This document shows, in pieces, positions 1 to 64,000 of a DNA stretch of 64,000 nucleotides. The notes beneath the pieces were generated by a model. It worked only from the letters and a program-made list of their open reading frames with translations. It was not told where the DNA came from and made no database searches. The translations under genes and the position numbers were made by a program. Location: positions 1 to 64,000 of the forward strand of contig MTMF02000009.1 in the NCBI GenBank assembly GCA_002011125.2, written 5' to 3'. The DNA is from Candidatus Hydrothermarchaeum profundi (GTDB lineage: Archaea; Hydrothermarchaeota; Hydrothermarchaeia; Hydrothermarchaeales; Hydrothermarchaeaceae). Numbering within the stretch: the stretch's first letter is position 1; every line of letters starts with the position of its first letter.

Positions 1-754
1 TCTTACCAGTACCAGGCGGCCCATGAAGCAACACGCCCTTAGGAGGCTCAATACCGAGCCTGTCAAATAGCTCAGGATGCTTCATAGGAAGCTCAATCAT
101 CTCCCTAATCTTCGCAACTTCCTCCTTAAGTCCACCAATATCCTCATACGTCACTTCCGGTACTCTTTCAGCTTCTCCAACGGTTACCGCTTCAGGCTTC
201 ATTTCAAGTTCAGTTTTATTAGTTATTCTTACTATGCCTCCCGGATTTGTAGATACTACTACGAATCTAATCTCACCAAGTGAAAAAGGAGTTAATCTGA
301 AAATTCCGCTAAAAAACTCCTCAAAAGGAGTTCCTGCAAATTCCTTTCGTTCGCCAGGCGGCATAGGCATTATAACGTCGCCTTTTTTAACGGGCCTGCC
401 CAACAAATGTTGTTTAAAAATAGAGCCTCCCGTCATAATCCTAATACCTTCCTGGGCTGGTGCAATTACAACACGTTTTGCATCGCTATATTCAGCTTTT
501 CTTACTGTTACCATCTCACCAATACCTGTCTTCGCGTTAGCTCTAATTAGGCCATCCATGCGGATTACTCCTAATCCTACATCACTTGGATAAGCGCTTG
601 TCGCTATTGCCGCAGTTGATTTTTTACCAATTATTTCTACAATATCTCCTGGAGTGACCCCTATCTCGTCCATTGCCGTAGAATCTATTCTTACAATTCC
701 TTTCCCTACATCTCTCTGAACGGCTTCAGCTACTTTTAATTGAACTTCTTTCAT
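1..754 (-). CDS. cdc48: CDC48/VCP-like AAA+ ATPase, N-terminal part (cut by window edge)
   Basis: Hexameric AAA+ unfoldase that extracts and unfolds proteins for the proteasome and other quality-control routes in the cytoplasm. Translating the minus strand from the ATG at 754 gives a protein beginning [20 protein letters not shown], the double-psi-barrel N domain of archaeal CDC48, with a second N subdomain to about residue 190. The conserved linker [12 protein letters not shown] follows, and the first Walker A, GPPGTGK, is reached at about residue 246 just before the edge. The start has GGTGG a few bases upstream. Only the first 251 codons are present, so the D1 and D2 ATPase domains lie outside the window. 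A one-ATPase-domain relative cannot be excluded, but the N domain is diagnostic of the CDC48 group. Confidence 0.93.
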
Positions 755-799
755 TACATCCACCTTCCCTAATCACTTCATTGACTTATTATTTAAAGA

Positions 800-1618
800 T
801 TAAAACTCTCTTCCATATTTGCTAATTTTCACATAACCAAAATGAACTATTCTCACCTTTTCTTTCACAGGGGTCTCAATCTCCAATTCTCCGTTCCAGT
901 CTATAAGAATCCCAAGGCCTAATATAGAATTTTTCTCATCTGCCAATCCTAAGAGGAGATTTTTTTCGAATTTACTAAACCGGCAAAACTTTATCTCCTC
1001 AAATCTCAATTTTAGCCTTTTTGACCTCCTAAAATATTCTCGAAATGCTTTTTCTCTCAGTTTCTTTCTTTCTCTTATTCCTTTTCTTCTAGTTTTTTCA
1101 GGAACATTGAGTCTCCTAATATTAAAAAACGAAAAAGGCTCTAGGATCTTCTCAAGTTCTTTTCCTCTTTGGATAGCTATGATAATGTCAGGCTCTAACA
1201 ACTCAATCTTACTAGTTTTCAGAGCAACACCAGCAGAATCAATAAGCCCTGTTGTATTTATAACAACGAACTTATTATTTAGCGCTTTTTCTACCATTAA
1301 CTTAGTACCAGTTAACATCTGAAGCAAATGTCCCTTAGGAGTCGTTGAACCTACAAAATACATGGCCCGGGGTTTTATCCTATTTAAAGAAAAGAAAGGT
1401 TCTAAGGGTTCACCCAGCGAAATTGTAGCGGGAGGTCCTATATGGGACTGCCCGACATCTCCATCTACTATGCCTACGCTATAACCACTTTTAACTAAAA
1501 AATTAGCGAGGTATCCCACTAAAGTACTTTTTCCGACATCATTTCCGCCAAGTATCAATATTTTACGTAGTTCTTTTGTAACTATCTCTTTTGATATTTC
1601 CTCCCACTCTTGACTCAT
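800..1618 (-). CDS. Clp1/Nol9/Grc3-type polynucleotide 5'-hydroxyl kinase
   Basis: ATP-dependent kinase family acting on 5'-hydroxyl ends of RNA or DNA; archaeal members are related to eukaryotic Clp1 and Nol9/Grc3. The P-loop GGNDVGKST lies near residue 26, followed by the family segment VDGDVGQSHIGPP containing the second acidic motif, then GSTTPKGH and NTTGLID. At about 272 residues it is a normal short archaeal form with a kinase core and a compact C-terminal domain. I chose the ATG at 1618, which overlaps the stop of the upstream small zinc protein as TGATG, over the TTG one codon earlier. The two genes are therefore probably translationally coupled. The family is clear; the physiological substrate in this organism is not known. 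Confidence 0.85.
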   Translation of the reverse strand: MSQEWEEISKEIVTKELRKILILGGNDVGKSTLVGYLANFLVKSGYSVGIVDGDVGQSHIGPPATISLGEPLEPFFSLNRIKPRAMYFVGSTTPKGHLLQMLTGTKLMVEKALNNKFVVINTTGLIDSAGVALKTSKIELLEPDIIIAIQRGKELEKILEPFSFFNIRRLNVPEKTRRKGIRERKKLREKAFREYFRRSKRLKLRFEEIKFCRFSKFEKNLLLGLADEKNSILGLGILIDWNGELEIETPVKEKVRIVHFGYVKISKYGREF

Positions 1619-1839
1619 CAACCAACCTTTTTTATCTCTTTAACTTTCCCCATATCATCTAAATGAAATTCTACCATAATTCTATCAGTTAAATACTCCG
1701 ACGGATTGAAGGTAGAATGACAATTTCCGCATTCTATATCTGCTGCCAATACCACGGCATACCAACTCGCTTCAGCATATACTGTATTACATTGCGGACA
1801 ATTAAAAATGCTGGTATCCAAATAAGCAATCGCCCCCAT
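1618..1839 (-). CDS. Small two-CxxC zinc-ribbon-like protein
   Basis: A protein of about 73 residues starting MGAIAYLD, with CPQC near residue 15 and CGNC near residue 38, spaced like a zinc ribbon, and a C-terminal tail ending KEIKKVG. I do not recognise the family. Longer in-frame starts run into the divergent gene on the other strand, so the ATG at 1839 is preferred. No Shine-Dalgarno is visible there and a TATA-like stretch lies close upstream, so the message may be nearly leaderless. Its TGA overlaps the ATG of the polynucleotide kinase gene by one base, which suggests a two-gene operon and perhaps a role in nucleic-acid metabolism; that role is inference from position only. Confidence 0.6.
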   Translation of the reverse strand: MGAIAYLDTSIFNCPQCNTVYAEASWYAVVLAADIECGNCHSTFNPSEYLTDRIMVEFHLDDMGKVKEIKKVG

Positions 1840-1893
1840 ATATATTATTTTAGCTAGGAACATATATATATCAATATCAACTATGAGCTCTCT
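1840..1893. promoter_or_regulatory. Short divergent promoter region
   Basis: Only 54 bases separate the start codons of the zinc protein (minus) and the coiled-coil protein (plus). The stretch contains two ATATATAT-type runs, near 1837-1848 and 1862-1871, which can serve as TATA boxes for the two directions. Neither start has a visible Shine-Dalgarno, which fits short-leader or leaderless transcripts. Confidence 0.4.
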
Positions 1894-3189
1894 ATGGAAG
1901 AGCCTGAAAAGGCTTTTATAAAGCATAAAGAACTGAAAGACGCTTGGTATTCTCTAATACAATCCTATGAAAGACTTTCCCAATTTGACTCTTGCTTAAA
2001 CGATAAGTTTAAGGATGAATTGAAGTCGGCTATTTTGAATATAGAAAATTGCAAGAGGATATTAGAATCGTTTGAAATTACTTTAAACTATTTTTTTCCA
2101 GCATTTCGTGAAAAGATACATTCAAAAATCTTAGAAATTTCTAGCTCTTTAAACGATCTTAATTTAGCATTTAACAACGATTTAAAAAACATACTTCGAC
2201 TAAAAAAACTAGTTAAAAAACTGCAGGATAAAGAGGAATATCTCCTTAAAGCTGAAAGGCAACTCAGAGAAGTAGAGAATCAGACCTCTGAAATATGTAA
2301 TAAATACTTCGAAAGAAGAAAAGAATACAAAATAGCCGAAGATAAAATAAATACCGCAATTTCAAGAAAAATTTCTGAAATTAGAGACGAATTCGAGGAA
2401 AAAGTATCTACTATAGTTTCCGGATATGAAATTTATATTGAAGATAGAGTAGTCGATACTACCAAACTCTTTGAAATACTCGTAGATAAGCCCAGCATCA
2501 TTGAAAAAATTGATCTTAAGCCCTTAGAAAAAAAATTGTTCGGAAGCTTACTGGGCAGGTCTCAAGTAGACGTAGCAAAAACTATTGTACTAAGGCATGA
2601 AGCGGGTAGCATTATAGAGAAAACATATCCTATTAAGGAAGCAGGGCAATATGCAATGAAAAAACTAAAAGAGAAATTCTCTGACCTCAATGAACTTGAA
2701 AGCTCCTGCAAAAGTATTGAGAAAAGACGTGAAAGTCTTTTAAAGGCGCGAGAAGTTCTAAGTTCTGATATTAGTCAACTGAAAAATGAACCCATTTTCT
2801 CTTATACAGACCCCAAAAAAATACTCGAACTTAGAGAACTTTATTTTGAAAAACTTAGCATCGTAAATTCCGCTTATGAAAATTTCTTATCTTTTGTAAA
2901 GGGGCTGTTAATAGAGTTGGAGGAAGAACCCGATCCCGAAAAAAGAGAATTGGTATCCAAAATCAAAGAACTAGAGAAGGAGAAAATAGAACTCCAATCT
3001 AAGCTTGAAGAATTAAAAGAGAAATATGCGTCCTTACAGAGCGATTTTGAGGAAAAGGTTGCTAAGATAGAAGAAACATCCGCCTTGGAACTTGAGGAAT
3101 GCAAAAAGCGCCTAGATAAAATAACTCATTATATTTCTGAAATGGAGAAAGAGCTTAAAAAGCATTTTGATATCCTCTTAGATAGGTAA
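1894..3189 (+). CDS. Long coiled-coil protein, function unknown
   Basis: A 431-residue, Lys/Glu-rich, largely alpha-helical protein that I cannot assign to a family. Heptad-like stretches occur at about residues 100-160 and most strongly at about 340-425, where Leu/Ile alternate with charged residues. A less repetitive, possibly globular middle part lies at about 165-260. There is no signal peptide, membrane segment, P-loop or Cys cluster, so it is not an SMC/Rad50 ATPase. The ATG at 1894 lacks a clear Shine-Dalgarno and lies within 55 bases of the divergent zinc-protein start. A structural or scaffolding role is a guess from the coiled coil only. Confidence 0.6.
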   Translation: MEEPEKAFIKHKELKDAWYSLIQSYERLSQFDSCLNDKFKDELKSAILNIENCKRILESFEITLNYFFPAFREKIHSKILEISSSLNDLNLAFNNDLKNILRLKKLVKKLQDKEEYLLKAERQLREVENQTSEICNKYFERRKEYKIAEDKINTAISRKISEIRDEFEEKVSTIVSGYEIYIEDRVVDTTKLFEILVDKPSIIEKIDLKPLEKKLFGSLLGRSQVDVAKTIVLRHEAGSIIEKTYPIKEAGQYAMKKLKEKFSDLNELESSCKSIEKRRESLLKAREVLSSDISQLKNEPIFSYTDPKKILELRELYFEKLSIVNSAYENFLSFVKGLLIELEEEPDPEKRELVSKIKELEKEKIELQSKLEELKEKYASLQSDFEEKVAKIEETSALELEECKKRLDKITHYISEMEKELKKHFDILLDR

Positions 3190-3237
3190 CTCTACATTAA
3201 TTTTAAACTTCAAAGTATATACTGGAAGAATTTAAAA

Positions 3238-4778
<1,541 letters not shown>

Positions 4779-4781
4779 AAT

Positions 4782-5096
4782 TCATCCCTTCAACACGCTT
4801 TCAACAATAGCTTCAGCCGCTTCCTTTATTCTTTTCTCCGCGCTTTCTTTAATTTTTTCAGCTTCAACTCTGGCTTTCTCTATTATCTCGCTAGCCTCTT
4901 CCTCTCCCTCTTTCCTCACCTTTTCTATAAGGTCCTTAACCTTTTTCCTAGCTTCCGCCTCTTTATCTTCAATAATTTTTCGAGATTTTATCCTCGCCTC
5001 ATCTATCATCTTTTCTGCTTCTTCCTCAGCTTTCTTTTTTTCTTCTTCAGCCTTCTCTTCAGCTTCTTTGATAGCTATTAAAGTTTCTATGACCAA
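4782..5096 (-). CDS. ahaH: A-type ATP synthase subunit H
   Basis: Small peripheral-stalk subunit that pairs with subunit E as a long coiled coil. The 104 residues are almost pure Ala/Glu/Lys/Arg helix (EEKAEEEKKKAEEEAEKMID, then KARVEAEKIKESAEKRIKEA), with the typical start of an Ile/Leu-rich segment followed by AEEKA repeats. The start is TTG at 5096, supported by GGAGGTGA six bases upstream. It follows the TrkA gene by 13 bases and precedes subunit E by three, so H and E are co-transcribed with the K+ regulator and pyrophosphatase. Low-complexity helices can imitate this family, but adjacency to subunit E settles the call. Confidence 0.85.
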   Translation of the reverse strand: MVIETLIAIKEAEEKAEEEKKKAEEEAEKMIDEARIKSRKIIEDKEAEARKKVKDLIEKVRKEGEEEASEIIEKARVEAEKIKESAEKRIKEAAEAIVESVLKG

Positions 5097-5109
5097 CTAG
5101 TTTCACCTC

Positions 5110-5769
5110 CTAGTATATATGACCCCTAAGCACCTTTGTCAACTTATCAATTACCTGGACTTTAGCTAAGGCAGTTATCTTATCGCCGCCTTTAATAATG
5201 GTGCTTCCGCGAGGTATGATGAGTTGTCCATTCCTATAGATAGCAGCTATAGAGCTATTTTCCGGCAACGGAATATCTTTTATGACTTTCCCATTTAACG
5301 GTGAATTCTTAGGTATATCTACTTCTATAATCTCTATGTCCTCCATAATCGCCAAAACCGTAGAAATCCCTGGCCTTACGATTAAATTTCTAATATGCGC
5401 TGCAATAGTGGTGCTAGGGTAAATTATATTCTCTACGCCTATCTCCTTGAAAATGTTTTCGTGTTTAGGATTTACTGAAAGGGTAATCATTCTTCTTATA
5501 TTAAACATCCTAGCCAGCTCACAAACCATTAGATTTACCTCATCATGACTAGTGGCCGCCACAATAACATCTGCCTTATCCGCACCTGCTTCTCTCAACA
5601 CATCGTACTCTGTACCGCTACCGGCAACTACAAGAGCGTCTATAACTTCTGCCAGCTTCTTAGCTTTATCTTCATCCTTCTCAACGATCACTACATTATG
5701 TTTATCAGATATTAGAAGATTTGCAAGCGTCACCCCAATTTTTGAGGCTCCAACAATTATTACATACAT
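5110..5769 (-). CDS. trkA: TrkA-type K+ channel/transporter regulatory subunit
   Basis: Cytoplasmic nucleotide-binding (RCK/KTN) subunit that gates Trk/Ktr K+ uptake or a K+ channel. The TrkA-N Rossmann domain starts at once ([16 protein letters not shown]), with an acidic residue ending beta-2 ([11 protein letters not shown]), then [21 protein letters not shown], and a TrkA-C domain from about residue 135 ([19 protein letters not shown]). I chose the ATG at 5769, preceded at good spacing by AGGTG, over the GTG three codons earlier. The membrane partner is not in the window. The gene sits 11 bases behind the pyrophosphatase and ahead of ATPase subunit H, so K+ control and ion-pumping genes share one transcription unit. 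Confidence 0.88.
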
Positions 5770-5780
5770 TTCTACCACAC

Positions 5781-7793
5781 CTACACAAATAAGGGTGCAA
5801 ATACTAGAGATACAATAGACATTAATTTTATTAAAATATTTAAGGATGGTCCGGCAGTATCTTTGAATGGATCCCCTACGGTATCTCCAATGACAGCTGC
5901 CTTATGTGCTGGTGAACCTTTTCCTCCAAAATTTCCTTCCTCTATGTATTTTTTAGCGTTATCCCATGCCCCTCCACAATTCGCCATCATTACTGCTAGT
6001 AGAAATCCCGCGGAAGTTGCACCAGCCAGCATACCTCCTAAAGCGCTTGGACCTAGGAGTATCCCAACCGCTAAAGGCGAAACCAATGCTAACATCCCGG
6101 GGAGTATCATCTCTCTTTGTGCAGCTTTAGTACTTATATCAACACACCGTGAATAATCAGGTCTCGCCTTACCTTCCATAAGTCCGGGTATTTCTCTAAA
6201 TTGTCTCCTAACCTCTCTAACCATCTCAAAAGCTGCTCTCCCTACTGCCTTCATCGTGAGAGAGCTAAAGAAGAATGGGAGCATACTTCCGAAAAATAAT
6301 CCTGCAAGAACCGTAGGGTCAGTTAGACTTATCTGAAGAACTTCTCCAGTTAACTTATTTATCGCTTGAGTATATGCAGCAATTAACGCCAAAGCCGTTA
6401 AAGCAGCTGACCCTATTGCAAAACCCTTGCCAGTAGCGGCAGTAGTGTTGCCTAGCGCATCTAACGCGTCTGTTCTTTTTCGTACGTGATCACCCAAGTG
6501 AGCCATCTCAGCAATACCTCCCGCATTATCAGCTACAGGCCCGTATGCGTCGGTGGATAGAGTTATCCCGAGAGTTGAAAGCATTCCTACTGCTGCTATT
6601 GCGATTCCATATAACCCTGCGAAGGTATATGATAGAATAATAGCAGCTCCAATCGTTATAACAGGGAATGCAGTACTAGCCATACCAACTGATATCCCGC
6701 TGATAATAGTTGTTCCTGCACCTGTCTGAGAAGCTTCAGATATCGATCTTGTAGGAGAATAGGTAGATGACGTGTAGTACTCTGTAACTAAGCCTATTAG
6801 TATACCCGCAGCTAAACCGGTTAATACTGCGTAAAATACTCCAATATTTTCTTCGCCCAAAGTGAAGCGAATAGCAAAATAGGAGAATATAACTACCAAA
6901 ATAGCGCTTGCAAATATGCCTTTACGTAATGCTAACAGGAGGACGCGCTGCTCTACTTCCTCTCCTGTCCTAACAAAAAAAGTACCTATTATAGAGGAGA
7001 TTATACCTGCCGATACTACCAACAAAGGGGTTATTATCCCATTAATGCCGTATCCCACGACTAAAGATAAGGCCATAGTTGCTATAACAGAACCAACATA
7101 CGATTCAAAAAGGTCTGCCCCCATTCCAGCAACGTCACCAACATTATCACCAACATTGTCCGCTATTACAGCAGGATTCCGAGGATCATCTTCGGGTATT
7201 CCCGCCTCAACCTTTCCAACTAAATCAGCTCCAACGTCAGCAGCTTTAGTAAAAATTCCTCCTCCGACCCTAGCAAATAATGCTATTGAACTCGCACCTA
7301 ATCCAAATCCAGCAATAGCCTCTGTAACTAACGCAGGATCATTAAAGACCTCTCCTAAGAAAAAGTATGCTACCACCAACCCAAATAGTCCTAAGCCCAC
7401 TACTGTTAGCCCCATAACTGCTCCACTAGAAAAAGCCACTCTGAGACCAGAATTCAAACTCTGCCTAGCAGCTTCCGCTGTTCTGCTGTTAGCTTTCGTC
7501 GCTATATTCATTCCAATAAAACCTGAAGATGCAGAGAGAAACGCGCCTAAAACAAACACTGCTGCTGAAAAAGGAGAGATGCCAATCGAAATAAGTATAC
7601 CTAACGCCACTACAAAAATCGCTATCACTCGATATTGCCTCTTTAGATAAGCAAAAGCTCCTTCTCTTGTAGCATTTGAGATTTCCTGCATTCTTTCAGA
7701 TCCCGGGCTTTGCCTCAATACATATGCAGTTAAGTACCCGGCAAAGGCCAACGCAACAATCGACACGATAAATGCAAAAAATACCAAAGTCAT
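5781..7793 (-). CDS. hppA: Membrane-bound ion-pumping pyrophosphatase, K+-dependent type
   Basis: Hydrolyses PPi and pumps H+ and/or Na+ across the membrane. The 670-residue, many-helix protein has the PPi/Mg site [20 protein letters not shown] and the second acidic set [14 protein letters not shown] near the C-terminus. In the segment [10 protein letters not shown] (residues 448-457), Ala452 and Gly455 match K+-dependent enzymes, whereas K+-independent ones carry Lys and Thr there. The gate region reads DLFESY with Glu230 in the position used by Na+-pumping and K+-dependent members, so Na+ transport is possible; ion choice cannot be settled from this alone. AGGAGGT lies just before the ATG. 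It heads the run trkA-ahaH-atpE-R15P isomerase. Confidence 0.95.
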
Positions 7794-7810
7794 GGTTTAC
7801 CTCCTCTTCT

Positions 7811-9256
7811 CTATTTCTTATTTATTTTTTTCTTTAAGAGAAATTCAACTATGCGTGCATAAGCTGGCCTTGAAATAAAGACTCCAGCAGTAGCTCCCAC
7901 AATAGTTGTAAATGCAAATCCTTTTAGAAGGGACATTCCTATAAAAAACAACGCCACCATTGCAACCACAATAGTAGCGTATGATCCCATTATTATAAAG
8001 AAAGCGCTCTTAATTCTATACCTCATTGATTTACCTTTTTCTCCCAAAACCTCGTCAATTATAACTATTTGATTATCCATACCAGTGCCTAGAGCTGCTA
8101 TGATCCCCGCGATAGCCGGTAGGTCTATATTCCACCTAATGAGAGAAGCAAATCCTAGTATCATTATCACTTCACTTGCCCCGGTTGCAAGTATCGGTAG
8201 AACGATCAAAGGCTCTCTATACCTGAGATATATAAATGCGGATACTCCTATGAAAGCTAATATACCCGCTAAAACAGCGTTTTGAGAAAAATCTTCACCC
8301 AGAGCTGGCGATACGCTGAAACTTCCAACAATCTCTACTTTTATAGGTAGGGCTCCAGATCTCAGAATGACCTCTATCCTTCTCGCTTCTTCTCTGCCTT
8401 CTTCTCCTGAACCTGTTTCAAGCACTAAGCTTTTAACAATTTGACCTGCAGCGAGTTCTGCCTTAAGACTTTCTCCGATAGGGGCCTCATTTACTAAGCC
8501 TGTTTTTTGTACTATGAGGTCGGTTATATTAGTAGTTCTATTTATAAACTCGACTATCTTCTCCCTTTTTTTGCCTAAGTCCTCAGGTGAAATGTCCAAC
8601 TCTATCGTGGTTACAGTAACATTCCCTTTGACAACTTTAGTTTCAGCTTCAAGTCCTATCTCCCTCAAGAAATCTTGGAGCCCATTTATCTCAGTAGTGG
8701 TATAGACAGTGATCCTCGTTCCAGCATCCATGTACATATAAACATTTGCAAAATTAGTTACAATCGCAGCTTCCTTAAACTTTAATGCTGCTTCCTCAGA
8801 TATAGTAAATGGTACTCCCCAACTACCGCTACTTGCTTGGAATTCAAACGGGTCAACCCTTTTTATCTGGTCGCCTGTGAAAACAGAGATATTGCCTATC
8901 ATGACCTCCAGCTTGCCTGGTCTTCCAATAAGCTTTTCTGCTTCTTCAGGCCTTACTCCAGCTATCTCGATTCTGACATTTTTGTCCCCCATTGCCCTAA
9001 CCTTAACATCTCGAATACCAAAGCCTCCCCGGAGTCTTTCGTCTATGATCCGTGTCACCTGATCCATTTCCCGCAAATCTAGGGCTCTTTCTGTCTCAAG
9101 TATAATGGTACTCCCTCCTTGGAGGTCTAGACCTGTAGTAACCCCTCTCCACATAATTATGAGCAAAGAAACTGCTACACAGGCAAAAAGGATTCTCACC
9201 TTCCTATCTTTAAATAGTTCTTCTATTTTCTCCTCCCTCCTTTTTCTATATACCAC
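7811..9256 (-). CDS. secD: Protein-export membrane protein SecD
   Basis: RND-like partner of the Sec translocon that uses the ion gradient to assist late steps of protein export. The 481 residues show one N-terminal membrane helix (about 22-38), the conserved GLDLQGGS just after it, a large periplasm-equivalent domain, then five C-terminal helices with NAVLAGILAFIGVSAFIYLRY and AGIIAALGTGMDNQIVIIDE. The reading frame opens with a GTG at 9256 inside the end of secF (34-base overlap), with no clear Shine-Dalgarno. A GTG about 20 codons later would cut into the first helix region and is less likely. It is co-transcribed with secF, in the order F then D. Confidence 0.93.
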   Translation of the reverse strand: MVYRKRREEKIEELFKDRKVRILFACVAVSLLIIMWRGVTTGLDLQGGSTIILETERALDLREMDQVTRIIDERLRGGFGIRDVKVRAMGDKNVRIEIAGVRPEEAEKLIGRPGKLEVMIGNISVFTGDQIKRVDPFEFQASSGSWGVPFTISEEAALKFKEAAIVTNFANVYMYMDAGTRITVYTTTEINGLQDFLREIGLEAETKVVKGNVTVTTIELDISPEDLGKKREKIVEFINRTTNITDLIVQKTGLVNEAPIGESLKAELAAGQIVKSLVLETGSGEEGREEARRIEVILRSGALPIKVEIVGSFSVSPALGEDFSQNAVLAGILAFIGVSAFIYLRYREPLIVLPILATGASEVIMILGFASLIRWNIDLPAIAGIIAALGTGMDNQIVIIDEVLGEKGKSMRYRIKSAFFIIMGSYATIVVAMVALFFIGMSLLKGFAFTTIVGATAGVFISRPAYARIVEFLLKKKINKK

Positions 9257-10089
9257 TGCAATATACCCACATTCTGAATCCAGGTATTAATAAGATCTAC
9301 TATAAGCCCAATTATGATCACGAAAGCTATCTCCTTTAGCAATGGAGCAGTTGAAACTAAATAAAGAACTATCATTGCCGACAAAGTAGTTCCCGTCATG
9401 GTAAGACCAGTTTTCATGGCAGATTTTATCCTTTCTTCTAACTTTTTTTCTTTCTTCACTAGCAGTCTAGTGGTCAAGAGAATATCGGTATCAACTGAGT
9501 AACCTATTAAAAGAAGTAACGCTACAAACGAGCCGAGAGATAAATTTATTGAGAGTATTATCATTACAGCTACAGTTGTTACTATGTCAGAGAAAGCTGA
9601 AAGGATAACTGCACCCGAGGGGACAAAGGTTTTAAACCGTAGAAAGACGGCTATTGCCATAAAAATAAACGCACCAATTACAGCATAAATGGAGGTCTTT
9701 ATAAATAATCCTGAGACAGATGGGCTAAGGCTTTGTACGCTTATCTTATCTTCGGCTATTCCTTTAGAGATCAAGAAATCAGTTATATCTTTCTTTTCGT
9801 CTCCTGTTAAAAATTTTGCAATTTCAATGCTTTCCCCTATCACACTGCCTGTGAAATCTCTAAGCGTGGTTATATGCACCTCTAAACCGTAATTATCTTC
9901 TAAAGCTTTTTTTAAATCCACATCTTTTGGTACATCATAAACTGTTATAAGAGTCCCGCCTTTGAAATCAATGCTCATAGGCACGGTATTATTCATGACA
10001 CTATACGAAACTATCACTAGTGAAAGGACTAATATGCCTATTGGGATTATCATAAGCTTTTTTAAGTTAAATTTGGTTATATCTATCAT
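9223..10089 (-). CDS. secF: Protein-export membrane protein SecF
   Basis: Forms the SecDF complex with the product of the next gene. About 288 residues: an N-terminal helix (PIGILVLSLVIVSYSVM), the family signature SIDFKGGTLITVY, a soluble domain, and five C-terminal helices with SFVALLLLIGYSVDTDILLTTRLL, shown here only in part: the key piece is GYSVDTDILLTTR. I chose the ATG at 10089; a GTG two codons upstream is also possible. The upstream intergenic region is shared with the divergent DUF131 gene. Confidence 0.93.
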   Translation of the reverse strand: MIDITKFNLKKLMIIPIGILVLSLVIVSYSVMNNTVPMSIDFKGGTLITVYDVPKDVDLKKALEDNYGLEVHITTLRDFTGSVIGESIEIAKFLTGDEKKDITDFLISKGIAEDKISVQSLSPSVSGLFIKTSIYAVIGAFIFMAIAVFLRFKTFVPSGAVILSAFSDIVTTVAVMIILSINLSLGSFVALLLLIGYSVDTDILLTTRLLVKKEKKLEERIKSAMKTGLTMTGTTLSAMIVLYLVSTAPLLKEIAFVIIIGLIVDLINTWIQNVGILQWYIEKGGRRK

Positions 10090-10138
10090 ACCCACTCAAC
10101 TTAACTGAAATTGATATAAAAGTTTTTGGTGGTACGTT

Positions 10139-10402
10139 ATGAAGGTTAGCTTCATAACCATAGGTTTTCTATTAGTATTTCTTGGGATTCTCCTAATATT
10201 CATGGGAATGCTTACAGAAGCTATAAAAGGTAGCGAGTTAAGGAGTAAAGGAGAAGTTAAAAGTAGGGGAGCCGGTATAGTGATGATCGGCCCTTTTCCC
10301 ATAATCTTCGGCACAGATGCTGAATCTGTTAAGATCGTGATAATACTTACCATTATACTGATCCTCCTTGTAGCTTTCTTAATGATGAGGTGGTATCCCT
10401 GA
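10139..10402 (+). CDS. DUF131-type small membrane protein
   Basis: An 87-residue archaeal membrane protein of the uncharacterised DUF131 family. Two hydrophobic helices (about residues 5-27 and 64-83) flank a conserved central stretch with SRGAGIVMIGPFPIIFGTD, which is the family signature. GGTGG precedes the ATG at 10139. Its end overlaps the start of the tRNA methyltransferase gene by 13 bases, so the two are probably translated together. It lies divergently from secF, about 50 bases apart; no function is established. Confidence 0.8.
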   Translation: MKVSFITIGFLLVFLGILLIFMGMLTEAIKGSELRSKGEVKSRGAGIVMIGPFPIIFGTDAESVKIVIILTIILILLVAFLMMRWYP

Positions 10403-11121
10403 AATTGAAACTCTTAATAGATGAAAAGGATAGGAAATATCTTACCGATAGAGAGGAGTTTCACACCGGATTAGGGGTCGTTAAAATCGTTGAAAATGCT
10501 CAAAAAGTAACATCACACTTAGGACATGACTTCTCTGTTTTAAAACCTCGGCTTATAGACCTTTATGAAAAGCTTCCTCGATCAGGGAGCGTTCTATTGA
10601 AGCGGGATATTGGATTTATTTTAGCTTACACAAGCGTAGGTACGGGCGACATCGTTGTCGATGCAGGTACTGGCTCGGCATGTCTTGCCATGTTTTTAGC
10701 CAACATTGTACAACCCACCGGAAAAGTTTTTACCTATGAAATCAGAGAAAAATTCGCTGAAATAGCAAGAAAGAATATTGAAAACGCTGGACTCCAAGAG
10801 TTTATAGAAATCAAGATGAAGGATATTACCCAAGGCATTGATGAAGAAGAAGTCGATTTGGTAACTCTAGATCTTCCAGAACCTTGGCTGGTAGTTCAAC
10901 ACGCATATAAAGCCTTAAAACATGGCGGTTTTATAATGTCTTATAGTCCCTACATAGAGCAAGCAAAAAAAACTGTAGACTCTCTAAAGGAAGCATCATT
11001 CCGCGGCATAAAGACTTATGAAGTTTTTGAAAGAGAGATGGAGATTAGCAATAAGGGGGTTAGGCCGTCTACTCGAATGTATGGTCACTCAGCTTATCTA
11101 ACTTTTGCAAGGAAATATTAG
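10390..11121 (+). CDS. trmI: tRNA (adenine-N1)-methyltransferase, TrmI family
   Basis: SAM-dependent enzyme that makes m1A in the T-loop of tRNA (positions 57/58 in archaea). The 243 residues contain a small N-terminal beta domain and a Rossmann methyltransferase: motif I VVDAGTGSACLAMFLA near residue 95, acidic motif II YEIREKFAEIARKN, and the active-site DLVTLDLPEPW near residue 155. The GTG at 10390 gives an N-terminus of normal family length but lies inside the previous gene. A TTG at 10405, preceded by GAGGTGG at 10387-10393, is a good alternative. The next gene, mptE, begins two bases after the stop. Confidence 0.87.
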   Translation: MVSLKLKLLIDEKDRKYLTDREEFHTGLGVVKIVENAQKVTSHLGHDFSVLKPRLIDLYEKLPRSGSVLLKRDIGFILAYTSVGTGDIVVDAGTGSACLAMFLANIVQPTGKVFTYEIREKFAEIARKNIENAGLQEFIEIKMKDITQGIDEEEVDLVTLDLPEPWLVVQHAYKALKHGGFIMSYSPYIEQAKKTVDSLKEASFRGIKTYEVFEREMEISNKGVRPSTRMYGHSAYLTFARKY

Positions 11122-11123
11122 TT

Positions 11124-11801
11124 ATGAATTATGAAGAATGGGAACAATTTTATCGTAAAATCATCAAGGACTTCGGATTTTCTGAATTTGAAGATACACT
11201 GGCCGCCAAGATATTAAAGAAAAAAATTAGATCGCCTCTTCCTTTAGATGTTGTAGAAAGATTGATTAGAGGCAAGATTACAAACATCTTTGGAGCTGGC
11301 CCTTCTCTAGAAAAAATTAAATCATTCCCCAGCAGCCCTATTATAGCGGCAGATGGAGCCACATCTTATTTATTGGAAAAGAAAGTAATTCCAGATATTA
11401 TAGTCACCGACCTTGATGGAGAGATCAGTGATCTAATGAAAGCTAATGAGTTAGGCAGTATTCTTTTTATCCATGCTCATGGGGATAATATTACGTCTAT
11501 TAGGAAGCATGCAGAGAAATTTAAGAATTGCATTCCAACGACTCAAGCAACACCGTTAGAAGGAGTATATAATTTCGGCGGATTTACTGATGGTGATAGG
11601 GCCGTGTTTATAGCTGATCATTTTAGAGCCAAAAAAATAGTCTTATATGCCATGGATTTCGGCAAAGAGATTGGGAGATATTCCTTTACTAAATACCCGG
11701 AGATGAAAATCAAAAAGCTAAATTGGGCAAAAAAATTAATAAGTTATCTAGCACAGCAAAGAAGCACAGGGTATATTGAGTTCTACTCAAAAAATATATA
11801 G
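11124..11801 (+). CDS. mptE: 6-hydroxymethyl-7,8-dihydropterin pyrophosphokinase MptE
   Basis: Pyrophosphorylates 6-hydroxymethyl-dihydropterin on the way to tetrahydromethanopterin or folate-like cofactors in archaea; DUF115 family, unrelated to bacterial FolK. The 225 residues show the nucleotide-binding FGAGPSLEKI near residue 57, AADGATSYLLE, IVTDLDGEI with its metal-binding Asp residues near residue 93, the HAHGDN motif near residue 113, and FTDGDRAVFIADHF. Another enzyme of the same pathway, MptA, is encoded about 8 kb downstream, which supports the assignment. Confidence 0.9.
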   Translation: MNYEEWEQFYRKIIKDFGFSEFEDTLAAKILKKKIRSPLPLDVVERLIRGKITNIFGAGPSLEKIKSFPSSPIIAADGATSYLLEKKVIPDIIVTDLDGEISDLMKANELGSILFIHAHGDNITSIRKHAEKFKNCIPTTQATPLEGVYNFGGFTDGDRAVFIADHFRAKKIVLYAMDFGKEIGRYSFTKYPEMKIKKLNWAKKLISYLAQQRSTGYIEFYSKNI

Positions 11802-11835
11802 AGGTAAAATCCAGTGCAATAAAATTACCTAGGTG

Positions 11836-12399
11836 ATGTATTTGATACCAGTTATTGCAAATCGCGGGCAATATAATCATAGGATATACCGGGTCCTAAA
11901 ATATTTAGGGGAGGACTCACGACTTGTGCAAAATACAATATCCATTGATGAGCTTACAGAATACAGGCCTAAAGCGATAGTCATTGGAGGTGGACCCTAT
12001 CTCGACGATGTAGGCAACTCCAAGAGAATAATAGAGAACTTCTATGAGGAGATCCCTATCTTAGGGATATGCCTAGGTCACCAGCTACTGGCAATGATTT
12101 TTGGTGGTAAAGTTAAAACAGCAGAAGTAGGAGAATATGCCGAATCTGAGATAATAGTCGACTATGAGGATGAAATTCTAAAGGGCTTAAGTCCAAGTTT
12201 TAATGCATGGGTTTCTCATAAAGATGAAGTATCTAAAATTCCAAAAGATTTTATAAAACTAGCCCATTCTGAAACATGCGAAATTGAGGCAATGGCACAT
12301 AAAAGTCTTCCTGTATTCGGAGTTCAATTTCACCCCGAAGTAGAGCATACTCCTGTAGGACCAGAAATTTTCAAAAATTTTTTGGCTTTGTGTAAATAA
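11836..12399 (+). CDS. guaAA: GMP synthase glutaminase subunit (GuaA type A)
   Basis: Class I glutamine amidotransferase that supplies ammonia to a separate GMP synthetase subunit, as is usual in archaea. The roughly 187 residues carry the GQYNHRI opening typical of archaeal GuaAa, an oxyanion region IVIGGGPYLDD, the nucleophile elbow GICLGHQLLA (Cys near residue 75), and FGVQFHPEVEHTP with the catalytic His and Glu. I prefer the ATG at 11836 to the GTG one codon earlier. The ATP-pyrophosphatase subunit (guaAB) is not in the window. Confidence 0.88.
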   Translation: MYLIPVIANRGQYNHRIYRVLKYLGEDSRLVQNTISIDELTEYRPKAIVIGGGPYLDDVGNSKRIIENFYEEIPILGICLGHQLLAMIFGGKVKTAEVGEYAESEIIVDYEDEILKGLSPSFNAWVSHKDEVSKIPKDFIKLAHSETCEIEAMAHKSLPVFGVQFHPEVEHTPVGPEIFKNFLALCK

Positions 12400-12434
12400 T
12401 AAAATTTAAATAAAAATGTGCGAGAGAATGCGTT

Positions 12435-12725
12435 ATGGAGGAGAGTATCCAGATAGCTTTTAATCTAATGGCAGCTCCATTTGGTTTGCTCGCTTTGTAT
12501 TATGGATATAAAGGATACCATGCTACCAAAGGGGGACTTAAAGCCTATAAATATTATTTCGTTGCTATGATATCCGTCGGAGTAGTATTATTTTTAGACC
12601 TTTTGCGACTATTGAAGATCTTAGATACTCTGGAATTTTTAATGGAGTTCGCTCTCTTCATATCAGCTATATTCTTCATGTTTGCTTTCAAAGATTTATT
12701 AGAATTCTTATTCGAAATACGATAG
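12435..12725 (+). CDS. Small three-helix membrane protein, first of a tandem pair
   Basis: A 96-residue hydrophobic protein that I do not recognise. It shares nearly the same plan with the next gene: an N-terminal helix ending in a Gly/Tyr turn (ALYYGYKGYHATKGGLKAYKY, key part YYGYKGY.ATKGGLKAYKY), a second helix ending DLLRLL, and a third C-terminal helix. The shared motifs show a tandem duplication. A TATA-like AAATTTAAATAAAA lies about 25 bases upstream of the ATG, so it probably starts a three-gene transcript with the next two genes. The conserved DLLRLL and the basic loop after helix 1 are the best candidates for function. Confidence 0.65.
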   Translation: MEESIQIAFNLMAAPFGLLALYYGYKGYHATKGGLKAYKYYFVAMISVGVVLFLDLLRLLKILDTLEFLMEFALFISAIFFMFAFKDLLEFLFEIR

Positions 12726-12735
12726 GAGTGAGAAT

Positions 12736-13026
12736 ATGAGTATTGAGCAAATTTTGTTAAACGTCATCTCCGCTCCCTTTGGAGTAGCGGCTTTATATTA
12801 TGGATATAAAGGATATGAGGCCACGAAAGGAGGATTAAAAGCATATAAATATTTCTTTCTAGCAATGGTAGGATTAGGAACCGCTATGCTACTTGACCTT
12901 TTGCGACTTCTTGGAATGTTAAGTAGCTCGGCAGAATTTCTGTTTGAATTATCACTTATGATCGTAGCCGTACTAATGTTATTATCCTTTAAAAATCTAC
13001 ATGATTTTCTTTCAAAGGCATTCTAA
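12736..13026 (+). CDS. Small three-helix membrane protein, second of a tandem pair
   Basis: A 96-residue paralogue of the previous gene, with the same ALYYGYKGYEATKGGLKAYK loop and DLLRLL motif but diverged outer helices. AGGAGTGAG stands just before the ATG at 12736, and the gap to the first copy is only 10 bases. Retention of the loop and the Asp-Leu-Leu motif while the lipid-facing residues differ suggests that the two copies act together, for example as a hetero-oligomer. That is inference. No family is recognised. Confidence 0.65.
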   Translation: MSIEQILLNVISAPFGVAALYYGYKGYEATKGGLKAYKYFFLAMVGLGTAMLLDLLRLLGMLSSSAEFLFELSLMIVAVLMLLSFKNLHDFLSKAF

Positions 13027-13028
13027 AA

Positions 13029-13737
13029 ATGAAGAGAATAAATCCTCAGGAAATATCGGAAATATTGGCTAGGTTTAAGAGACCTGGACCAGGAGACTCC
13101 GAGAAAGTTGAAGCCATCCAGATACTTACGGAAATAGAATCACTAAAATCTAAAAAATTCTCAGGTGCTATATGCATATATCTAGGAGATAAGCATAAGG
13201 ATTCTTATAGATGGCTAATTTTTAGTGAGGGAGAGCTTAAACTCTCTTATTTAGAAGAAACTGATCCATATTTCTCTGTTGAGGATATCAAAAAATCTGG
13301 TGAGCTCCCTTTCAAAATTTTTTATTTTGACGACTTTCAGAAAGAAAATTTGAGATTAGCATTAGAGGAAGCCCCTTCTGTACCTGTAAGTCAGGTTTTC
13401 AATAGAGAAGAAATTCTCAGGAAATATAGACTAAAAGAGCCTACTGAAGAGTATATAGACTCTATATTAAAAGGATATAGAGAGCCCACTGCTGAAGAAA
13501 GAGAAAAATGTGAAAAGATGATAATATCTATAAAGAATGACCTAGCTGAGATGTTTGGAGAGAAAATGGCAGAAAAAATGTTCGAAAAGCAATTTACAAT
13601 GTTGGGGATCGATGAGCATAAGATGACTGCAAAGGATATAGGGACATTATTAGACTCTCTCCAAAATACTATTTTGAAAAAATTATTGGGTCCAAAAAGA
13701 GCTGCTCAAACAATTGAAAAACTTAAGAAAAAAGCAT

Positions 13738-13751
<14 letters not shown>
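13029..13751 (+). CDS. Unrecognised protein downstream of the membrane pair
   Basis: A soluble 240-residue protein starting MKRINPQEISEILARFKRPG two bases after the membrane-protein pair, hence probably in the same operon. Residues 25-120 look like a mixed alpha/beta domain (ILTEIESLKSKKFSGAIC, YRWLIFSEGELKLSYLEE), reminiscent in pattern of small sensory or roadblock-like domains. Residues 150-240 are helical and basic, with EMFGEKMAEKMFEKQF and a C-terminal KKAFKIA. I cannot assign a family. Its 3' end overlaps the convergent pyrI gene by 14 bases. Confidence 0.6.
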
Positions 13752-15107
<1,356 letters not shown>

Positions 15108-15131
15108 TTAATCACAAGGTTTTTTAAATTT

Positions 15132-15716
15132 TTACTTTTTAATTTTAATTAAACCTGACGGTTCAATTTCAATAATTTTTTGGAAAAAATCTTCGAAGAT
15201 ACTCAAAACTTGAAGAGTGTGCGCCTCTTTATTCACAAAAGCTATTATGCCGCAGTCTTTGGGTAGGAGAAATTCTATCATTCCTTTGAGAAACATATAA
15301 GTTGGTTTTACATCATTGAGTAGAATCAAATCGGATAAAGGTTCGAAAATGACAATATCTACATTAGGATAGTTTTTCCATATCTCGCTAAACCAGCCTA
15401 GTTCACTTACAGGGATTTCAAGTATCTCTCCCTTTAAGTGCATGTTACCCCCCTCCAGGGGTATTGCAACTATCCTTAGAATGCCTCTCTGAATGTAAGC
15501 GCTAAGCTCAGTAAGATAGAGATTTTTCTTCGATGCTGATATTACTAAAAGAATATCCTTATCCCTCTTAGCATAATACTTAATTAAGTCATTTATAGTC
15601 GAATCGCAGCCCATGGTAGTATCGAACTCTACCAAAGTAGTTTTTGCTAAATCTTTAATAGTAGGTTTTTTTTTCCCAAATATCCTAAAAACCTTAGGTA
15701 AGATATCTCCAAACAC
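15132..15716 (-). CDS. Unrecognised 194-residue protein with alternating alpha/beta pattern
   Basis: The sequence alternates hydrophobic strands and helices (ILLVISASKKNLYLTEL, VDIVIFEPLSDLILL, CGIIAFVNKEAHTL), similar in plan to the RecA/KaiC-like or DUF257/DUF835-type archaeal proteins, but there is no P-loop. The segment NLIKYY-like linker plus CGIIAFVNKEAH looks like a strand ending in a conserved loop. The GTG start at 15716 follows, four bases downstream, the stop of a possible 23-codon frame that itself overlaps the end of ileS. I cannot state a function. Confidence 0.5.
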   Translation of the reverse strand: MFGDILPKVFRIFGKKKPTIKDLAKTTLVEFDTTMGCDSTINDLIKYYAKRDKDILLVISASKKNLYLTELSAYIQRGILRIVAIPLEGGNMHLKGEILEIPVSELGWFSEIWKNYPNVDIVIFEPLSDLILLNDVKPTYMFLKGMIEFLLPKDCGIIAFVNKEAHTLQVLSIFEDFFQKIIEIEPSGLIKIKK

Positions 15717-15720
15717 TATT

Positions 15721-15792
15721 TCACCATATATACTCGCTTAGCTTAGAAATAAAGTCTACATCAATAATATTTTCGAAGTATTTTAATGGCAT
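15721..15792 (-). CDS. Possible 23-residue frame coupled to the ileS stop
   Basis: The TGA of ileS overlaps an ATG (TGATG) that opens a 23-codon frame, [20 protein letters not shown] plus YIW, ending four bases before the GTG of the next gene. The spacing suggests translational coupling from ileS through this frame into the next gene. It could equally be the true N-terminus of the next protein separated by an indel. Very short, so low confidence. Confidence 0.25.
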   Translation of the reverse strand: MPLKYFENIIDVDFISKLSEYIW

Positions 15793-18700
15793 CACTTGTA
15801 TTCGTCTATTGATATAACAAATCGAATATTTTCTATCTCCCACTCCTTGGTATATCCTCTATGCTCTAATTCCTCAGCGATTTTTAACTCCCTGGCTCTA
15901 GTTTCTTGGGAAATATAATTTTGTTGCCGTTTAACTAAATCCACAATTTTTTTATTACCAACTTGTATCTTCGCAGAAATAAATGCTTCAATATCTAAAT
16001 CTTTCTCTTTTCTCATTTCTTGAATTCTTCTCACAAGCTCTCGAGCATATCCCAAGGAGAGAATTTCGTCGGTCCTTTCCGAATCTAGATATACTGTGCC
16101 ATACTCGAATTCTGAATACATGTACTTATCCGGCAGTTCTTCTTTAAATTTCATGTGTTTTTCAAAAAGTAAAACCTTTTCTCCATTAATTTTAATTTTA
16201 AATCCTTCTTTTATTTTGTTTTTAATCTCAATTGGATCTATCTTAGTTAACTCAGAAGCTATTTTTTTAGCTTTATCCTTGAATTCTGGGCCTATGACCT
16301 CAAAATTAGGTTCAACTTTAAGAGAAATCTCTCCAATTTTTTCATTAGGCTCTAGAATATCTAGTCGTAAAGTATTCGTTTGAGTCATAGCAAGATTTTT
16401 AAGGTTTTCCAATGCAGACTTAACCTCTTGGTTTTTAGGTGAGAAAACAATTCGAAGGACTGGCCATCTCCTTTTTATTCCTTTTTTCTCTCTTGCCGCA
16501 GTAGCTGCCTCAGTAAACTTCCTGAGTATTTGCATTTGTCTTTCTAAAATAGGATCTATTACTTTGAGATCATATTTAGGCCAAGTTTCAAAATGCACAC
16601 TTTCTTTTCTGCCTTTTAGATTGCGGTATATTTCTTCAGAAAGATGAGGTGAAATCGGGGACATTATTATACTTAATTTAGTTAGAACTTCATGCAGAGT
16701 AAGATACGCAGACAACTTCACGGGGTCTTCTTTCTCAATCCAAGTTCTGGGCCTAACCAATGGAATATACCACCTACTGAGGTCCTCTATAATATATTCA
16801 TGAATACTTCTCGTAGCCTGGTAGATGTGAAGGGACTCGAAAGCATCGGTAACTGTCTTAATAAGATTATTCAACCTTGAGAGTAGCCATTTATCTTCTA
16901 TCTTATATTCCGCTTTTTTAACTCTAGATGGATCAAATGAATCAATACTCATATAAGTTGTAGCAAAAACATAAACATTCCAGAGTATATTAAACATTTT
17001 CTGTATCACTTTTACTTCGTCCCAGTTGAAACGGAGGTCTTCCCACGGTTTATTTGCCCATAGTACATAGAATCGCAAAACCTCTGCTCCAAATTTCTTA
17101 ATAATATCTTCAGGCAGAACTACGTTCCCAAGCGATTTACTCATTTTTTCTCCTTTCTCATCTAAGGTGAACCCATGCATTAACACGCGCTTATATGGTG
17201 CCTCATTAAATGCAAGAATACCACATCCAAGCATTGAATAGAACCATCCTCGAGTCTGGTCGTGTCCTTCAGTAATGAAATCTGCGGGATACCATTTTTT
17301 AAATTCATCTTTATTTCGTGGAAAACCTAGAGACGCCCATGGAGCTACTCCAGAATCAAACCAAACATCAAGGACATCAGGTATTCTTTCCATAGTGCCT
17401 CCGCATTTACATTTAAACTTTATTTTATCCACATAGGGCTTATGTAGCTCCTTTACATTTTTTACTTCCATGAGTTCTTTTCGAGTACCTATTACCTTTA
17501 TCTTATCACAATTATTACACACCCAAATAGGAATTGGGATACCCCAATACCGTTGTCTTGAGATAGTCCAATCTTTAGCATTTTCTATCCAATCTTTAAA
17601 TCTAGCTGATCCAGCCCATTCAGGAATCCATTCAATTTTTTTGATTTCCTCAAGCATTTTATCTTTTAACTGAGTTATCTTTATGAACCACTGCTCAGTG
17701 GCTCTATAAATTATAGGATTTTTACATCTCCAACAATGCCCATACCTATGAGAAATACTGCCTGAAAAAAGTAGAACTCCTTTTTCTTGGAGATCTCTTA
17801 TTATTATCTTGTCGTCTTTCTTGGTCACAAGCCCATGATATTTGCCCGCTTCTCCAGTAAATCGACCCTGCTCATCCACAGGACATATAGGCTCTATATT
17901 ATAAGGTTCACATGCTTCAAAATCCTCAGGACCATGGCCCGGAGCGCAATGCACACAGCCTGTTCCTTCACCCAAACTCACGAAGTCTGCTAGAATTACA
18001 GTATAAGCATTACTACTTTTCGGCCTTACTTTTATGACATCAACTAAGGGATTGATATATCGAAGGCCTTCGAGCTGCGATCCTCTCATTGTTTCAATAA
18101 TCTCGTACTTTAAGCCAAACTTTTCTTCTAAAATATAAGCAAGCTCTTTTGCTAAGATAAAAACGCCCTCATCCGTTTTAGCACGTACATATTCAAACTC
18201 AGGGTGAACTATCACAGCCAGATTTCCAATTAACGTCCACGGAGTGGTAGTCCAAATTAAGATGTATTCTTTATCTTTGCCAACTACGGGGAACTTTACA
18301 TATATAGATGGATCGCTCCTCTCTTCATATTCAATCTCCGCATCCGCTAATGCTGTTTCACATCTGGGACACCATGTAACTACCCTGAGAGATTTCTCTA
18401 TGAGGTTCTTTTCATGAGCTTTTTTTATCGTCCACCACGCAGCTTCGATATAGTCGTCATCCATAGTCTTGTAAGGAGTATTCCAGTCAAGCCATACTCC
18501 CAGACGTTGAAATTGAGCCGTCATAACTTCTATATGCTCACTAGCCCATTTTTTACACTCCTTAACGAACTTCTCTACTCCGAACTCTTCGATTTCTTTC
18601 TTATTTTTAATTCCGATTTTTTCTTCTACTTTTATTTCTATAGGAAGTCCATGGCAATCCCACCCCGCCTGTCGCCTTACATTTAATCCTTGCATAACCA

Positions 18701-18914
18701 AGTAGCGTACGATAGCATCCTTCAGGATCTTATTCCAAGCAGTTCCTAAATGAATTGCCCCACTCGCATAAGGGGGACCGTCAAGAAAATAATAAGTAGG
18801 TTTATCCTTGATTATTTCCTTACTTTTCTCGTAAACCTTATTTTCTCTCCACCAAGCTTGAATCTCTTCCTCAAGCTCGCTAAAAACTACTTCTCTACTA
18901 GCCTGCTTTACCAT
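15792..18914 (-). CDS. ileS: Isoleucyl-tRNA synthetase
   Basis: Class Ia synthetase charging tRNA-Ile. The 1040 residues contain the HIGH-type [20 protein letters not shown] near residue 47, a CP1 editing domain with IWTTTPWTL, the tryptophan-rich [32 protein letters not shown], and KMSKSLGN near residue 600, followed by the anticodon-binding and long C-terminal domains. This is the eukaryotic/archaeal-like form. The ATG at 18914 faces the divergent rfcS gene, and the two share an intergenic region of about 110 bases. Confidence 0.97.
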
Positions 18915-18984
18915 GACTCATAGCTATCCAAATCTCACTTTTAAAAGTTTTGGATTTAAAATAGGTTTTAGATTTGTTAATCTT

Positions 18985-19003
18985 TTAAAAGGATATATAT
19001 ACT
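18985..19003 (+). promoter_or_regulatory. TATA box with BRE-like element for rfcS
   Basis: The stretch TTAAAAGGATATATATACT has a purine-rich BRE-like part followed by a TATA box at about 18992-19001. The ATG of rfcS at 19027 lies about 26-30 bases downstream, the distance at which archaeal transcription starts, so the transcript is probably leaderless or nearly so. Confidence 0.6.
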
Positions 19004-19026
19004 CAAGAAAGAAATTTAATGATACA

Positions 19027-19995
19027 ATGATAGAATCTATCTGGGTGGAAAAATATAGGCCTCAGAAGGTCGATGAGATAGTAGGTCAGGATGGTGTAGT
19101 TGAGAGGCTTAAAGGTTATTTGAAAACTAAAAATCTGCCTAATATGCTCTTCGCTGGCCCACCAGGGACAGGCAAAACCACCGCAGCTTTAGCGCTTGCA
19201 AAGGAATTATTTGGAAAAGCGTGGCGAGAAAATTTTCTTGAACTAAACGCTTCAGATGAAAGAGGGATAAATATCGTTAGAGGTAAGATAAAGGATTTCG
19301 CGAGGACTCGGTCAGTAGTGGGAGACTTTAAAATAATTTTCCTAGATGAAGCCGATGCTTTAACGAAAGATGCTCAACATGCATTAAGACGCACGATGGA
19401 AAGATATACTGGAACATGTAGGTTTATCCTCTCAGCAAATTATTCAAGCAAAATAATTGAACCCATACAGTCAAGATGTGCTCTTTTTAGATTCAGCCCG
19501 CTGAGAGATGAGGATATTAAAAAAAGGCTTGAATTTATAGCGTCGAAGGAAAAACTCAAGCTTGAAGAGAGTGGAATAGAGGCTATTTTATATGTGGCTG
19601 AAGGAGATTTGAGAAAAGCAATAAATCTTCTCCAATCAGCTGCCGCTTACAGCAACGAGATAAATGACGAACTAATCTTTAAGGTTGTAGCAAAAGCGCG
19701 GCCCGAAGATATAAGGGATATAATAAATCTCGCTCTAGGAGGAAAATTTACTGTGGCTAGGGAAAGATTAAGAGAGCTCCTCATAACATATGGTATGAGT
19801 GGGGAGGACGTAGTAGAACAATTTCATAGAGAAGTCTTTAGATTGGATATACCTGAGGAAGAGAAGGTTAAGCTTGCTGGAATGATTGGTGAATACGATT
19901 TCAGGATAAAAGAAGGAAGTAATGAGTTACTACAGCTAGAATCCCTTTTAGCGCAGTTCACATTGCTGGGGAATCCAGAGAAAGAAACTGAGTAA
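19027..19995 (+). CDS. rfcS: Replication factor C small subunit
   Basis: AAA+ clamp-loader subunit that opens and loads the PCNA ring. The roughly 322 residues start [20 protein letters not shown], then Walker [10 protein letters not shown] near residue 44, the Walker B box [20 protein letters not shown], sensor 1 [13 protein letters not shown], and the arginine-finger SRC motif [13 protein letters not shown] frame open upstream to 18913 lacks family similarity and precedes the TATA box, so the ATG at 19027 is the start. It is followed after 34 bases by mptA. Confidence 0.96.
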
Positions 19996-20029
19996 ATCTT
20001 TTAAACTTAGGGGGTTACCTTTAGACATC

Positions 20030-20902
20030 ATGGATAGGAAGAGAGTCGGAATATTGGATATTGAGAAGCTTATCGAAGTTAAGAGACCAGTTGGTCCATT
20101 CGTACTTATTCCAAAAATAGATGTGATACTAGACTTTCATCCAGAGAAAGAAATTGACGAACACGAGCTACAAGAGGTTATACACTCAGCGATTGAGGAT
20201 GCCCTGCGAGAGGAGATCACATCAATTGATAGCTTTGGGGCATCTATTGTTAAAAAACTTCTTAAAAAAACCGATACCCTCAAGGCTGAAGTAAAAATGG
20301 AAGCAGAGTATGTGGTATACCGCCATGCGCCGGTAAGTAAGCAGAGGACTCAAGAAACTTACAAACTAATATCAAGAGCGATAGGAGAAGAAAAATGTGT
20401 TAAGAAAATGATAGGAGCTGAGGTGGTAGGTATCAACTCTTGTCCTTGCGCTCAGGAGGGTTTGGAGGAATATGCAAGGAGAAAACTAAAAAATTTTTCC
20501 CAGAGGGATATTGAAAGAATAATAAGGTCTATTCCAATCGCCAGCCATAATCAGCGGAACATATCGACACTTCTAATTGAAGTCCCTGAAAAATATAACA
20601 TCGAAGCTGAAGATTTAATTGAGATCCTAGAAGAATCGATGAGTTCTAAAGTATATGAAGTGTTAAAGAGAGAAGACGAAGTAGAAGTCGTTATAAAAAG
20701 CCATATGAATCCTAATTTCGTAGAGGATACTGTGAGGAAAATTCTGATAAAAGTCGTGCAAAAATATAGGGATTTACCTGGTGAAAGCGTCGTTATCGCA
20801 AGAAGTGAGAGCCTAGAAAGTATACACCAACATAATGCAGTTGCCGAGAGAGTTGCCCTTCTAAAAGAACTAAGGAGAGAGATTTCTAGCGCAAGTACTT
20901 AA
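20030..20902 (+). CDS. mptA: GTP cyclohydrolase MptA
   Basis: Fe(II)-dependent GTP cyclohydrolase that opens the archaeal pterin pathway by making 7,8-dihydroneopterin 2',3'-cyclic phosphate; COG1469 family, related to bacterial FolE2. The 290 residues carry the family landmarks RPVGPFVLIPKIDV, the metal-binding INSCPCAQEGLEEYAR near residue 140, IPIASHNQRN near residue 168, and ESLESIHQHNAVAER near the C-terminus. The window also encodes MptE, a later step in the same pathway. The 3' end overlaps a small gene on the opposite strand by 17 bases. Confidence 0.93.
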   Translation: MDRKRVGILDIEKLIEVKRPVGPFVLIPKIDVILDFHPEKEIDEHELQEVIHSAIEDALREEITSIDSFGASIVKKLLKKTDTLKAEVKMEAEYVVYRHAPVSKQRTQETYKLISRAIGEEKCVKKMIGAEVVGINSCPCAQEGLEEYARRKLKNFSQRDIERIIRSIPIASHNQRNISTLLIEVPEKYNIEAEDLIEILEESMSSKVYEVLKREDEVEVVIKSHMNPNFVEDTVRKILIKVVQKYRDLPGESVVIARSESLESIHQHNAVAERVALLKELRREISSAST

Positions 20903-21065
20903 GCTTCTGCAATCTATCTTTCAGCTGCTCTAATTCTTCTCTAGAAAGTTCCACTCCGCCTTGTAATTTTTTAAGTTTTTTTTGCACTTGCTGGATTCTA
21001 AATAAAAGAACAATATTAGTAGCTAAGCTTATTAAAAGAAGGGAATAAATAAGAGTCTGATTCAT
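20886..21065 (-). CDS. 59-residue membrane-anchored coiled-coil protein behind minD
   Basis: Translating from the ATG at 21065 gives a 59-residue protein: an N-terminal hydrophobic helix (residues 4-22, TLIYSLLLISLATNIVLLF) followed directly by a basic and then Leu/Lys/Glu heptad-like helix (QQVQKKLKKLQGG, SREELEQLKDRLQKLKYLR). The ATG is one base after the minD stop, and GAGAGGG at the end of minD stands at good Shine-Dalgarno distance, so it is probably translated from the minD transcript. It overlaps the end of mptA antisense by 17 bases. The family is not recognised. A MinD partner at the membrane is a reasonable but untested idea. Confidence 0.7.
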   Translation of the reverse strand: MNQTLIYSLLLISLATNIVLLFRIQQVQKKLKKLQGGVELSREELEQLKDRLQKLKYLR

Positions 21066-21066
21066 T

Positions 21067-21846
21067 TTACCCTCTCCCGAAAAAACCCTTCGTCAATCTG
21101 TCTAAAAATTTTTCTTTTGTAACCTCTAAGGGCCTAAACTCTTCACCCACAAGTTCTGCGGCTAATTTCCTTATCGCCACAGCCGCAGGAGAATTTGGGT
21201 TAGCTAATACGATAGGTTTACCAAAAGCTGAGCTTCTCCTTACTTCAGGGTCTTCCGGAATTACAGCTAGGACTTTAGCTTCAAGGATAACCTCCACCTC
21301 TCTAATACTCAAATCCGATTTGTCATAACCCGCTCTATTTAATACGACTCCAAGTACATGCGACCCAAGTTTTTTGGCAACTATTTTGGTCTTTAATGCA
21401 TCTGACATGGCGGAGATTTCTGGATTAGTTACTAAAAGCAACTCTTGACCAGCCGCCAAAGCTGTTACAACACTTCTACCCAGTCCGGCTGGAGCATCTA
21501 TTATCAAAATTTCGGTAGTCTTAAGAAGTTCATTTAAAACTTTTTCCAATCTGTCGGGATCTGCTTTCCGTAATCCATCTAAACTTATACCTGCGGGTAT
21601 AACCTTTACACCGCCCGGGCCTTCGTAAATAGCATCCTTAACATCCGCCTCGCCAGCAAGAACATCATGAAGTGTGAACTTCATTCCTTCTAATCCAAGA
21701 TGTAATTCAAGGTTAGCCATCTCGATATCAGCGTCGAGAATAACAACGTCTTTACCCAGTTGCGCCAACGCTACACCTAAATTTGCTGCTACTACTGTCT
21801 TCCCTGTCCCCCCCTTACCTGATGCTACTGTAATAGAAAGGCCCAT
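21067..21846 (-). CDS. minD: MinD/ParA-type ATPase
   Basis: Deviant-Walker ATPase that positions proteins or complexes on the membrane. The roughly 259 residues start [20 protein letters not shown] with the deviant Walker A KGGTGKT, then [36 protein letters not shown], and [13 protein letters not shown]. The C-terminus ends in Lys/Arg/Phe-rich [12 protein letters not shown], which resembles an amphipathic membrane-targeting helix. I chose the ATG at 21846, preceded by GAAGGAT, over the TTG four codons upstream. No MinE is known in archaea; the next gene encodes a small membrane coiled-coil protein. Confidence 0.9.
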
Positions 21847-21898
21847 TTTATCCTTCAATAGGTGTGCGGTACTAATTTATATATTTATTCTTACTCAT

Positions 21899-22582
21899 TT
21901 ATTCCTGTAAGATAAGATTTTTTATACAAAACTCAAGAGCCTCTTCTCCACCTTCACCAAAAGAGGATCTAGTAACATAATCTGACACGTCTTTTAAACT
22001 CTCTTCACCTACAGATATTGAATATCCAGCTATCTCAAGCATTTCTCGGTCGTTCTCGCTATCTCCTATAGCGGCTATTTCAGATAACTGTATACCCAAG
22101 AACTTGGCTACTTCTTCTAGCGCCTTACCCTTACTAACAGCCGGGTCTTTTATGTGGATTGCAAATTTAGTATCCACGATACTGACATCAAAATCTTGTA
22201 GGGCTTTTTTTAATTCGTTAACCTCAAAATCACGATAGATAGCTATCTCGGTTTTCCGGAGTTCTGATCTTTTAATTTTCCTAACATTATATCTTTTCGC
22301 CAAATCCTGAAAAGCTTTTTCAACTTTTTTTATGTCACCAATGTACCTTACTTCATCTGTTCTCGGATTTGCAACTATCCCTCCATTTTCAGCTATCACA
22401 GGTCCAGTGGTTCCTATAAAAACACTAGCAGCCTCCGCAATACACAAGACATTTCCAGTGGCAAGGATAACGGGCACTCCAAGAGATTCTATTTCTCTAA
22501 TCTTAGTAACTGCTCCCAAGTGTAGCCTACGATTCTCGTCTGTTAAAGTACCATCGACATCTATTGCTATAGCTTTGAGCAT
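21899..22582 (-). CDS. Phosphoglycolate phosphatase, archaeal HAD type
   Basis: HAD-superfamily phosphatase of the archaeal PGP group, which removes phosphate from 2-phosphoglycolate. The 227 residues show motif I AIDVDGTLTDENRRL, motif II VILATGN, the cap entry GPVIAENGGIVA, and motif III/IV KGKALEEVAKFLGIQ and AIGDSENDREMLEIAG. Substrate assignment follows the family pattern; a sucrose- or mannosyl-phosphate phosphatase relative is possible. The gene is upstream of minD on the same strand, with a gap of about 50 bases. Confidence 0.82.
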   Translation of the reverse strand: MLKAIAIDVDGTLTDENRRLHLGAVTKIREIESLGVPVILATGNVLCIAEAASVFIGTTGPVIAENGGIVANPRTDEVRYIGDIKKVEKAFQDLAKRYNVRKIKRSELRKTEIAIYRDFEVNELKKALQDFDVSIVDTKFAIHIKDPAVSKGKALEEVAKFLGIQLSEIAAIGDSENDREMLEIAGYSISVGEESLKDVSDYVTRSSFGEGGEEALEFCIKNLILQE

Positions 22583-22640
22583 GGTTATTAATGTTAAAAA
22601 AGGCTTTTATATCAGTCTTGTGGTTATATTTTTTTAATCA

Positions 22641-24044
22641 TTGAAGTATGACCTTAAAAGGCCTTTTTCCGAGTTGGTTGTTGTGGATATTTCTAACTGC
22701 TACAAATATGAGGAAGATATTAGGGAAATCGAGAGTAAAGTCGGAGCAAAATATAAGACATTTATTACAGACAAAGAAAAAATAATTAAAACTATCGAAG
22801 ATTTAAAGACCGAGTTTCCAACATTGCCAGAAGAATCGATAAGATGTTTCGTATATGATAAGCTGAGCATGAAAAGTTTGACCCCTCTACTTCTTGAAGA
22901 TAACCTTGAGGAGATCATGGTCATAGGGCAAAGTTGCCCAGTATATGTCTTCGATAAAGAGAAAGGGATGGTTCAGACGGATATCAAACTAGAAGATGAA
23001 GAAATAAGAGAGATTATTAACAGAGTCGCCAAGTACTCTGGGCGTGTTGTCGATGACTCTAATCCCCTTCTAGATGCAAGACTACCAGATGGTTCTAGGG
23101 TAAATGCAACTCTTAGAAGCGTGACACCAAGAGGGTCTACAATAACGATTCGTAGATTTGGAAAGGAAAGCCTCACTATTTCCGACCTTATTCGATTTAA
23201 AACCATGAGCACTCAGTTAGCTGCCTTTCTTTGGCTGGTAGTGGAAGGATTAAGGACCAAGCCAGCAAATATTATGATATTGGGGGGAACTGCTAGTGGT
23301 AAAACAACCACGTTGAATGTTCTTTCATATTTTATTCCGCAGGAGGAAAGAATAATCAGCATCGAAGATACTCTCGAAGTGAACTTAAGACACCAACACT
23401 GGATTCCTATGGAGACTAAGCCTCCTGAACCGGGTCGGCAAAACGAAGTAACGATGGATGATTTACTAAAGAACGCATTAAGAATGAGGCCTGATAGGAT
23501 TATTGTTGGCGAAGTTAGAGCTCAAGAGGCTTTAACCCTATTTACTGCGATGAATACTGGCCACGAAGGTTGCCTGGCGACTATTCATGCAAATTCTGCG
23601 AGGGAAGCCTTAACCAGACTGCAAAGCCATCCTATGAATGTGCCCGGTGTTATGATACCCGCCTTAGATTTGATTATAGCACAACGTAGACATATGGAGA
23701 AGGGCAGACTAATGAGGAGTATATTTGAAGTTGCAGAGATCGGTGGAAGAGAAGGCGACAATATACTAACAAATACTCTCTTCCAATACAATCCTGTTAA
23801 GGGAACTCTTGAAACTAAGCTGTTAAATGGCAAGATAATACAAGAGTTATCTTCACTAACTAATCTATCTGTTAAAGAGATAGACGCTGAGATAGATAGG
23901 AGAGAGGCACTATTAGATACCATCGCAAAAAGTAATTTGCATCAAAACGAAATACATGAGCTCATCCAATTGTATTACAAGGACCCTGATGAAGCTATAG
24001 ATTTGCTATACGAAAAAGTAAAGAATAATCAAGACGCCTCTTAG
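22641..24044 (+). CDS. Type II/IV secretion ATPase (GspE/VirB11/archaellum-pilus type)
   Basis: Hexameric ATPase of the GspE/VirB11 superfamily that powers pilus, archaellum or secretion machines. The 467 residues contain the Walker A ILGGTASGKTTTLN near residue 217, the Asp box SIEDTLEVNLRHQHWIPME, RMRPDRIIVGEVRAQEAL with Walker B, and the His box GCLATIHANSAREAL. The start is a TTG at 22641. No polytopic membrane subunit (PilC/TadC/FlaJ type) follows, since the next gene is convergent, so it is an orphan at this locus. Its partners must lie elsewhere. Confidence 0.85.
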   Translation: MKYDLKRPFSELVVVDISNCYKYEEDIREIESKVGAKYKTFITDKEKIIKTIEDLKTEFPTLPEESIRCFVYDKLSMKSLTPLLLEDNLEEIMVIGQSCPVYVFDKEKGMVQTDIKLEDEEIREIINRVAKYSGRVVDDSNPLLDARLPDGSRVNATLRSVTPRGSTITIRRFGKESLTISDLIRFKTMSTQLAAFLWLVVEGLRTKPANIMILGGTASGKTTTLNVLSYFIPQEERIISIEDTLEVNLRHQHWIPMETKPPEPGRQNEVTMDDLLKNALRMRPDRIIVGEVRAQEALTLFTAMNTGHEGCLATIHANSAREALTRLQSHPMNVPGVMIPALDLIIAQRRHMEKGRLMRSIFEVAEIGGREGDNILTNTLFQYNPVKGTLETKLLNGKIIQELSSLTNLSVKEIDAEIDRREALLDTIAKSNLHQNEIHELIQLYYKDPDEAIDLLYEKVKNNQDAS

Positions 24045-24054
24045 ATCCGAAAAT

Positions 24055-24546
24055 CTACTTTACTTTGACATCGATCTCCTTCTTATTTGCGTAAATGATT
24101 TTTTTAACTTTAACTTTAGCGTTCTTTTTAAGGGTAAACTTATTAATGGACTTATCGGGCTGAATTCCATTAACTTCATATATATAGTAGCCTCCCTCCC
24201 CGTCAATGCTTGTGATATACTCTCTATCTCCGACTTTCTCTATGTTTACTCCAGAAACCTCTTTCAAAACATCGAGGATAGTAGAACCTTTTGGAACTTG
24301 CACTTCGTATTTTTCTTGGAAATTGTCAATCAACTCATAGATTTTCTCAATTCTCGCATGAAGCACATGGCTTCTCCCAAATTTTTTCCTTTCTATTAAA
24401 CCATTCTCTTCCAGAATTTTCACATGCTTAGCCGTAACTGGAACCGATATACCTAACTCTCTCGCTACCTCTGTAATATGCATTTCTTTTTTCAGAAGAA
24501 TTTTGAGTATTTTTCTCCTCGTCTCACTACTCAAAGCTTTAAACAT
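24055..24546 (-). CDS. ArsR-type winged-helix regulator fused to a DUF4430/transcobalamin-like domain
   Basis: Residues 1-75 are an ArsR-like winged helix (FKALSSETRRKILKILLKK, ITEVARELGISVPVTAKHVK, LEENGLIERKKFGRSHVLHA). Residues about 90-163 do not belong to ArsR proteins. They follow the pattern of DUF4430 domains related to the beta domain of transcobalamin: VPKGSTILDVLKEVSG, YITSIDG, GGYYIYEVNG, then SINKFTLKKNAKVKVKK. DUF4430 domains are normally extracytoplasmic; here the domain is joined to a DNA-binding module with no signal peptide, suggesting an intracellular ligand sensor. Neighbours are a Ni/Co transporter, NikR and corrinoid genes. I chose the ATG at 24546 over a TTG three codons upstream. 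Domain call made by eye. Confidence 0.72.
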   Translation of the reverse strand: MFKALSSETRRKILKILLKKEMHITEVARELGISVPVTAKHVKILEENGLIERKKFGRSHVLHARIEKIYELIDNFQEKYEVQVPKGSTILDVLKEVSGVNIEKVGDREYITSIDGEGGYYIYEVNGIQPDKSINKFTLKKNAKVKVKKIIYANKKEIDVKVK

Positions 24547-24611
24547 ATTATCCAAATGGATAATAAAAATATTTAAATTTAATCCAAGGTTCCAATTCCG
24601 CTTATATAGAA

Positions 24612-25286
24612 TTAAAACCCTTTGAAGAGACCCTGAAAATATCCTATTTCTATAATTATAGAAATGCCTAGAAAAATACTAATAATCCCCGCGATCGCTT
24701 TAATTTTTATGTTTAAGCTCTCAAAGTTTGATGTAGCTACGAAAGGTATGCCTATAAGAGTACTTACTAACAGCATCCCCAAGATAGACCCTAGACCAAA
24801 TATCAGAATATATAATATACCTAAATGGATTGTTTCTACCGTAGCTAAAACGATAAGCATTAATGCCCCACTTCCGGCTAGCCCATGTATCACTCCGACA
24901 ATGAAAGTCTTATGTTCATGATTGTGTGATTTCGGCAGCTTGTGAGAATGAAGATGCAAGTGTTTCTTACTGCTATGGGAATGAGGATGAAAATGTATAC
25001 CAGAAATAACGGACAATCCTAATATAATGAGTATTATACCAACCAGGAACTCCATAAAAAGAGCCATCCTAGCTGGTATGGACACTTTAAATAATAATAC
25101 TAATACCCCAACAAATAATAGAGTAGAAGTATGACCAAACCCCCAAATGATCCCAAGTAAAGAAGATTTTTTTAAGTCTTTGTTTTCGCTAATGATAGTC
25201 GAAACAGCCACTACATGATCGGCGTCTAACGCATGTTTTAAGCCTAGCATGAAGCCTAATACCAGAATTGACCAGCCAAGATCCAT
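24612..25286 (-). CDS. NiCoT/UreH-type nickel or cobalt transporter
   Basis: Membrane transporter of the NicO/HoxN superfamily. The 224 residues form about six helices. The signature LKHALDADHVVAVST near residue 16 has the metal-selecting H-x4-DH pattern, and a second motif, GFGHTSTLL, lies near residue 50. A cytoplasmic-type loop at about residues 97-126 is extremely His-rich (HFHPHSHSSKKHLHLHSHK) and probably binds metal. The next gene upstream is NikR, 31 bases away, so nickel is the likely substrate. Cobalt, needed for the corrinoid pathway nearby, is not excluded. Confidence 0.85.
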   Translation of the reverse strand: MDLGWSILVLGFMLGLKHALDADHVVAVSTIISENKDLKKSSLLGIIWGFGHTSTLLFVGVLVLLFKVSIPARMALFMEFLVGIILIILGLSVISGIHFHPHSHSSKKHLHLHSHKLPKSHNHEHKTFIVGVIHGLAGSGALMLIVLATVETIHLGILYILIFGLGSILGMLLVSTLIGIPFVATSNFESLNIKIKAIAGIISIFLGISIIIEIGYFQGLFKGF

Positions 25287-25316
25287 GTAATATTTTTTTA
25301 AAAAAAGTAATACTAT

Positions 25317-25742
25317 TTATAATTTATCTAACTCTTTATCGATTGGAGCTATCATAAGCTTACCGTGTTTAACCCCTCTTAAAGCAATTAAGATATCTGA
25401 GATCTTTCTTATGTCTTTAACGTTCCCTTTTATAACAAGCACTTCTAGGCAATTGCGTTCATCTAAGTGAACATGCATACTGGACAATATCCTACCTTGA
25501 AAAGTGTGCTGGAGTTCTAGGAGCTTATCTGATACCCCCCTAATATCATGGTCATAGATAATCGTTAAAGAACCTATAGCCTCACCTTCTTCTTTCTCTA
25601 ATTCAGAAGTTGCAATAAAATTTCTAATAAGATCTCTCACCCCTTCAGATCGATTAGCATATCCCTTTACTTCAAGAATTTCATCGAATTTTTTTAATAA
25701 GCTTGGGGATATTGTAGTGCTAAACCTAATTACCTTATCCAT
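25317..25742 (-). CDS. nikR: Nickel-responsive regulator NikR
   Basis: Ribbon-helix-helix repressor with a C-terminal ACT-like nickel domain. The 141 residues begin VIRFSTTISPSLLKKFDEIL (RHH) and contain all four high-affinity nickel ligands at the expected spacing: His79, then His90 and His92 in SMHVHLDE, then Cys98 in RNCLEVLV, matching His76, His87, His89 and Cys95 of the E. coli protein. It lies upstream of the nickel transporter on the same strand and probably controls it and itself. Confidence 0.93.
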   Translation of the reverse strand: MDKVIRFSTTISPSLLKKFDEILEVKGYANRSEGVRDLIRNFIATSELEKEEGEAIGSLTIIYDHDIRGVSDKLLELQHTFQGRILSSMHVHLDERNCLEVLVIKGNVKDIRKISDILIALRGVKHGKLMIAPIDKELDKL

Positions 25743-25761
25743 AACTTATTATTAGGAAGTG

Positions 25762-25795
25762 TTACTTATTTTATTTTTTTGTAATAATTAAGTAA
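25762..25795. promoter_or_regulatory. Inverted repeat upstream of nikR, candidate operator
   Basis: TTACTTA at 25762-25768 and TAAGTAA at 25789-25795 form a perfect 7-base inverted repeat separated by 20 bases, 20 bases upstream of the nikR start and on the far side from the divergent Cys-rich gene. Two half-sites separated by about two helical turns fit a tetrameric RHH regulator such as NikR. The half-site differs from the E. coli GTATGA box, so binding is a prediction. Confidence 0.4.
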
Positions 25796-25866
25796 AATAT
25801 TTCTATTATTAAATAACCTTTTTATGTAATTCTTTCCAAAATTGGAAACGTGAGAGGTTATTTAGC

Positions 25867-26091
25867 TTGTCCAAAAAAATCTTAGGGAGTAATAAAGACT
25901 GCAAATATTATCCTTGTCACTTCGAAGGCCAAGACTGTACCTGGTGTTTTTGCCCTATATATCCTTGTTACAATCTTAAGAGAGGAGGAAAGCTGATCAA
26001 AAGCAGGCAAGCAAATAAAATACTCTGGAGTTGCAAATATTGTGGCTGGATACACCGGCCAGAAATTGCTAAAAAATTTTTACGGAGATGA
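25867..26091 (+). CDS. Cysteine-rich small-domain protein (COG2158 type)
   Basis: A 74-residue protein with eight or more Cys arranged as in the archaeal Cys-rich small-domain family: CKYYPCHFEGQDCTWCFCPI, then YPC, then CKYCGWIHRPEIAKKFL. The pattern suggests bound zinc or another metal. It is transcribed divergently from nikR. The start is a TTG at 25867 with GAGAGGTT a few bases upstream. The function of the family is unknown, but its position among nickel and corrinoid genes is suggestive. It overlaps the convergent regulator gene by 12 bases. Confidence 0.75.
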   Translation: MSKKILGSNKDCKYYPCHFEGQDCTWCFCPIYPCYNLKRGGKLIKSRQANKILWSCKYCGWIHRPEIAKKFLRR

Positions 26092-26475
26092 AAAAGGCTT
26101 ACCATAAAATTCTTCGAATCTCTTTTTATTTTCATCGGTTAAGTGGAGGAGTGTTCTAGGTCTCCCCCTCTTACCATTTCTTACGGGCTTTTCTGAAATA
26201 AGCCCCACTGAAATTAAGTACTGTTTCCTATCAGATAAAGTAGAGCTTTTAGCAAGGTTTTTCTCTTCCGCCCATTTTACTATTTCATAAAAAGTTTTGT
26301 TATTCTTAGCCCCACTAATCAGAATGCGAGACTCTAAATCCATTGCTTTTCTAATGAGAATTTGATATCTAGTTTCATTAAATAACTCGCTTAACATTAC
26401 AAAATCTACAATAAAATCCTCATCGAAATACCCCTTCATTGTAGATATTATTTCTTCGATTTCTTTGGAATTCAT
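26080..26475 (-). CDS. Winged-helix transcriptional regulator
   Basis: A 131-residue protein whose C-terminal half has a winged helix: YEIVKWAEEKNLAKSSTLSD as HTH and LISVGLISEKPVRNGKRGRP plus RTLLHLT as the wing, a GRPR-type wing common in archaeal regulators. The N-terminal half (VDFVMLSELFNETRYQILIR) is helical and probably dimerises. Its target is unknown; it lies between the Cys-rich gene and the small peptide gene. ATG at 26475. Confidence 0.6.
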   Translation of the reverse strand: MNSKEIEEIISTMKGYFDEDFIVDFVMLSELFNETRYQILIRKAMDLESRILISGAKNNKTFYEIVKWAEEKNLAKSSTLSDRKQYLISVGLISEKPVRNGKRGRPRTLLHLTDENKKRFEEFYGKPFSSP

Positions 26476-26699
26476 TATTCCGAAATTGGCTTGTTGGTTT
26501 ATAAATTTTTTTATTTAAGTACACAGTTAATTAATTCATTATTCAAATCTTAAAATAAAAAAATAGTTGTTTTATGTAATAAAGCTTTTTAATTTTTATT
26601 TTAAAATATAAAGATTAATTTTTTGATTTAAAATTAAAAAAAATTGTCTATTTATTTTAGACGGAATTGCCGGAATTAATATAGTACACTCTCTAAAAC
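26476..26699. other. Very AT-rich intergenic stretch upstream of the peptide gene
   Basis: More than 200 bases made almost entirely of A and T, with a short inverted repeat GTCTA...TAGAC at about 26646-26662 and a TATA-like TTAATATAG near 26675-26683. It has no credible coding frame. It must hold the promoter of the regulator (minus) and of the peptide gene (plus). Confidence 0.45.
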
Positions 26700-26724
26700 C
26701 GCCTCCGTAAAAATCACGGAGGTG
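26700..26724 (+). promoter_or_regulatory. Hairpin that buries the Shine-Dalgarno of the peptide gene
   Basis: CCTCCGT at 26702-26708 and ACGGAGG at 26716-26722 are perfectly complementary around a 7-base loop, and a G-U and a C-G pair can extend the stem to 9. The 3' arm contains most of GGAGGTG (26718-26724), the Shine-Dalgarno seven bases before the TTG at 26732. In RNA the ribosome site would be closed, so translation could depend on temperature, a protein or another RNA. Confidence 0.6.
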
Positions 26725-26731
26725 AAACCTA

Positions 26732-26842
26732 TTGCTGAATAAGATCCTATCAACCCCCATACTGCCTTTAGCGGTCTTCATAACACTATTAGTAATAACA
26801 AGCACTGTATCCGCAGGTGGAGGTTCGTCAGTGGGGCCATAA
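26732..26842 (+). CDS. 36-residue signal-peptide-like peptide precursor
   Basis: A short frame with an excellent ribosome site (GGAGGTG, spacing 7, TTG start). The product has a basic N-terminus (MLNKIL), a hydrophobic core of about 18 residues (PILPLAVFITLLVITS), an Ala-type cleavage motif TVSA, and a C-terminal tail GGGSSVGP. Cleavage after SA would release only eight residues; without cleavage it would be a single-span membrane peptide. The gene has its own hairpin over the ribosome site and a strong hairpin terminator that begins inside its last codons. It faces the CHAT protease gene 17 bases away. I know of no described family with this sequence. It could be a secreted signal, a protease substrate, or a membrane-acting toxin. 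Confidence 0.65.
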   Translation: MLNKILSTPILPLAVFITLLVITSTVSAGGGSSVGP

Positions 26843-26853
26843 ATTATGGCCCC
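26833..26853. terminator. Bidirectional hairpin terminator between peptide and CHAT genes
   Basis: GGGGCCATAA and TTATGGCCCC (26833-26842 and 26844-26853) are a perfect 10-base inverted repeat around one base, in practice an 8-pair stem with a 5-base loop. T-rich sequence follows on the plus side. It overlaps the stop codon of the peptide gene and ends seven bases from the stop of the convergent CHAT gene, so it can serve both transcripts. Confidence 0.7.
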
Positions 26854-26859
26854 ATTCCT

Positions 26860-28905
26860 TTATTTTAATAAAATATCCGCTAGCTCCTCCATCCAATAAA
26901 GCCTATTTCCATATATTACAGGTTGGTAAGGCTCCCTTTCAATCAACTTTGTGATCGTATTTCTGGATATTTCAAAAGTAGGTGTATTAAAATGCAGGTA
27001 GTTCATATCGCATCCCTCTATGTAAGGATGAATAAATCCGCCTATTGTATAATATAGAGTATGGAAAGTAAGAAACATCTTTTCCCTTTTCTTTGATAAT
27101 GTATAATAAATTGGAACAAAAGAATCTCTAAATTGGACTAAAGAATATTCGCTTAATCCTAATATTAAATAATCCTTCCCAAATAGCGATCTTTTTTTAG
27201 CGAGTTCCATAGCTTTTCCAATTGGAAACCCATTCTCAAGAAGTCTTGAAAAACAATATCCCATTTTAATAGCTTCTCTATTCATTATGCTCCACTGTGT
27301 TACAACGCCTCCCAATGAACCACTTTTTAGGAGTCCCACACCCTCATTATAGCTATTACATGCATTAAGGAAAAATAAAGGCGTATTATTCTCTACCAGC
27401 TCTTCAGTTTTAAGGCCCCCATCGACACATACTAGTCCATTTTCTTGGCAATGACCTACGTAATAAACAAGGTCAAATCCTTTTTCGAATACACTAGCAA
27501 GTTCTTCTCTGGATAATAGGTTGAAGATTTTAACCTTCATTTTTATATCATTTCTTTCGCTATACAAGTTTGCCGCCTTTTCTATTTCTTTAGACATTTT
27601 CTTGGCATTGAGCACTAAGGCAATTCTAATTTTATCTTCCTTCTTGTCGAGATATTTCAACTGGTTATAAAATGCCTCCCTACTTGCTTTAGAAACCCCT
27701 ATAGGTATCTCTGGAGCGTACCATATGTGTTCTTGAGAGCATTTGAGTGCAGGTTTCACAATATTTTTTTCATCAAAAATCTGGAAAACACTTTTAGATC
27801 TGAAGAAGTCTTTAATAGAAGCCTTAGTCAATTCTCTCCTAGAAATTCTCTTGCATCTTGGTATTCTTACCATGCCTAGACGGTTTAGAATAAAAGGTAA
27901 TGCCTCAACTCTAGGTAGTTCAGGTTTCACATAATAGGAAAGATGCCATTCAGGCATATAGCGTTCTATTTTCTCCCTTGGGATATTGAAGTATATAGGA
28001 AGCTGTTCAGTAATTCTCTTAGAGAAAATAGCTTTAATATCGAGTCCAAGTCCATCTAAGGCCTTCAATTCCTCTACTTTATTAACATATCCTCCCGCAC
28101 ATCTTACAAGACAGTCCATAAAGAATACCCGCTGCAGTACATTAGATACCTCGTCCTCAAATCTGCTTAAGCTCAGAGGCATTCGATATTCAAATCCGCT
28201 ATCACAATAAAGACTGGGACTCCCAAATTCTATATCAGCAAGCAGGTAGTATACTAAAGGTGCTGCAACATATAGGTAGCCCAACTTCTTAGGTATAGTG
28301 ATTGAAACACCGCTCTTCTTCTCCCTAATATCCCCAGATACAGAGAATTCGTCTTCTATTTTTAGTAATGGGGGATGCTCTCTTAATGTGGGATAACTTC
28401 TCTCGCATGTGTCGATACATATGGAAGAGGAAAGTAGTTTTATTGCTCTCGCTGCATCATCAATAGACTTAGAGATATTTATTAGTCCTATTGGACTCTT
28501 ATGGAAAGATCGTAACCCAAAAATTATATCGGTTCCTTCTTCAAATTTCAAGTATATACGGCTGTGCGTAGCTACTACTTTTATCCATGAATTTACAAAA
28601 ACATATACTTTTACAGGGGCATTTATTTCAAGTATATAATTCCCTTTTTTTAAATATAAGTTATCATGCGGGGTAATCTCCCTTATAATTTCGTAATTCT
28701 TTTCTTTCCTGAGATAGGTCAAATAAAGGTTAAAAGACAAAGCGCTACATTTTCCAGTAAAAATCTCATCCACTCTGTATCTAAATACATATTTTCGACT
28801 AGTACTCGTCCATTTAGTAAGATGAAGCTTGAAAATACTCCCCTGAGCGCTATCAAAGATTTCTAAGGCTTCTTTTTTATACTTGATATCAAATCCCATA
28901 CTCAT
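26860..28905 (-). CDS. CHAT-domain (caspase/separase-fold) protease
   Basis: A 681-residue protein whose C-terminal part is a CHAT peptidase of clan CD. The catalytic His is His485 in LVYYVGHCQENG and the nucleophile is Cys516 in LFFLNACNSYNEG; both are intact and 31 residues apart, as usual, with GVVTQWSI and FGKDYLILG following as in the family. The N-terminal 470 residues have no TPR or WD repeats that I can see. They contain beta-rich stretches (residues 1-130) and a Cys-containing middle region, possibly the recognition part. There is no signal peptide. It is convergent with the 36-residue peptide gene and divergent from cobQ (95 bases). CHAT proteases usually act on partner proteins encoded nearby, so the peptide is the obvious candidate. 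Confidence 0.85.
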   Translation of the reverse strand: MSMGFDIKYKKEALEIFDSAQGSIFKLHLTKWTSTSRKYVFRYRVDEIFTGKCSALSFNLYLTYLRKEKNYEIIREITPHDNLYLKKGNYILEINAPVKVYVFVNSWIKVVATHSRIYLKFEEGTDIIFGLRSFHKSPIGLINISKSIDDAARAIKLLSSSICIDTCERSYPTLREHPPLLKIEDEFSVSGDIREKKSGVSITIPKKLGYLYVAAPLVYYLLADIEFGSPSLYCDSGFEYRMPLSLSRFEDEVSNVLQRVFFMDCLVRCAGGYVNKVEELKALDGLGLDIKAIFSKRITEQLPIYFNIPREKIERYMPEWHLSYYVKPELPRVEALPFILNRLGMVRIPRCKRISRRELTKASIKDFFRSKSVFQIFDEKNIVKPALKCSQEHIWYAPEIPIGVSKASREAFYNQLKYLDKKEDKIRIALVLNAKKMSKEIEKAANLYSERNDIKMKVKIFNLLSREELASVFEKGFDLVYYVGHCQENGLVCVDGGLKTEELVENNTPLFFLNACNSYNEGVGLLKSGSLGGVVTQWSIMNREAIKMGYCFSRLLENGFPIGKAMELAKKRSLFGKDYLILGLSEYSLVQFRDSFVPIYYTLSKKREKMFLTFHTLYYTIGGFIHPYIEGCDMNYLHFNTPTFEISRNTITKLIEREPYQPVIYGNRLYWMEELADILLK

Positions 28906-28941
28906 TTGTAATAAATATAAAACAAAAAGATTTTGCTATAG

Positions 28942-28952
28942 TGGGAATCCCA
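28942..28952. promoter_or_regulatory. 11-base palindrome between the CHAT gene and cobQ
   Basis: TGGGAATCCCA is a perfect odd-length palindrome in the 94-base region between the two divergent start codons. It is GC-rich against an AT-rich background, which makes it stand out as a possible operator. No regulator can be assigned from sequence. Confidence 0.35.
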
Positions 28953-28999
28953 TGAGCAACCAAATTTTTAATATACCTCAAGTGGTCTAGTAGTCTTTG

Positions 29000-30466
29000 A
29001 TGACATCATCAATAATGGTTCAGGGTACGACCTCTCATGCTGGAAAATCTTTTTTAGTTACTATCCTCTGCAAAATCTTCGCAGACAGAGGATACAAGGT
29101 TGCCCCCTTCAAATCACAGAATACCTCCCTAAACTCTTATGTTACCCCCGAGGGGGGTGAAATCGCTAGGGCTCAGGCAATACAGGCCTTCGCTGCAGGT
29201 ATCGAGCCTTCTACCGACATGAATCCTATTCTAGTGAAACCTAAAGGTGACAGCAGGTCCCAGATCGTAGTAAACGGGAGACCCTACAAAGATATAATGG
29301 CTAGAAACTACTATGAAGAATTTGCCCTTAAAGAAGGTCCTGCAATTATAAAAAAAGCGCTAGAAAATCTCGCTAGAAAATATGAGGTGATAGTTATTGA
29401 AGGAGCCGGGAGTCCTGCGGAGATAAATCTCTATCACCAAGATATTGCAAATATGCGGGTTGCTGATATGGCTGATGCCCCCGTATTATTAATCGCAGAT
29501 ATAGATAGAGGGGGGGTCTTCGCTAGTATTTATGGAACCATAGAGCTTCTGAAAGAAGAGCATAAAAAAAGGATTAGGGGAGTAATAATTAACAAGTTTA
29601 GAGGGGACTTTGAGATACTGAAGCCTGGAATCAAGATGATAGAGGATCTAACAAAGAAACCAGTGCTGGGCGTGCTACCATTCATACAAAACCTCCGGCT
29701 ACCTAGTGAGGACTCTGTATCTTTAGAACAAATTAAAGGGAGAGGCGAAATATATGTTATAAGGCTTCCGAGGATTTCCAACTTTACCGACTTTGACCCA
29801 CTTTTATATGAGGGCTTCGGAGTAAAGTTTGTACAAGATCCCAGCGAAATTCGTTCTCCAAGAGCAATCATTATTCCGGGCACAAAAAGTACTGTAGAGG
29901 ATATGCTCTGGCTAAAAGAAAAGGGATTTCCTGAAAAAATCAGAGCATATAAAGGTAAGGTTCCTATAATAGGGATATGTGGGGGATATCAGATATTAGG
30001 GAGAAAAATTGTAGATCTTAAAGGAATCGAAGGCTCTATAAGAGAAGTAGAAGGATTGGGACTACTCGATGTCGAAACATACTTCCAAGTATATGAGAAA
30101 ACTACTACTAGAGTTAAAGGTAGGATAATATCAGAGCGTGGACTTTTTTCAGAGTTAAAGGGTAAAGAGATCTATGGATATGAGATCCATATGGGTGAGA
30201 CAAAGTTAGGTAGAAATGCCTATCCTTTCTGCGACTTAGGTGGAAAACTAGATGGAGCAACTGACGAAACAGGCACAATCATGGGTACCTATGTCCATGG
30301 GATATTTGATGCTCCAACACTACGTAGAATATTCAAAACACATGCTGAGATTGATTTTGAAGACGCAGAAAATATCGAAGAGGTTTGGAAGAAAGAACTT
30401 GATAGAGCCGCAGAAATAGTCTCCCGACATATCGACATAGAAGAAATTATAGGTTGGATTAAGTAA
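29000..30466 (+). CDS. cobQ: Cobyric acid synthase
   Basis: ATP-dependent amidase that adds four amides (b, d, e, g) to adenosylcobyrinic acid a,c-diamide. The roughly 488 residues have the N-terminal dethiobiotin-synthetase-like ATPase (MVQGTTSHAGKSFLVT, PFKSQNTSLNSYVTPEGGEI) and a C-terminal class I glutaminase with the nucleophile GICGGYQILG near residue 330 and YVHGIFD near the end. The ATG at 29000 gives the usual N-terminus; a TTG one codon upstream is also open. It opens the corrinoid gene run with cbiB, cobZ, cobS and cobY. Confidence 0.95.
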   Translation: MTSSIMVQGTTSHAGKSFLVTILCKIFADRGYKVAPFKSQNTSLNSYVTPEGGEIARAQAIQAFAAGIEPSTDMNPILVKPKGDSRSQIVVNGRPYKDIMARNYYEEFALKEGPAIIKKALENLARKYEVIVIEGAGSPAEINLYHQDIANMRVADMADAPVLLIADIDRGGVFASIYGTIELLKEEHKKRIRGVIINKFRGDFEILKPGIKMIEDLTKKPVLGVLPFIQNLRLPSEDSVSLEQIKGRGEIYVIRLPRISNFTDFDPLLYEGFGVKFVQDPSEIRSPRAIIIPGTKSTVEDMLWLKEKGFPEKIRAYKGKVPIIGICGGYQILGRKIVDLKGIEGSIREVEGLGLLDVETYFQVYEKTTTRVKGRIISERGLFSELKGKEIYGYEIHMGETKLGRNAYPFCDLGGKLDGATDETGTIMGTYVHGIFDAPTLRRIFKTHAEIDFEDAENIEEVWKKELDRAAEIVSRHIDIEEIIGWIK

Positions 30467-30540
30467 ACCTAACTCCAAGATAACACAGAGAGCTTTACAT
30501 TGAAGGTTGACCTCATGGATTTTAAGTTTAAAAAATATCG

Positions 30541-30563
30541 GAGGTGAGAAGTGGCGGTACCTC
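30541..30563 (+). promoter_or_regulatory. GAGGT/ACCTC hairpin in the cobQ-cbiB gap
   Basis: In the 134 bases between cobQ and cbiB, GAGGT at 30541-30545 can pair with ACCTC at 30559-30563. The first arm belongs to the Shine-Dalgarno-like GGAGGTG that precedes an 8-codon frame (GTG at 30551), while cbiB itself starts 38 bases later with no visible ribosome site. This may be a translational control leader or chance. Confidence 0.25.
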
Positions 30564-30600
30564 ATCCTAGAACCTAGAAGGGGTTTCCTCCACATAAAAG

Positions 30601-31527
30601 ATGAACGAACTCCTAGCTATTCTTCTCATAGCTGTGATAGTCGACCGCATTTTTGGGGAGCCTCCTCCAATCTTACACTCTACTGTCTGGATGGGGAAGA
30701 TAATTGATTTTTTAAAAAATAATACTATTGGAAATAAAAGAATTTACAGCTTATTCGTCTTCTTATCAGTAACACTACTATTCTCATGTGGCACTTTTTT
30801 AGTTATTAAGATGCTTACGGGTATCCCGCAAATAATTCTCGGTAGTCTAATTTTGAAAATGCAGTTCTCATGGAAGGCTATGCGGCTCCACAGCATACCT
30901 ATTGTTGAATTAATAGAAAAAGGAGACATTATAAATGCACGAGAAAAAGTCGCGATGATTGTAGGCAGAAAAACAAAGTCGCTTGATGAGGAGCATGTAT
31001 TATCTGCTACCGTAGAATCGATAGGTGAAAGCTGTGTCGATGGAATAATCTCCCCCTTATTTTACTATGCGTTATTTAGCCCTCTAGGTCCAGCATTTGC
31101 GATTTCTGCGGCAGTATTCTATAGATCTACCAACACTCTGGATTCTATGATAGGCTACCGGAATATCGAAATAGGATTAATAGCAGCTAAGATGGATGAT
31201 GTTCTAAATTATATTCCTGCAAGACTAACTGCGGTAATGTTCATAGTATCTTCTTTTATGATAAAGATGAGATGGAAGAACTCAATCAAGGTATACTTTA
31301 GAGACAGAAATAAAACTCCAAGCCCAAACTCAGGCCAAGCGATGTCTGCGCTAGCTGGAGCTCTAGGAGTAAGACTAGAAAAAATCGGCTTTTACCAGAT
31401 TGGGGAGAGGATAGAAACATTAAAACCGCATGATGTTCTAAAAGCTCTTAACGTCGTAGATGTATCTGTATCGTTATTCGTAGGTTTAATAGCTGGGGTG
31501 ATACAACTTGTGGAATATATTGGGTGA
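30601..31527 (+). CDS. cbiB: Adenosylcobinamide-phosphate synthase CbiB
   Basis: Membrane enzyme that attaches the aminopropanol arm to cobyric acid. The 308 residues show the family opening AVIVDRIFGEPPPILHSTVW and MGKIID, the conserved RKTKSLDEEHVLSATVESIGE region, and SPLFYYALFSPLGPAFA..YRSTNTLDSMIGY (key part RSTNTLDSMIGY). Several hydrophobic helices fit a membrane protein. It ends 20 bases inside cobZ. Confidence 0.93.
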   Translation: MNELLAILLIAVIVDRIFGEPPPILHSTVWMGKIIDFLKNNTIGNKRIYSLFVFLSVTLLFSCGTFLVIKMLTGIPQIILGSLILKMQFSWKAMRLHSIPIVELIEKGDIINAREKVAMIVGRKTKSLDEEHVLSATVESIGESCVDGIISPLFYYALFSPLGPAFAISAAVFYRSTNTLDSMIGYRNIEIGLIAAKMDDVLNYIPARLTAVMFIVSSFMIKMRWKNSIKVYFRDRNKTPSPNSGQAMSALAGALGVRLEKIGFYQIGERIETLKPHDVLKALNVVDVSVSLFVGLIAGVIQLVEYIG

Positions 31528-31954
31528 GAAAGGTATAAGGAAAGAGGATATTTTAGATGCTGGATTGGAATTATTTGTTCCTCATCCCGGGATTGAAGAT
31601 AAAAAAAAAGCTAGAGAGATCCTTGAAAAAGAAATAAATATAGCTTTATCTGACCCTAATATTAATTCTCTCATATTAGCTGGATTATACCTTGAAGATG
31701 AGGGACTAAAAGGTAAAATACCGGGCATTAGTAAAGAGGAATTTGAAAAAGACCTTGCTTTTCTAGTAGCTGATGAGATTCTCGGTATGGCAATAGCTGA
31801 GTACATTGGGGGAATTCGCGCTAGGTTTGAGTATGTTAGATACGACACTAAAAAGCCGGGGATTCTGAAAAAGCTTGGTCCCATGGTAGATGATGTTATA
31901 TGTGGCCTAATAGCCGGCGCAACCTCCAAAATGTATAGTGAGAACGTGATTTGA
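31508..31954 (+). CDS. cobZ: Alpha-ribazole phosphatase CobZ
   Basis: Archaeal replacement for CobC, removing phosphate from alpha-ribazole phosphate or adenosylcobalamin phosphate; the fold is related to phosphatidylglycerophosphatase A. The 148 residues contain LDAGLELFVPHPGIED at the N-terminus and the PgpA-like MAIAEYIGGIRARFEYVRYD, then PGILKKLGPMVDDVICGLIA with its Asp pair. It begins at a TTG inside the end of cbiB and is followed at once by cobS. Location between cbiB and cobS supports the call. Confidence 0.88.
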   Translation: MWNILGEKGIRKEDILDAGLELFVPHPGIEDKKKAREILEKEINIALSDPNINSLILAGLYLEDEGLKGKIPGISKEEFEKDLAFLVADEILGMAIAEYIGGIRARFEYVRYDTKKPGILKKLGPMVDDVICGLIAGATSKMYSENVI

Positions 31955-31955
31955 A

Positions 31956-32687
31956 ATGCTCGAAGGAGTTAAAGGCATTATTGGGTTCTTAACGATAATT
32001 CCCATAGGAGGAAATGTCGAACTAGAAGAAACCGCTAGGTTCTCATGGACCTTTCCACTCGTCGGAGCGTTGCTTGCTTTTATTGCTGCTGCAGTAGGAG
32101 ACCTATCCTCACTATTATTCTCTACCTTTATAAGTAGTGCAATCGCTTTTTTTTCGTTACTCCTGCTGACCGGATTTCATCACCTTGATGGACTGTTAGA
32201 TTTTGGAGATGCTCTTATGTATAGGGGCAATATAGAAAAGAAACGGGCAATATTGGACGATGTGAATACTGGGGTCGGAGGATTTAGTATAGGTTTTTTT
32301 GTCCTGCTAATAAGCTATCTATCTATAGTCGAATCTCCTAACATTTATTTATCCCTCATTTTAGCTGAGACTTCCGCTAAGTTTTCCATGGTCTTAGGAT
32401 TATATTTCGGCAAACCATTTCATGAAGGATTAGGTAGAATTTTCATGGAAACAAATTTGAGTAAAATGATACTTTCTTTTGTTATCTACATCGGTATAAC
32501 GGCCCTACTTACAAGCCTTATGTTTTCTATTTTATTATCCTCAATTACCATCATTTTTTCCCTTTTCATAATAAGTTTATCAAACAAAACCCTTGGAGGA
32601 CTGAGTGGAGACGTATTTGGAGCTATGAATGAACTCACTAGGTTAGTAATTTTATTGGTGTTGACATGGAGATCGATGCCCTTATAA
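31956..32687 (+). CDS. cobS: Cobalamin synthase CobS
   Basis: Integral membrane adenosylcobinamide-GDP ribazoletransferase that joins the lower ligand to the corrinoid. The 243 residues open with GFLTIIPIGG and contain the metal-binding signature TGFHHLDGLLDFGDALMYRG near residue 73, followed by several membrane helices and the GGLSGDVFGAMNELTRLVIL motif near the C-terminus. Its end overlaps cobY by 22 bases, an arrangement of coupled translation. Confidence 0.94.
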   Translation: MLEGVKGIIGFLTIIPIGGNVELEETARFSWTFPLVGALLAFIAAAVGDLSSLLFSTFISSAIAFFSLLLLTGFHHLDGLLDFGDALMYRGNIEKKRAILDDVNTGVGGFSIGFFVLLISYLSIVESPNIYLSLILAETSAKFSMVLGLYFGKPFHEGLGRIFMETNLSKMILSFVIYIGITALLTSLMFSILLSSITIIFSLFIISLSNKTLGGLSGDVFGAMNELTRLVILLVLTWRSMPL

Positions 32688-33289
32688 TGGCAGGCGGAGA
32701 AGGGAGAAGACTTAAGAGCCTTATAGAAAAACCATTAGTTAAAATATTAGGTAAGCACCTAGTAGACTATGTAATAGAAGCTTTACAAAAATCAAAAATA
32801 AATGTGATATATGCAGCTACAAGTCCGAAGGCTCCAAATACCGAGAAATATCTAAAAGAAAAAGGGATCACCATAATCAGAACACCGGGGTGGGGATATG
32901 TCAAAGATATGGTTTATGCATTGAGGTTTCTTGGACTTGGTAAGACTCTTGTGATCTCGGCAGATTTGCCGCTGATAAAAGCGAAAGATATTGATTGGCT
33001 AATCAGCGAATACAAGAAACATGCTACTCCCTCCTTATGCTTGCTTGTACCAGCTTATATATTTGAAGAACTTGATATAGAGCCTAGCATCGTATTAGAG
33101 GGTAATGTACCAGCAGGTATTAATATAGTGGATGGTAAAAATTTAAATGGTCCTGAAACCAAGCTTATTTCAAATAGGATAGAATTCGCACTTAATGTCA
33201 ATACAAAAAAAGAGTTAAAATTAGCCGAAAGGAGGTTGAAAAATGCCGATCAGCAAAGAACTTTTAGAAATCCTCGCCTGCCCTATTGA
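32666..33289 (+). CDS. cobY: Adenosylcobinamide-phosphate guanylyltransferase CobY
   Basis: Archaeal enzyme that activates adenosylcobinamide phosphate with GTP, replacing bacterial CobU. The 207 residues have a nucleotidyltransferase start DALIMAGGEGRRLKSLIEKP, then TPGWGYVKDMVYALR and the metal-binding VISADLPLI near residue 95. The last 16 codons overlap the next gene by 47 bases, so the C-terminal tail NADQQRTFRNPRLPY may be a read-on into that gene rather than conserved sequence. Confidence 0.9.
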   Translation: MEIDALIMAGGEGRRLKSLIEKPLVKILGKHLVDYVIEALQKSKINVIYAATSPKAPNTEKYLKEKGITIIRTPGWGYVKDMVYALRFLGLGKTLVISADLPLIKAKDIDWLISEYKKHATPSLCLLVPAYIFEELDIEPSIVLEGNVPAGINIVDGKNLNGPETKLISNRIEFALNVNTKKELKLAERRLKNADQQRTFRNPRLPY

Positions 33290-33524
33290 TAAGAAAGATG
33301 TCGAATATAAGAAAGATGAGGACTTTCTCTTATGTAAAAAATGCGATATCCGTTATTATGCTGAGAGAATGAAACAAAATACTTGCCCTAAGTGCGGTGA
33401 GGAAATGGAAAAAATTAAAGGGGAGGTCTTAGTCTGCGTAGAATGTAATAGATGGTACCCTATTATAGATGATATACCACACATGTTACCCGATGAGCTT
33501 AGGGAAGACCTAGCTGGGCAGTAG
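33243..33524 (+). CDS. Trm112-like protein with an extra zinc ribbon
   Basis: A 93-residue protein whose ends match Trm112-type small zinc proteins: PISKELLEILACPIDKKDV at the start and CVECNRWYPIIDDIPHMLPDE at the end. The normal family needs about 60 residues. Here a further segment with CKKCDIRYYA and CPKCGEEMEKIKGE is inserted, giving CxxC pairs in a row (CKKC, CPKC, CVEC). Trm112 activates methyltransferases acting on tRNA, rRNA and release factors. GGAGGTTG precedes the ATG, which lies within the end of cobY. The call for the family is good; the insertion is unusual. Confidence 0.78.
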   Translation: MPISKELLEILACPIDKKDVEYKKDEDFLLCKKCDIRYYAERMKQNTCPKCGEEMEKIKGEVLVCVECNRWYPIIDDIPHMLPDELREDLAGQ

Positions 33525-33613
33525 ATGCTCCTTGATAAAGATCATATGACCTCGAGATAAGCGGATATTGCCAATAGACATTGAATTGAAATTACTTAGG
33601 ATAAATCATGAAT

Positions 33614-33676
33614 CTATTGCAGATTTAAAACTGTTTTTACAAAGCCTGCTATCCAACTCTTCAATAATTGCTTCAT
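33614..33676 (-). CDS. Possible 20-residue amphipathic peptide coupled to pheA
   Basis: The TAA of pheA overlaps an ATG (TAATG) that opens MKQLLKSWIAGFVKTVLNLQ and then TAG. The product is basic and amphipathic. Translational coupling is possible because CGTGGA lies just before, but frames of 20 codons are common by chance. Confidence 0.2.
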   Translation of the reverse strand: MKQLLKSWIAGFVKTVLNLQ

Positions 33677-34482
33677 TATCCACGCGGGTAACTGCCAAGT
33701 ATTTTAAGGAAAGTTGTTTTCCTTTCTAACTCTTTTAATGCTTTCTTTATATGAACCTCCTTTCTATGGCCCTCAAAATCTATAAAAAAAATATAATCTC
33801 CTAAAGCTTTTCTTGATGGTCTAGACTCTATTTTGGTAAGATTTATATTTCGCTTATAAAATACCCCGAGAGAATGATACAGTGCCCCAGGAATATGTTT
33901 TAACCCAAATATTATAGAAGTCTTATCGTTTCCTGTAGGCTCATGATCATACTTTGATATTACAAGAAATCGGGTTTGGTTGCTATCTCTATCCTGTATG
34001 TCATCTTTTAAAATCTCTAAACCATAAAGGTCCGCTGCCACGCGAGGGGCTATTGCGGCTGCTTCCTTTAGTTTTTTCTCAGATATCTCTTTGGCGGCTT
34101 CCGCAGTACTAGGGAAGTTCCTCGTTTTTACTTTTATCTCTCTCAGAAAATTTTTGCATTGCGCCAGAGCATGAGGATGCGAGATTACTTCTCTAACTTC
34201 TGACAACTTAGTGCCAGGCAAGACCATAAGACTGTGGTGTATATCTAACGTAATTTCTCTATAAACTTTTAGATCTTTTGACATTAAAAGGTCTAACGTC
34301 ACCCCTACTGAACCTTCAAGAGAATTTTCAACTGGAACAATACCGTACCCAACTTCTCCCTTTGATACTTTCTCAAAGATCTCAATAATATCATTACATA
34401 GGTAAATTTCTGGATTTTTATCAAACTTATAAGCCGCTTCCTCACTAAATGTTCCCCTAGGACCTAAAAGAGCTATTTTCAT
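33676..34482 (-). CDS. pheA: Prephenate dehydratase
   Basis: Converts prephenate to phenylpyruvate in phenylalanine synthesis. The 268 residues start MKIALLGPRGTFSEEAAYKF, with the active-site region VPVENSLEGSVG near residue 50, the conserved DRDSNQTRFLVIS near residue 163, and a C-terminal ACT domain with IESRPSRKALGDYIFFIDF that senses phenylalanine. ATG at 34482 overlaps the stop of chorismate mutase by four bases, so the two consecutive enzymes are co-translated as separate chains. Confidence 0.95.
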   Translation of the reverse strand: MKIALLGPRGTFSEEAAYKFDKNPEIYLCNDIIEIFEKVSKGEVGYGIVPVENSLEGSVGVTLDLLMSKDLKVYREITLDIHHSLMVLPGTKLSEVREVISHPHALAQCKNFLREIKVKTRNFPSTAEAAKEISEKKLKEAAAIAPRVAADLYGLEILKDDIQDRDSNQTRFLVISKYDHEPTGNDKTSIIFGLKHIPGALYHSLGVFYKRNINLTKIESRPSRKALGDYIFFIDFEGHRKEVHIKKALKELERKTTFLKILGSYPRG

Positions 34483-34739
34483 CTCTTTTCCTCTTGGATT
34501 TTCTTACTGTGGGATATCACTAGCCGCATTAATTCTTCAATGAATTCTTCGTCAAGTTCCTTAGAAGATTTCTTGCAGTTTTCTATAATGCTAGCTTCCC
34601 TCTCATTATCCTCGATTCTTAAGCCTAGTTCCCGTTTTAATTTTGCTATTTCGTTTACTATCTGGAATCTTCGTTCCAGTAGTTTGATGATCTTCCTATC
34701 GATTTCATCTATTTCTTCTCTCATCTCTTGTAATTTCAT
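34479..34739 (-). CDS. Chorismate mutase, AroQ type
   Basis: All-helical enzyme that rearranges chorismate to prephenate. The roughly 86 residues show MREEIDEIDRKIIKLLERRF, then IAKLKRELGLRIEDNEREA and the C-terminal helix EELMRLVISHSKKIQEEK, the usual AroQ pattern. I chose the ATG at 34739 because the upstream in-frame extension (from a TTG at 34802) has no family similarity; the ATG at 34724 is also possible. It heads the two-gene pheA operon. Confidence 0.85.
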   Translation of the reverse strand: MKLQEMREEIDEIDRKIIKLLERRFQIVNEIAKLKRELGLRIEDNEREASIIENCKKSSKELDEEFIEELMRLVISHSKKIQEEKR

Positions 34740-35106
34740 CCGAAAATTCTTTATTACTATTGCTAATATAACATTTTCCACTTTTTTCAAATTTTTTCTC
34801 AATATTCATTCCCACTCCTTCATTCTTATGCAAAGCACCACTCTCTTGCTGTTGACTGATCGGCAACAGAATAAAAGACCGCTTTGTCTACTCAGAGTCT
34901 CACTTTCCTTTACCATGATAAGTCCCAAGAGATTCACTGTTGACGGCTTTAAGAACTCCCTGGAAACTACCTAGGGGTTCTATAAAGACTAAGAGAAGGC
35001 AGATCAAGAGAAGCATAATTTCTTATTTTTGTTCATATCAAATGGTTACATAGAGTGCTAGGAAGAAAAGATAATATTTATCTTCTATTATACCAATCTT
35101 CTTTCT
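34740..35106. other. Intergenic stretch without a credible gene
   Basis: About 370 bases between chorismate mutase (minus) and the HEPN gene (plus). It contains a small hairpin CTGTTG...CAACAG near 34848-34867 and a TATA-like region before 35107. I found no tRNA-like fold and no convincing protein frame. Confidence 0.4.
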
Positions 35107-35532
35107 ATGGAGTTAAATAGGGTAAAACGCTATAAAGATAAGACTTCACGAATATTCCAGGATATAGTGGATATAGAGGAATGGACGTCTTCAAAAGAAG
35201 GATTTCTTGAAGACAGGAAAACAAGGCTTGCAACCTACAAGGCTTTTCAGGAGGCGGCGGAAGCAGTAGCAGACATTGCAGCAATGATGATTAAGGATAC
35301 CGGTGAAGTGCCCAAAGATGATTATACTAACTTAGAGATGCTCTATGAGAAAAAGATATTATCATCAGAATTAAAAAATGCTCTTAAAGAAGTAAATGGC
35401 CTAAGGAACAGATTAGTTCATGATTATAATGGAATTACTGATGAAATAGCCTATAGGTCAATAATGAGGCTATCAAAATCCGTTGAGGAATTTGCAAAGG
35501 CGGTTGAGAAATGGCTATCGAAAAAAATCTAA
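35107..35532 (+). CDS. hepT: HEPN-domain RNase toxin (HepT-like)
   Basis: Four-helix HEPN protein, in this context the toxin of a HEPN/MNT type VII system. The 141 residues contain the catalytic R-x4-H motif in LRNRLVHDYNG near residue 100, preceded by a helix rich in Leu/Ala (YKAFQEAAEAVADIAAMM). HepT cleaves RNA and is silenced when MntA attaches AMP to a conserved Tyr near the motif; here HDY provides that Tyr. The next gene overlaps by 22 bases and encodes the antitoxin. Confidence 0.88.
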   Translation: MELNRVKRYKDKTSRIFQDIVDIEEWTSSKEGFLEDRKTRLATYKAFQEAAEAVADIAAMMIKDTGEVPKDDYTNLEMLYEKKILSSELKNALKEVNGLRNRLVHDYNGITDEIAYRSIMRLSKSVEEFAKAVEKWLSKKI

Positions 35533-35915
35533 AAAAAGAATTTTCGTTCTTAGAGAATATAAAGGATGTCCTGGCTGTATTGCTTTTTGGTTCACATGCA
35601 AAAAATGAAGCTACAGTAAGAAGTGACATTGACCTCTGTATTGTTGCTCCAGCAGCAGATAAAGATAGCCTCCTTTCTTTTATTCTACAAAGCGTTAATA
35701 GCTCCAGATATCATATTTGGTTATTCGAGGAACTCCCTCTTTACATGAAAAAAGAAGTTATAGACAACCACAAGGTTATTCTATGTAGAGATAAGCTTAA
35801 CCTTTACGAGTACTTCTACTTTGTTAATAAACTTTGGAAAGATCAAGAGCACAGGCAGAGAGTGACACTAAAAGATCTTAAGGAAATCTTGAATAAGCGT
35901 AGTAGTACAGCTTAG
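35511..35915 (+). CDS. mntA: MNT-type nucleotidyltransferase antitoxin (MntA-like)
   Basis: Minimal nucleotidyltransferase that inactivates its HEPN partner, in studied pairs by AMPylation. The 134 residues carry the core motif VLLFGSHAKNEATVRSDIDL (GS...DxD) near residue 24, a following strand LCIVAPA, and a helical C-terminal half (YEYFYFVNKLWKDQ). The ATG lies inside the end of hepT, so the two are coupled. The locus is a compact, complete-looking type VII toxin-antitoxin unit. Confidence 0.87.
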   Translation: MAIEKNLKKEFSFLENIKDVLAVLLFGSHAKNEATVRSDIDLCIVAPAADKDSLLSFILQSVNSSRYHIWLFEELPLYMKKEVIDNHKVILCRDKLNLYEYFYFVNKLWKDQEHRQRVTLKDLKEILNKRSSTA

Positions 35916-36135
35916 AAAAAACGAAATACCATTGTAGAGGATACCTAGACTACTATTTTGGTGCCTGTAGTACTACCACAGTATCCAATAGAATCATCTT
36001 TAAATTAGTTTCATTAAGCTACCGTCTCAATACAGAAGAGATTAAACGCCAAAAAGCAAGATTTTGAATAACCTCTTTTTAGCGGAAGAATTAAAAATTT
36101 AGAAATTATAGAAGAATAAAGAAGGTTTTAGCTTT

Positions 36136-37068
36136 ATGGTGGTAATAAATCTCCATTTCCATAAGATTTTAATAGTAACCTTAGCTGTACTCCTGCTTAC
36201 TCCAATTCAGGGTTACGCCACTAAATTCCTTTCGTACAAGATAGTAGGAAAAATTGAAGATAGCCAAGTAGTAGAGGATGTGGTAATTGTACTTTTGAAT
36301 GATGGAACATCAGATCTACTCTCTGCAAGGTTTACTGTACCTGAAGGTTTTGAAATAATATCTGTTAGAGATTCTTATGGTGAGCTACGCTATACTGCCT
36401 CGATTAGCGGAGGAATAGTAGTAGATTTCTTTTTTATGGAACCTATCAAGCCCGGCGAAACTAGGGTAATCATTTTAAAGCTTAGATCAAATTCTCTTAT
36501 AACAGATAAAAACGGATATTCAGAATACCTATTAGTTTTCACGCCAAGAACACCCATACAAGAGTTTGAACATGTGCTTATACTCCCAAAAGATTCAAAG
36601 CTATATTCCCCGAAGGAGTCTGCCCCATTAGTTTTTCCAGACGCTAATGTTAGTTATAAAGATGATAAACCGGTTATAACTTGGAAAAAAGAATTAGAAG
36701 CAAATCAGCCTGAAGTTTTTTTAGCGAGATATAAAGTTAATAAATTTGGATTATTACGTTATATCCTAGTAGGCATAGTAGCTCTTGGAGGAAGTGCCTT
36801 TATAGCACTAGTTGGAGTAAAATTTCGGTCGAGATACAGGAAAATTAAAGCATTGAATTCCCTTAAAATACTAAATGAGAGAGAGCGAAGTGTGATTGAA
36901 ATGATAATCAAAAATGAAGGTTTACCACAATATCAACTCCAGTTAGAACTGGGTTATTCTAAGGCAAGTTTGAGTAAAATTTTAGCAAAGCTTGAATCTA
37001 GAGGCTTAATTAGGAAAAAAAGATTTGGAAAGATAAATAAATTGTATATAGGAGATAAATTACGATAG
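36136..37068 (+). CDS. Membrane-anchored winged-helix regulator with an outer sensor domain
   Basis: 310 residues in three parts: an N-terminal signal or anchor helix (about residues 8-27, ILIVTLAVLLLTPIQGYA), a beta-rich extracytoplasmic domain to about residue 200 (EDVVIVLLNDGTSDLLSARF, PGETRVIILKL), a membrane helix at about 207-230 (LLRYILVGIVALGGSAFIAL), and a cytoplasmic winged helix at about 245-310 (NERERSVIEMIIKNEGLPQ, LELGYSKASLSKILAKLESR). This is the COG2512-like plan of archaeal membrane-bound regulators. It probably senses envelope state and controls the secreted-protein genes just downstream. Target and signal are inferred. Confidence 0.8.
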   Translation: MVVINLHFHKILIVTLAVLLLTPIQGYATKFLSYKIVGKIEDSQVVEDVVIVLLNDGTSDLLSARFTVPEGFEIISVRDSYGELRYTASISGGIVVDFFFMEPIKPGETRVIILKLRSNSLITDKNGYSEYLLVFTPRTPIQEFEHVLILPKDSKLYSPKESAPLVFPDANVSYKDDKPVITWKKELEANQPEVFLARYKVNKFGLLRYILVGIVALGGSAFIALVGVKFRSRYRKIKALNSLKILNERERSVIEMIIKNEGLPQYQLQLELGYSKASLSKILAKLESRGLIRKKRFGKINKLYIGDKLR

Positions 37069-37120
37069 TTTCTTTAAAAGTTGAAACAGTTTCCTCAACA
37101 ACTCTAAATAAAGTTTCCTC
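37067..37120. repeat. Three AGTTTCYTY direct repeats upstream of the secreted-protein gene
   Basis: AGTTTCTTT at 37067-37075, AGTTTCCTC at 37088-37096 and AGTTTCCTC at 37112-37120 repeat at 21 and 24 bases, about two helical turns, between the membrane-bound regulator and the secreted-protein gene. This is a plausible binding array for that regulator. The first copy overlaps the regulator stop codon. Confidence 0.45.
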
Positions 37121-37156
37121 TGAATTTATGTGTAAAAAACAGGAGGTTTAGTAAAA

Positions 37157-38839
37157 ATGGCTACAAAGAAAATTTTGATTATTAGCTCGATTTTAATGTT
37201 AATAGCAGCGACTTTGGGAACAGCGATGGCACAGCCACCTGTAGACGTTCCTGGTAGAAAAGTCCTTATCCACAGGTTTAACGTGGCTTTTTACCAAATG
37301 GAAACACTTAGAATAGGTATGGACGAAGTTATTGAATATGCTCAAGAGATCAATGCTTCAACTGAAAAATTAGAAGAGCTTAGAGATGAATTTGTTTCAA
37401 AAGCTACCGAGCTAAATGAGTCGGCTGAAAAAGGTGATTTGAAGGAATTCAATAGCGTATTGGCCGATATAAGAGAAATAGTAAAAGAATTTAGATTAGA
37501 ATCCCATAAAGTACTTGGAGATAAAGTGGGAGAGGCGCAAGTGAGAGTTGCTCAGGCATTACAAGAGAATAGGGACTATCTGCTCAGCTTAGTTGAAAAT
37601 ATCGCTAAATCAAGAAAGGAAGCCGACTTAGAGGTTGTGGATAAGGCCCTTGGAGATGCAGAAAAAAAAGTTGATAAATTAAAGGAAAAAGGTGCAAATG
37701 TGACCCCACTAAAAATTGAGCTGAAGAAAATTAAAGAAAAGAGAGAGGCTCTCAGAGAGAAACTTGATGCAGCAATAGAATCCTGTAAAGGAGTAGGACT
37801 GGAGCAATGCAATACAACAGAAGCCAAAGAATATAAAGCCTTAAAAGAAGAGATAAAACGCGAATTCAAAGAACTTAGGGAGGCTTCCAAGAAGACGTGG
37901 AATGTGGTTGCGCTATCAAACATTGTTAGGGCCTCAGAAAATATAGTAGAAAAAGCAAAGGAAAGGTTAGAAAAATTAGAAGAGAGAGGTATAGATGTAA
38001 CGGTTCCTCTAGCAAAACTAGATCAAATTCAAGAAATGTTAGATTCTGTTGAAGGAAAACTTCAAACCGGCGAATATGATGAGGCCATAGAAGAATTAAA
38101 GGCTGCCAGAGACGCTTTTAGGTCTATAGGAAGAGAAATAAGCGAGGCTATAAAGGAAGCCCGTAGAGGTCCACCTGAAGAAGTAGGGAAACCAGAAAAA
38201 ATAAAGGTCGAGGAAAAAGAGGATGGGACGAAGATTAAAGTAGAAGGTGACATAGATTTATCTGGAGAAGCAAGAATTACGCTTGAAAAGCTAGTCTCCA
38301 GCCTTAAAGGAGCTTCGGTAACAACAAGTCTCAAGCTGAAAATTGAAAAAGAAAATGGAGAAATTACAAACGTTGAAGCAAAATTAGAGGGCAATGCCCT
38401 CACCGCAGAGCAGAGAGAACTTTGGAATATACTTCAGGAAGAAGTAAAGTCATTGGTGCAAAACGCCTCCAAAGAAGATATTGAACTAGACATTGAAATA
38501 GAGCATGAAATTGAAACACCTGAGATAGAAATCAAAGCAAAGATAAAAGGAAATCAAACTGAAGTGGAAATAGAGAAAGAAGGAATGACTACTAAATTTG
38601 TCCTGAACACAACAAATAGGGGAGAGATAATATCAGAGATAGCCAGCAGAACCGAGCTGCCTGAATCTGAGGTTCAGACTATCATAGAGATTAGTGAAGA
38701 AGAAATCGAGATAGAGCATGAAGTAGAAATAGAGAAACCAGAAGGTTCTCAATTTAAGAAAGAAGAAACAGAAGAAGCTGGCGAGAGCGAAGAAAGAGGA
38801 CCTCCTGAAGGAGTACCCGCTCAAGGAGGGAAACCATGA
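37157..38839 (+). CDS. Secreted Glu/Lys-rich coiled-coil protein
   Basis: A 560-residue exported protein with a clear signal peptide (KKILIISSILMLIAATLGTA then MAQ, cleavage near residue 25). Residues about 40-340 are helical and heptad-like with repeated RL.KLEE.GIDV-type units (GANVTPLKIELKKIK, ERGIDVTVPLAKLDQIQEML). Residues about 345-540 are beta-like and extremely acidic (DIELDIEIEHEIETPEIEIK, EEEIEIEHEVEIEKPE). The C-terminal tail is rich in Gly/Pro/Glu. There is no C-terminal membrane anchor. GGAGGTTT stands before the ATG. Function is unknown; the charge suggests an envelope, cation-binding or spacer role. It is coupled to the following lipoprotein gene by ATGA overlap. Confidence 0.75.
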   Translation: MATKKILIISSILMLIAATLGTAMAQPPVDVPGRKVLIHRFNVAFYQMETLRIGMDEVIEYAQEINASTEKLEELRDEFVSKATELNESAEKGDLKEFNSVLADIREIVKEFRLESHKVLGDKVGEAQVRVAQALQENRDYLLSLVENIAKSRKEADLEVVDKALGDAEKKVDKLKEKGANVTPLKIELKKIKEKREALREKLDAAIESCKGVGLEQCNTTEAKEYKALKEEIKREFKELREASKKTWNVVALSNIVRASENIVEKAKERLEKLEERGIDVTVPLAKLDQIQEMLDSVEGKLQTGEYDEAIEELKAARDAFRSIGREISEAIKEARRGPPEEVGKPEKIKVEEKEDGTKIKVEGDIDLSGEARITLEKLVSSLKGASVTTSLKLKIEKENGEITNVEAKLEGNALTAEQRELWNILQEEVKSLVQNASKEDIELDIEIEHEIETPEIEIKAKIKGNQTEVEIEKEGMTTKFVLNTTNRGEIISEIASRTELPESEVQTIIEISEEEIEIEHEVEIEKPEGSQFKKEETEEAGESEERGPPEGVPAQGGKP

Positions 38840-39054
38840 GGTCAGCTAGTTTGATTATTTTATTGGTGCTAAGTTCTTTGTTCGTAGGGTGTATTACAAA
38901 GGAAAAAGCTCCGCCAACACAGACAACTCCGCCTCCTACAGAGGCGCCTATAGAAGAGGAGCTTCCCCCTATTACAGAAGCGCCAGAAGAAGTGATAATA
39001 GAAGAACCGCAATTTGAGGAAAATACTACGATTGATCTGGGCTCAATCTTGTGA
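38836..39054 (+). CDS. Small Pro/Glu-rich lipoprotein
   Basis: A 72-residue protein with a signal peptide ending in a lipobox (LLVLSSLFVGC, Cys at about residue 19), followed by a tail made almost only of Pro, Thr and Glu (PPTQTTPPPTEAPIEEELPP). The ATG overlaps the stop of the secreted protein by four bases. It may anchor or accompany that protein at the membrane surface. A hairpin terminator starts in its last codons. Confidence 0.7.
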   Translation: MRSASLIILLVLSSLFVGCITKEKAPPTQTTPPPTEAPIEEELPPITEAPEEVIIEEPQFEENTTIDLGSIL

Positions 39055-39069
39055 GCCCTATTTTTTTAT
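39039..39069. terminator. Hairpin with T-tract after the secreted/lipoprotein pair
   Basis: GGGCTCA (39039-39045) pairs with TGAGCCC (39052-39058) around a 6-base loop and is followed by TATTTTTTTATTTTT. It spans the lipoprotein stop codon and lies just after the end of the convergent gene, so it can stop both transcripts. Confidence 0.65.
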
Positions 39070-39077
39070 TTTTGTAG

Positions 39078-40070
39078 CTATCGAACCGGTTTAATCACCT
39101 TTATGTATTCGTCTTCCGCTTCCCTACTTGTGCCCACTACTATTCTTTTATAACTTTCATTTCCTTGAACCTCCTCTAAGTACCCTCTAACCTTTATTTT
39201 TTCGCCTTCAAAAGCTTGGCCAACATAAGTGTGAGTATAGGAGTAAACCTCTTTTATTAATGGGTCAGAGCATTCTACTTTAAAAATAGCCGGGTAATCA
39301 AAAGCTAAGGAGGAGTCTACTACTGTGCATGTAAGAGTAACTTTGTATTTCCTTCTAAATTTTTTTTGAGAATATTGCTCGTGGATTTCCTTATAATTCC
39401 TTACCAATAGGATATCAAAAATAGTTTCGTCTATTATGCCTTTATGCCATTTTCGTTTCTCATGCCAGATGAACTCAGCTAAGCTTAGTGGACTCTTATG
39501 TGGAAATCTTTTTTTAAAAGATTTTGTCCAGTGCTTTCTAGATAAGTTGGAGAGTGTTCCTTCTTTAATACTGTCTCGTAGGATTCTCCTCGCCTTTTGA
39601 AAATTATCTAATCCATAAATTACAAAATCTATGTCTGACATTTCAGTATGCAAACCGAGTAGAGCAGAACCGGTTATCCCTTTCTTATTTTCTGGGATCT
39701 CAGAAAATATCTGAGAAAGCCTAAAAATCTTCTTTTCATAAGGAGTAGCTGGGTTCTCTGAGACTTTTTTTAGTCCTATCCAAGGGAAATAAATTTTAGA
39801 AACCATATTTAAAGGGACTGACTGAAGATATGAACCTGTAACATCTGAGAAAAAAAGATATTGGGGATAATGCTTTTTTAGAAAAATAAAAGATTCTTGG
39901 GTAGATGCTACTTTAGAATATTTTTTATTCTTATGTACCCTGCTCCCCTGGTCGCTTGGATAGTACCTCAGAAACGCTATGTATCTGTCCTTGGGATGAT
40001 AATACGTTACAACTGCAAAAATAAGTCCATCTTTAGTCTCAATAAAATCTCTTATTCGCGGTTGCATCAT
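39078..40070 (-). CDS. Nucleotidyltransferase-domain protein (COG1665-like)
   Basis: A 330-residue archaeal protein with a DNA-polymerase-beta-type nucleotidyltransferase motif, GITGSALLGLHTEMSDIDFV near residue 137 (GS...DxD). An N-terminal domain of about 130 residues precedes it (IETKDGLIFAVVTYYHPKDR) and a C-terminal domain of about 100 residues follows (CTVVDSSLAFDYPAIF, KIKVRGYLEEVQGNESYKRI). Substrate and role are unknown; the size and extra domains separate it from MNT antitoxins. The ATG at 40070 overlaps the stop of the next gene upstream. Confidence 0.68.
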   Translation of the reverse strand: MMQPRIRDFIETKDGLIFAVVTYYHPKDRYIAFLRYYPSDQGSRVHKNKKYSKVASTQESFIFLKKHYPQYLFFSDVTGSYLQSVPLNMVSKIYFPWIGLKKVSENPATPYEKKIFRLSQIFSEIPENKKGITGSALLGLHTEMSDIDFVIYGLDNFQKARRILRDSIKEGTLSNLSRKHWTKSFKKRFPHKSPLSLAEFIWHEKRKWHKGIIDETIFDILLVRNYKEIHEQYSQKKFRRKYKVTLTCTVVDSSLAFDYPAIFKVECSDPLIKEVYSYTHTYVGQAFEGEKIKVRGYLEEVQGNESYKRIVVGTSREAEDEYIKVIKPVR

Positions 40071-40465
40071 AGCATATCCTGAATTTCCTTCAAATGCCTA
40101 GATTTTCTCACTGCCTGGGGGGTAACCTCATAAAGAGTTCCATTTTCAATTACATAGTGATTTATCTTTAAACCTGGGAACAATCTTTTCAAATCATCCA
40201 GTATATAATGCAACTGTACGCAGTGAGGAGACCCATCTACCGTTAAAGCTGATAATTCGCTTAAATTATTTTCCCTAACTATACTTGAAATCTTCCAAGC
40301 TATTTTATCCATATGCTCATCTTCAAGACAGATAGAGAGTTTGAATGTCTCCTTAAATAAGTTTAAAATATCAGGATACTCTTCCTTAATGCATGCTCCA
40401 TAGACTAGTACTCTTTGCCCAATATTCTTGGATTTCACATTAGTTTTCATTAGTTCCATACTCAT
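40067..40465 (-). CDS. Unrecognised 132-residue Cys-containing protein
   Basis: Contains YGACIKEEYP near residue 24, CLEDEH near residue 46, and SALTVDGSPHCVQLHYILDD near residue 92, a pattern that could coordinate metal or form part of a redox centre (conserved-looking Cys, His and Asp). The C-terminal part is helical (TPQAVRKSRHLKEIQDML). I cannot assign a family. It is translationally coupled (ATGA) to the nucleotidyltransferase gene, so the two may share a task. Confidence 0.5.
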   Translation of the reverse strand: MSMELMKTNVKSKNIGQRVLVYGACIKEEYPDILNLFKETFKLSICLEDEHMDKIAWKISSIVRENNLSELSALTVDGSPHCVQLHYILDDLKRLFPGLKINHYVIENGTLYEVTPQAVRKSRHLKEIQDML

Positions 40466-40500
40466 CTAGTCCTCCATTTTATTCTCATTATCCATCCATT

Positions 40501-41490
40501 TCAGCTCTTAGGAGAAACAAGAATAACAACTACCAGCACAAGCAAAAGTGATGCCCATAGAGCTATAGCTACACGAGTTGCTCTTCTTGCCTTTTCAGCT
40601 TCCCACCAAGTCAATGGCCGTATTCCCTGCGCTAAAAAAGTTGTAACTCCTGCTAAGTTTATACTTATTATATTGATGAGTAACAGCATCATAGCCCCCA
40701 TAGCCATACCCAAATTCCGAGAGCCAAGTAGAAGTCCAAAAGCGACCATAGGGGGTAATAGAGCTACTGCCACCATTACGCCAATAAGAGCGCTAGATAA
40801 TCTGGTTGTATAGGATAAAGCTGCAACAATGCCTGCGGCAAGAGCTACTAAAACATTGTCTAATCCAACCTTAGTCCTTGAAACTAATTCAGGAGTAGTG
40901 GGATTTATATCCAAGATTAATCCCATTAAACAAGTAAAGGACACTACTACTATAATTCCAAGAAAATTAGTTATAACGGCTCGTCGAGCAAGGTTCATAT
41001 CTCCAAGCGTGGTTGCTAGAGAAAGAGCCACATTAGGGCCTATCAAAGGAGCTATTACCATCCCTCCTATAACAATGATGAAATTGTTTTCAAGCATACC
41101 TATTGCAATAAGGAGAGAAGAGAGTAGCACCAGCAATACAAAATTCCATGAAAGCTTTATGGTATTCTCTACCTCAGCATAGACTTCTTCCCGGCTTATT
41201 CTATTTTTTTTCTCGACTTCTTTTTTTGTTCTCTCCTCTAATTTAATCCTCGGGATAGATGCGTCAGCTTGTAATATAATTGCTCTAAAACCCTCTGTAT
41301 CGCCAAAGCGATTTTCAAGTTCATCAAGAAGACTCTCCGTCTCTTCTGTTGGGATAAGGATCCTCGTTAATATTTTGCCTTCAGAGATTCTATCCTGCCA
41401 GATTTCAATGTTTGTATATTTATCCAATAATTCCTTTACATGCCTTTTCTCTTTTTCTGGCAAATAGATTTCAATTAAGCGAATAGCCAT
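40501..41490 (-). CDS. DUF389 membrane protein
   Basis: A 329-residue member of the uncharacterised DUF389 family: an N-terminal soluble, ferredoxin-like domain (RLIEIYLPEKEKRHVKELLD, ILTRILIPTEETESLLDEL) and, from about residue 115, five or six membrane helices with the conserved VIGGMVIAPLIGPNVALSLA and LVALAAGIVAALSYTTRLSS. Possibly a transporter or sensor. It is transcribed on its own, divergently from the OB-fold lipoprotein gene. Confidence 0.85.
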   Translation of the reverse strand: MAIRLIEIYLPEKEKRHVKELLDKYTNIEIWQDRISEGKILTRILIPTEETESLLDELENRFGDTEGFRAIILQADASIPRIKLEERTKKEVEKKNRISREEVYAEVENTIKLSWNFVLLVLLSSLLIAIGMLENNFIIVIGGMVIAPLIGPNVALSLATTLGDMNLARRAVITNFLGIIVVVSFTCLMGLILDINPTTPELVSRTKVGLDNVLVALAAGIVAALSYTTRLSSALIGVMVAVALLPPMVAFGLLLGSRNLGMAMGAMMLLLINIISINLAGVTTFLAQGIRPLTWWEAEKARRATRVAIALWASLLLVLVVVILVSPKS

Positions 41491-41585
41491 AAATATTATT
41501 GCTTTATATTCTTACATTAAGCTTAAAGTTTTCTTGAAAACCTTAGGAGGATATTAGAAAAATTTTAGATGTTAAAAAGACATTG

Positions 41586-42299
41586 ATGGGGAAAATGAAA
41601 ATATATCTAGTCCTGCTTTTGGTTTTAACAGCGGGTTGCTTAGGTCAGTCCGAGGAAATAAAAACACAAAACATAGGCTCAATCCTATCTAACCCCTCTG
41701 CCTATGGTGATGAAGAGATAAATTTCAAGGCTACGGTCATCCAGATTTACCCATACCAACAAGGTGTTTTATTAAAACTGCAAGATGATACTGGGGAGAT
41801 AAATGCATTTTACACGGGTAATGTTATGACAGTTGATGTAGGCTATGAAGCTATTTTCACAGGGGTTTTAGTGCAAGACCAATCTATGGCCAGTGCCCAT
41901 GGATCCGGCTCTGGAGTTCTACTGAGCATAACAGGCATAAAGGATGTGGTCCCAGGGAAGCTAGAAGAAACTGTTCCTCCTTATATGCCTCCAAATATGT
42001 ATCCCACTATAGCCGAGCTTAGAGAAAATAGATACGCTTATTCTATGGAGCAAGCTGTAACGATTGTAGGGAAATGTCTACAAACTCAAAACGCGGCGGG
42101 GTATACCTATGTTGAATTAGAGGATGATACAGGAAAGATGTGGGTAGCTATTCCTGAAAGTGAAATAGAAATAGGAAAAGTGTATATCGCAGAGGGAATT
42201 GTTATGACAGACTTTACAAGTAAAACTACTGGAAAAACATTCGATGTCATATTATTCAGTGCTGGACTGAAGCCTTTTTCACCGCATGGTTCCAAATGA
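41586..42299 (+). CDS. Lipoprotein with two OB-fold-like domains
   Basis: About 237 residues with a lipoprotein signal (YLVLLLVLTAGCLG, Cys near residue 18). Two similar beta-barrel-like units follow: INFKATVIQIYPYQQGVLLK...LQDDTGEINAFYTG (key parts LKLQDDTGEI) and VTIVGKCLQTQNAAGYTYVE with LEDDTGKMWVAIPESE. The repeated DDTG followed by a strand is typical of secreted OB-fold domains. It could bind small ligands or assist electron-transfer proteins; not known. I prefer the ATG at 41586 to a TTG one codon earlier; ATG at 41595 is also possible. Confidence 0.7.
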   Translation: MGKMKIYLVLLLVLTAGCLGQSEEIKTQNIGSILSNPSAYGDEEINFKATVIQIYPYQQGVLLKLQDDTGEINAFYTGNVMTVDVGYEAIFTGVLVQDQSMASAHGSGSGVLLSITGIKDVVPGKLEETVPPYMPPNMYPTIAELRENRYAYSMEQAVTIVGKCLQTQNAAGYTYVELEDDTGKMWVAIPESEIEIGKVYIAEGIVMTDFTSKTTGKTFDVILFSAGLKPFSPHGSK

Positions 42300-42415
42300 A
42301 CCCTAAATTTTTTTCTAAGGTGAACTCAATTTTCTTAATGCTTTGATATGTACATTAAGACGACCAGCAAAGTTAAAATACATCAAAAAGATAGAAAAAC
42401 AGGAAAGGTTAAAAG

Positions 42416-43480
42416 ATGGCCATAGAACTATCCTCTCTAAGGGTTGATCTAGGAATTTATCTCCTAAAAACACTTATAGCTATAGGGTTCTTAGTCGGAG
42501 GATTCATTACAGCTAAGATTATCGTTAGAATTTTAAGTAAGATAGAAGAACAGACCGTAGCGAGAACAAAGCTTGAGTTGGACGACCTAATTTTCTTCTC
42601 GCTTAAATGGGGAGCTCGTTATACTGTATATGGAGTAGCGGTTATATTCGCTGCTAGACAGTTCGGATACGACGCATTTCCTGTGGTGACAGCTATCTTA
42701 GTGGTACTTTTTTCTCACCCAATCACCAGGATAGCTCAAGCCTTCTTAAAGATAGCTGAAGAAAATTTTGTCAAAAAAACTGAGACAAAGACAGATGACG
42801 TCGTCTTTCCTCTTATAAGTAGGGTAGTAAAATATACCATATACGTTTTTGCAGTTATCATAGCGCTTGGACAACTTGGGATAGAAGTTGTCCCTTTTGT
42901 AGCTGGCTTGGGAATAGCTGGACTGGCAGTAGGGTTTGCAGCTAAGGATACTATCGCTAACATAATAGCGGGGATATTCATAATCGTGGATCAGCCCTTT
43001 AAGTTAGGGGACAGGATAGAGGTATGGAATGCTCCTAAAAACCAAGCAAGTTGGGGAGACGTGATCGACATTGGGCTTAGAAGTACTAAGATTAAGACAA
43101 CTGATAATATAGTTATAGTCATTCCAAATGCAGAGATTGCGAGGAGGGATGTTATAAACTACACTGCTATCTCACCTCAGATTAGGATAAGGATACCTAT
43201 CGGAATTTCATATGAATCTGACTTAAAAAAAGCAGAGAAAAGTCTGCTAAAGATAGCGGAGGAAGTTGAAGGGGTTTCCAAAAAACCTAAACCTCAAGTG
43301 GTGGTTAAGAATTTTGGGGAATATTCAGTCGATCTTGAGCTAAGAGTGTGGATTAATAATGCAAGAGAGAAGCGTAGAATCAAGTCAGAAATAGGGTCTA
43401 AAATTAGATATCGCTTCGCAGAGGAAGGTATTGAGATCCCCTACCCGAAGAGGCATATTTTCATTAAGGAAGAGAAGTGA
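42416..43480 (+). CDS. mscS: MscS-family mechanosensitive channel
   Basis: Membrane channel that opens on membrane tension and releases solutes under hypo-osmotic stress. The 354 residues have about four to five helices, the pore helix region FVAGLGIAGLAVGFAAKDTI near residue 163, then the typical NIIAGIFIIVDQPFKLGDRI leading into the cytoplasmic beta domain (STKIKTTDNIVIVIPNAEIA) and a C-terminal alpha/beta domain. AGGAAAGG precedes the ATG. Downstream is the convergent RaSEA gene. Confidence 0.93.
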   Translation: MAIELSSLRVDLGIYLLKTLIAIGFLVGGFITAKIIVRILSKIEEQTVARTKLELDDLIFFSLKWGARYTVYGVAVIFAARQFGYDAFPVVTAILVVLFSHPITRIAQAFLKIAEENFVKKTETKTDDVVFPLISRVVKYTIYVFAVIIALGQLGIEVVPFVAGLGIAGLAVGFAAKDTIANIIAGIFIIVDQPFKLGDRIEVWNAPKNQASWGDVIDIGLRSTKIKTTDNIVIVIPNAEIARRDVINYTAISPQIRIRIPIGISYESDLKKAEKSLLKIAEEVEGVSKKPKPQVVVKNFGEYSVDLELRVWINNAREKRRIKSEIGSKIRYRFAEEGIEIPYPKRHIFIKEEK

Positions 43481-43481
43481 A

Positions 43482-44474
43482 CTAATGATTAAAACCTTCT
43501 AGCTCAACTGTGTCTATCCACTCATCCTTGCATTCACATTCGAGTTCCTCTAGATTTTCTAGGTTCTGGGTGACTGAGAAATCTATTATGCTCTTATATA
43601 CTCTAAAGTCGCATTTCCCACAGTTGTGGGGTCCTCTCTCTTTGCCTGCTGCAATAGGATGACTTAACACAGGTATATTTACTCTTCTTTTTACCTCATT
43701 TAAGATGTATACCACACTCCATAGCCAAGGAGCCCTGTATTCCCCTCTTCTCCAGAGTTCCTCTACTACTGTGGCCCTCTGGATATTTACTGGATTGTAT
43801 GAGATTCTATCTACTCCCAATTCATATACTTCTATACCGGATTTTATCGCGTCTTCTATGGAGTTTTTTTCGTTCATAAAAGGAGGTTTTACTAGTAGAT
43901 ACGTCTTTACTTTTACCCCGCATTTTTTACATTCTTCTAACGACGACTTAAAATCTTCGAGAGAAAAGCCTTTATTGATAAATCTTTCTCTAATAAAATC
44001 ACTAGTAGTTTCTAATCCAATTCCGATCTCTAATTCTGCTATTAAATTCTCTTTAATTTCCTTTAATACTCCCTCACTGACAAACTCTGGCCTTGATTCT
44101 ACTTGAACCCGCTTAATCTCATGCTCATTGAGTATAGCTATTATATTATCCCTGGTCTTATTTGTGATTTCCTGTTCGTCTAAGAAGCTTCCTGAAGTGA
44201 AAATTTTGAGGTATTCAACTTCAGATAAATCTCTCATAGCTCTTCTGAATTCTTCTACTATTGTATCCTGAGTTATTGACCGCGGAGAATCATATACGTA
44301 GCCGCACATAGTGCAACCTACACTCCTACCCCACCGGCATCCTATTGTAGGAAGAATTATAACCCCTGCCTTTACGGTAGTTTTTAGATAATCCCTTTCT
44401 TCCCAAAAAATAGCCTTTTTTCTTCCATAATATTTTTTAAGACCTTTTTTTCTTATTTCTTCCGCGATTTTCAT
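43482..44474 (-). CDS. Archaeosine biosynthesis radical SAM enzyme RaSEA
   Basis: Radical SAM partner of archaeosine synthase that completes conversion of the lysine-preQ0 adduct at tRNA position 15 to archaeosine. The 330 residues carry the cluster motif as GCRWGRSVGCTMCGYVYDSP near residue 42 (C-x7-C-x2-C, the Elp3-like spacing of this group), then RVQVESRPEF, IGIGLETTSDFIRERFINKG and a C-terminal Cys pair HNCGKCDFRVY. Identified as the TIGR01210/COG1244 group. The ATG overlaps the stop of hflX by four bases. The ArcS genes are about 3.4 kb downstream. Confidence 0.85.
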   Translation of the reverse strand: MKIAEEIRKKGLKKYYGRKKAIFWEERDYLKTTVKAGVIILPTIGCRWGRSVGCTMCGYVYDSPRSITQDTIVEEFRRAMRDLSEVEYLKIFTSGSFLDEQEITNKTRDNIIAILNEHEIKRVQVESRPEFVSEGVLKEIKENLIAELEIGIGLETTSDFIRERFINKGFSLEDFKSSLEECKKCGVKVKTYLLVKPPFMNEKNSIEDAIKSGIEVYELGVDRISYNPVNIQRATVVEELWRRGEYRAPWLWSVVYILNEVKRRVNIPVLSHPIAAGKERGPHNCGKCDFRVYKSIIDFSVTQNLENLEELECECKDEWIDTVELEGFNH

Positions 44475-45496
44475 GCTAATTCCTCTATTATTCTTTCTTT
44501 CAGCCTATCTAGTCCAACGCCATATTTAGCGGATATCTTTACGTAGTCGTTTAAAAGACCTTCTTTCTCTCCATCAGAGATATCTATCTTATTTAGTACA
44601 TGGATGACTGGAATACTATCGGCTCCTATTTTTATTAGAGTGTCCTCACAGACCTTTAATTTCCTCCTAAATTCTGATTCCGAATCTGATGCATCAAGCA
44701 CTAAAAGAATGAGATCAGCGGTTTTAATTTCTTTTAAAGTCGCTCTAAATGCATAAATTAGCTCGTGCGGGATATTTCTTATAAACCCTATAGTATCTGT
44801 AATGAAAATCTTACTATTAAGTGATGCGGTTTTGCTCTTTAGAGTGGTGAATAGTTCATCTTCGGCTTTTTTATCTACCCCAGTTAATCTATTTAAAAGA
44901 GTAGTTTTTCCGACATTTGTGTAGCCCACCAGAGACACAGTTTTACCCTTCTTTTTTCTCCTCTTCCCCTGGGATTCCAGTCTAGCATCGAATTTCTCTA
45001 ATTCGTCCTCTATCTTCTTTATCCTCCTATGTAGACTTCGAAGCGTACTGTGAACGATATACTCTCCGCTACTCCCAAATCCTGGATGGTCTTCTCTGAC
45101 CCTCCTGCCAACTGACATCTTAATGTAAGGTAGCTTTCTTTTCAACCTCGCTAGTTCGATTTGCAGTTTAGCTTCCTTTGAAGCGGCATGCTTCTCAAAA
45201 ATATTTAATATTAAATCGAATTTATCCATCACAGGTACTCCAAACTCCTCCTCGAGACTAAGAACCTGCCTAGAAGTTAGATAGTTTTCAAAAATAACTA
45301 GCTCAATATTGTTCTCATTAATGAAATTCTTTATTTCATCTACTTTTCCCCTACCGATTAGATACTTACCCCTCGGTCCGGCATTTTGGGTAAAGGTCTT
45401 TATAACCTCATATCCCCCTGTATTTGCAAGTCTCTTTATCTCAGCTTTCCTTTCTTCAAATTCGCCTTCTTTAAGCATTACAATAACTGCCTTCAT
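44471..45496 (-). CDS. hflX: Ribosome-associated GTPase HflX
   Basis: GTPase that binds the large ribosomal subunit and can split stalled ribosomes. The 341 residues have the HflX N-terminal domain (GRKVDEIKNFINENN-like region, YLTSRQVLSLEEEFGVPVMD, FDLILNIFEKHAASKEAKLQ), the linker coiled coil, then G1 VSLVGYTNVGKTTLLNRL near residue 190, G3 DTIGF and G4 NKID. The length is usual. It is co-transcribed with RaSEA, so two translation-related genes sit together. Confidence 0.93.
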   Translation of the reverse strand: MKAVIVMLKEGEFEERKAEIKRLANTGGYEVIKTFTQNAGPRGKYLIGRGKVDEIKNFINENNIELVIFENYLTSRQVLSLEEEFGVPVMDKFDLILNIFEKHAASKEAKLQIELARLKRKLPYIKMSVGRRVREDHPGFGSSGEYIVHSTLRSLHRRIKKIEDELEKFDARLESQGKRRKKKGKTVSLVGYTNVGKTTLLNRLTGVDKKAEDELFTTLKSKTASLNSKIFITDTIGFIRNIPHELIYAFRATLKEIKTADLILLVLDASDSESEFRRKLKVCEDTLIKIGADSIPVIHVLNKIDISDGEKEGLLNDYVKISAKYGVGLDRLKERIIEELA

Positions 45497-45507
45497 GGCT
45501 TATCATC

Positions 45508-45696
45508 TTATAACTCAATTTTTATAACCACATTGTAGAGTGATAAAGTTTCAATTTTATCTCGAGAAACTCTAAATGGACAAATTTTCTTGAAAAATTC
45601 TTCAAGTGCTCTACATATCTTTTTTAGATGTAGCATTGATGATTTCAGCAGTACCCTTCTGATCTTTTCCCTTATTCCTAACCAGTACTTTAGCAC
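45508..45696 (-). CDS. Possible 62-residue basic protein upstream of hflX
   Basis: GTG at 45696 is preceded at good distance by GGGAGAGGG, a strong Shine-Dalgarno, and the stop lies 11 bases before the hflX start, so an operon is plausible. The product is basic and helical (IREKIRRVLLKSSMLHLKKI) and ends in a strand-like YNVVIKIEL. No family is recognised. The ribosome site argues for it, the short length against it. Confidence 0.4.
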   Translation of the reverse strand: MLKYWLGIREKIRRVLLKSSMLHLKKICRALEEFFKKICPFRVSRDKIETLSLYNVVIKIEL

Positions 45697-45753
45697 ATAT
45701 ACCCTCTCCCTATCCCAATAAGAAACTATACCTAAAGCTATATCGTATAATGT

Positions 45754-46077
45754 TCATCCGCTGTTACATTCTACTAGCCATCTTTCCCCCCAATGTTTCA
45801 TAACCTCCAGTATTTCTTCGAGATCTCTACCTTTGTCAGTCAAAGAGTATTCTACTCTTATTGGAGAATCTGAAAATACCTTCCTATCTACTATTTTACT
45901 TTTTCTAAGTTCGTTTAGGCTTTTTGACAGAGTCTTAGAAGAAATCCCGTTAATCGAATTCTTTAATTCATTAAACCTTTTAGGTCCTTTCATTAATTCG
46001 TATATTATTACTAAATGCCATTTTTTTCCAATTGTATTAATAGTCTCTATTACAGGGCATACCTCAGTATTGGCCAT
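45754..46077 (-). CDS. HxlR-family winged-helix regulator
   Basis: A 107-residue regulator of the HxlR/MarR-like group: CPVIETINTIGKKWHLVIIY, then KGPKRFNELKNSINGISSKT, LSKSLNELRKSKIVDRKVF and VEYSLTDKGRDLEEILEVM, ending HWGERWL. The single Cys near residue 7 is a frequent redox-sensing position in the family. It is divergent from the metallo-beta-lactamase-type gene and likely controls it. Confidence 0.9.
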   Translation of the reverse strand: MANTEVCPVIETINTIGKKWHLVIIYELMKGPKRFNELKNSINGISSKTLSKSLNELRKSKIVDRKVFSDSPIRVEYSLTDKGRDLEEILEVMKHWGERWLVECNSG

Positions 46078-46101
46078 ATAGATTCCTCCAATGTTATTTG
46101 A

Positions 46102-46139
46102 TTACTTATTGGTTACTTAAGATTTAAATAGTTTACTTT
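46102..46139. promoter_or_regulatory. TTACTT direct repeats in the HxlR-divergent promoter
   Basis: TTACTTA occurs at 46102-46108 and 46113-46119 and TTACTTT at 46133-46139, i.e. 11 and 20 bases apart and therefore on the same face of the helix. They lie between the divergent HxlR regulator and the metallo-beta-lactamase-type gene and are a natural candidate operator for the regulator. Confidence 0.4.
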
Positions 46140-46178
46140 TTTCACTAAGTAGTAATAGTAAATCATTGGAGGTTAAAA

Positions 46179-46874
46179 ATGGAAAACAAAGTAGCTGAAA
46201 ATGTATATTGGGTTGGGGTGTACTTCAAAGAGAAAGGCTCAGGGGTAAACGCATTTCTCATAAAAGACGATAAGACAGCTCTAATAGATACAGGCCCTCC
46301 TATAACCCAGGAGCTTGTAATAAATAATATAAAAAATATAATTGACCTAGAAAACCTAGATTACATTGTATTGACCCATGCTGAGGTCGACCACTGTGGG
46401 GCTCTAGGTAAAATACTGCAGGACGCAAAGAATAGCAAAGTATGTACCTCCGAAATAGGGGCAATGCTTGTTCCTATTTATGGATTCCAAGCAGAGATGA
46501 ATATAGTGAAGCCAGGAGACGTCTTAAATCTTGGGGAGAAAACATTGAGGTTTATTTCTACTCCTCTAGTCGATACATGGGATACCTTATTTGTGTTTGA
46601 AGAAATGAACAGGATTCTCTTCACTGCCGACGCTTTTGGAACTTTCGGACAGCCAAATAAAGATTGGAAGCTTTTTGCTCAGGAGGATATAACCGATGCT
46701 CTAAAAGTCTATAATGCAATAAAATTCCCGTGGATAAAAGTGGCCTCAAAGGATAAAATCAAAAAAGCTATTGAAGATATTAAGGCGCTAAAGCCCAACA
46801 TTATTGCGCCGGGTCATGGGCCTTTAATCCGCGAGAACATAGACAAATGCTGCGACATCCTAGCAGAGGTCTAA
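46179..46874 (+). CDS. Flavodiiron-type metallo-beta-lactamase domain protein, no flavodoxin part
   Basis: A 231-residue protein corresponding to only the diiron domain of flavodiiron (A-type flavoprotein) enzymes. The metal motif THAEVDHCGAL gives His67, Glu69, Asp71 and His72; TADAFGTFG supplies the bridging Asp, and PGHGPLI the last His. At the position where flavodiiron proteins have a His (LHWPDT) the sequence reads VDTWDT, so one ligand is changed to Asp. GGAGGTT precedes the ATG. An oxygen- or nitric-oxide-defence role with a separate electron donor is possible. It is divergent from the HxlR regulator and followed by a thiol oxidoreductase. Confidence 0.82.
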   Translation: MENKVAENVYWVGVYFKEKGSGVNAFLIKDDKTALIDTGPPITQELVINNIKNIIDLENLDYIVLTHAEVDHCGALGKILQDAKNSKVCTSEIGAMLVPIYGFQAEMNIVKPGDVLNLGEKTLRFISTPLVDTWDTLFVFEEMNRILFTADAFGTFGQPNKDWKLFAQEDITDALKVYNAIKFPWIKVASKDKIKKAIEDIKALKPNIIAPGHGPLIRENIDKCCDILAEV

Positions 46875-46929
46875 AAAATAGACAAATCTCTGCTCACATG
46901 GGACAATATAAATAGGATAAACCACGTCA

Positions 46930-47781
46930 ATGTGTAAGAAGACGGGTATATCAATGGATAATGCTATAGTTCTAATCGAGTACACCGACCCATACTGTAC
47001 CTGGTGCTGGGGATCTGAGCCGATTCTTAAAAGAATTCAGGAAGTATATGGTGACCAAGTATCGATTAATTATAAAATGGGGGGACTAGTGGAAGATATT
47101 AGGGATTTCTATGATCCTCTTAACAATATTGGCGGCGAAACATGGTATATACAAGTTGCAGACCATTGGCTTGAGGCATCTAGACGCCATGGAATGCCTG
47201 TGGATGTGAGCATATGGTATGATATAAAAGACGATTTTAGATCGACATATCCGGCGAGTATAGCGTATAAAGCAGCGGAATTTCAGGACCTCTTTCTTTC
47301 AAAAATATTTCTAAGGAGAATGCGTGAGGCCGCAGCTGCCGAACGTCTCCCCATACACCGTTTTGAAATACAACTCAGGCTAGCAGGCGAGGTGGGATTA
47401 AATCTTGAAAGGCTAGCTCAGGATATTAAAAGTGGGGAGGCTGAAAGAGCTTTCCTAGAAGACCTAAGTGAAGCTAGGAATAAAGGTATTACAGGCTTCC
47501 CCACCTTCCTATTACGCAATGAGAATGGAGAAGAAGTAATACTTCATGGATATCAGAAATTTAAGACGTTCGAAAAAATGATCGAGGAACTTTCACCATC
47601 CCTTGATAAAAATCGGATAGTAGTAAACGAAAAAACTATTATCGATTTTGTTAAAAAAATATGGAAAAGTAGCTACTATGGAAGTCGCAGAAGTATTTGG
47701 TATCACACTAAGCGATGCAAGAGAGTTATTAGATATATTAAAAAGAAAGAAACTCTTAATAGAATTGCCAGCGGGAAATGA
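46930..47781 (+). CDS. DsbA/FrnE-like thiol oxidoreductase, frame broken at an A7 run
   Basis: Thioredoxin-fold protein of the DsbA/FrnE group: the active site is CTWCWG in YTDPYCTWCWGSEPIL near residue 20, followed by MGGLVEDIRDFYDP and the cis-Pro region GITGFPTFLLRNENGEEV near residue 190. Up to about residue 240 the reading frame is normal. After the run of seven A at 47653-47659 the frame gives improbable Arg/Lys/Tyr-rich sequence, while the next frame (47648-47842) continues a sensible C-terminus. Removing one A joins them. So the encoded product is either truncated and altered, or made by slippage, or the A7 is a sequencing error. A CxxC enzyme beside a metallo-beta-lactamase-type protein and HxlR suggests a redox-stress group. 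Confidence 0.85.
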   Translation: MCKKTGISMDNAIVLIEYTDPYCTWCWGSEPILKRIQEVYGDQVSINYKMGGLVEDIRDFYDPLNNIGGETWYIQVADHWLEASRRHGMPVDVSIWYDIKDDFRSTYPASIAYKAAEFQDLFLSKIFLRRMREAAAAERLPIHRFEIQLRLAGEVGLNLERLAQDIKSGEAERAFLEDLSEARNKGITGFPTFLLRNENGEEVILHGYQKFKTFEKMIEELSPSLDKNRIVVNEKTIIDFVKKIWKSSYYGSRRSIWYHTKRCKRVIRYIKKKETLNRIASGK

Positions 47782-47842
47782 CTTCTTTTACATATTAAGA
47801 AGCGTATTGAACTGCGGCGAAGAGATATGTAGAAGTATATAA
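47648..47842 (+). CDS. C-terminal HTH-like part of the frameshifted DsbA/FrnE-like gene
   Basis: In this frame the sequence reads LKKYGKVATMEVAEVFGITL, SDARELLDILKRKKLLIELP and AGNDFFYIL. It looks like a small helical, winged-helix-like extension and joins the upstream thioredoxin-fold frame exactly if one A of the A7 run at 47653-47659 is skipped. I treat it as the tail of the upstream gene, not a separate gene. Confidence 0.7.
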   Translation: MLKKYGKVATMEVAEVFGITLSDARELLDILKRKKLLIELPAGNDFFYILRSVLNCGEEICRSI

Positions 47843-47844
47843 TC

Positions 47845-48771
47845 CTATACTACTCTATGCCTTAGTTTTACTGCCAACCCCCTCTTTGCCCTCTCCATCT
47901 CCTCCCCGCTTAGATACGCCCTTCCAACACCTACGACTTTCCCTTCATATATCACGACTACCTCATCATTTGGCCTTATTTCGTGGTCTGCTTTTTCAAC
48001 CCCGATTCCAAATATCGTGCTTGATTCTAGGCGGAAAGATATCTTTACATAGTATCTTCCATATTCTTTCAGCAACTCTCCTCCTCTTAGGGTTAAAGCA
48101 AAATACCCTGTAGAGGGATTTATTGTGGCTACCTGTTCTTCTTCAACAAAAACAGCGCTGCCTTTAACAATTATTTTACTAAAATATTTGCTTGCTCCTA
48201 GGCCAAACTGGAAATCCAATATTTTTTTAATTGCTTCTCTTTTTCTATCTATCCGTACTGGGGGATAGCTTTTAAGTTTTTCTGAAACTAATCTTTCGAG
48301 TTCCTTCAATGCGCGAGTAGAATACACATTCCCTCCGGTCGTAGGTATACCTATCTCCTCACAGATCTCTCTATAAGGTCCATCCACATGCGCAATGACT
48401 TCTGCATCAGTTTTTTCCATATAGCTGTAAATAAGCTCTTTAACTATATCCTTCTCCTCTCTCGTCCAATATCCGGTCACAGGGATATCATAATGAGCAG
48501 CAGGATAGAGTTTTTCTAGTTCTCGTGGAACTAGACCTAGTGGTGAAGTAATTGATACCTCATGCACCAGGTTCCTTTTATCCCCAGCGCCTTTTTTTAT
48601 GTGCTTGATAAATAGCATGTGAGATTTTGATCTACTGTATGGCTTTTTAGCCGAGCAGGGTAGAAGAATAGAAAGTTTTATTCCTTCTGGGGGGAGATAC
48701 CGTTCTTTTATCCGTCTATGCCATCTCACAATCTCAGGGCGTGTGAGAGACCTCTCAGTAACAAGCTTCAT
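47845..48771 (-). CDS. arcS: Archaeosine synthase ArcS, catalytic and PUA part
   Basis: ArcS transfers lysine to preQ0 in tRNA on the way to archaeosine. The 308 residues match its C-terminal half: the catalytic-domain motif LLPCSAKKPYSRSKSH near residue 37, VSITSPLGLVPRELEKLYPA, HVDGPYREICEE, a linker domain, and a C-terminal PUA RNA-binding domain from about residue 225 (GYFALTLRGGELLKE, EIRPNDEVVVIYEGKVVGVG). The TGT-like N-terminal half normally fused to it is missing and is encoded separately about 170 bases upstream, on the same strand, at 48942-49820. RaSEA, its partner, is also in the window. Confidence 0.85.
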   Translation of the reverse strand: MKLVTERSLTRPEIVRWHRRIKERYLPPEGIKLSILLPCSAKKPYSRSKSHMLFIKHIKKGAGDKRNLVHEVSITSPLGLVPRELEKLYPAAHYDIPVTGYWTREEKDIVKELIYSYMEKTDAEVIAHVDGPYREICEEIGIPTTGGNVYSTRALKELERLVSEKLKSYPPVRIDRKREAIKKILDFQFGLGASKYFSKIIVKGSAVFVEEEQVATINPSTGYFALTLRGGELLKEYGRYYVKISFRLESSTIFGIGVEKADHEIRPNDEVVVIYEGKVVGVGRAYLSGEEMERAKRGLAVKLRHRVV

Positions 48772-48805
48772 ATTCTTTAGGTTGTTAAATAAGCATATAA
48801 GTCAT

Positions 48806-48940
48806 ATGGCCTCTTATCAGTGCACTATCTGCGGCAAGATTACTGAGATAGAACTCCAAAAATGTTGCGCCCCCGATAAATTTCCCAGATATAGAAACCC
48901 CTTCTGCTGCGGCAAGGCAATGATAGAAATCATCGACTAA
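48806..48940 (+). CDS. 44-residue Cys-rich zinc protein
   Basis: A tiny protein starting MASYQCTICGKITEIELQKC, with CTIC, then CC, then FCCGKAMIEI, a zinc- or iron-ribbon-like layout. The ATG at 48806 is chosen because the longer frame would run back into the ArcS start on the other strand. It sits, in opposite direction, between the two halves of the split ArcS. No family is recognised with certainty. Confidence 0.55.
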   Translation: MASYQCTICGKITEIELQKCCAPDKFPRYRNPFCCGKAMIEIID

Positions 48941-48941
48941 G

Positions 48942-49820
48942 TTAAGAAATTGGAGTATACTTCTCTAAAAATCCCTGCTTTTCCATGTCCAGCGACCTGA
49001 GTATCACCATAGAGTTAACATCTGAGGCTGCCTTTTCTTCCACTAGTTCTCTCATAGTATTCTCCCTTATAGCCTCTCTAATCTCTTTTACTACTTGTAA
49101 GCAAACATTGTGATTATGTTGTAAGACTGAATGGAAATCTCCAATCAAGTCCGCTGGTTCACTGTTAATACAGACTGCACAGGAGCATGGAAGCTCCTTT
49201 AAATTTTTTAAGGCCATTGTTCCATAGGGGGTTAATATCTCATTCCTCCTAGCTCTGATTATACCTTCTAAATTGTCAAAAAGGTCAATTCCCATATATG
49301 ATAGTATGTAAAACATGTGGGGAGGTGCGCCTGGTAAATAAAGAGCGGTATTCGGAGAGACTGTTTCCCTGATAGAGGTAATTATTTCCACAGCAAGTCT
49401 AGGATGCTCGATTAATTCCCTTCCATTCGCTATTACTATTAGAGGGTGTTCTCGTAGAGCTTCAGCACATTTCACTCTTAAGTCTAGATATTTTGAACCC
49501 TGAACTGTTGCACCCATCTCCGGGAATTGTTTAGCTATCTCAATCGTTTTTTCAACTGATAATTCCGCTATTTCTCTAGGAACATTAAAGCCCACCTGCA
49601 GGTCTGGCAGAATACCTGCGCCTTTATTTTTATTTTCAAACTGCACTACTATAGGATGTGCATCTGTTTTAGTCGATTCCATAGCTAAGTATAGCTCATG
49701 TTCTACCCTTATCCTGGGAGTTACTATCGAAAAGAATCGAGGAGTCGGCACAGAATGGTCGTCCACCTCGAAGCAACCCATCCTAGCAGGGCCTGAGTGT
49801 TTTCTAATTTCAAGTATCAT
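48942..49820 (-). CDS. TGT-like N-terminal domain of archaeosine synthase as a separate gene
   Basis: The 292 residues follow the tRNA-guanine-transglycosylase-like barrel found at the N-terminus of euryarchaeal ArcS rather than the active TgtA enzyme: MILEIRKHSGPARMGCFEVD, VPTPRFFSIVTPRIR, IVIANGRELIEHPRLAVEII, ALYLPGAPPHMFYILSYMGI and the Cys group LPCSCAVC near residue 210. Together with the gene at 47845-48771 it makes up about 600 residues, the length of full ArcS. The two are on the same strand about 170 bases apart, with a small opposite-strand gene in between. A true TgtA is less likely. Confidence 0.75.
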   Translation of the reverse strand: MILEIRKHSGPARMGCFEVDDHSVPTPRFFSIVTPRIRVEHELYLAMESTKTDAHPIVVQFENKNKGAGILPDLQVGFNVPREIAELSVEKTIEIAKQFPEMGATVQGSKYLDLRVKCAEALREHPLIVIANGRELIEHPRLAVEIITSIRETVSPNTALYLPGAPPHMFYILSYMGIDLFDNLEGIIRARRNEILTPYGTMALKNLKELPCSCAVCINSEPADLIGDFHSVLQHNHNVCLQVVKEIREAIRENTMRELVEEKAASDVNSMVILRSLDMEKQGFLEKYTPIS

Positions 49821-49894
49821 TGAAAATCATTTTCCGTCTCATTTTAGATAAAATTTTATGCCTTTTGGTAGAGTAGTAAAATAGAGGTGTTTTT

Positions 49895-50467
49895 GTGAAG
49901 CGGGAAGTATATTACTTCGATGAACCTGGTTTTAAGAATACTCAAGAGGTTCTTAAACTCTCAAAAAAAAGAGCTGAAGAATTAGGGATAAAGAAGATAG
50001 TAGTGGCTTCAGTTACAGGAAAAACGGCTGTAGACGCTCTAAAGGTACTTAAAGATAAGGAGATAATCTCGGTTACTTACCATGCGGGGTTCAGCAGACC
50101 TAATGAAATTAAGCTGGACGTAGAAAATAAGAGGATACTAGATGAGAACGGCGTTCCAATAATTATAGCGACCCATGCCTTAAGTGGAATAGAAAGATCG
50201 ATATCAAAAACCTTAGGGGGATATGGTCCCGTAGAACTTGTAGCGAAAGTTCTTAAAAGTCTATTTGGCTCAGGCCTTAAGGTCTGTGTAGAAATTTCGG
50301 TTATGGCTGCAGATGCGGGATTAGTATCTGTCGATGAAGAGATAATCGCGATAGGAGGTTCAGGTGGGGTTGGAGCCGATACATCCTGCGTTATTAAACC
50401 TGCAAATATGAATAGATTCTTTGATCTTAAAGTGAGGGAGATAATTTGTATTCCTAGAGGACATTGA
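49895..50467 (+). CDS. Pyruvate-kinase C-terminal-domain-like protein
   Basis: A 190-residue stand-alone relative of the alpha/beta C-terminal domain of pyruvate kinase (COG1751 group): IVVASVTGKTAVDALKVLKD, ISVTYHAGFSRPNEIKLD, and VMAADAGLVSVDEEIIAIGG plus VGADTSCVIKPA. It has no catalytic barrel and is not a pyruvate kinase; its role is unknown. GTG start at 49895 with GAGGTG upstream. It is followed at once by a transporter gene. Confidence 0.75.
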   Translation: MKREVYYFDEPGFKNTQEVLKLSKKRAEELGIKKIVVASVTGKTAVDALKVLKDKEIISVTYHAGFSRPNEIKLDVENKRILDENGVPIIIATHALSGIERSISKTLGGYGPVELVAKVLKSLFGSGLKVCVEISVMAADAGLVSVDEEIIAIGGSGGVGADTSCVIKPANMNRFFDLKVREIICIPRGH

Positions 50468-50468
50468 A

Positions 50469-51356
50469 GTGTTAAAGAATACTAACTTTGTATTTTTAAC
50501 CGCGTTATCATTGGGACTGCTAGCGCCTAACTTAGCTAGCATCTTGGTAGATTATGTTCTAATCGTGCTCATAGTGATAATGACGCTGTCTACTACGCAG
50601 ATTGCCCTTGGTTATCCTGAGCTTAAAAAACAAAGTAAGAAAGTGTTTTGGGCGTTCGCAGTCCATTATCTCTTATTATCGGGAATAATTTTAATAGCGA
50701 GCTTTAAATTATTAAGCGACCCCTATCTCATAGCAGGATTCATAATAATGGCTGCTGTCCCACCCGCGATAGCAGTTATCCCCTTAACTAAGCTCTTGGA
50801 AGGAGATGTCTCCTTATCCTTAATCGCTAACACTGTAATATACCTCGGATCTCCTTTCATAGCTCCTGTTATAGTTTATGTGGCTGGAAGTGAGATTGGA
50901 ATAGATACAAGCAGACTCATTGAGGCTCTATTAGAGCTTATTGTACTTCCGTTGATCTTTTCAAGAATCCTGAAGAGAATGAGATTTTATAGTGAGGTGA
51001 GGGTGTATGAGATCCATATAATAAACCTCTGCTTCTTTATTCTCATATACTCCGTAGTGGGTGTTAATAGAGGTTTTTTCTTTAGGTCTGATATAGTCTA
51101 TATGGTCACACTAGTAGGTATTTTAAGGACTTTCCTAAGTGGGAGTCTAGTGTTTGTTATTTCAAAGTTTGCAGGAGTGGAGAAGAGTTCTGCTATAAGC
51201 TACACCTTACTTGGTTCCTTTAAAAATTTGGGGCTAACTGCGATAATGGCCTTAACATTGCTTGGAGAGAAAGCTAGTATACCAGCAGTAATATGTATAC
51301 CCTTGGAGCTATTATCTTTTACGTATTTCTCTTGGTTATTTAAAAAATATTTTTGA
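50469..51356 (+). CDS. BASS-type (bile acid:Na+ symporter-like) transporter
   Basis: A 295-residue membrane protein with about nine to ten helices. The segment IMAAVPPAIAVIPLTKLLEG followed by DVSLSLIANTVIYLGSPFIAP corresponds to the crossover region of BASS/SBF transporters, and LGSFKNLGLTAIMALTLLGE to the second repeat. The substrate, often an organic acid taken up with Na+, is unknown. GTG start one base after the previous stop, so the two are co-translated. Confidence 0.72.
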   Translation: MLKNTNFVFLTALSLGLLAPNLASILVDYVLIVLIVIMTLSTTQIALGYPELKKQSKKVFWAFAVHYLLLSGIILIASFKLLSDPYLIAGFIIMAAVPPAIAVIPLTKLLEGDVSLSLIANTVIYLGSPFIAPVIVYVAGSEIGIDTSRLIEALLELIVLPLIFSRILKRMRFYSEVRVYEIHIINLCFFILIYSVVGVNRGFFFRSDIVYMVTLVGILRTFLSGSLVFVISKFAGVEKSSAISYTLLGSFKNLGLTAIMALTLLGEKASIPAVICIPLELLSFTYFSWLFKKYF

Positions 51357-51462
51357 ACTATAAATGATTTGTTACGCTATATCTAAAAAATTAATCACTA
51401 TGGGTGGCTGATTCTAGATTTTAATTGTTAAACTTACCCTCTTTTATGTAAACGGTGATAGA

Positions 51463-52227
51463 TTGATAGCGATAGTTACCGAAGTGCCCAGGTTCTACTA
51501 TACTGCGGCTGAAGAGTTGAAGGCAAGAGGATTGGATTTCCTGAGTTTAAATTTAAAGGACCCTATTCCTAATAATGTTAAAGTAGTTCTAACTACAGAA
51601 GAAGAGAGTCCGCATATTAATTTTAAGAATGTAGTAGCATGCGGAGAACTCCGCTACGCGGTAGATGAATGTATTAGAATCTTAAACGGCATAAGAACAC
51701 AGTATAATAAGCTTATTATTGGAATTGACCCTGGATTAAAGCCAGGCATAGCGGTTCTAGGAGATAACACGGTGGTACTTGTAGATAGGCTTAAATCTCC
51801 TGAAGAGGTCCTTAACGCTGCGAAAAGGATTCTAAAAACATATTCTGGGGGAGAGAAAATCTTTCGTGTTGGAAATGGAGGGGGGATTTATAAAATGAGA
51901 ATCCTAAAATCACTACAAGAGAATTTCCCATATAAAATTGAAGTGGTCAACGAGGAAGGAACGACCCCGGTAAACGGAACGATAGAGTCGAATCATAAAG
52001 ATATTATAGCAGCTATTAACATTGCAATAAAAACTGGCGATGTTTTGAAGAAAAAAGTTGGATTAAAACCTACCCTCGGAGAGATCAGGAACCTACAAAA
52101 GGAAAGCAGGGCTCTTAGCGGTACTATAACTATCTCTAAGAAACTCGCAGAACGGGTTGCAAAAGGGGAGATCTCGCTAGAAGACGCTATTGGCACTCAG
52201 CGCCGCAGGAATGCTAACAACGGCTGA
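51463..52227 (+). CDS. RNase H/RuvC-fold protein, candidate nuclease
   Basis: A 254-residue protein of which residues 84-205 follow a RuvC-like RNase H fold: IIGIDPGLKPGIAVLGDNTV with Asp89, a second acidic residue in VVNEEGTTP near residue 165, and Asp in NHKDIIAAINIAIK near residue 181. These fit a D-E-D metal site. An N-terminal segment of about 80 residues (TAAEELKARGLDFLSLNL) and a basic C-terminal tail flank it. Archaea use Hjc as main junction resolvase, so this would be a distinct enzyme. It lies upstream of the Lhr helicase on the same strand. TTG start. Confidence 0.7.
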   Translation: MIAIVTEVPRFYYTAAEELKARGLDFLSLNLKDPIPNNVKVVLTTEEESPHINFKNVVACGELRYAVDECIRILNGIRTQYNKLIIGIDPGLKPGIAVLGDNTVVLVDRLKSPEEVLNAAKRILKTYSGGEKIFRVGNGGGIYKMRILKSLQENFPYKIEVVNEEGTTPVNGTIESNHKDIIAAINIAIKTGDVLKKKVGLKPTLGEIRNLQKESRALSGTITISKKLAERVAKGEISLEDAIGTQRRRNANNG

Positions 52228-52367
52228 GCCCCTAGAGTTTTTTAGGGAGATGGATACGGATACCGCATACAAAAATATGGGTTAATCAGAGTTTCTAAAT
52301 GAAGCCTGCGGAGTAAAGTTAATAGTATTGCATTTTACTTATATCTTGCAAGAAAAGTGTGGTCTCG

Positions 52368-55127
52368 ATGGTTTTTACTTTACTTAAACCAGAAATATGG
52401 GGAGCGTTGAGAAAACTAGGTTTTGATAAACCTACTGAAATACAAAAGGTAGCGATACCTGAAATAAAGAAAGGTAAGAATACCCTTCTAATTGCTCCCA
52501 CCGGGATAGGGAAAACAGAAGCTGCTCTACTCCCTATATTTGATGAGATAATAAGAGAGCGTCCTAAAGCAATAAGCACCTTGTATATTACTCCATTGCG
52601 GGCTTTAAACCGAGATTTGATGGATAGGTTAGAGTGGTGGAGTAATAGACTGAAGATAGATATAACGGTTAGACATGGTGACACCACTCAATATATGAGA
52701 AGAAAACAGGCGCTCTCACCGCCTGATTTACTTATTACCACCCCTGAAACACTTCAGGCTATCCTGCCGGGCAGAGTGATGAGGAAACACCTGAAAAATG
52801 TAAGACATGTCATAATAGATGAGATACATGAGCTTGCAGACAACAAGAGAGGAGCGCAACTTACACTGGCGATCGAGAGGCTACAAGAGCTTTGCAATAG
52901 GAAATTCCAGAGAATTGGCATAAGTGCCACTATTGGTTCCCCAGAGATCATCGCAAAGTTCCTGTCAAAAAATGAGCCTGTAGAGGTCCTGAAGGTTTCT
53001 CCTATCAAATTAATGGACTTGAAAGTTGAAAAACCCAAGCCAAAGAAAGGGGATAAAGAGATAGCAGCTAAAATATTTTCAAGCCTAGAGGCATCTAGCC
53101 GGCTTCGAAGGATAAGGGAGTGTATAGAGGAACATCGCTCTACCCTCATATTCGTAAATACAAGGGAGATGGCAGAGATACTTGCATCGAGATTTAGGGT
53201 TATCGATGCCCCGGTGGGGATCCATCACTCTTCTTTGTCTCAGGAAGCAAGGATTTCAGCGGAAAGGCAGTTTAAAAAAGAAGAGTTGAAGGCTCTTATA
53301 TGCACTTCTTCCCTTGAGCTTGGTATAGACATAGGCAGCATAGATCTGGTGATTCAATATAAGAGCCCGAGGCAAGTTGCACGGCTACTCCAAAGAGTCG
53401 GAAGATCTGGCCATGGACTGGGAATGAAATCTAAAGGAATCGTAATTGTGACCGACCCTGATGATATAATGGAAGCATTAGTTATATCTAGGCGAGCCTA
53501 TCGCGGACAACTTGAAGAGGTGGAGACCCATGAAAAGCCTTATGATGTTCTAGCTCATCAGCTTGTGGGACTCGCTTTAGAGTATGGGAGAGTTAAAAAA
53601 TCTAGAGCATACGAGATAGTGCGAGGGAGCTGGCTATATTCAGATTTAACGTGGGAGGAACTGGAGGAGACACTCAACCTTTTGAATTCATTAAAACTAG
53701 TTTGGCTTGAAGAAGACGCATATGGTAAGACTAGATTCTCTTGGGAATACTATTATGGGAATCTATCTACCATACCTGATGAAAAGAAATATTTTGTCAG
53801 AAATATTGTTACAAGGGAGGGGGTTGGAGCCTTAGATGAGGCCTTCGTAGTTAACTATGTGGAACCAGGGAATGTTATTATATTTAAGGGGGCACCATGG
53901 AGGATTGTTAGCGTAGATGATGAGATCTTGGTTGAGCCCGCAGAAGATATTACCGGAGCTATCCCCTCCTGGACGGGAGAAGAGATTCCAGTTCCATATG
54001 AAGTAGCCCTTGAGGTCGGAGAGCTGAGGGGTAATATTAAAAACCTTGAGAAATATCCCAGCGATGGGTATACTAAAAGACTAGCTGCTTCTAAAATAAA
54101 TAGACATATAAGAGAGTGCCTTCCCGTACCGAGCGCAGAGCGTATCATAATCGAGCTTTTCGAAAATTTTGTTGTCATGCATTTCCCCTTCGGAACGAAA
54201 GTGAATCAAACCATCGGCAGAGTTTTTTCGATTATGCTTACATCAAAGTTCGGGTCATCAGTAGCTCTACAGGTAGATCCTTACAGGATTATTCTACAGT
54301 CCCCTAAAAAGCTGTATGAAGAAGACATATTAGAGCTATTAAAGATTGACCCAGGATTTATTCGGCCGCTCCTCGACAAAACCCTCAAGAGGACGTCTGT
54401 GTTTAAATGGAGATTTGTTAATGTGGCAAAGCGCTTTGGTGCATTATCCAAGGATGTATCTTATCATAACGTGAAGGTTGACAGGATTATTGATGCATAT
54501 GAGGATTCTCTTATTTTTAAAGAAGTCTTAAAAGAGGTATACAAAGACGATCTAGACCTAAGGAGGGCTGAAAAGGTCCTAGGGGATATCAGTTCAGGAA
54601 CTCTTAGTGTTGAGATAGTGAAACTAGATAAGCCTTCACCAATAGCCGAGCTTGGGCTAAGGGCTTATAGCGAGATAATTGTCCCAAAGCGTGCAGAACA
54701 GATGATTTTGAAGGCCTTGAAGAATAGAATCATGGAGAAAAGGGTAGAGGTTTTTTGTCTATACTGTGCTAATTGGTCCTCGTCTTTTAAAGTTAAGAAT
54801 ATTCCAGAAGACCTAAAATGTGAAAACTGTGGAGCCAGAATGTTGGCAGTACTTAAGGGTAGGAATAGAGAACTTAAAAGTCTCTATCGGAGCTATAAAA
54901 GCGGTAAATCCACTAGCAAAGATGACAAAAAAGAGATAACAGCTATGCAAACTTCGGCTAATTTGTTTTTATCTTACGGCAAAAAAGCCATAATAGCGCA
55001 GGCGGCAAGAGGGATAGGCCCTACAGTAGCGAAGAGGGTTCTACTTGCAAGAGATGAAGAAGAGCTCTATAAGAATATTTTAAAGGCTGAGAGGAACTAC
55101 GCAAAGACAAAAAAATTCTGGGACTAA
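52368..55127 (+). CDS. lhr: Lhr-type superfamily 2 helicase (aLhr2 group)
   Basis: Large DNA helicase linked to repair and R-loop or fork metabolism. The roughly 919 residues carry LIAPTGIGKTEAALLPIFDE (motif I), TPLRALNRDL (Ia), IIDEIHELADNKRGAQL (II), ISATIG (III), TSSLELGIDIGSIDLV (V) and QRVGRSGHGLG (VI), followed by winged-helix and beta-bundle domains. Near residue 800 a zinc ribbon FCLYCANWSS...LKCENCGARM (key CLYC and CENC) is present, as in the archaeal aLhr2 form. ATG at 52368 preferred to the GTG three codons before. Confidence 0.93.
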   Translation: MVFTLLKPEIWGALRKLGFDKPTEIQKVAIPEIKKGKNTLLIAPTGIGKTEAALLPIFDEIIRERPKAISTLYITPLRALNRDLMDRLEWWSNRLKIDITVRHGDTTQYMRRKQALSPPDLLITTPETLQAILPGRVMRKHLKNVRHVIIDEIHELADNKRGAQLTLAIERLQELCNRKFQRIGISATIGSPEIIAKFLSKNEPVEVLKVSPIKLMDLKVEKPKPKKGDKEIAAKIFSSLEASSRLRRIRECIEEHRSTLIFVNTREMAEILASRFRVIDAPVGIHHSSLSQEARISAERQFKKEELKALICTSSLELGIDIGSIDLVIQYKSPRQVARLLQRVGRSGHGLGMKSKGIVIVTDPDDIMEALVISRRAYRGQLEEVETHEKPYDVLAHQLVGLALEYGRVKKSRAYEIVRGSWLYSDLTWEELEETLNLLNSLKLVWLEEDAYGKTRFSWEYYYGNLSTIPDEKKYFVRNIVTREGVGALDEAFVVNYVEPGNVIIFKGAPWRIVSVDDEILVEPAEDITGAIPSWTGEEIPVPYEVALEVGELRGNIKNLEKYPSDGYTKRLAASKINRHIRECLPVPSAERIIIELFENFVVMHFPFGTKVNQTIGRVFSIMLTSKFGSSVALQVDPYRIILQSPKKLYEEDILELLKIDPGFIRPLLDKTLKRTSVFKWRFVNVAKRFGALSKDVSYHNVKVDRIIDAYEDSLIFKEVLKEVYKDDLDLRRAEKVLGDISSGTLSVEIVKLDKPSPIAELGLRAYSEIIVPKRAEQMILKALKNRIMEKRVEVFCLYCANWSSSFKVKNIPEDLKCENCGARMLAVLKGRNRELKSLYRSYKSGKSTSKDDKKEITAMQTSANLFLSYGKKAIIAQAARGIGPTVAKRVLLARDEEELYKNILKAERNYAKTKKFWD

Positions 55128-55147
55128 TATCCTATGGAGAGAGGTTA

Positions 55148-55183
55148 GAGGAGGCGGTGACAGAAAAGAAGATCAGCCTCCTC
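55148..55183 (+). terminator. Hairpin downstream of the Lhr gene
   Basis: GAGGAGGC at 55148-55155 and GCCTCCTC at 55176-55183 are an exact 8-base inverted repeat with a 20-base loop, starting 21 bases after the lhr stop. A T-rich run follows about 45 bases later. It is a likely 3' stem. The rest of the 248-base gap shows nothing else convincing. Confidence 0.4.
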
Positions 55184-55374
55184 AGATGTGAAGGGCTATT
55201 CTTTACTATTGGTTCAAGTTTTTTATAAATATAACTATGTATAAAAATAAACAGAATTGTAAAGATAAAAGTCTCGAATCGAAATCTTATTGAATTTTCT
55301 AAATCTGTTTTAGGAAGATAAAGAAGAAGTATTATTAATGTTCTCCTGCGGGAAAATCAACTATCCCATGTAAT

Positions 55375-55878
55375 ATGAACCTGCCATTAAAATATATACC
55401 ATGGAAAAGGGTGAGGGATTGGAGCTGTAAGGCCTGCGGGGCATGTTGTAAGAAGTTTGAAGTGCCGCTGAGAGCTAGAGAATTCGTGGATTTAACAAAG
55501 CTATTCGGTGAGGGCATAGTGGAAATCAGGCTTGGAAAGCCTTATCTCAAAAAAATAAGAGGCATCTGTGTTTTCCAGCAGGGACGCCTGTGTACTCTAC
55601 ATCCCCGGGGTATAAAGCCCCGTGCCTGTAAGATATATCCTTTCACAGTTAGAGATAAAGGGTGGGAATCGGCTAAGTTTACTTACAGGGGTGGAGAATA
55701 TTACGTCTATGTTAACCCAGAGTGTAGGGGAGTTATACTAGGAACTCCTACTAAGAATCTAGTAGAGAGGATTATACCGGAGGTAATAGAACTGTCATTG
55801 ACCCTCGAAAAATATAATAAACCTTCACAGCTAGCTAGAACTTACATCTACCCTCCACAGCCTATATTTATTATATAA
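55375..55878 (+). CDS. YkgJ-type cysteine-cluster protein
   Basis: A 167-residue protein of the YkgJ family, thought to bind zinc or iron-sulfur. The motif WSCKACGACCKKFEVPL near residue 18 and the second group GICVFQQGRLCTLHPRG with RPRACKIYPFTVRD complete the typical eight-Cys layout. Function unknown. It stands alone, followed by tsaC/sua5 after about 60 bases. Confidence 0.8.
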   Translation: MNLPLKYIPWKRVRDWSCKACGACCKKFEVPLRAREFVDLTKLFGEGIVEIRLGKPYLKKIRGICVFQQGRLCTLHPRGIKPRACKIYPFTVRDKGWESAKFTYRGGEYYVYVNPECRGVILGTPTKNLVERIIPEVIELSLTLEKYNKPSQLARTYIYPPQPIFII

Positions 55879-55941
55879 TTAGGGAGCACCTCTCTCTTCA
55901 GGACTCTATTTATTACTGAAAAAGTAAAATAAAATCAAAAA

Positions 55942-56907
55942 ATGAAACCGCTGAAAGCTACGCAGGAAGCCGTAAAGCAAGCGGCGAAAGTAATAAGAGA
56001 AGGCGGGCTAGTGGCATTTCCAACTGAGACAGTATATGGTCTTGGTGCAGATGCCTTAAACGCCATCGCCGTAGCTCGTATATTTGAGGTAAAAAATCGC
56101 CCTCATTTCGATCCTCTTATAGTGCATATAGCCGATTTTTCATCCTTAGAAAAAATTTGTTCTAGCTTAGATGAGAGAGCGAGAAAACTGATGGAGACCT
56201 TCTGGCCAGGTCCACTTACTCTTGTTCTGCCTAAAACTCGGATTGTCCCAGATATAGTTACGGCTGGATTGCCCACAGTAGCTATACGGATGCCTTCTCA
56301 TCCTGTTGCACTAGACCTTATTAAGGAGGCAGAAACACCCATCGCTGCACCTAGCGCGAACCCTTTTGGCTATCTCAGCCCTACTTCTGCGGATCATGTA
56401 AAAGAGCAGCTCGGAGATAAAGTTGATGTTATACTGGATGGCGGCAAATGCCAAATTGGAGTGGAGTCAACTATAATTGATCTCGCAGGAGAAGAGCCTA
56501 CGATCCTTAGATTAGGAGGACTCCCTCTTGAGGAGATAGAGAAAACCATAGGTAGGGTAAGGGTAAGTACTAGCAACTCTCGGCCTCGTTCACCCGGACA
56601 GTTACCCTGCCATTATTCCCCTAGGACGCCTATAAAGATTTTAGATAAGAAAAATCTTAGAGTAAATGGGAAAAGGAAGGGGCTCCTAGCCTTTAAAACT
56701 CTGCCAAAAGATCACTCTTTCGAAGTCGTAGAAGTACTTTCCCCGAAAGGGGACTTAAGGGAGGCCGCAGCCAACCTATTTTCATGCTTACACAGACTAG
56801 ATAAAGCTAAGCTAGATGTCATCTATGCTGAACCTGTGCCTGAGGTGGGTCTTGGGAGGGCAATTATGGATAGGCTACGGCGGGCTTCTATGCGAGATAG
56901 TAGTTGA
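55942..56907 (+). CDS. sua5: Threonylcarbamoyl-AMP synthase (Sua5/TsaC)
   Basis: Makes threonylcarbamoyl-AMP from threonine, bicarbonate and ATP for the t6A modification of tRNAs that read ANN codons. The 321 residues include the YrdC domain with GGLVAFPTETVYGLGADAL, KNRPHFDPLIVHIAD, PGPLTLVLPKT, PSANPFGYLSPTSADHV and the Sua5 C-terminal domain from about residue 215 (SPGQLPCHYSPRTPIKIL). Long Sua5 form. The Kae1/Bud32 part of the pathway is not in the window. Confidence 0.94.
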   Translation: MKPLKATQEAVKQAAKVIREGGLVAFPTETVYGLGADALNAIAVARIFEVKNRPHFDPLIVHIADFSSLEKICSSLDERARKLMETFWPGPLTLVLPKTRIVPDIVTAGLPTVAIRMPSHPVALDLIKEAETPIAAPSANPFGYLSPTSADHVKEQLGDKVDVILDGGKCQIGVESTIIDLAGEEPTILRLGGLPLEEIEKTIGRVRVSTSNSRPRSPGQLPCHYSPRTPIKILDKKNLRVNGKRKGLLAFKTLPKDHSFEVVEVLSPKGDLREAAANLFSCLHRLDKAKLDVIYAEPVPEVGLGRAIMDRLRRASMRDSS

Positions 56908-56916
56908 GTGACATTT

Positions 56917-57840
56917 TCATACAAAAAGAACAGCCAAGAATGCTAAATAGCTTAGTAAGAGGAATAGGCCTTCTCTCCTTGATATACAGTTATCGGTCTT
57001 CATGAAGACGAGCATAATTGCAGTTATTATAATCATTATGGGAGTGCTTACATAAGCTGTTTTGTCGTCGACTAGAATAGGATTCACAACTACTGCTGCT
57101 CCTAAGATTAATATGATGTTGAATACATTGCTTCCCAGTATATTCCCGGCTATCATGCTAAGATAGCCTTTTTTTGCTGCCGCGATTGATACTGCAAGCT
57201 CCGGGACACTTGTGCCGAAAGCAACTATTGTAGCTCCTATAACTGACTCAGAAACGCCGATAGCCCTCGCTATAGCAACAGCAGAATCAACCAGCAGTAT
57301 GCTTCCAGTTAAGACGCCTACGAGCCCAACTAGTAAGTGAAATAATGCTTGGTTTAACTTCTCAGATGAATCTGGAGATAGAGTGGAGTCTGCAGGTCTT
57401 TTTACTGTATGCAGAACATAAAAGACAAAAATAGTGAGCAGTAGTAATCCTTCCGGTCGAGAAAGCATTCTTCCACTCAAAATTAGGATGCTTGATAATA
57501 GGGTGAGAATAAAGCAGAGGATACCGTTTTTAAATTCTATTTGCCTCCTTATTACTACGGGTCTAATAAACGCTGCTAGACCCAGAATGAGGGCGATATT
57601 AGCAATGTTTGATCCAATCACATTTCCTACTGCTACCCCTCCTACTCCAGATATAGAAGCATAGATAGATGAAAAAAACTCGGGAGATGAGGTTCCAAAG
57701 CCGACTATAACGGCTCCTATTACAAACTTCGAGACACCGAATCTTCGAGCAATCTTAGCCGCGCCTTCAGTGAAATAGTCGCTGGTGTATACGAGCATAA
57801 TCACAGAGAATGCCAAGATAATCAAGTCTACTATTACCAA
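56917..57840 (-). CDS. Sodium/calcium exchanger-type cation antiporter (YrbG family)
   Basis: A roughly 307-residue inner-membrane exchanger of the CaCA superfamily with ten or so helices in two inverted halves. The two alpha repeats are clear: GFGTSSPEFFSSIYASISG with GNVIGSNIANIALILG, and AFGTSVPELAVSIAAAKKG with GNILGSNVFNIILILG; the acidic residue in each is the cation ligand. I chose the TTG at 57840, six bases after GGTGA, over the TTG two codons upstream. Ca2+ against Na+ or H+ is the family function. Confidence 0.9.
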   Translation of the reverse strand: MVIVDLIILAFSVIMLVYTSDYFTEGAAKIARRFGVSKFVIGAVIVGFGTSSPEFFSSIYASISGVGGVAVGNVIGSNIANIALILGLAAFIRPVVIRRQIEFKNGILCFILTLLSSILILSGRMLSRPEGLLLLTIFVFYVLHTVKRPADSTLSPDSSEKLNQALFHLLVGLVGVLTGSILLVDSAVAIARAIGVSESVIGATIVAFGTSVPELAVSIAAAKKGYLSMIAGNILGSNVFNIILILGAAVVVNPILVDDKTAYVSTPIMIIITAIMLVFMKTDNCISRREGLFLLLSYLAFLAVLFV

Positions 57841-58121
57841 GCGCAATCACCTTTTTTCATCTATGTGTAAGTTGCTTATAATACATATTAGTGCCTAATT
57901 ATCTCATTAAAACTAGCGAATTATGAAAAACTATTCTCGAATTCTAAACAACTCAACAACTGGCAAACCTAAATTAAAATAATATCATTACTCATACCTT
58001 GAAGTAAAATATTGCCTATGGTTCTTCTTCTATTTTCTTAAGAAAAAACTGAGGAATCACATCGGGTAAATTTTTCCCTCTTCTATTTGTCCGTATTAAG
58101 TTAAAATCTAAAAAAGTTTTT

Positions 58122-58742
58122 ATGCTTTTATGTCCTTTTTTATCTGAGAGGGAGATGCCGCCTCCTGCTATTAAATCTGTGAGGGACCTGATTTATTGGC
58201 AGTATGCTAAAATTATTGCAGACTCTGCTGGAATGGGAAAGAGAAACTGGAGATTTATAATGAGTAGGTTCAAGAAACTCCAGCAGGAAGAGATTTTTTG
58301 GAATGAGATACGAGAGTATATCAGGGAACGGGAGAAAAATGACGAATGCATTTTCTGCGGTGTGAAGACTTCTCTAACTACTGATCATCTATTTCCACGT
58401 TCTATTGGCGGACCTGATACTGAGAAGAATATTATTTGGATATGCAAGAAATGCAATTCTTCGAAAGGTCGGAGGAGATTATATGAGCTTTGGACCCTTA
58501 AGAAAGGGTTAAAAGGGGCAAAATATGAAGTTCCAAGAATTGCTGAGGGAAAATATTTGAAGCTACTTTATGATGTCTTTGAAGAGAAGGGCATACTCGA
58601 TATCAAGGCAGATGAATTACCACAGAAGATGTGCCCAAGGTGTGATATTAAGCCCCTCTGTATAAAAGAAGATTCTGTTGAAAAGCTCTCACCTCTCTGC
58701 CTAGATGGAATTGCTACGGTGTGTTTTCAAAGTAATTTCTAG
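58122..58742 (+). CDS. HNH endonuclease-like protein
   Basis: A 206-residue protein with an HNH zinc-finger nuclease core: DECIFCGVKTSLTTDHLFPR near residue 73, IGGPDTEKNIIWICKKCNSSKG near residue 92 (shown in part: NIIWICKKCNSSKG), so both CxxC pairs, the His-Asp and the final Asn-Lys are present. The N-terminal 65 residues are helical and basic. A further Cys group MCPRCDIKPLCIKE near residue 172 may bind a second metal. Stand-alone archaeal HNH genes are often mobile or defence-related; no partner is obvious. The 280 bases before it hold no clear gene. Confidence 0.78.
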   Translation: MLLCPFLSEREMPPPAIKSVRDLIYWQYAKIIADSAGMGKRNWRFIMSRFKKLQQEEIFWNEIREYIREREKNDECIFCGVKTSLTTDHLFPRSIGGPDTEKNIIWICKKCNSSKGRRRLYELWTLKKGLKGAKYEVPRIAEGKYLKLLYDVFEEKGILDIKADELPQKMCPRCDIKPLCIKEDSVEKLSPLCLDGIATVCFQSNF

Positions 58743-58826
58743 AATTTTGGCTGCAGAAAAGTTTAGGGGAACATATTATCTTCTCTTAATAATCTTTTTA
58801 TATATTAAAATGAATAAATTTAATAC

Positions 58827-59126
58827 ATGCCTGTAACTATAACAACCCGGGTTGACGATTGGATTGCTAAGTTGATAGACGAGATAGCAAGGAGAGAAGG
58901 TATGGATAGGTCTACTGTTATGAGGAGATTCTTGCTAAAAGGGATCAGGGAATGGAGAATAGAGAGAGCTCTTAAAGAATATGAAGAAGGCAAGATAACT
59001 CTATGGCAGGCGGCTGAGAAGTGTAATTTACCCTTATGGGAGATGATAGACGAAGTTAAAAAGCGGATTATCCATGTTCCTTACACCTTGGAAGATTTGA
59101 AAGAAGATATAGAAGGCATTTCATGA
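58827..59126 (+). CDS. UPF0175-like ribbon-helix-helix antitoxin
   Basis: A 99-residue protein with an N-terminal RHH (PVTITTRVDDWIAKLIDEIA, RREGMDRSTVMRRFLLKGIR) and a UPF0175-type C-terminal helix-turn-helix region (EYEEGKITLWQAAEKCNLPL, WEMIDEVKKR). In this position it is the antitoxin and DNA-binding part of a two-gene unit. The next gene, a PIN protein, overlaps its stop by four bases (ATGA). Confidence 0.82.
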   Translation: MPVTITTRVDDWIAKLIDEIARREGMDRSTVMRRFLLKGIREWRIERALKEYEEGKITLWQAAEKCNLPLWEMIDEVKKRIIHVPYTLEDLKEDIEGIS

Positions 59127-59617
59127 TAGTTTCTAATGCCACGTCCCTCATCTATCTCGCTCGTGTAAATAAGCTAGACCTTCTTGAGCAGGTTTTTGGA
59201 GGAGTTGTAATACCTGAAGAAGTCAAGATGGAGGTAGTGGACAGAGGGAAAGAAAGGGAAAAACAGGATGCTTACCTAGTAGAGAAGGCCATAAAGGATG
59301 GATGGATAAAAGTCTCTAATGCGAGGCAGATAGAAATTCCTATACCGCTTGGGAAAGGGGAAGAAGCTGCAATAAGCCTAGCTAAAAATCTTGGTATAGG
59401 CGGGATACTAATAGACGAATCTCGAGGGAGAACAGTTGCGGGTATTATGGGATTAAAAGCTAAAGGTACTATCTTTGTTCTTTTAAAAGCTGTAGAGAGG
59501 GGACTCATGGATTTTGATGATTTTCTGAAAACTCTTGAGATCCTCATAAAAGAGGGATTCCGACTTAGGGAGGAGGTTTATGTTAGCATATGGGAAACTA
59601 GTTACCCAAAAAATTAA
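59123..59617 (+). CDS. PIN-domain toxin (DUF3368/VapC-like)
   Basis: A 164-residue PIN nuclease. Acidic positions of the fold are seen in MIVSNATSLIYLARV (Asn in place of the first Asp, as in the DUF3368 group), VIPEEVKMEVVDRG, LGKGEEAAISLAKNLGI and ILIDESRGRTVAGIMGL. It overlaps the UPF0175-type antitoxin gene by four bases, the classical order of antitoxin then toxin. Target RNA unknown. Confidence 0.85.
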   Translation: MIVSNATSLIYLARVNKLDLLEQVFGGVVIPEEVKMEVVDRGKEREKQDAYLVEKAIKDGWIKVSNARQIEIPIPLGKGEEAAISLAKNLGIGGILIDESRGRTVAGIMGLKAKGTIFVLLKAVERGLMDFDDFLKTLEILIKEGFRLREEVYVSIWETSYPKN

Positions 59618-59654
59618 ATAATATGGGAAGTAATTTTTACAAATAGTGAAGGAT

Positions 59655-60908
59655 ATGGTAAATCTAACTAAACATAACTTCCATTGGCGAGAGGGCTTTT
59701 ATTATGGGTTTAAAAAGAAGAGGGATCTCTACTATAAGCTCTTGAAATATATTGATACAAAGCAGGTTCTAGGAATAGTTGGACTTAGAAGAACTGGAAA
59801 GACTGTTCTCCTAAAGCAGGTTATAGACTATCTAATAGAGAAAGGAGTGGAAAGGAATAAGATAGTATATTTTTCTTTTGATGAAGAACAACCTAGAATA
59901 GAGGAAATCTTAGAAGATTACCAATCAAGACAGGGAAAAGATCTGCTTGAACTTGGAGAAACCTATCTCTTCCTAGATGAAATTCAAAAACTCCAGAACT
60001 GGCAGAATCAAGTAAAATACTATTATGATGCCTATCCTAATGTGAAATTTTTTGTCTCCGGATCATCTTCTATCTTCCTAAGAAAAAAAGCAGAAGAATC
60101 TCTTGCTGGGAGGATTTTTCTCTTTTATCTTCCTGTTATGTCTTTTAAAGAATACCTCAGTTTTAAAGGGATGAATGAGATGATCCAGCGGCCAAGCGTC
60201 TTCGAGGAAAGGCTGCGGGCAGAAGTCTTAACGTATATGAAGAGGCAACTACCGGAGATAGTTAACGCTGATGATGACTTCATCCAACTTTACACCAACT
60301 CTATAATCTCTAAGATAATCTATGAGGATCTCCCAAAGGTTTTCCCTATAGAATACCGGGATGCCCTCAAGAGGATTTTAATGATAGTAGCGAACAACCC
60401 AGGGATAGTTACGGACTATGAAACTCTTTCAGGAGAACTCGGCTTAAGCAGGAAAACTCTTTCAAATTACGTTTCATACCTAGAAAATGCTTTTCTCATC
60501 CAGAAGTCCTACAATTTTTCTAGAAATCTTCTGACTAGCGAGAAGAAGCAAAAAAAGCTATATTTTAGTAATACCACCTTCTTGTTTTCTCTAGCTGAGA
60601 CCTTAGAAATGGGAAGGGCGGTAGAGAACCTCGTGGTAAACTTAGGTCCGGCTAAGTTTTTCTGGAGGAGTGGAAGACACGAAGTAGATGCGGTTTTGGT
60701 AGAGAATAGACGGATTACACCTGTAGAATCAAAATACCGAGGTGTAATATCTCGCAAAGATATCAGGGGGCTCTTAAAATTTATGGAGAAATATGACATA
60801 GAAGAGGGGTATATTGTTACAGAAAACACAGAGAAAATGGAACAAATAGGGAGAAAAAAAATAATTTATGTTCCACTCTGGAAGTGGCTTATCTACAAAA
60901 ATGTATGA
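59655..60908 (+). CDS. AAA_14/DUF4143-type archaeal ATPase
   Basis: About 417 residues of a P-loop ATPase widely multiplied in archaea and some bacteria. It carries Walker A GIVGLRRTGKTVLLKQVIDY near residue 35, Walker B YLFLDEIQKLQNWQNQVKYY near residue 105, SGSSSIFLRKKAEESLAGR, a winged-helix segment (LSGELGLSRKTLSNYVSYLE) near residue 270, and a DUF4143-type C-terminal nuclease-like domain with RSGRHEVDAVLVENRRITPV and ESKYRG near residue 345-365. The E-x-K pattern fits a PD-(D/E)xK-like fold. Function not established; association with toxin-antitoxin and mobile regions is common, as here. ATG at 59655; GTG at 59646 possible. Confidence 0.85.
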   Translation: MVNLTKHNFHWREGFYYGFKKKRDLYYKLLKYIDTKQVLGIVGLRRTGKTVLLKQVIDYLIEKGVERNKIVYFSFDEEQPRIEEILEDYQSRQGKDLLELGETYLFLDEIQKLQNWQNQVKYYYDAYPNVKFFVSGSSSIFLRKKAEESLAGRIFLFYLPVMSFKEYLSFKGMNEMIQRPSVFEERLRAEVLTYMKRQLPEIVNADDDFIQLYTNSIISKIIYEDLPKVFPIEYRDALKRILMIVANNPGIVTDYETLSGELGLSRKTLSNYVSYLENAFLIQKSYNFSRNLLTSEKKQKKLYFSNTTFLFSLAETLEMGRAVENLVVNLGPAKFFWRSGRHEVDAVLVENRRITPVESKYRGVISRKDIRGLLKFMEKYDIEEGYIVTENTEKMEQIGRKKIIYVPLWKWLIYKNV

Positions 60909-60971
60909 ATACAAATTGAATACATAAGAGTCAAAGATGAAAAATAATATTTAGAGGCCAATACTGCACCA

Positions 60972-61985
60972 TTATCTAAGTCTAAGAGTAGCGTAATGTA
61001 TCCCCATAGTGTGCTGTCCATAGTACATAAACCATGTGTTGTTTATCTTAACCAGAGTTGGATCACTAGGTGGATTTTGAGGGAATGAAGCTCCCTTAGG
61101 GCTAGTAGTGTAATCGAACTTAACCTCTTTGCTGAACTCATTGCCATCAAAAATAGTATGATAGATTCCCTTATAGGACCAGAAGTATAAGCGTACTGAG
61201 CCATCGTCCCATATTACAAGCTCAGGACCATCTAGAAAACCCTTAAATTCCCTGTTCCTGCTATCAAGAGCTATCCCCCTGTGAACAAAATTGAGGCCGT
61301 CCTTAGAGGTTGCCCAGAAGAAGAGCTGTGTATTCTCATTAGGAACATCAGCTGAATATCTCTGATTTATCGTGCCTCTATAAACCATTAGGTATTCATC
61401 ATCAATCCTTACCACAGTTGGTGACGCTACATTATCCAACTTCAGACCAGCATCGTTGATTGTATCAACTCTAATACCTGGTTCCTCATTCCACGTTATA
61501 CCATCCCGAGATATAGCACTCCTTATAACACCCCTATTCTGGTAGTACATCCTATACCCTGTTGGTACTGCAATAACAGAAGGGAAAGTAGCCCACTTCA
61601 TCCGTACCCCTTCTTCCTGAACCCAATTTACCCCATCATCTGATATCGCAGAGTAAACCTGGCCCTCAAAACCAGAAACCTCCGGCTCAGGACTATAATA
61701 CATCCGATATTTCCCTTCCTCCAGCCTGATAACCTCTGCGTCTGCATACCTCCCAGAGATAGCAACGCCACCATATTCCCATGCAATAGTCTTCTCAGGT
61801 TTAATCTCTTCCCTTGGCTTCTCTAAAGGTGGGATTACTTGCTCTTCAACTACTTGCGTAGTGGGAGGAGGAACTGAAAGCTCTTCTTTTTGTTCAACTG
61901 TTTCCCTGCCTAAACATCCAGATAAAAAGATTCCACCAAGAATTACTAATATTAATGCCAAGTAAAACCAGCGCCCCGCTCTCAT
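60972..61985 (-). CDS. Secreted lipoprotein with beta-propeller-like repeats
   Basis: About 337 residues: a lipoprotein signal (WFYLALILVILGGIFLSGCL, Cys near residue 24), a Pro/Glu-rich spacer, then repeated propeller-like blades with the signature YRMYY and SxDGxxW: SAISDDGVNWVQEEGV, YRMYYQNRGVIRSAISRDGI, ATSKDGLNFVHRG. This resembles five-bladed propellers of glycosidase (GH43/GH32-like) proteins. Without visible catalytic residues, a sugar-binding surface protein is as likely as an enzyme. I chose the ATG at 61985 because the upstream extension lacks signal-peptide character. Confidence 0.75.
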   Translation of the reverse strand: MRAGRWFYLALILVILGGIFLSGCLGRETVEQKEELSVPPPTTQVVEEQVIPPLEKPREEIKPEKTIAWEYGGVAISGRYADAEVIRLEEGKYRMYYSPEPEVSGFEGQVYSAISDDGVNWVQEEGVRMKWATFPSVIAVPTGYRMYYQNRGVIRSAISRDGITWNEEPGIRVDTINDAGLKLDNVASPTVVRIDDEYLMVYRGTINQRYSADVPNENTQLFFWATSKDGLNFVHRGIALDSRNREFKGFLDGPELVIWDDGSVRLYFWSYKGIYHTIFDGNEFSKEVKFDYTTSPKGASFPQNPPSDPTLVKINNTWFMYYGQHTMGIHYATLRLR

Positions 61986-62218
61986 ATAATGAGTTTTATG
62001 TGATTCTACATTAAAAGGTTTACAGATTATTATAATTTTTATGTTCCCCACTATGAGCCTATTATAGTAAGGCTACAAACCCGTGAAAAGAATTTAATAA
62101 GATTATAAGTGGAGCTAATCAAATACGTCTTTCTCTGACGAGCATTAAAAACTCTAAAACCCTTTTAGCAGGTAGTGACTAAATCTATGGAGATATTAAG
62201 GGGCTAATTTGCCGCTAT

Positions 62219-62656
62219 TCAAAGGTAGTCGATTCCTGAGACCGGGAACTTCAATCTAAAAATAAATCTAAAAGACATGATGACCAAAAGCAATGCCACC
62301 AGAAACAGAGAATTCCACAGATATAGAATATCTCTTTTCACCAAATAAAAAGCCATCATTATGCAAAAAACAAAGAGTGCGGTAAGAAAAGAAAATCTCA
62401 AAAAGATTACTACTGCTCTGGCGTAATCATCAGACACGACCTTGAGATAAGAAAATATGATAAAAGCCATTGAAGTGATGACGACAATCATTATAGAGTA
62501 GGCAATATAATACAAGCTACTCTTAAGTTTGAACAAAGAAGAGGCAAGAAAGTAAAATTCTATAAAAAATAAGCAGAACAAAAACCCATTAAAAATAATC
62601 TTAAAAGACAAATTCTTCGAATCAATGCTGGTTCTTGAGAAAGCCATAGTACACAT
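62219..62656 (-). CDS. Four-helix membrane protein, unrecognised
   Basis: A 145-residue hydrophobic protein with about four membrane helices (IIFNGFLFCLFFIEFYFLAS, IAYSIMIVVITSMAFIIFSY, FSFLTALFVFCIMMAFYLV, SLFLVALLLVIMSFRF) and short basic loops. No family is recognised. It lies in the accessory end of the window with no clear operon partner. The start at 62656 is uncertain; the Met three codons on is equally good. Confidence 0.5.
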   Translation of the reverse strand: MCTMAFSRTSIDSKNLSFKIIFNGFLFCLFFIEFYFLASSLFKLKSSLYYIAYSIMIVVITSMAFIIFSYLKVVSDDYARAVVIFLRFSFLTALFVFCIMMAFYLVKRDILYLWNSLFLVALLLVIMSFRFIFRLKFPVSGIDYL

Positions 62657-62751
62657 TTATCAAACACATATATTTTTATTTCGCCACCTTAGGATCCCCT
62701 CCCAAGTCCTAGATGCTCATCGGCTGGAAGCTGCTACTTTAGATCCTTACC

Positions 62752-63072
62752 CTATCCAAAAGCCCCAGCTATGGCCCATATCAAAGTTGTCACCAGAATT
62801 CCCACTATAATAATAGAGTATCTCGCTCTCCTATAATTGAAATCCCCTTTTCTTTTCATTTCATCTGTAGCACACGCCCCACTATAGGATGTTACATCAT
62901 AGAGATAGATATGGTGTGCAAGGCGTTCTCCCAATAGAATTACCACGGGATATGTCGCATAAATTGCCCACTTAAAGTCCTTCACAGCATATAAAAAGAA
63001 AAGAAGCAAATATAGAACAAAAAGAAGAGCTGGAGAACCATATTTCGGGATTCCACCATGACCGTTTGGCAT
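62752..63072 (-). CDS. Three-helix membrane protein, unrecognised
   Basis: A 106-residue protein beginning MPNGHGGIPKYGSPALLFVL with membrane helices at about 14-28, 35-50 and 84-104 and a polar loop (DVTSYSGACATDEMKRKGDF) in between. GGAGGGAAATG precedes the ATG, a good ribosome site. No family is recognised. It is nearest to the LRR gene on the same strand, about 90 bases downstream of it. Confidence 0.55.
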   Translation of the reverse strand: MPNGHGGIPKYGSPALLFVLYLLLFFLYAVKDFKWAIYATYPVVILLGERLAHHIYLYDVTSYSGACATDEMKRKGDFNYRRARYSIIIVGILVTTLIWAIAGAFG

Positions 63073-63159
63073 TTCATTTCCCTCCAGCTCACATCACATT
63101 TTACCTCTTTGAACTCTACCAGATGTCATAGCCCTGGATCTCCTGCTCGCATCATCAAC

Positions 63160-63999
63160 TCACAACCGTTTCTTATCTTGAGGCACTGGCGACCCTCCTA
63201 TGGACAACGACATCCCTTCCAGTTGGTCCTGCAATGACATAGGGTAAGAAACAAGGCACTCTGGCAGGAGTTTCTTAATCCTCGATTTCTCTTCCTCGGA
63301 GAATCTGTTGTGTTCGAGGTCTGGGCACCATATATCCTCGAGGTAGAGGCACTCAAGATTCTGCAGGTTGCTGATTTCATCAGGAAGGCTCCTCAGACGA
63401 TTGCACCTTAAATCAAGCGTCCAGAGATTTTTAAGCTCCCCTATCTGAGGGGGCAGCCTGCCCAGACGGTTTGAGGACAAGTCAAGATATTCAAGGCTTT
63501 TTAGTTTTCCGATATCCTCCGGGAGTTCTGTAAGCATATTATCCCTTAACAAGAGATATCTCAGTTCTCTGAGCTTCCACACATCCTCCGGGAGCTCCCG
63601 GAGTCCCAAGTCCCGCAGGTCAAGCATCACCAGATCCCTGTTCTCACAGAGCCCATCCAAGGAACTGCTATGCCTCGTGCCCAGGGCTTCTGGCATGCTT
63701 TTGTAACTGAAGTTCTGCACCCTTAACCTGTCGTCCACCACGATTTCCACTCTCCCCAGCATTTCACCGGGGCGATGAGACAAACCGTCTCTTGGTGTTT
63801 GAAACAACATAACACAGGTTGCGTCAACCTCCCATCCACCTTTAATCTTCCTCCGGTAGTCTATTTTTATACTGCCTAGATAATAAGACCCTTCCCCGTC
63901 TATCCGTATCCAACAGCAGTGCCTTCTCTCAAAGGGCAGGTCCTTCCAAAGCTCTTTATCTATCACATCAATTACGAACTCTACTGTAATGTCTTCCAT
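63160..63999 (-). CDS. Leucine-rich-repeat protein (5' end at window edge)
   Basis: Residues 1-110 of the 279 are a beta-rich domain without recognised relatives (FVIDVIDKELWKDLPFERRH, GEMLGRVEIVVDDRLRVQNF). Residues about 120-235 are LRR units of about 23 residues with the L.LPE.I..L..L..LDL pattern (LTELPEDIGKLKSLEYLDLS, LGRLPPQIGELKNLWTLDLR, LRSLPDEISNLQNLECLYL), the type found in bacterial and eukaryotic signalling proteins. No signal peptide. GC is well above the surrounding DNA, suggesting transfer. The ATG at 63999 touches the window edge, so the start may lie further out. Confidence 0.75.
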   Translation of the reverse strand: MEDITVEFVIDVIDKELWKDLPFERRHCCWIRIDGEGSYYLGSIKIDYRRKIKGGWEVDATCVMLFQTPRDGLSHRPGEMLGRVEIVVDDRLRVQNFSYKSMPEALGTRHSSSLDGLCENRDLVMLDLRDLGLRELPEDVWKLRELRYLLLRDNMLTELPEDIGKLKSLEYLDLSSNRLGRLPPQIGELKNLWTLDLRCNRLRSLPDEISNLQNLECLYLEDIWCPDLEHNRFSEEEKSRIKKLLPECLVSYPMSLQDQLEGMSLSIGGSPVPQDKKRL

Positions 64000-64000
64000 T

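Follow-up and report, generated by a model that had tools for sequence, protein, structure and literature searches.

A predicted CHAT-family protease occurs beside a short convergent gene for a Gly-Pro-ended peptide in archaea

Results

A 36-residue peptide gene adjoins a CHAT-family protease gene

The window (the whole 64,000-nucleotide stretch of DNA that was analysed) carries on its + strand, at 26732..26842, a peptide gene of 36 aa with a TTG start, a hydrophobic core and an AGGGSSVGP tail ending in Gly-Pro (translation, MLNKILSTPILPLAVFITLLVITSTVSAGGGSSVGP). The TTG start is preceded, at a distance of 7 nt, by a GGAGGTG ribosome site, and a TATA-like box, TTAATATA (26677..26684, + strand), was read by eye upstream of the gene, from the sequence alone. 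On the - strand, at 26860..28905, is the gene of a CHAT-family cysteine protease of 681 aa with His485 and Cys516 as predicted catalytic residues. The two ORFs are convergent, with a gap of 17 nt. These data confirmed the description given in the sequence-only reading, namely a small gene having a ribosome site, a hydrophobic core and an AGGGSSVGP tail, convergent with a CHAT gene 17 bases away. The peptide gene is the sole Gly-Pro-ended ORF among the 482 of its size class (24–90 codons) in the window, and a ribosome-site-like motif was observed in just 13 of these 482. The third gene of the cassette, at 26080..26475 on the - strand, encodes a TbsP-type helix-turn-helix (HTH) regulator of 131 aa (PF23336, 54.8 bits), which comprises the C-terminal HTH part only. 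The immediate neighbours of the CHAT gene in the window are a cobalamin synthesis gene, this HTH gene, NikR and NicO.

Two hairpins were predicted around the peptide gene, in the window only. The 5' hairpin (26700..26724, + strand, 9 bp) base-pairs with the gene's ribosome site; its energy is −15.4 kcal/mol (z −4.3), and none of 200 shuffled sequences was equally stable. It hides the ribosome site and is a possible translational switch. A terminator-like hairpin (26832..26854, + strand) covers the Gly-Pro-stop codons, and the folded stretch there reaches −25.2 kcal/mol (z −4.4). The two genes had been proposed to share a terminator; a hairpin does span the Gly-Pro-stop codons, but the T-rich run that follows it is confined to the + strand side, which leaves this proposal only partly supported.

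Pfam and NCBIfam scans gave no family-model match for the window peptide, which also fails the cut-off of PF24335 (DUF7503) in the Pfam scan. As it has neither a family match nor a close relative, its membership in the pair described below rests on its place, its Gly-Pro ending and the neighbouring regulator.

The window protein is predicted to be an intact clan CD cysteine protease

The Pfam CHAT match of the window protease is under the cut-off (E 0.011, 15.6 bits); Pfam returned only weak protease matches and detected no TPR domain, and a sequence search of solved structures found no relative. The structure model (mean pLDDT 88.8) consists of a protease fold and unassigned domains, and the closest solved folds upon fold comparison are separase, SAVED-CHAT and gingipain R. 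His485 and Cys516 are conserved in 70 of 70 aligned relatives. The caspase-like fold of the model and the conservation of this dyad support the view that the protein is an intact clan CD cysteine protease, its proteolytic activity being inferred. The earlier claim of a CHAT protease with both catalytic residues intact was thus borne out despite the low Pfam score. The most conserved stretch outside the catalytic domain is ERSYPTLREHPP, residues 165–180 of the window protein.

The protease family is found mainly in haloarchaea

We found no relative of the protease in 60 related archaeal genomes, in a profile search of 296 archaeal genomes, in a single-sequence search of genome contigs with the window protease, or among viral contigs. 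A tblastn search against plasmids matched 25 haloarchaeal records, mostly with end-to-end coverage, and an alignment-based search of genome contigs yielded 385 loci, 80 of which were kept for analysis. Full-length haloarchaeal relatives are 24–35% identical to the window protease. In a wider draw from the haloarchaeal phylum, the family was present in 76 of 394 genomes, mostly with two matches each (genomes of 2.4–4.4 Mb); about two copies per haloarchaeal genome are usual, and Haladaptatus halobius has about 12 intact and 3 broken copies. The tree of the loci shows two haloarchaeal clades, A (50 loci) and B (30 loci), the latter taking in plasmid copies. Distant relatives (L142–L145) were seen in four genomes of lower G+C from the haloarchaeal phylum. 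They have SHPxFR-like motifs in place of the conserved motif, one of them (L142) is without the catalytic dyad, and the Gly-Pro peptide was not found in their flanks.

Relatives of the protease have a convergent Gly-Pro-ended ORF at the same place

To count as a peptide gene, an ORF had to comprise 24–90 codons, run opposite to the protease gene, lie no more than 600 nt 3' of the protease stop and end exactly in Gly-Pro. Under these limits, 72 of the 80 relatives have such an ORF. The same 3' stretch read on the protease strand gave 2 Gly-Pro-ended ORFs over the 80 loci, and the 5' control stretch gave none (0/318); Fisher's test for the convergent 3' enrichment gave 1e-36. Looser limits added three loci, one with a sequence gap (L055), one with an overlap (L066) and one with a long repeat ORF (L093), making 75/80. 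The distance between ORF and protease stop ranges from −22 to 461 nt. Three loci (L076, L083 and L095) have a DUF7503-like peptide with another ending, and no peptide was found beside the protease at L032 and L058. About eight of the loci read are exceptions without the Gly-Pro ending, and most of these belong to one clade.

A second sample consisted of 40 further loci, picked with their flanks unseen from the matches of the wider draw, plus six fetched earlier. Here the Gly-Pro peptide was present at 30 of 33 proteases counted as intact, that is, with the His-Cys dyad intact and the 3' DNA present. The pairing also holds when approached from the peptide side: of the 18 DUF7503 peptides in seven whole genomes, 17 have a CHAT copy within 200 nt and the remaining one within 3 kb. 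(DUF7503-like test peptides served solely to locate the PF24335 accession.) At one clade B locus (L006, 3001–7871) the DUF7503 peptide is about 2.7 kb from the protease with other genes between, a broken-up pair.

The sequence-only reading would have been refuted if relatives of the CHAT protein lacked a similar small frame at this place. This comparison was run on both samples and did not refute it; its suggestion that the peptide is the probable partner of the protease is supported by the same counts. As judged from these genome comparisons, the CHAT protease and the small convergent peptide gene are inherited together. Because an intact protease is nearly always the neighbour of a Gly-Pro-ended peptide gene, the two very probably work together, although this is an inference from gene order.

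Selection acts on the C-terminal end of the peptide

Between them, the 72 tails use every one of the four Gly codons, the four Pro codons and the three stops. This free codon use argues for selection on the residues, and it bears out the earlier expectation that the frame would be conserved at the codon level. The body of the peptide varies: it is of a membrane type (Pfam DUF7503), soluble with an ending '...STYGGP', or made of 13 tandem copies of '[YFSV]TADGNSGGISGP'. The peptides of a 31-locus Natrialbaceae clade are mostly soluble and end in ...STYGGP or similar, and others have a YTGP end on short soluble stems. In the soluble class, position-by-position identity is high nowhere but at the C-terminal end; in the other classes it is restricted to the final two residues.

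The tandem copies were observed in Haloplanus ruber (L093), where 12 of 13 positions of the repeat keep the same residue while the pairwise synonymous differences sum to 435. Two tail units are present in a related Haloplanus (L089). With identity confined to the C-terminal end, and with tail units repeated in tandem without replacement at 12 of 13 positions, the Gly-Pro-ended tail is likely the functional unit of the peptide. Several clades are without a hydrophobic core, and for this reason we rejected the idea that the membrane segment is what is conserved. The hydrophobic core and tail singled out earlier are therefore both real features of the window peptide, but across relatives it is the C-terminal Gly-Pro and not the core that is kept. 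On the sequences compared, a free C-terminal Gly-Pro on exchangeable N-terminal parts is the sole near-universal feature of the peptide.

The peptide tracks the catalytic site

Only 1 of 12 paralogues that have lost the dyad has a Gly-Pro-ended ORF, and that one resembles a chance antisense frame (30/33 active versus 1/12 dead, Fisher 4e-7). The dead paralogues retain the N-terminal domain, which indicates that the peptide tracks catalysis and not this domain. However, they look like one clade, and the losses of peptide and of catalysis were possibly a single event. At least five copies (L032, L058, L154, L173 and L193) have an intact dyad and no detected peptide.

One clade of six loci without the Gly-Pro ending has lost Gly490, an otherwise invariant residue five positions from His485. 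Two other lineages without the ending (L011 and L076) keep Gly490. A covariation of the active site with the peptide end may be indicated, but it rests on one event and can be taken only as a lead.

Haloarchaeal paralogues L146–L149, L152, L153 and L174–L179 keep the N-terminal domain and the ERSWPTLRGYPP motif and have lost the catalytic His and Cys. These are likely pseudo-proteases with a retained non-catalytic role.

The three-gene cassette resembles that of clade A

A full TbsP gene lies 3' of the protease, on the protease strand, in all 50 clade A loci. The TbsP-type HTH gene of the window matches this place and orientation, giving the same three-gene order. Upstream of the protease, glyA is present in 48 of the 50 clade A loci and DUF7504 in 18 of the 30 clade B loci. 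DUF7504 (PF24336), a family without known function, is the gene just 5' of many clade B proteases (e.g. L085, L086, L082, L089, L072 and L010), and at L007 and L016 a gene with a HalOD1 domain takes its place.

The branch of the window protease is long and lies next to clade A; the tree program cautions that long branches come together at this point. Neither the protease nor the HTH gene was found in 22 genomes of the phylum of the window, whereas the adjacent cobQ has strong matches in about 20 of these 22, and the region upstream of cobQ in four relatives bears no trace of protease or HTH. The module was therefore either acquired whole or lost from every relative sampled.

Discussion

CHAT proteases act at points where immunity and cell death are decided; to our knowledge their natural partners are mostly unknown. 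The above results provide a predicted partner for an uncharacterised protease family with about two copies per haloarchaeal genome, and a near-invariant mark, the free Gly-Pro end, that can be synthesised and tested directly.

On balance, we consider it somewhat probable that the two genes form a dedicated protease–peptide pair, in which the Gly-Pro tail is the functional unit and the protease recognises it in or close to its active site; there is no direct evidence for binding, cleavage or release. Beyond this recognition step, which is itself inferred, we are less sure: the peptide would be the protease's own substrate, the active product released from it would have about 7 to 12 residues with a Gly-Pro end (GGGSSVGP in the window), and this product would have the role of a signal or an effector. 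Control of the pair would probably lie with the TbsP-type regulator, and the 5' hairpin, as a predicted structure, would probably limit translation of the peptide. Several points count against such a pair: the dead paralogues may stem from a single event, two lineages without the ending keep Gly490, and the window peptide has no family match or close relative. In addition, the soluble peptides are without an export signal, and by the positive-inside rule the tail of the membrane type would be outside, away from a cytoplasmic protease. The membrane and soluble topologies do not yet fit one picture of the site of action of the tail. More tentatively, and with real doubt, the protease and its Gly-Pro oligopeptide may constitute an archaeal system of peptide signalling, or of peptide-controlled cell fate, which would be very common among haloarchaea and would have reached an unrelated archaeal phylum as a cassette together with the TbsP-type regulator.

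The peptide could instead be an inhibitor or antitoxin, its Gly-Pro end filling the protease cleft like a product and keeping the enzyme off until the labile peptide is gone, as in toxin–antitoxin systems. We regard this as unlikely, though it deserves to be kept in mind. Product-like binding would fit the fixed free C-terminus; the pairs occur on plasmids and in many paralogues, with some copies degenerate; and dead proteases, which need no inhibitor, have no peptide beside them. However, the 13 strictly conserved tandem units with internal Gly-Pro suggest processing and not a single plug, toxin–antitoxin pairs seldom have separate convergent promoters, and at least five intact-dyad copies have no detected peptide.

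That the tail is secreted as a pheromone and the CHAT protein is its intracellular receptor, in an archaeal analogue of Rap–Phr, seems to us improbable. No TPR or HTH domain was detected in the partner, which is a protease, and the system is not RRNPP; the soluble peptides have no export signals, and the peptide follows the catalytic site even though dead paralogues retain the N-terminal domain. This reading nevertheless accommodates a small gene adjoining that of its partner, a conserved C-terminal end, paralogues diversified on plasmids, an Ala of the signal-peptidase-like kind ahead of the window tail (VSA/GGGSSVGP), and tandem repeats, which are reported for the signals in Phr precursors (PMC5199041).

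A near-invariant Gly-Pro at the stop, a signal-peptide-like N-terminus in the membrane types and hairpins flanking the gene are what one would look for in a signal that reports on secretion or release by stalling the ribosome. SecM and TnaC are such translation-arrest peptides. We give this possibility little weight: in the convergent layout there is no downstream gene on the same transcript to regulate, the ending is common to the soluble types, the repeat ORF of L093 has 13 internal Gly-Pro units, and upstream arrest residues are not conserved across the classes.

Bacterial gasdermins are known to have CHAT proteases as partners, and the peptide may be imagined as a pore in the membrane, switched on or destroyed by the protease, i.e. 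a very small gasdermin-like effector. The hydrophobic core of the window peptide and of the DUF7503 class would suit this role. Since pairing and tail both persist in clades whose peptides are soluble, the membrane part is dispensable, and we think a pore very improbable. Finally, although the Gly-Pro codons of the window fall inside the hairpin, we rejected the notion that they merely result from a bidirectional terminator rich in G+C and that the peptide has no function, because synonymous variation is free and all three stops are used while the frame is strict with the ORF end, the distance to the protease stop is far from fixed, tails such as STYGGP are conserved, and the repeats are under purifying selection.

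Comparison with known systems

The features that define the group, a convergent Gly-Pro-ended ORF of 24–90 codons within 600 nt 3' of the protease and the TbsP-type regulator of clade A, are both met by the window. We compared the dedicated pair with the systems closest to it. DUF7503 (PF24335) comprises haloarchaeal small proteins of unknown function that have the same type of core, a Gly-Pro C-terminus and the same convergent place beside the same protease family; the window peptide, however, does not match this model, and the Gly-Pro pairing extends to peptides outside DUF7503. A search of PADLOC-DB for known defence systems, made with the window protease, with two haloarchaeal relatives and with a DUF7504 protein, found no family up to E = 1. 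The literature searched, which left most subscription journals and all preprints outside its scope, has no mention of DUF7503, DUF7504 or PF24335. Within the same scope we found no description of a system with these parts, in line with what the sequence-only reading had supposed.

Separase and gingipain R (clan CD) are among the closest solved folds of the protease domain, but identity is about 10–13% and the companion domains differ. SAVED-CHAT (PDB 8tl0) has a related protease fold, while the family scan found no SAVED domain here. The bacterial gasdermin systems are defined by a gasdermin-fold partner of about 250 aa, which a partner of 36 aa does not meet. Csx29 (TPR-CHAT), which acts with Csx30 in type III-E CRISPR, is a CHAT protease whose dedicated partner is encoded close to it (PMC10028731). 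It resembles the window protease in fold and in this arrangement, but the partner here is a peptide of 36–50 aa, and Pfam detected no TPR domain. Neither a Cas7-11 nor a CRISPR gene was recognised next to the protease, and an Rfam scan of the window, without a dedicated search for CRISPR arrays, was empty.

With Rap–Phr and the other RRNPP systems the pair shares a small gene beside its partner, a functional C-terminal end, tandem repeats and diversified paralogues. The genes are in tandem there and convergent here, a protease replaces the TPR receptor (often with an HTH) that RRNPP membership calls for, and the two are not homologous. If the tail is a signal, this would be archaeal peptide signalling based on a protease and not on a TPR receptor. 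A protease with a dedicated partner is thus known already as a general idea; this partner, its ending and its distribution are, with respect to the literature searched, new.

Follow-up and report, generated by a model that had tools for sequence, protein, structure and literature searches.

The peptide locus and its neighbors

The window, a stretch of 64,000 nucleotides, comes from a genome of the same family as archaeon OS_PC_MetaG.mb.32 and of the same order as Candidatus Pyrohabitans (Hydrothermarchaeota). It contains a short open reading frame (ORF) preceded by a hairpin, with a divergent regulator gene on one side and a convergent orphan gene on the other. The features of the locus, with their support, were as follows.

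26080..26475, minus strand: divergent gene for a TbsP-like winged-helix regulator (PF23336, E 1.2e-14), with a strong leaderless promoter (11.6 bits)
26600..26651, plus strand: somewhat stronger TATA-like sites, with implied starts at 26638-26674 that would include the 5' arm of the hairpin
26671..26686, plus strand: weak TATA/BRE-like site CGGAATTAATATAGTA (position weight matrix [PWM] 1.9-2.1 bits, posterior 0.18), with an implied start at ~26709 that would remove the 5' arm
26700..26708, plus strand: 5' (anti-SD) arm of the hairpin, CGCCTCCGT (sequence, fold)
26709..26715, plus strand: A-rich loop AAAAATC (fold)
26716..26724, plus strand: 3' arm ACGGAGGTG, which contains the Shine-Dalgarno sequence (fold; SD core >97% paired in silico, 37 to 90 C)
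26718..26725, plus strand: Shine-Dalgarno (SD) sequence GGAGGTGA, ending 6 nt 5' of the start codon TTG at 26732
26732..26842, plus strand: 36-codon ORF with a TTG start, MLNKILSTPILPLAVFITLLVITSTVSAGGGSSVGP, signal-peptide-like or a single membrane helix, with an AXA-type site (VSA) before GGGSSVGP
26832..26854, plus strand: terminator hairpin TGGGGCCATAAATTATGGCCCCA with a T-rich tail, enclosing the stop codon of the peptide ORF
26860..28905, minus strand: convergent gene for an orphan protein with a weak CHAT (caspase-like) match (E 0.011, below the cut-off)

The spacing between the SD and the start codon of the peptide ORF is ideal (6 nt), and there is no in-frame alternative start 5' of TTG 26732 because a TGA at 26723 lies in frame. 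In hydropathy the ORF ranks among the top 1.5% of open frames between genes, and its codon score is borderline, near the lower limit for genuine genes. T-tailed terminators such as the one at 26832-26854, which is of the same type as other GC-rich intergenic hairpins of this genome, occur at just four further sites in 864 kb. (These 864 kb of the same genome, taken as stretches, are the background sample on which our statistics rest.) From the TbsP-like gene to the terminator, the peptide ORF is the sole candidate on the plus strand, so the terminator supports a separate plus-strand transcript for it. The hydrophobic, signal-peptide-like sequence, together with a T-tailed terminator at the stop, suggests that the ORF is real. 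The peptide had no homolog among 61 archaeal genomes, in the class, or in phage records, and no family match. The weak peptide matches that we inspected were spurious frames antisense to or within larger genes.

The neighboring genes are likewise orphans. Homologs of the TbsP-like protein were searched for and none was found. The CHAT-like protein (681 aa) carries the motifs YVGHC and LNACNS, which resemble a His/Cys dyad; it had no homolog in the genome, viral, or phage collections searched, and its structure model (pLDDT 34) gave no usable fold. In the searches run, none of the TbsP-like, peptide, and CHAT-like genes had a relative in the class. In most relatives, cobQ either adjoins a small zinc-finger-like gene or is fused to it; in the 11 relatives where the two were found near each other, 60-95 bp separate them. 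Here the gap is 2.9 kb and holds the three genes (orphan block 26092-28996), and in the same-family genome another insert, with other genes, takes this place. By this gene order, the peptide belongs to an orphan insert or variable spot. Elsewhere in the window, an ArsR-type helix-turn-helix is fused to a DUF4430 domain (24055-24555), near a putative nickel/cobalt-type transporter gene and NikR.

A hairpin over the ribosome-binding site

The hairpin at 26700-26724 reads CGCCTCCGT-AAAAATC-ACGGAGGTG, with a predicted minimum free energy of -15.4 kcal/mol (z -4.9) that none of 200 shuffles matched. The exact pairing claimed by the earlier note was confirmed, CCTCCGT (26702-26708) being fully complementary to ACGGAGG (26716-26722) across a loop of 7 nt, and proved longer than claimed, as a G.U pair (26701/26723) and a C-G pair (26700/26724) extend the stem to 9 bp. 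That note had placed ACGGAGG seven bases before the TTG; the gap to TTG 26732-26734 is in fact 9 nt, and it is the full SD, GGAGGTGA, that ends 6 nt before it. The same fold energy was obtained for any leader 5' end between 26620 and 26690. The SD is thereby held inside a stable helix 5' of the start codon, one of the features expected of an SD-sequestering translational leader.

Such occlusion had been called unusual, and for this genome it is. Among 309 SD-led starts in the 864 kb, only the peptide leader covers its SD with a perfect stem (7 bp or longer, with at least 5 G/C), and its helix ranks first of the 309 in strength among those covering an SD. Other GC-rich hairpins, sought in 99.6 kb of intergenic sequence, were nearly all T-tailed terminators at gene ends or lay in apparently unannotated or decayed coding stretches. 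No Rfam 15 family matched the hairpin at the gathering score.

Similar leaders in the same order

We searched the class for the pattern CCTCC-N4-20-GGAGGTGA and found hairpins with A-rich loops in three same-order genomes, from a genus that includes Candidatus Pyrohabitans: G014, G016 (Hydrothermarchaeota archaeon S141_67), and G017 (Candidatus Pyrohabitans sp. JdFR-17). In these genomes, eight start codons are preceded at 5-6 nt by the CGCCTCC...GGAGGTGA arrangement around an A-rich loop, and seven of the eight leaders were followed by a signal-peptide-like N terminus. The leaders of these relatives read CGCCTCCTC-loop-GAGGAGGTGA, and their genes encode reprolysin-type metalloproteases and other signal-peptide ORFs. 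By the features that mark this Pyrohabitans type (a CGCCTCC/GGAGGTG stem and an A-rich loop, 5-6 nt before a signal-peptide ORF), the peptide leader is of the same kind.

The stem pairs beyond the SD differ between leaders in a way that keeps the helix: they are GT/AC in the peptide leader versus TC/GA and CTT/AAG in relatives. The CTT/AAG case, L199:4713 (contigs L199, L200, and L201 are G014:C73, G016:C15, and G016:C36), has arms CCTCCCTT/AAGGGAGG in which both sides changed together, and its upstream region aligns with those of the TC/GA leaders. Between the peptide leader and its relatives, double changes occur at two of the nine pairs (GC/UA versus UA/CG), and all 63 cells of the comparison pair; in this comparison, the peptide has no homolog among the downstream genes, and the SD dictates much of the stem. 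The SD-occlusion layout proposed by the earlier note gains support from pairing apparently kept through compensatory changes, in leaders of nonhomologous genes; its thermometer reading, taken up below, fared otherwise.

A covariance model built without the peptide leader placed the 26700-26724 hairpin at the top of the 864 kb, but scored only 18.6 bits (E 0.12), with the next match close behind. (L199:4713 was excluded from this model, as MAFFT misplaced it by two columns.) In other genomes, the weaker matches were mostly GC-rich or coding chance matches; one, G018:C104, resembles a leader of this type whose stem has a bulge. The peptide leader and the Pyrohabitans-type leaders have the same architecture, a likeness largely forced by the SD itself; common descent is a candidate explanation for it.

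In relatives with a recognizable TATA box (best in the three L199 leaders, weaker in the others), the implied start lies ~9-12 nt upstream of the anti-SD arm, so that the arm is transcribed in those leaders. In the relatives' leaders the same anti-SD arm can also pair in a 5' hairpin (-6 to -10.6 kcal/mol), so that two mutually exclusive folds are possible, and a bistable translational switch in the L199, L200, and L202 leaders is one possibility. The competing hairpin, of the type GAGGRG-GCGC-CTCCTC, was seen against the SD hairpin at L199:8290, 5829, and 4713, at L200:8036, 5530, and 4087 (minus strand), and at L202:589; it is absent from the peptide leader.

Several different secreted-protein genes in L199, L200, and L201 are preceded by a conserved promoter block, GTTCACCAC..GAACATTTTGAAG.TTGT..AAATTA.TTATAG, followed by the SD-lock leader. 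The genes of these cassettes include reprolysin-like proteases, some of them truncated or at contig ends, and a dyad, GTTCA-N7-TGAAC, lies upstream of the TATA box in the repeated leader cassette. The exact hairpin was also sought in viral contigs, where three of four matches fell within GC-rich reading frames. The remaining one, a CCTCCGT/ACGGAGGTGA hairpin at L068:2243-2268, stands before the ATG of a 149-aa ORF and overlaps the end of the upstream gene; its likeness is probably convergence. A palindrome in L011 was set aside, as it lies in apparently decayed coding sequence.

Interpretation and known systems

We read the 26700-26724 hairpin as an SD-lock leader of a single-gene peptide mRNA that is opened by means other than heat, and we regard this as about evenly balanced between right and wrong. 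The transcript would be short (~150-220 nt) and would end at the T-tailed hairpin at 26832-26854, with the lock in its 5' leader. Pairing of the anti-SD arm (26700-26708) with 26716-26724 would hide the sole strong ribosome-binding site of the 36-codon ORF, and little translation would occur before the stem opens, which probably takes a protein or another RNA, or happens in the course of transcription. The peptide leader would then belong to a type of SD-lock leader found repeatedly in this archaeal order, chiefly upstream of secreted-protein genes. The sequence and its pairing, the rank in the genome, the terminator, and the recurrence with compensatory stem changes are observations; inclusion of the 5' arm in the transcript, translation of the ORF, and regulated opening of the stem are inferred.

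Where transcription begins is decisive for the first of these points. Our promoter PWM was trained on protein genes of this genome, as tRNA upstream regions were useless for calibration. It gave a posterior of ~0.59 for a start at or before 26702, which includes the 5' arm, and of ~0.26 for a start within 26703-26716; the best single candidate, 26709, would delete the arm. The probability of any recognizable promoter before the peptide ORF was only 0.50. By promoter position, ~45% of first genes without an SD have leaderless starts, at which the promoter motif begins ~38 nt 5' of the start codon. The estimated length of most SD leaders in the genome is no more than 30 nt, and a peptide leader with the 5' arm needs at least 32 nt. 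The tight limit on peptide production that the earlier note proposed would apply only if transcription starts upstream of 26702.

The strongest rival, which has a real but minority chance of being correct, places the start inside the palindrome (~26706-26710). The mRNA would then begin AAAAAUCACGGAGGUG with its SD free, and the repeat would be a coincidence or, if anything, a DNA operator, for example for the TbsP-like regulator. A TATA-like TTAATATA at 26676-26683 is at the proper distance for such a start, and the resulting 23-nt leader is typical for SD genes here, but the score of this promoter is near background (1.9 bits versus a 98th percentile of 2.9). Also in its favor, the intergenic region 26476-26731 has three CGGAAT motifs, versus 23 in the whole 64 kb. 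Against it, sites resembling the palindrome with up to three mismatches show no enrichment in the genome (28, versus 67 for the reversed control); the best three elsewhere are inside long ORFs, and the corresponding arm in relatives lies 3' of the promoter. The CGGAAT motifs are at 26477-26482, 26662-26667, and 26671-26676, one of them just before the TbsP-like start codon, and are possible candidate sites for an autoregulator.

Alternatively, a strong SD and a complementary stretch may have met by chance, with the ORF being either a frame not under selection or a relic of a gene for a secreted protein, which we judge to be unlikely. Shuffled leaders predict 0.22 such helices in the whole set of 309 and 0.02 for the peptide leader alone; when real intergenic sequence was placed 5' of the peptide SD, a comparable helix arose in 220 of 56,562 cases. 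With an expected count of 0.22 in the sample, a single copy genome-wide is little proof of selection: the helix is unusual at its site, yet a chance origin is possible across the genome. The low-edge codon score and the lack of homologs agree with chance. The first rank among 309 starts, the terminator at the stop together with the hydropathy of the ORF, and the same architecture in relatives argue against it.

It is quite improbable that the transcript is a type I toxin-like mRNA, in which the SD would be locked in the primary transcript and controlled by antisense RNA, within an orphan module including the CHAT-like and TbsP-like genes. The 36-aa peptide is hydrophobic enough to fit a small hydrophobic toxin (its toxicity being putative), the mRNA would have a sequestered SD and its own terminator, the block sits between two cobalamin genes that are neighbors in most relatives, and ZorO mRNA hides its ribosome-binding site in the same manner (PMC8309996). 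However, no antisense RNA candidate was found (nearby sequence has no complementary stretch that contains GC, and the antisense promoter signal is weak), the peptide resembles a cleavable signal peptide, and the locked genes of relatives encode full secreted proteins.

A zipper-type RNA thermometer, in which heat would melt the stem and free the SD, shares the basic layout of an SD in a stem directly before the start codon, but we reject it as scarcely credible: thermometers rely on weak or noncanonical pairs near the SD (PMC8346122), whereas this GC-rich stem has no mismatches and is predicted to stay closed beyond 75 C, with its SD core >97% paired up to 90 C, and extreme growth temperature is disfavored by a tRNA G+C of 63.5% and the lack of a full reverse gyrase in the genome.

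More broadly, and quite tentatively, this archaeal order may use a family of SD-lock leaders to control the translation of secreted proteins. The leaders would be bistable (anti-anti-SD, anti-SD, SD) in Pyrohabitans-related genomes, and the peptide leader would be their minimal version, in front of a mini-gene encoding a secreted octapeptide or a membrane peptide. Structure-controlled access to the SD is well described in bacteria; archaea, many of them heavy users of leaderless mRNAs, offer few documented cases. If true, an SD lock that recurs upstream of genes for secreted proteins would make this uncultured lineage a concrete case in which archaeal translational control could be tested.

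Among known systems, zipper thermometers (ROSE and others) likewise hold the SD in a hairpin right before the start codon; the peptide hairpin differs in having no mismatches or weak pairs and in its predicted stability far above a plausible switching range. Bacterial type I toxin mRNAs (ZorO, DinQ, BsrG) share the short hydrophobic peptide, the SD in a 5' structure, and the small single-gene mRNA, but here no antisense RNA was found and the peptide is signal-peptide-like. The SD-lock leaders of Candidatus Pyrohabitans and related metagenome-assembled genomes (L199, L200, L201, L202) have the same CGCCTCC...GGAGGTGA stem and A-rich loop and are alike in start spacing and signal-peptide N terminus; most of them have a shared promoter region and a competing upstream hairpin, whereas the peptide leader has neither.
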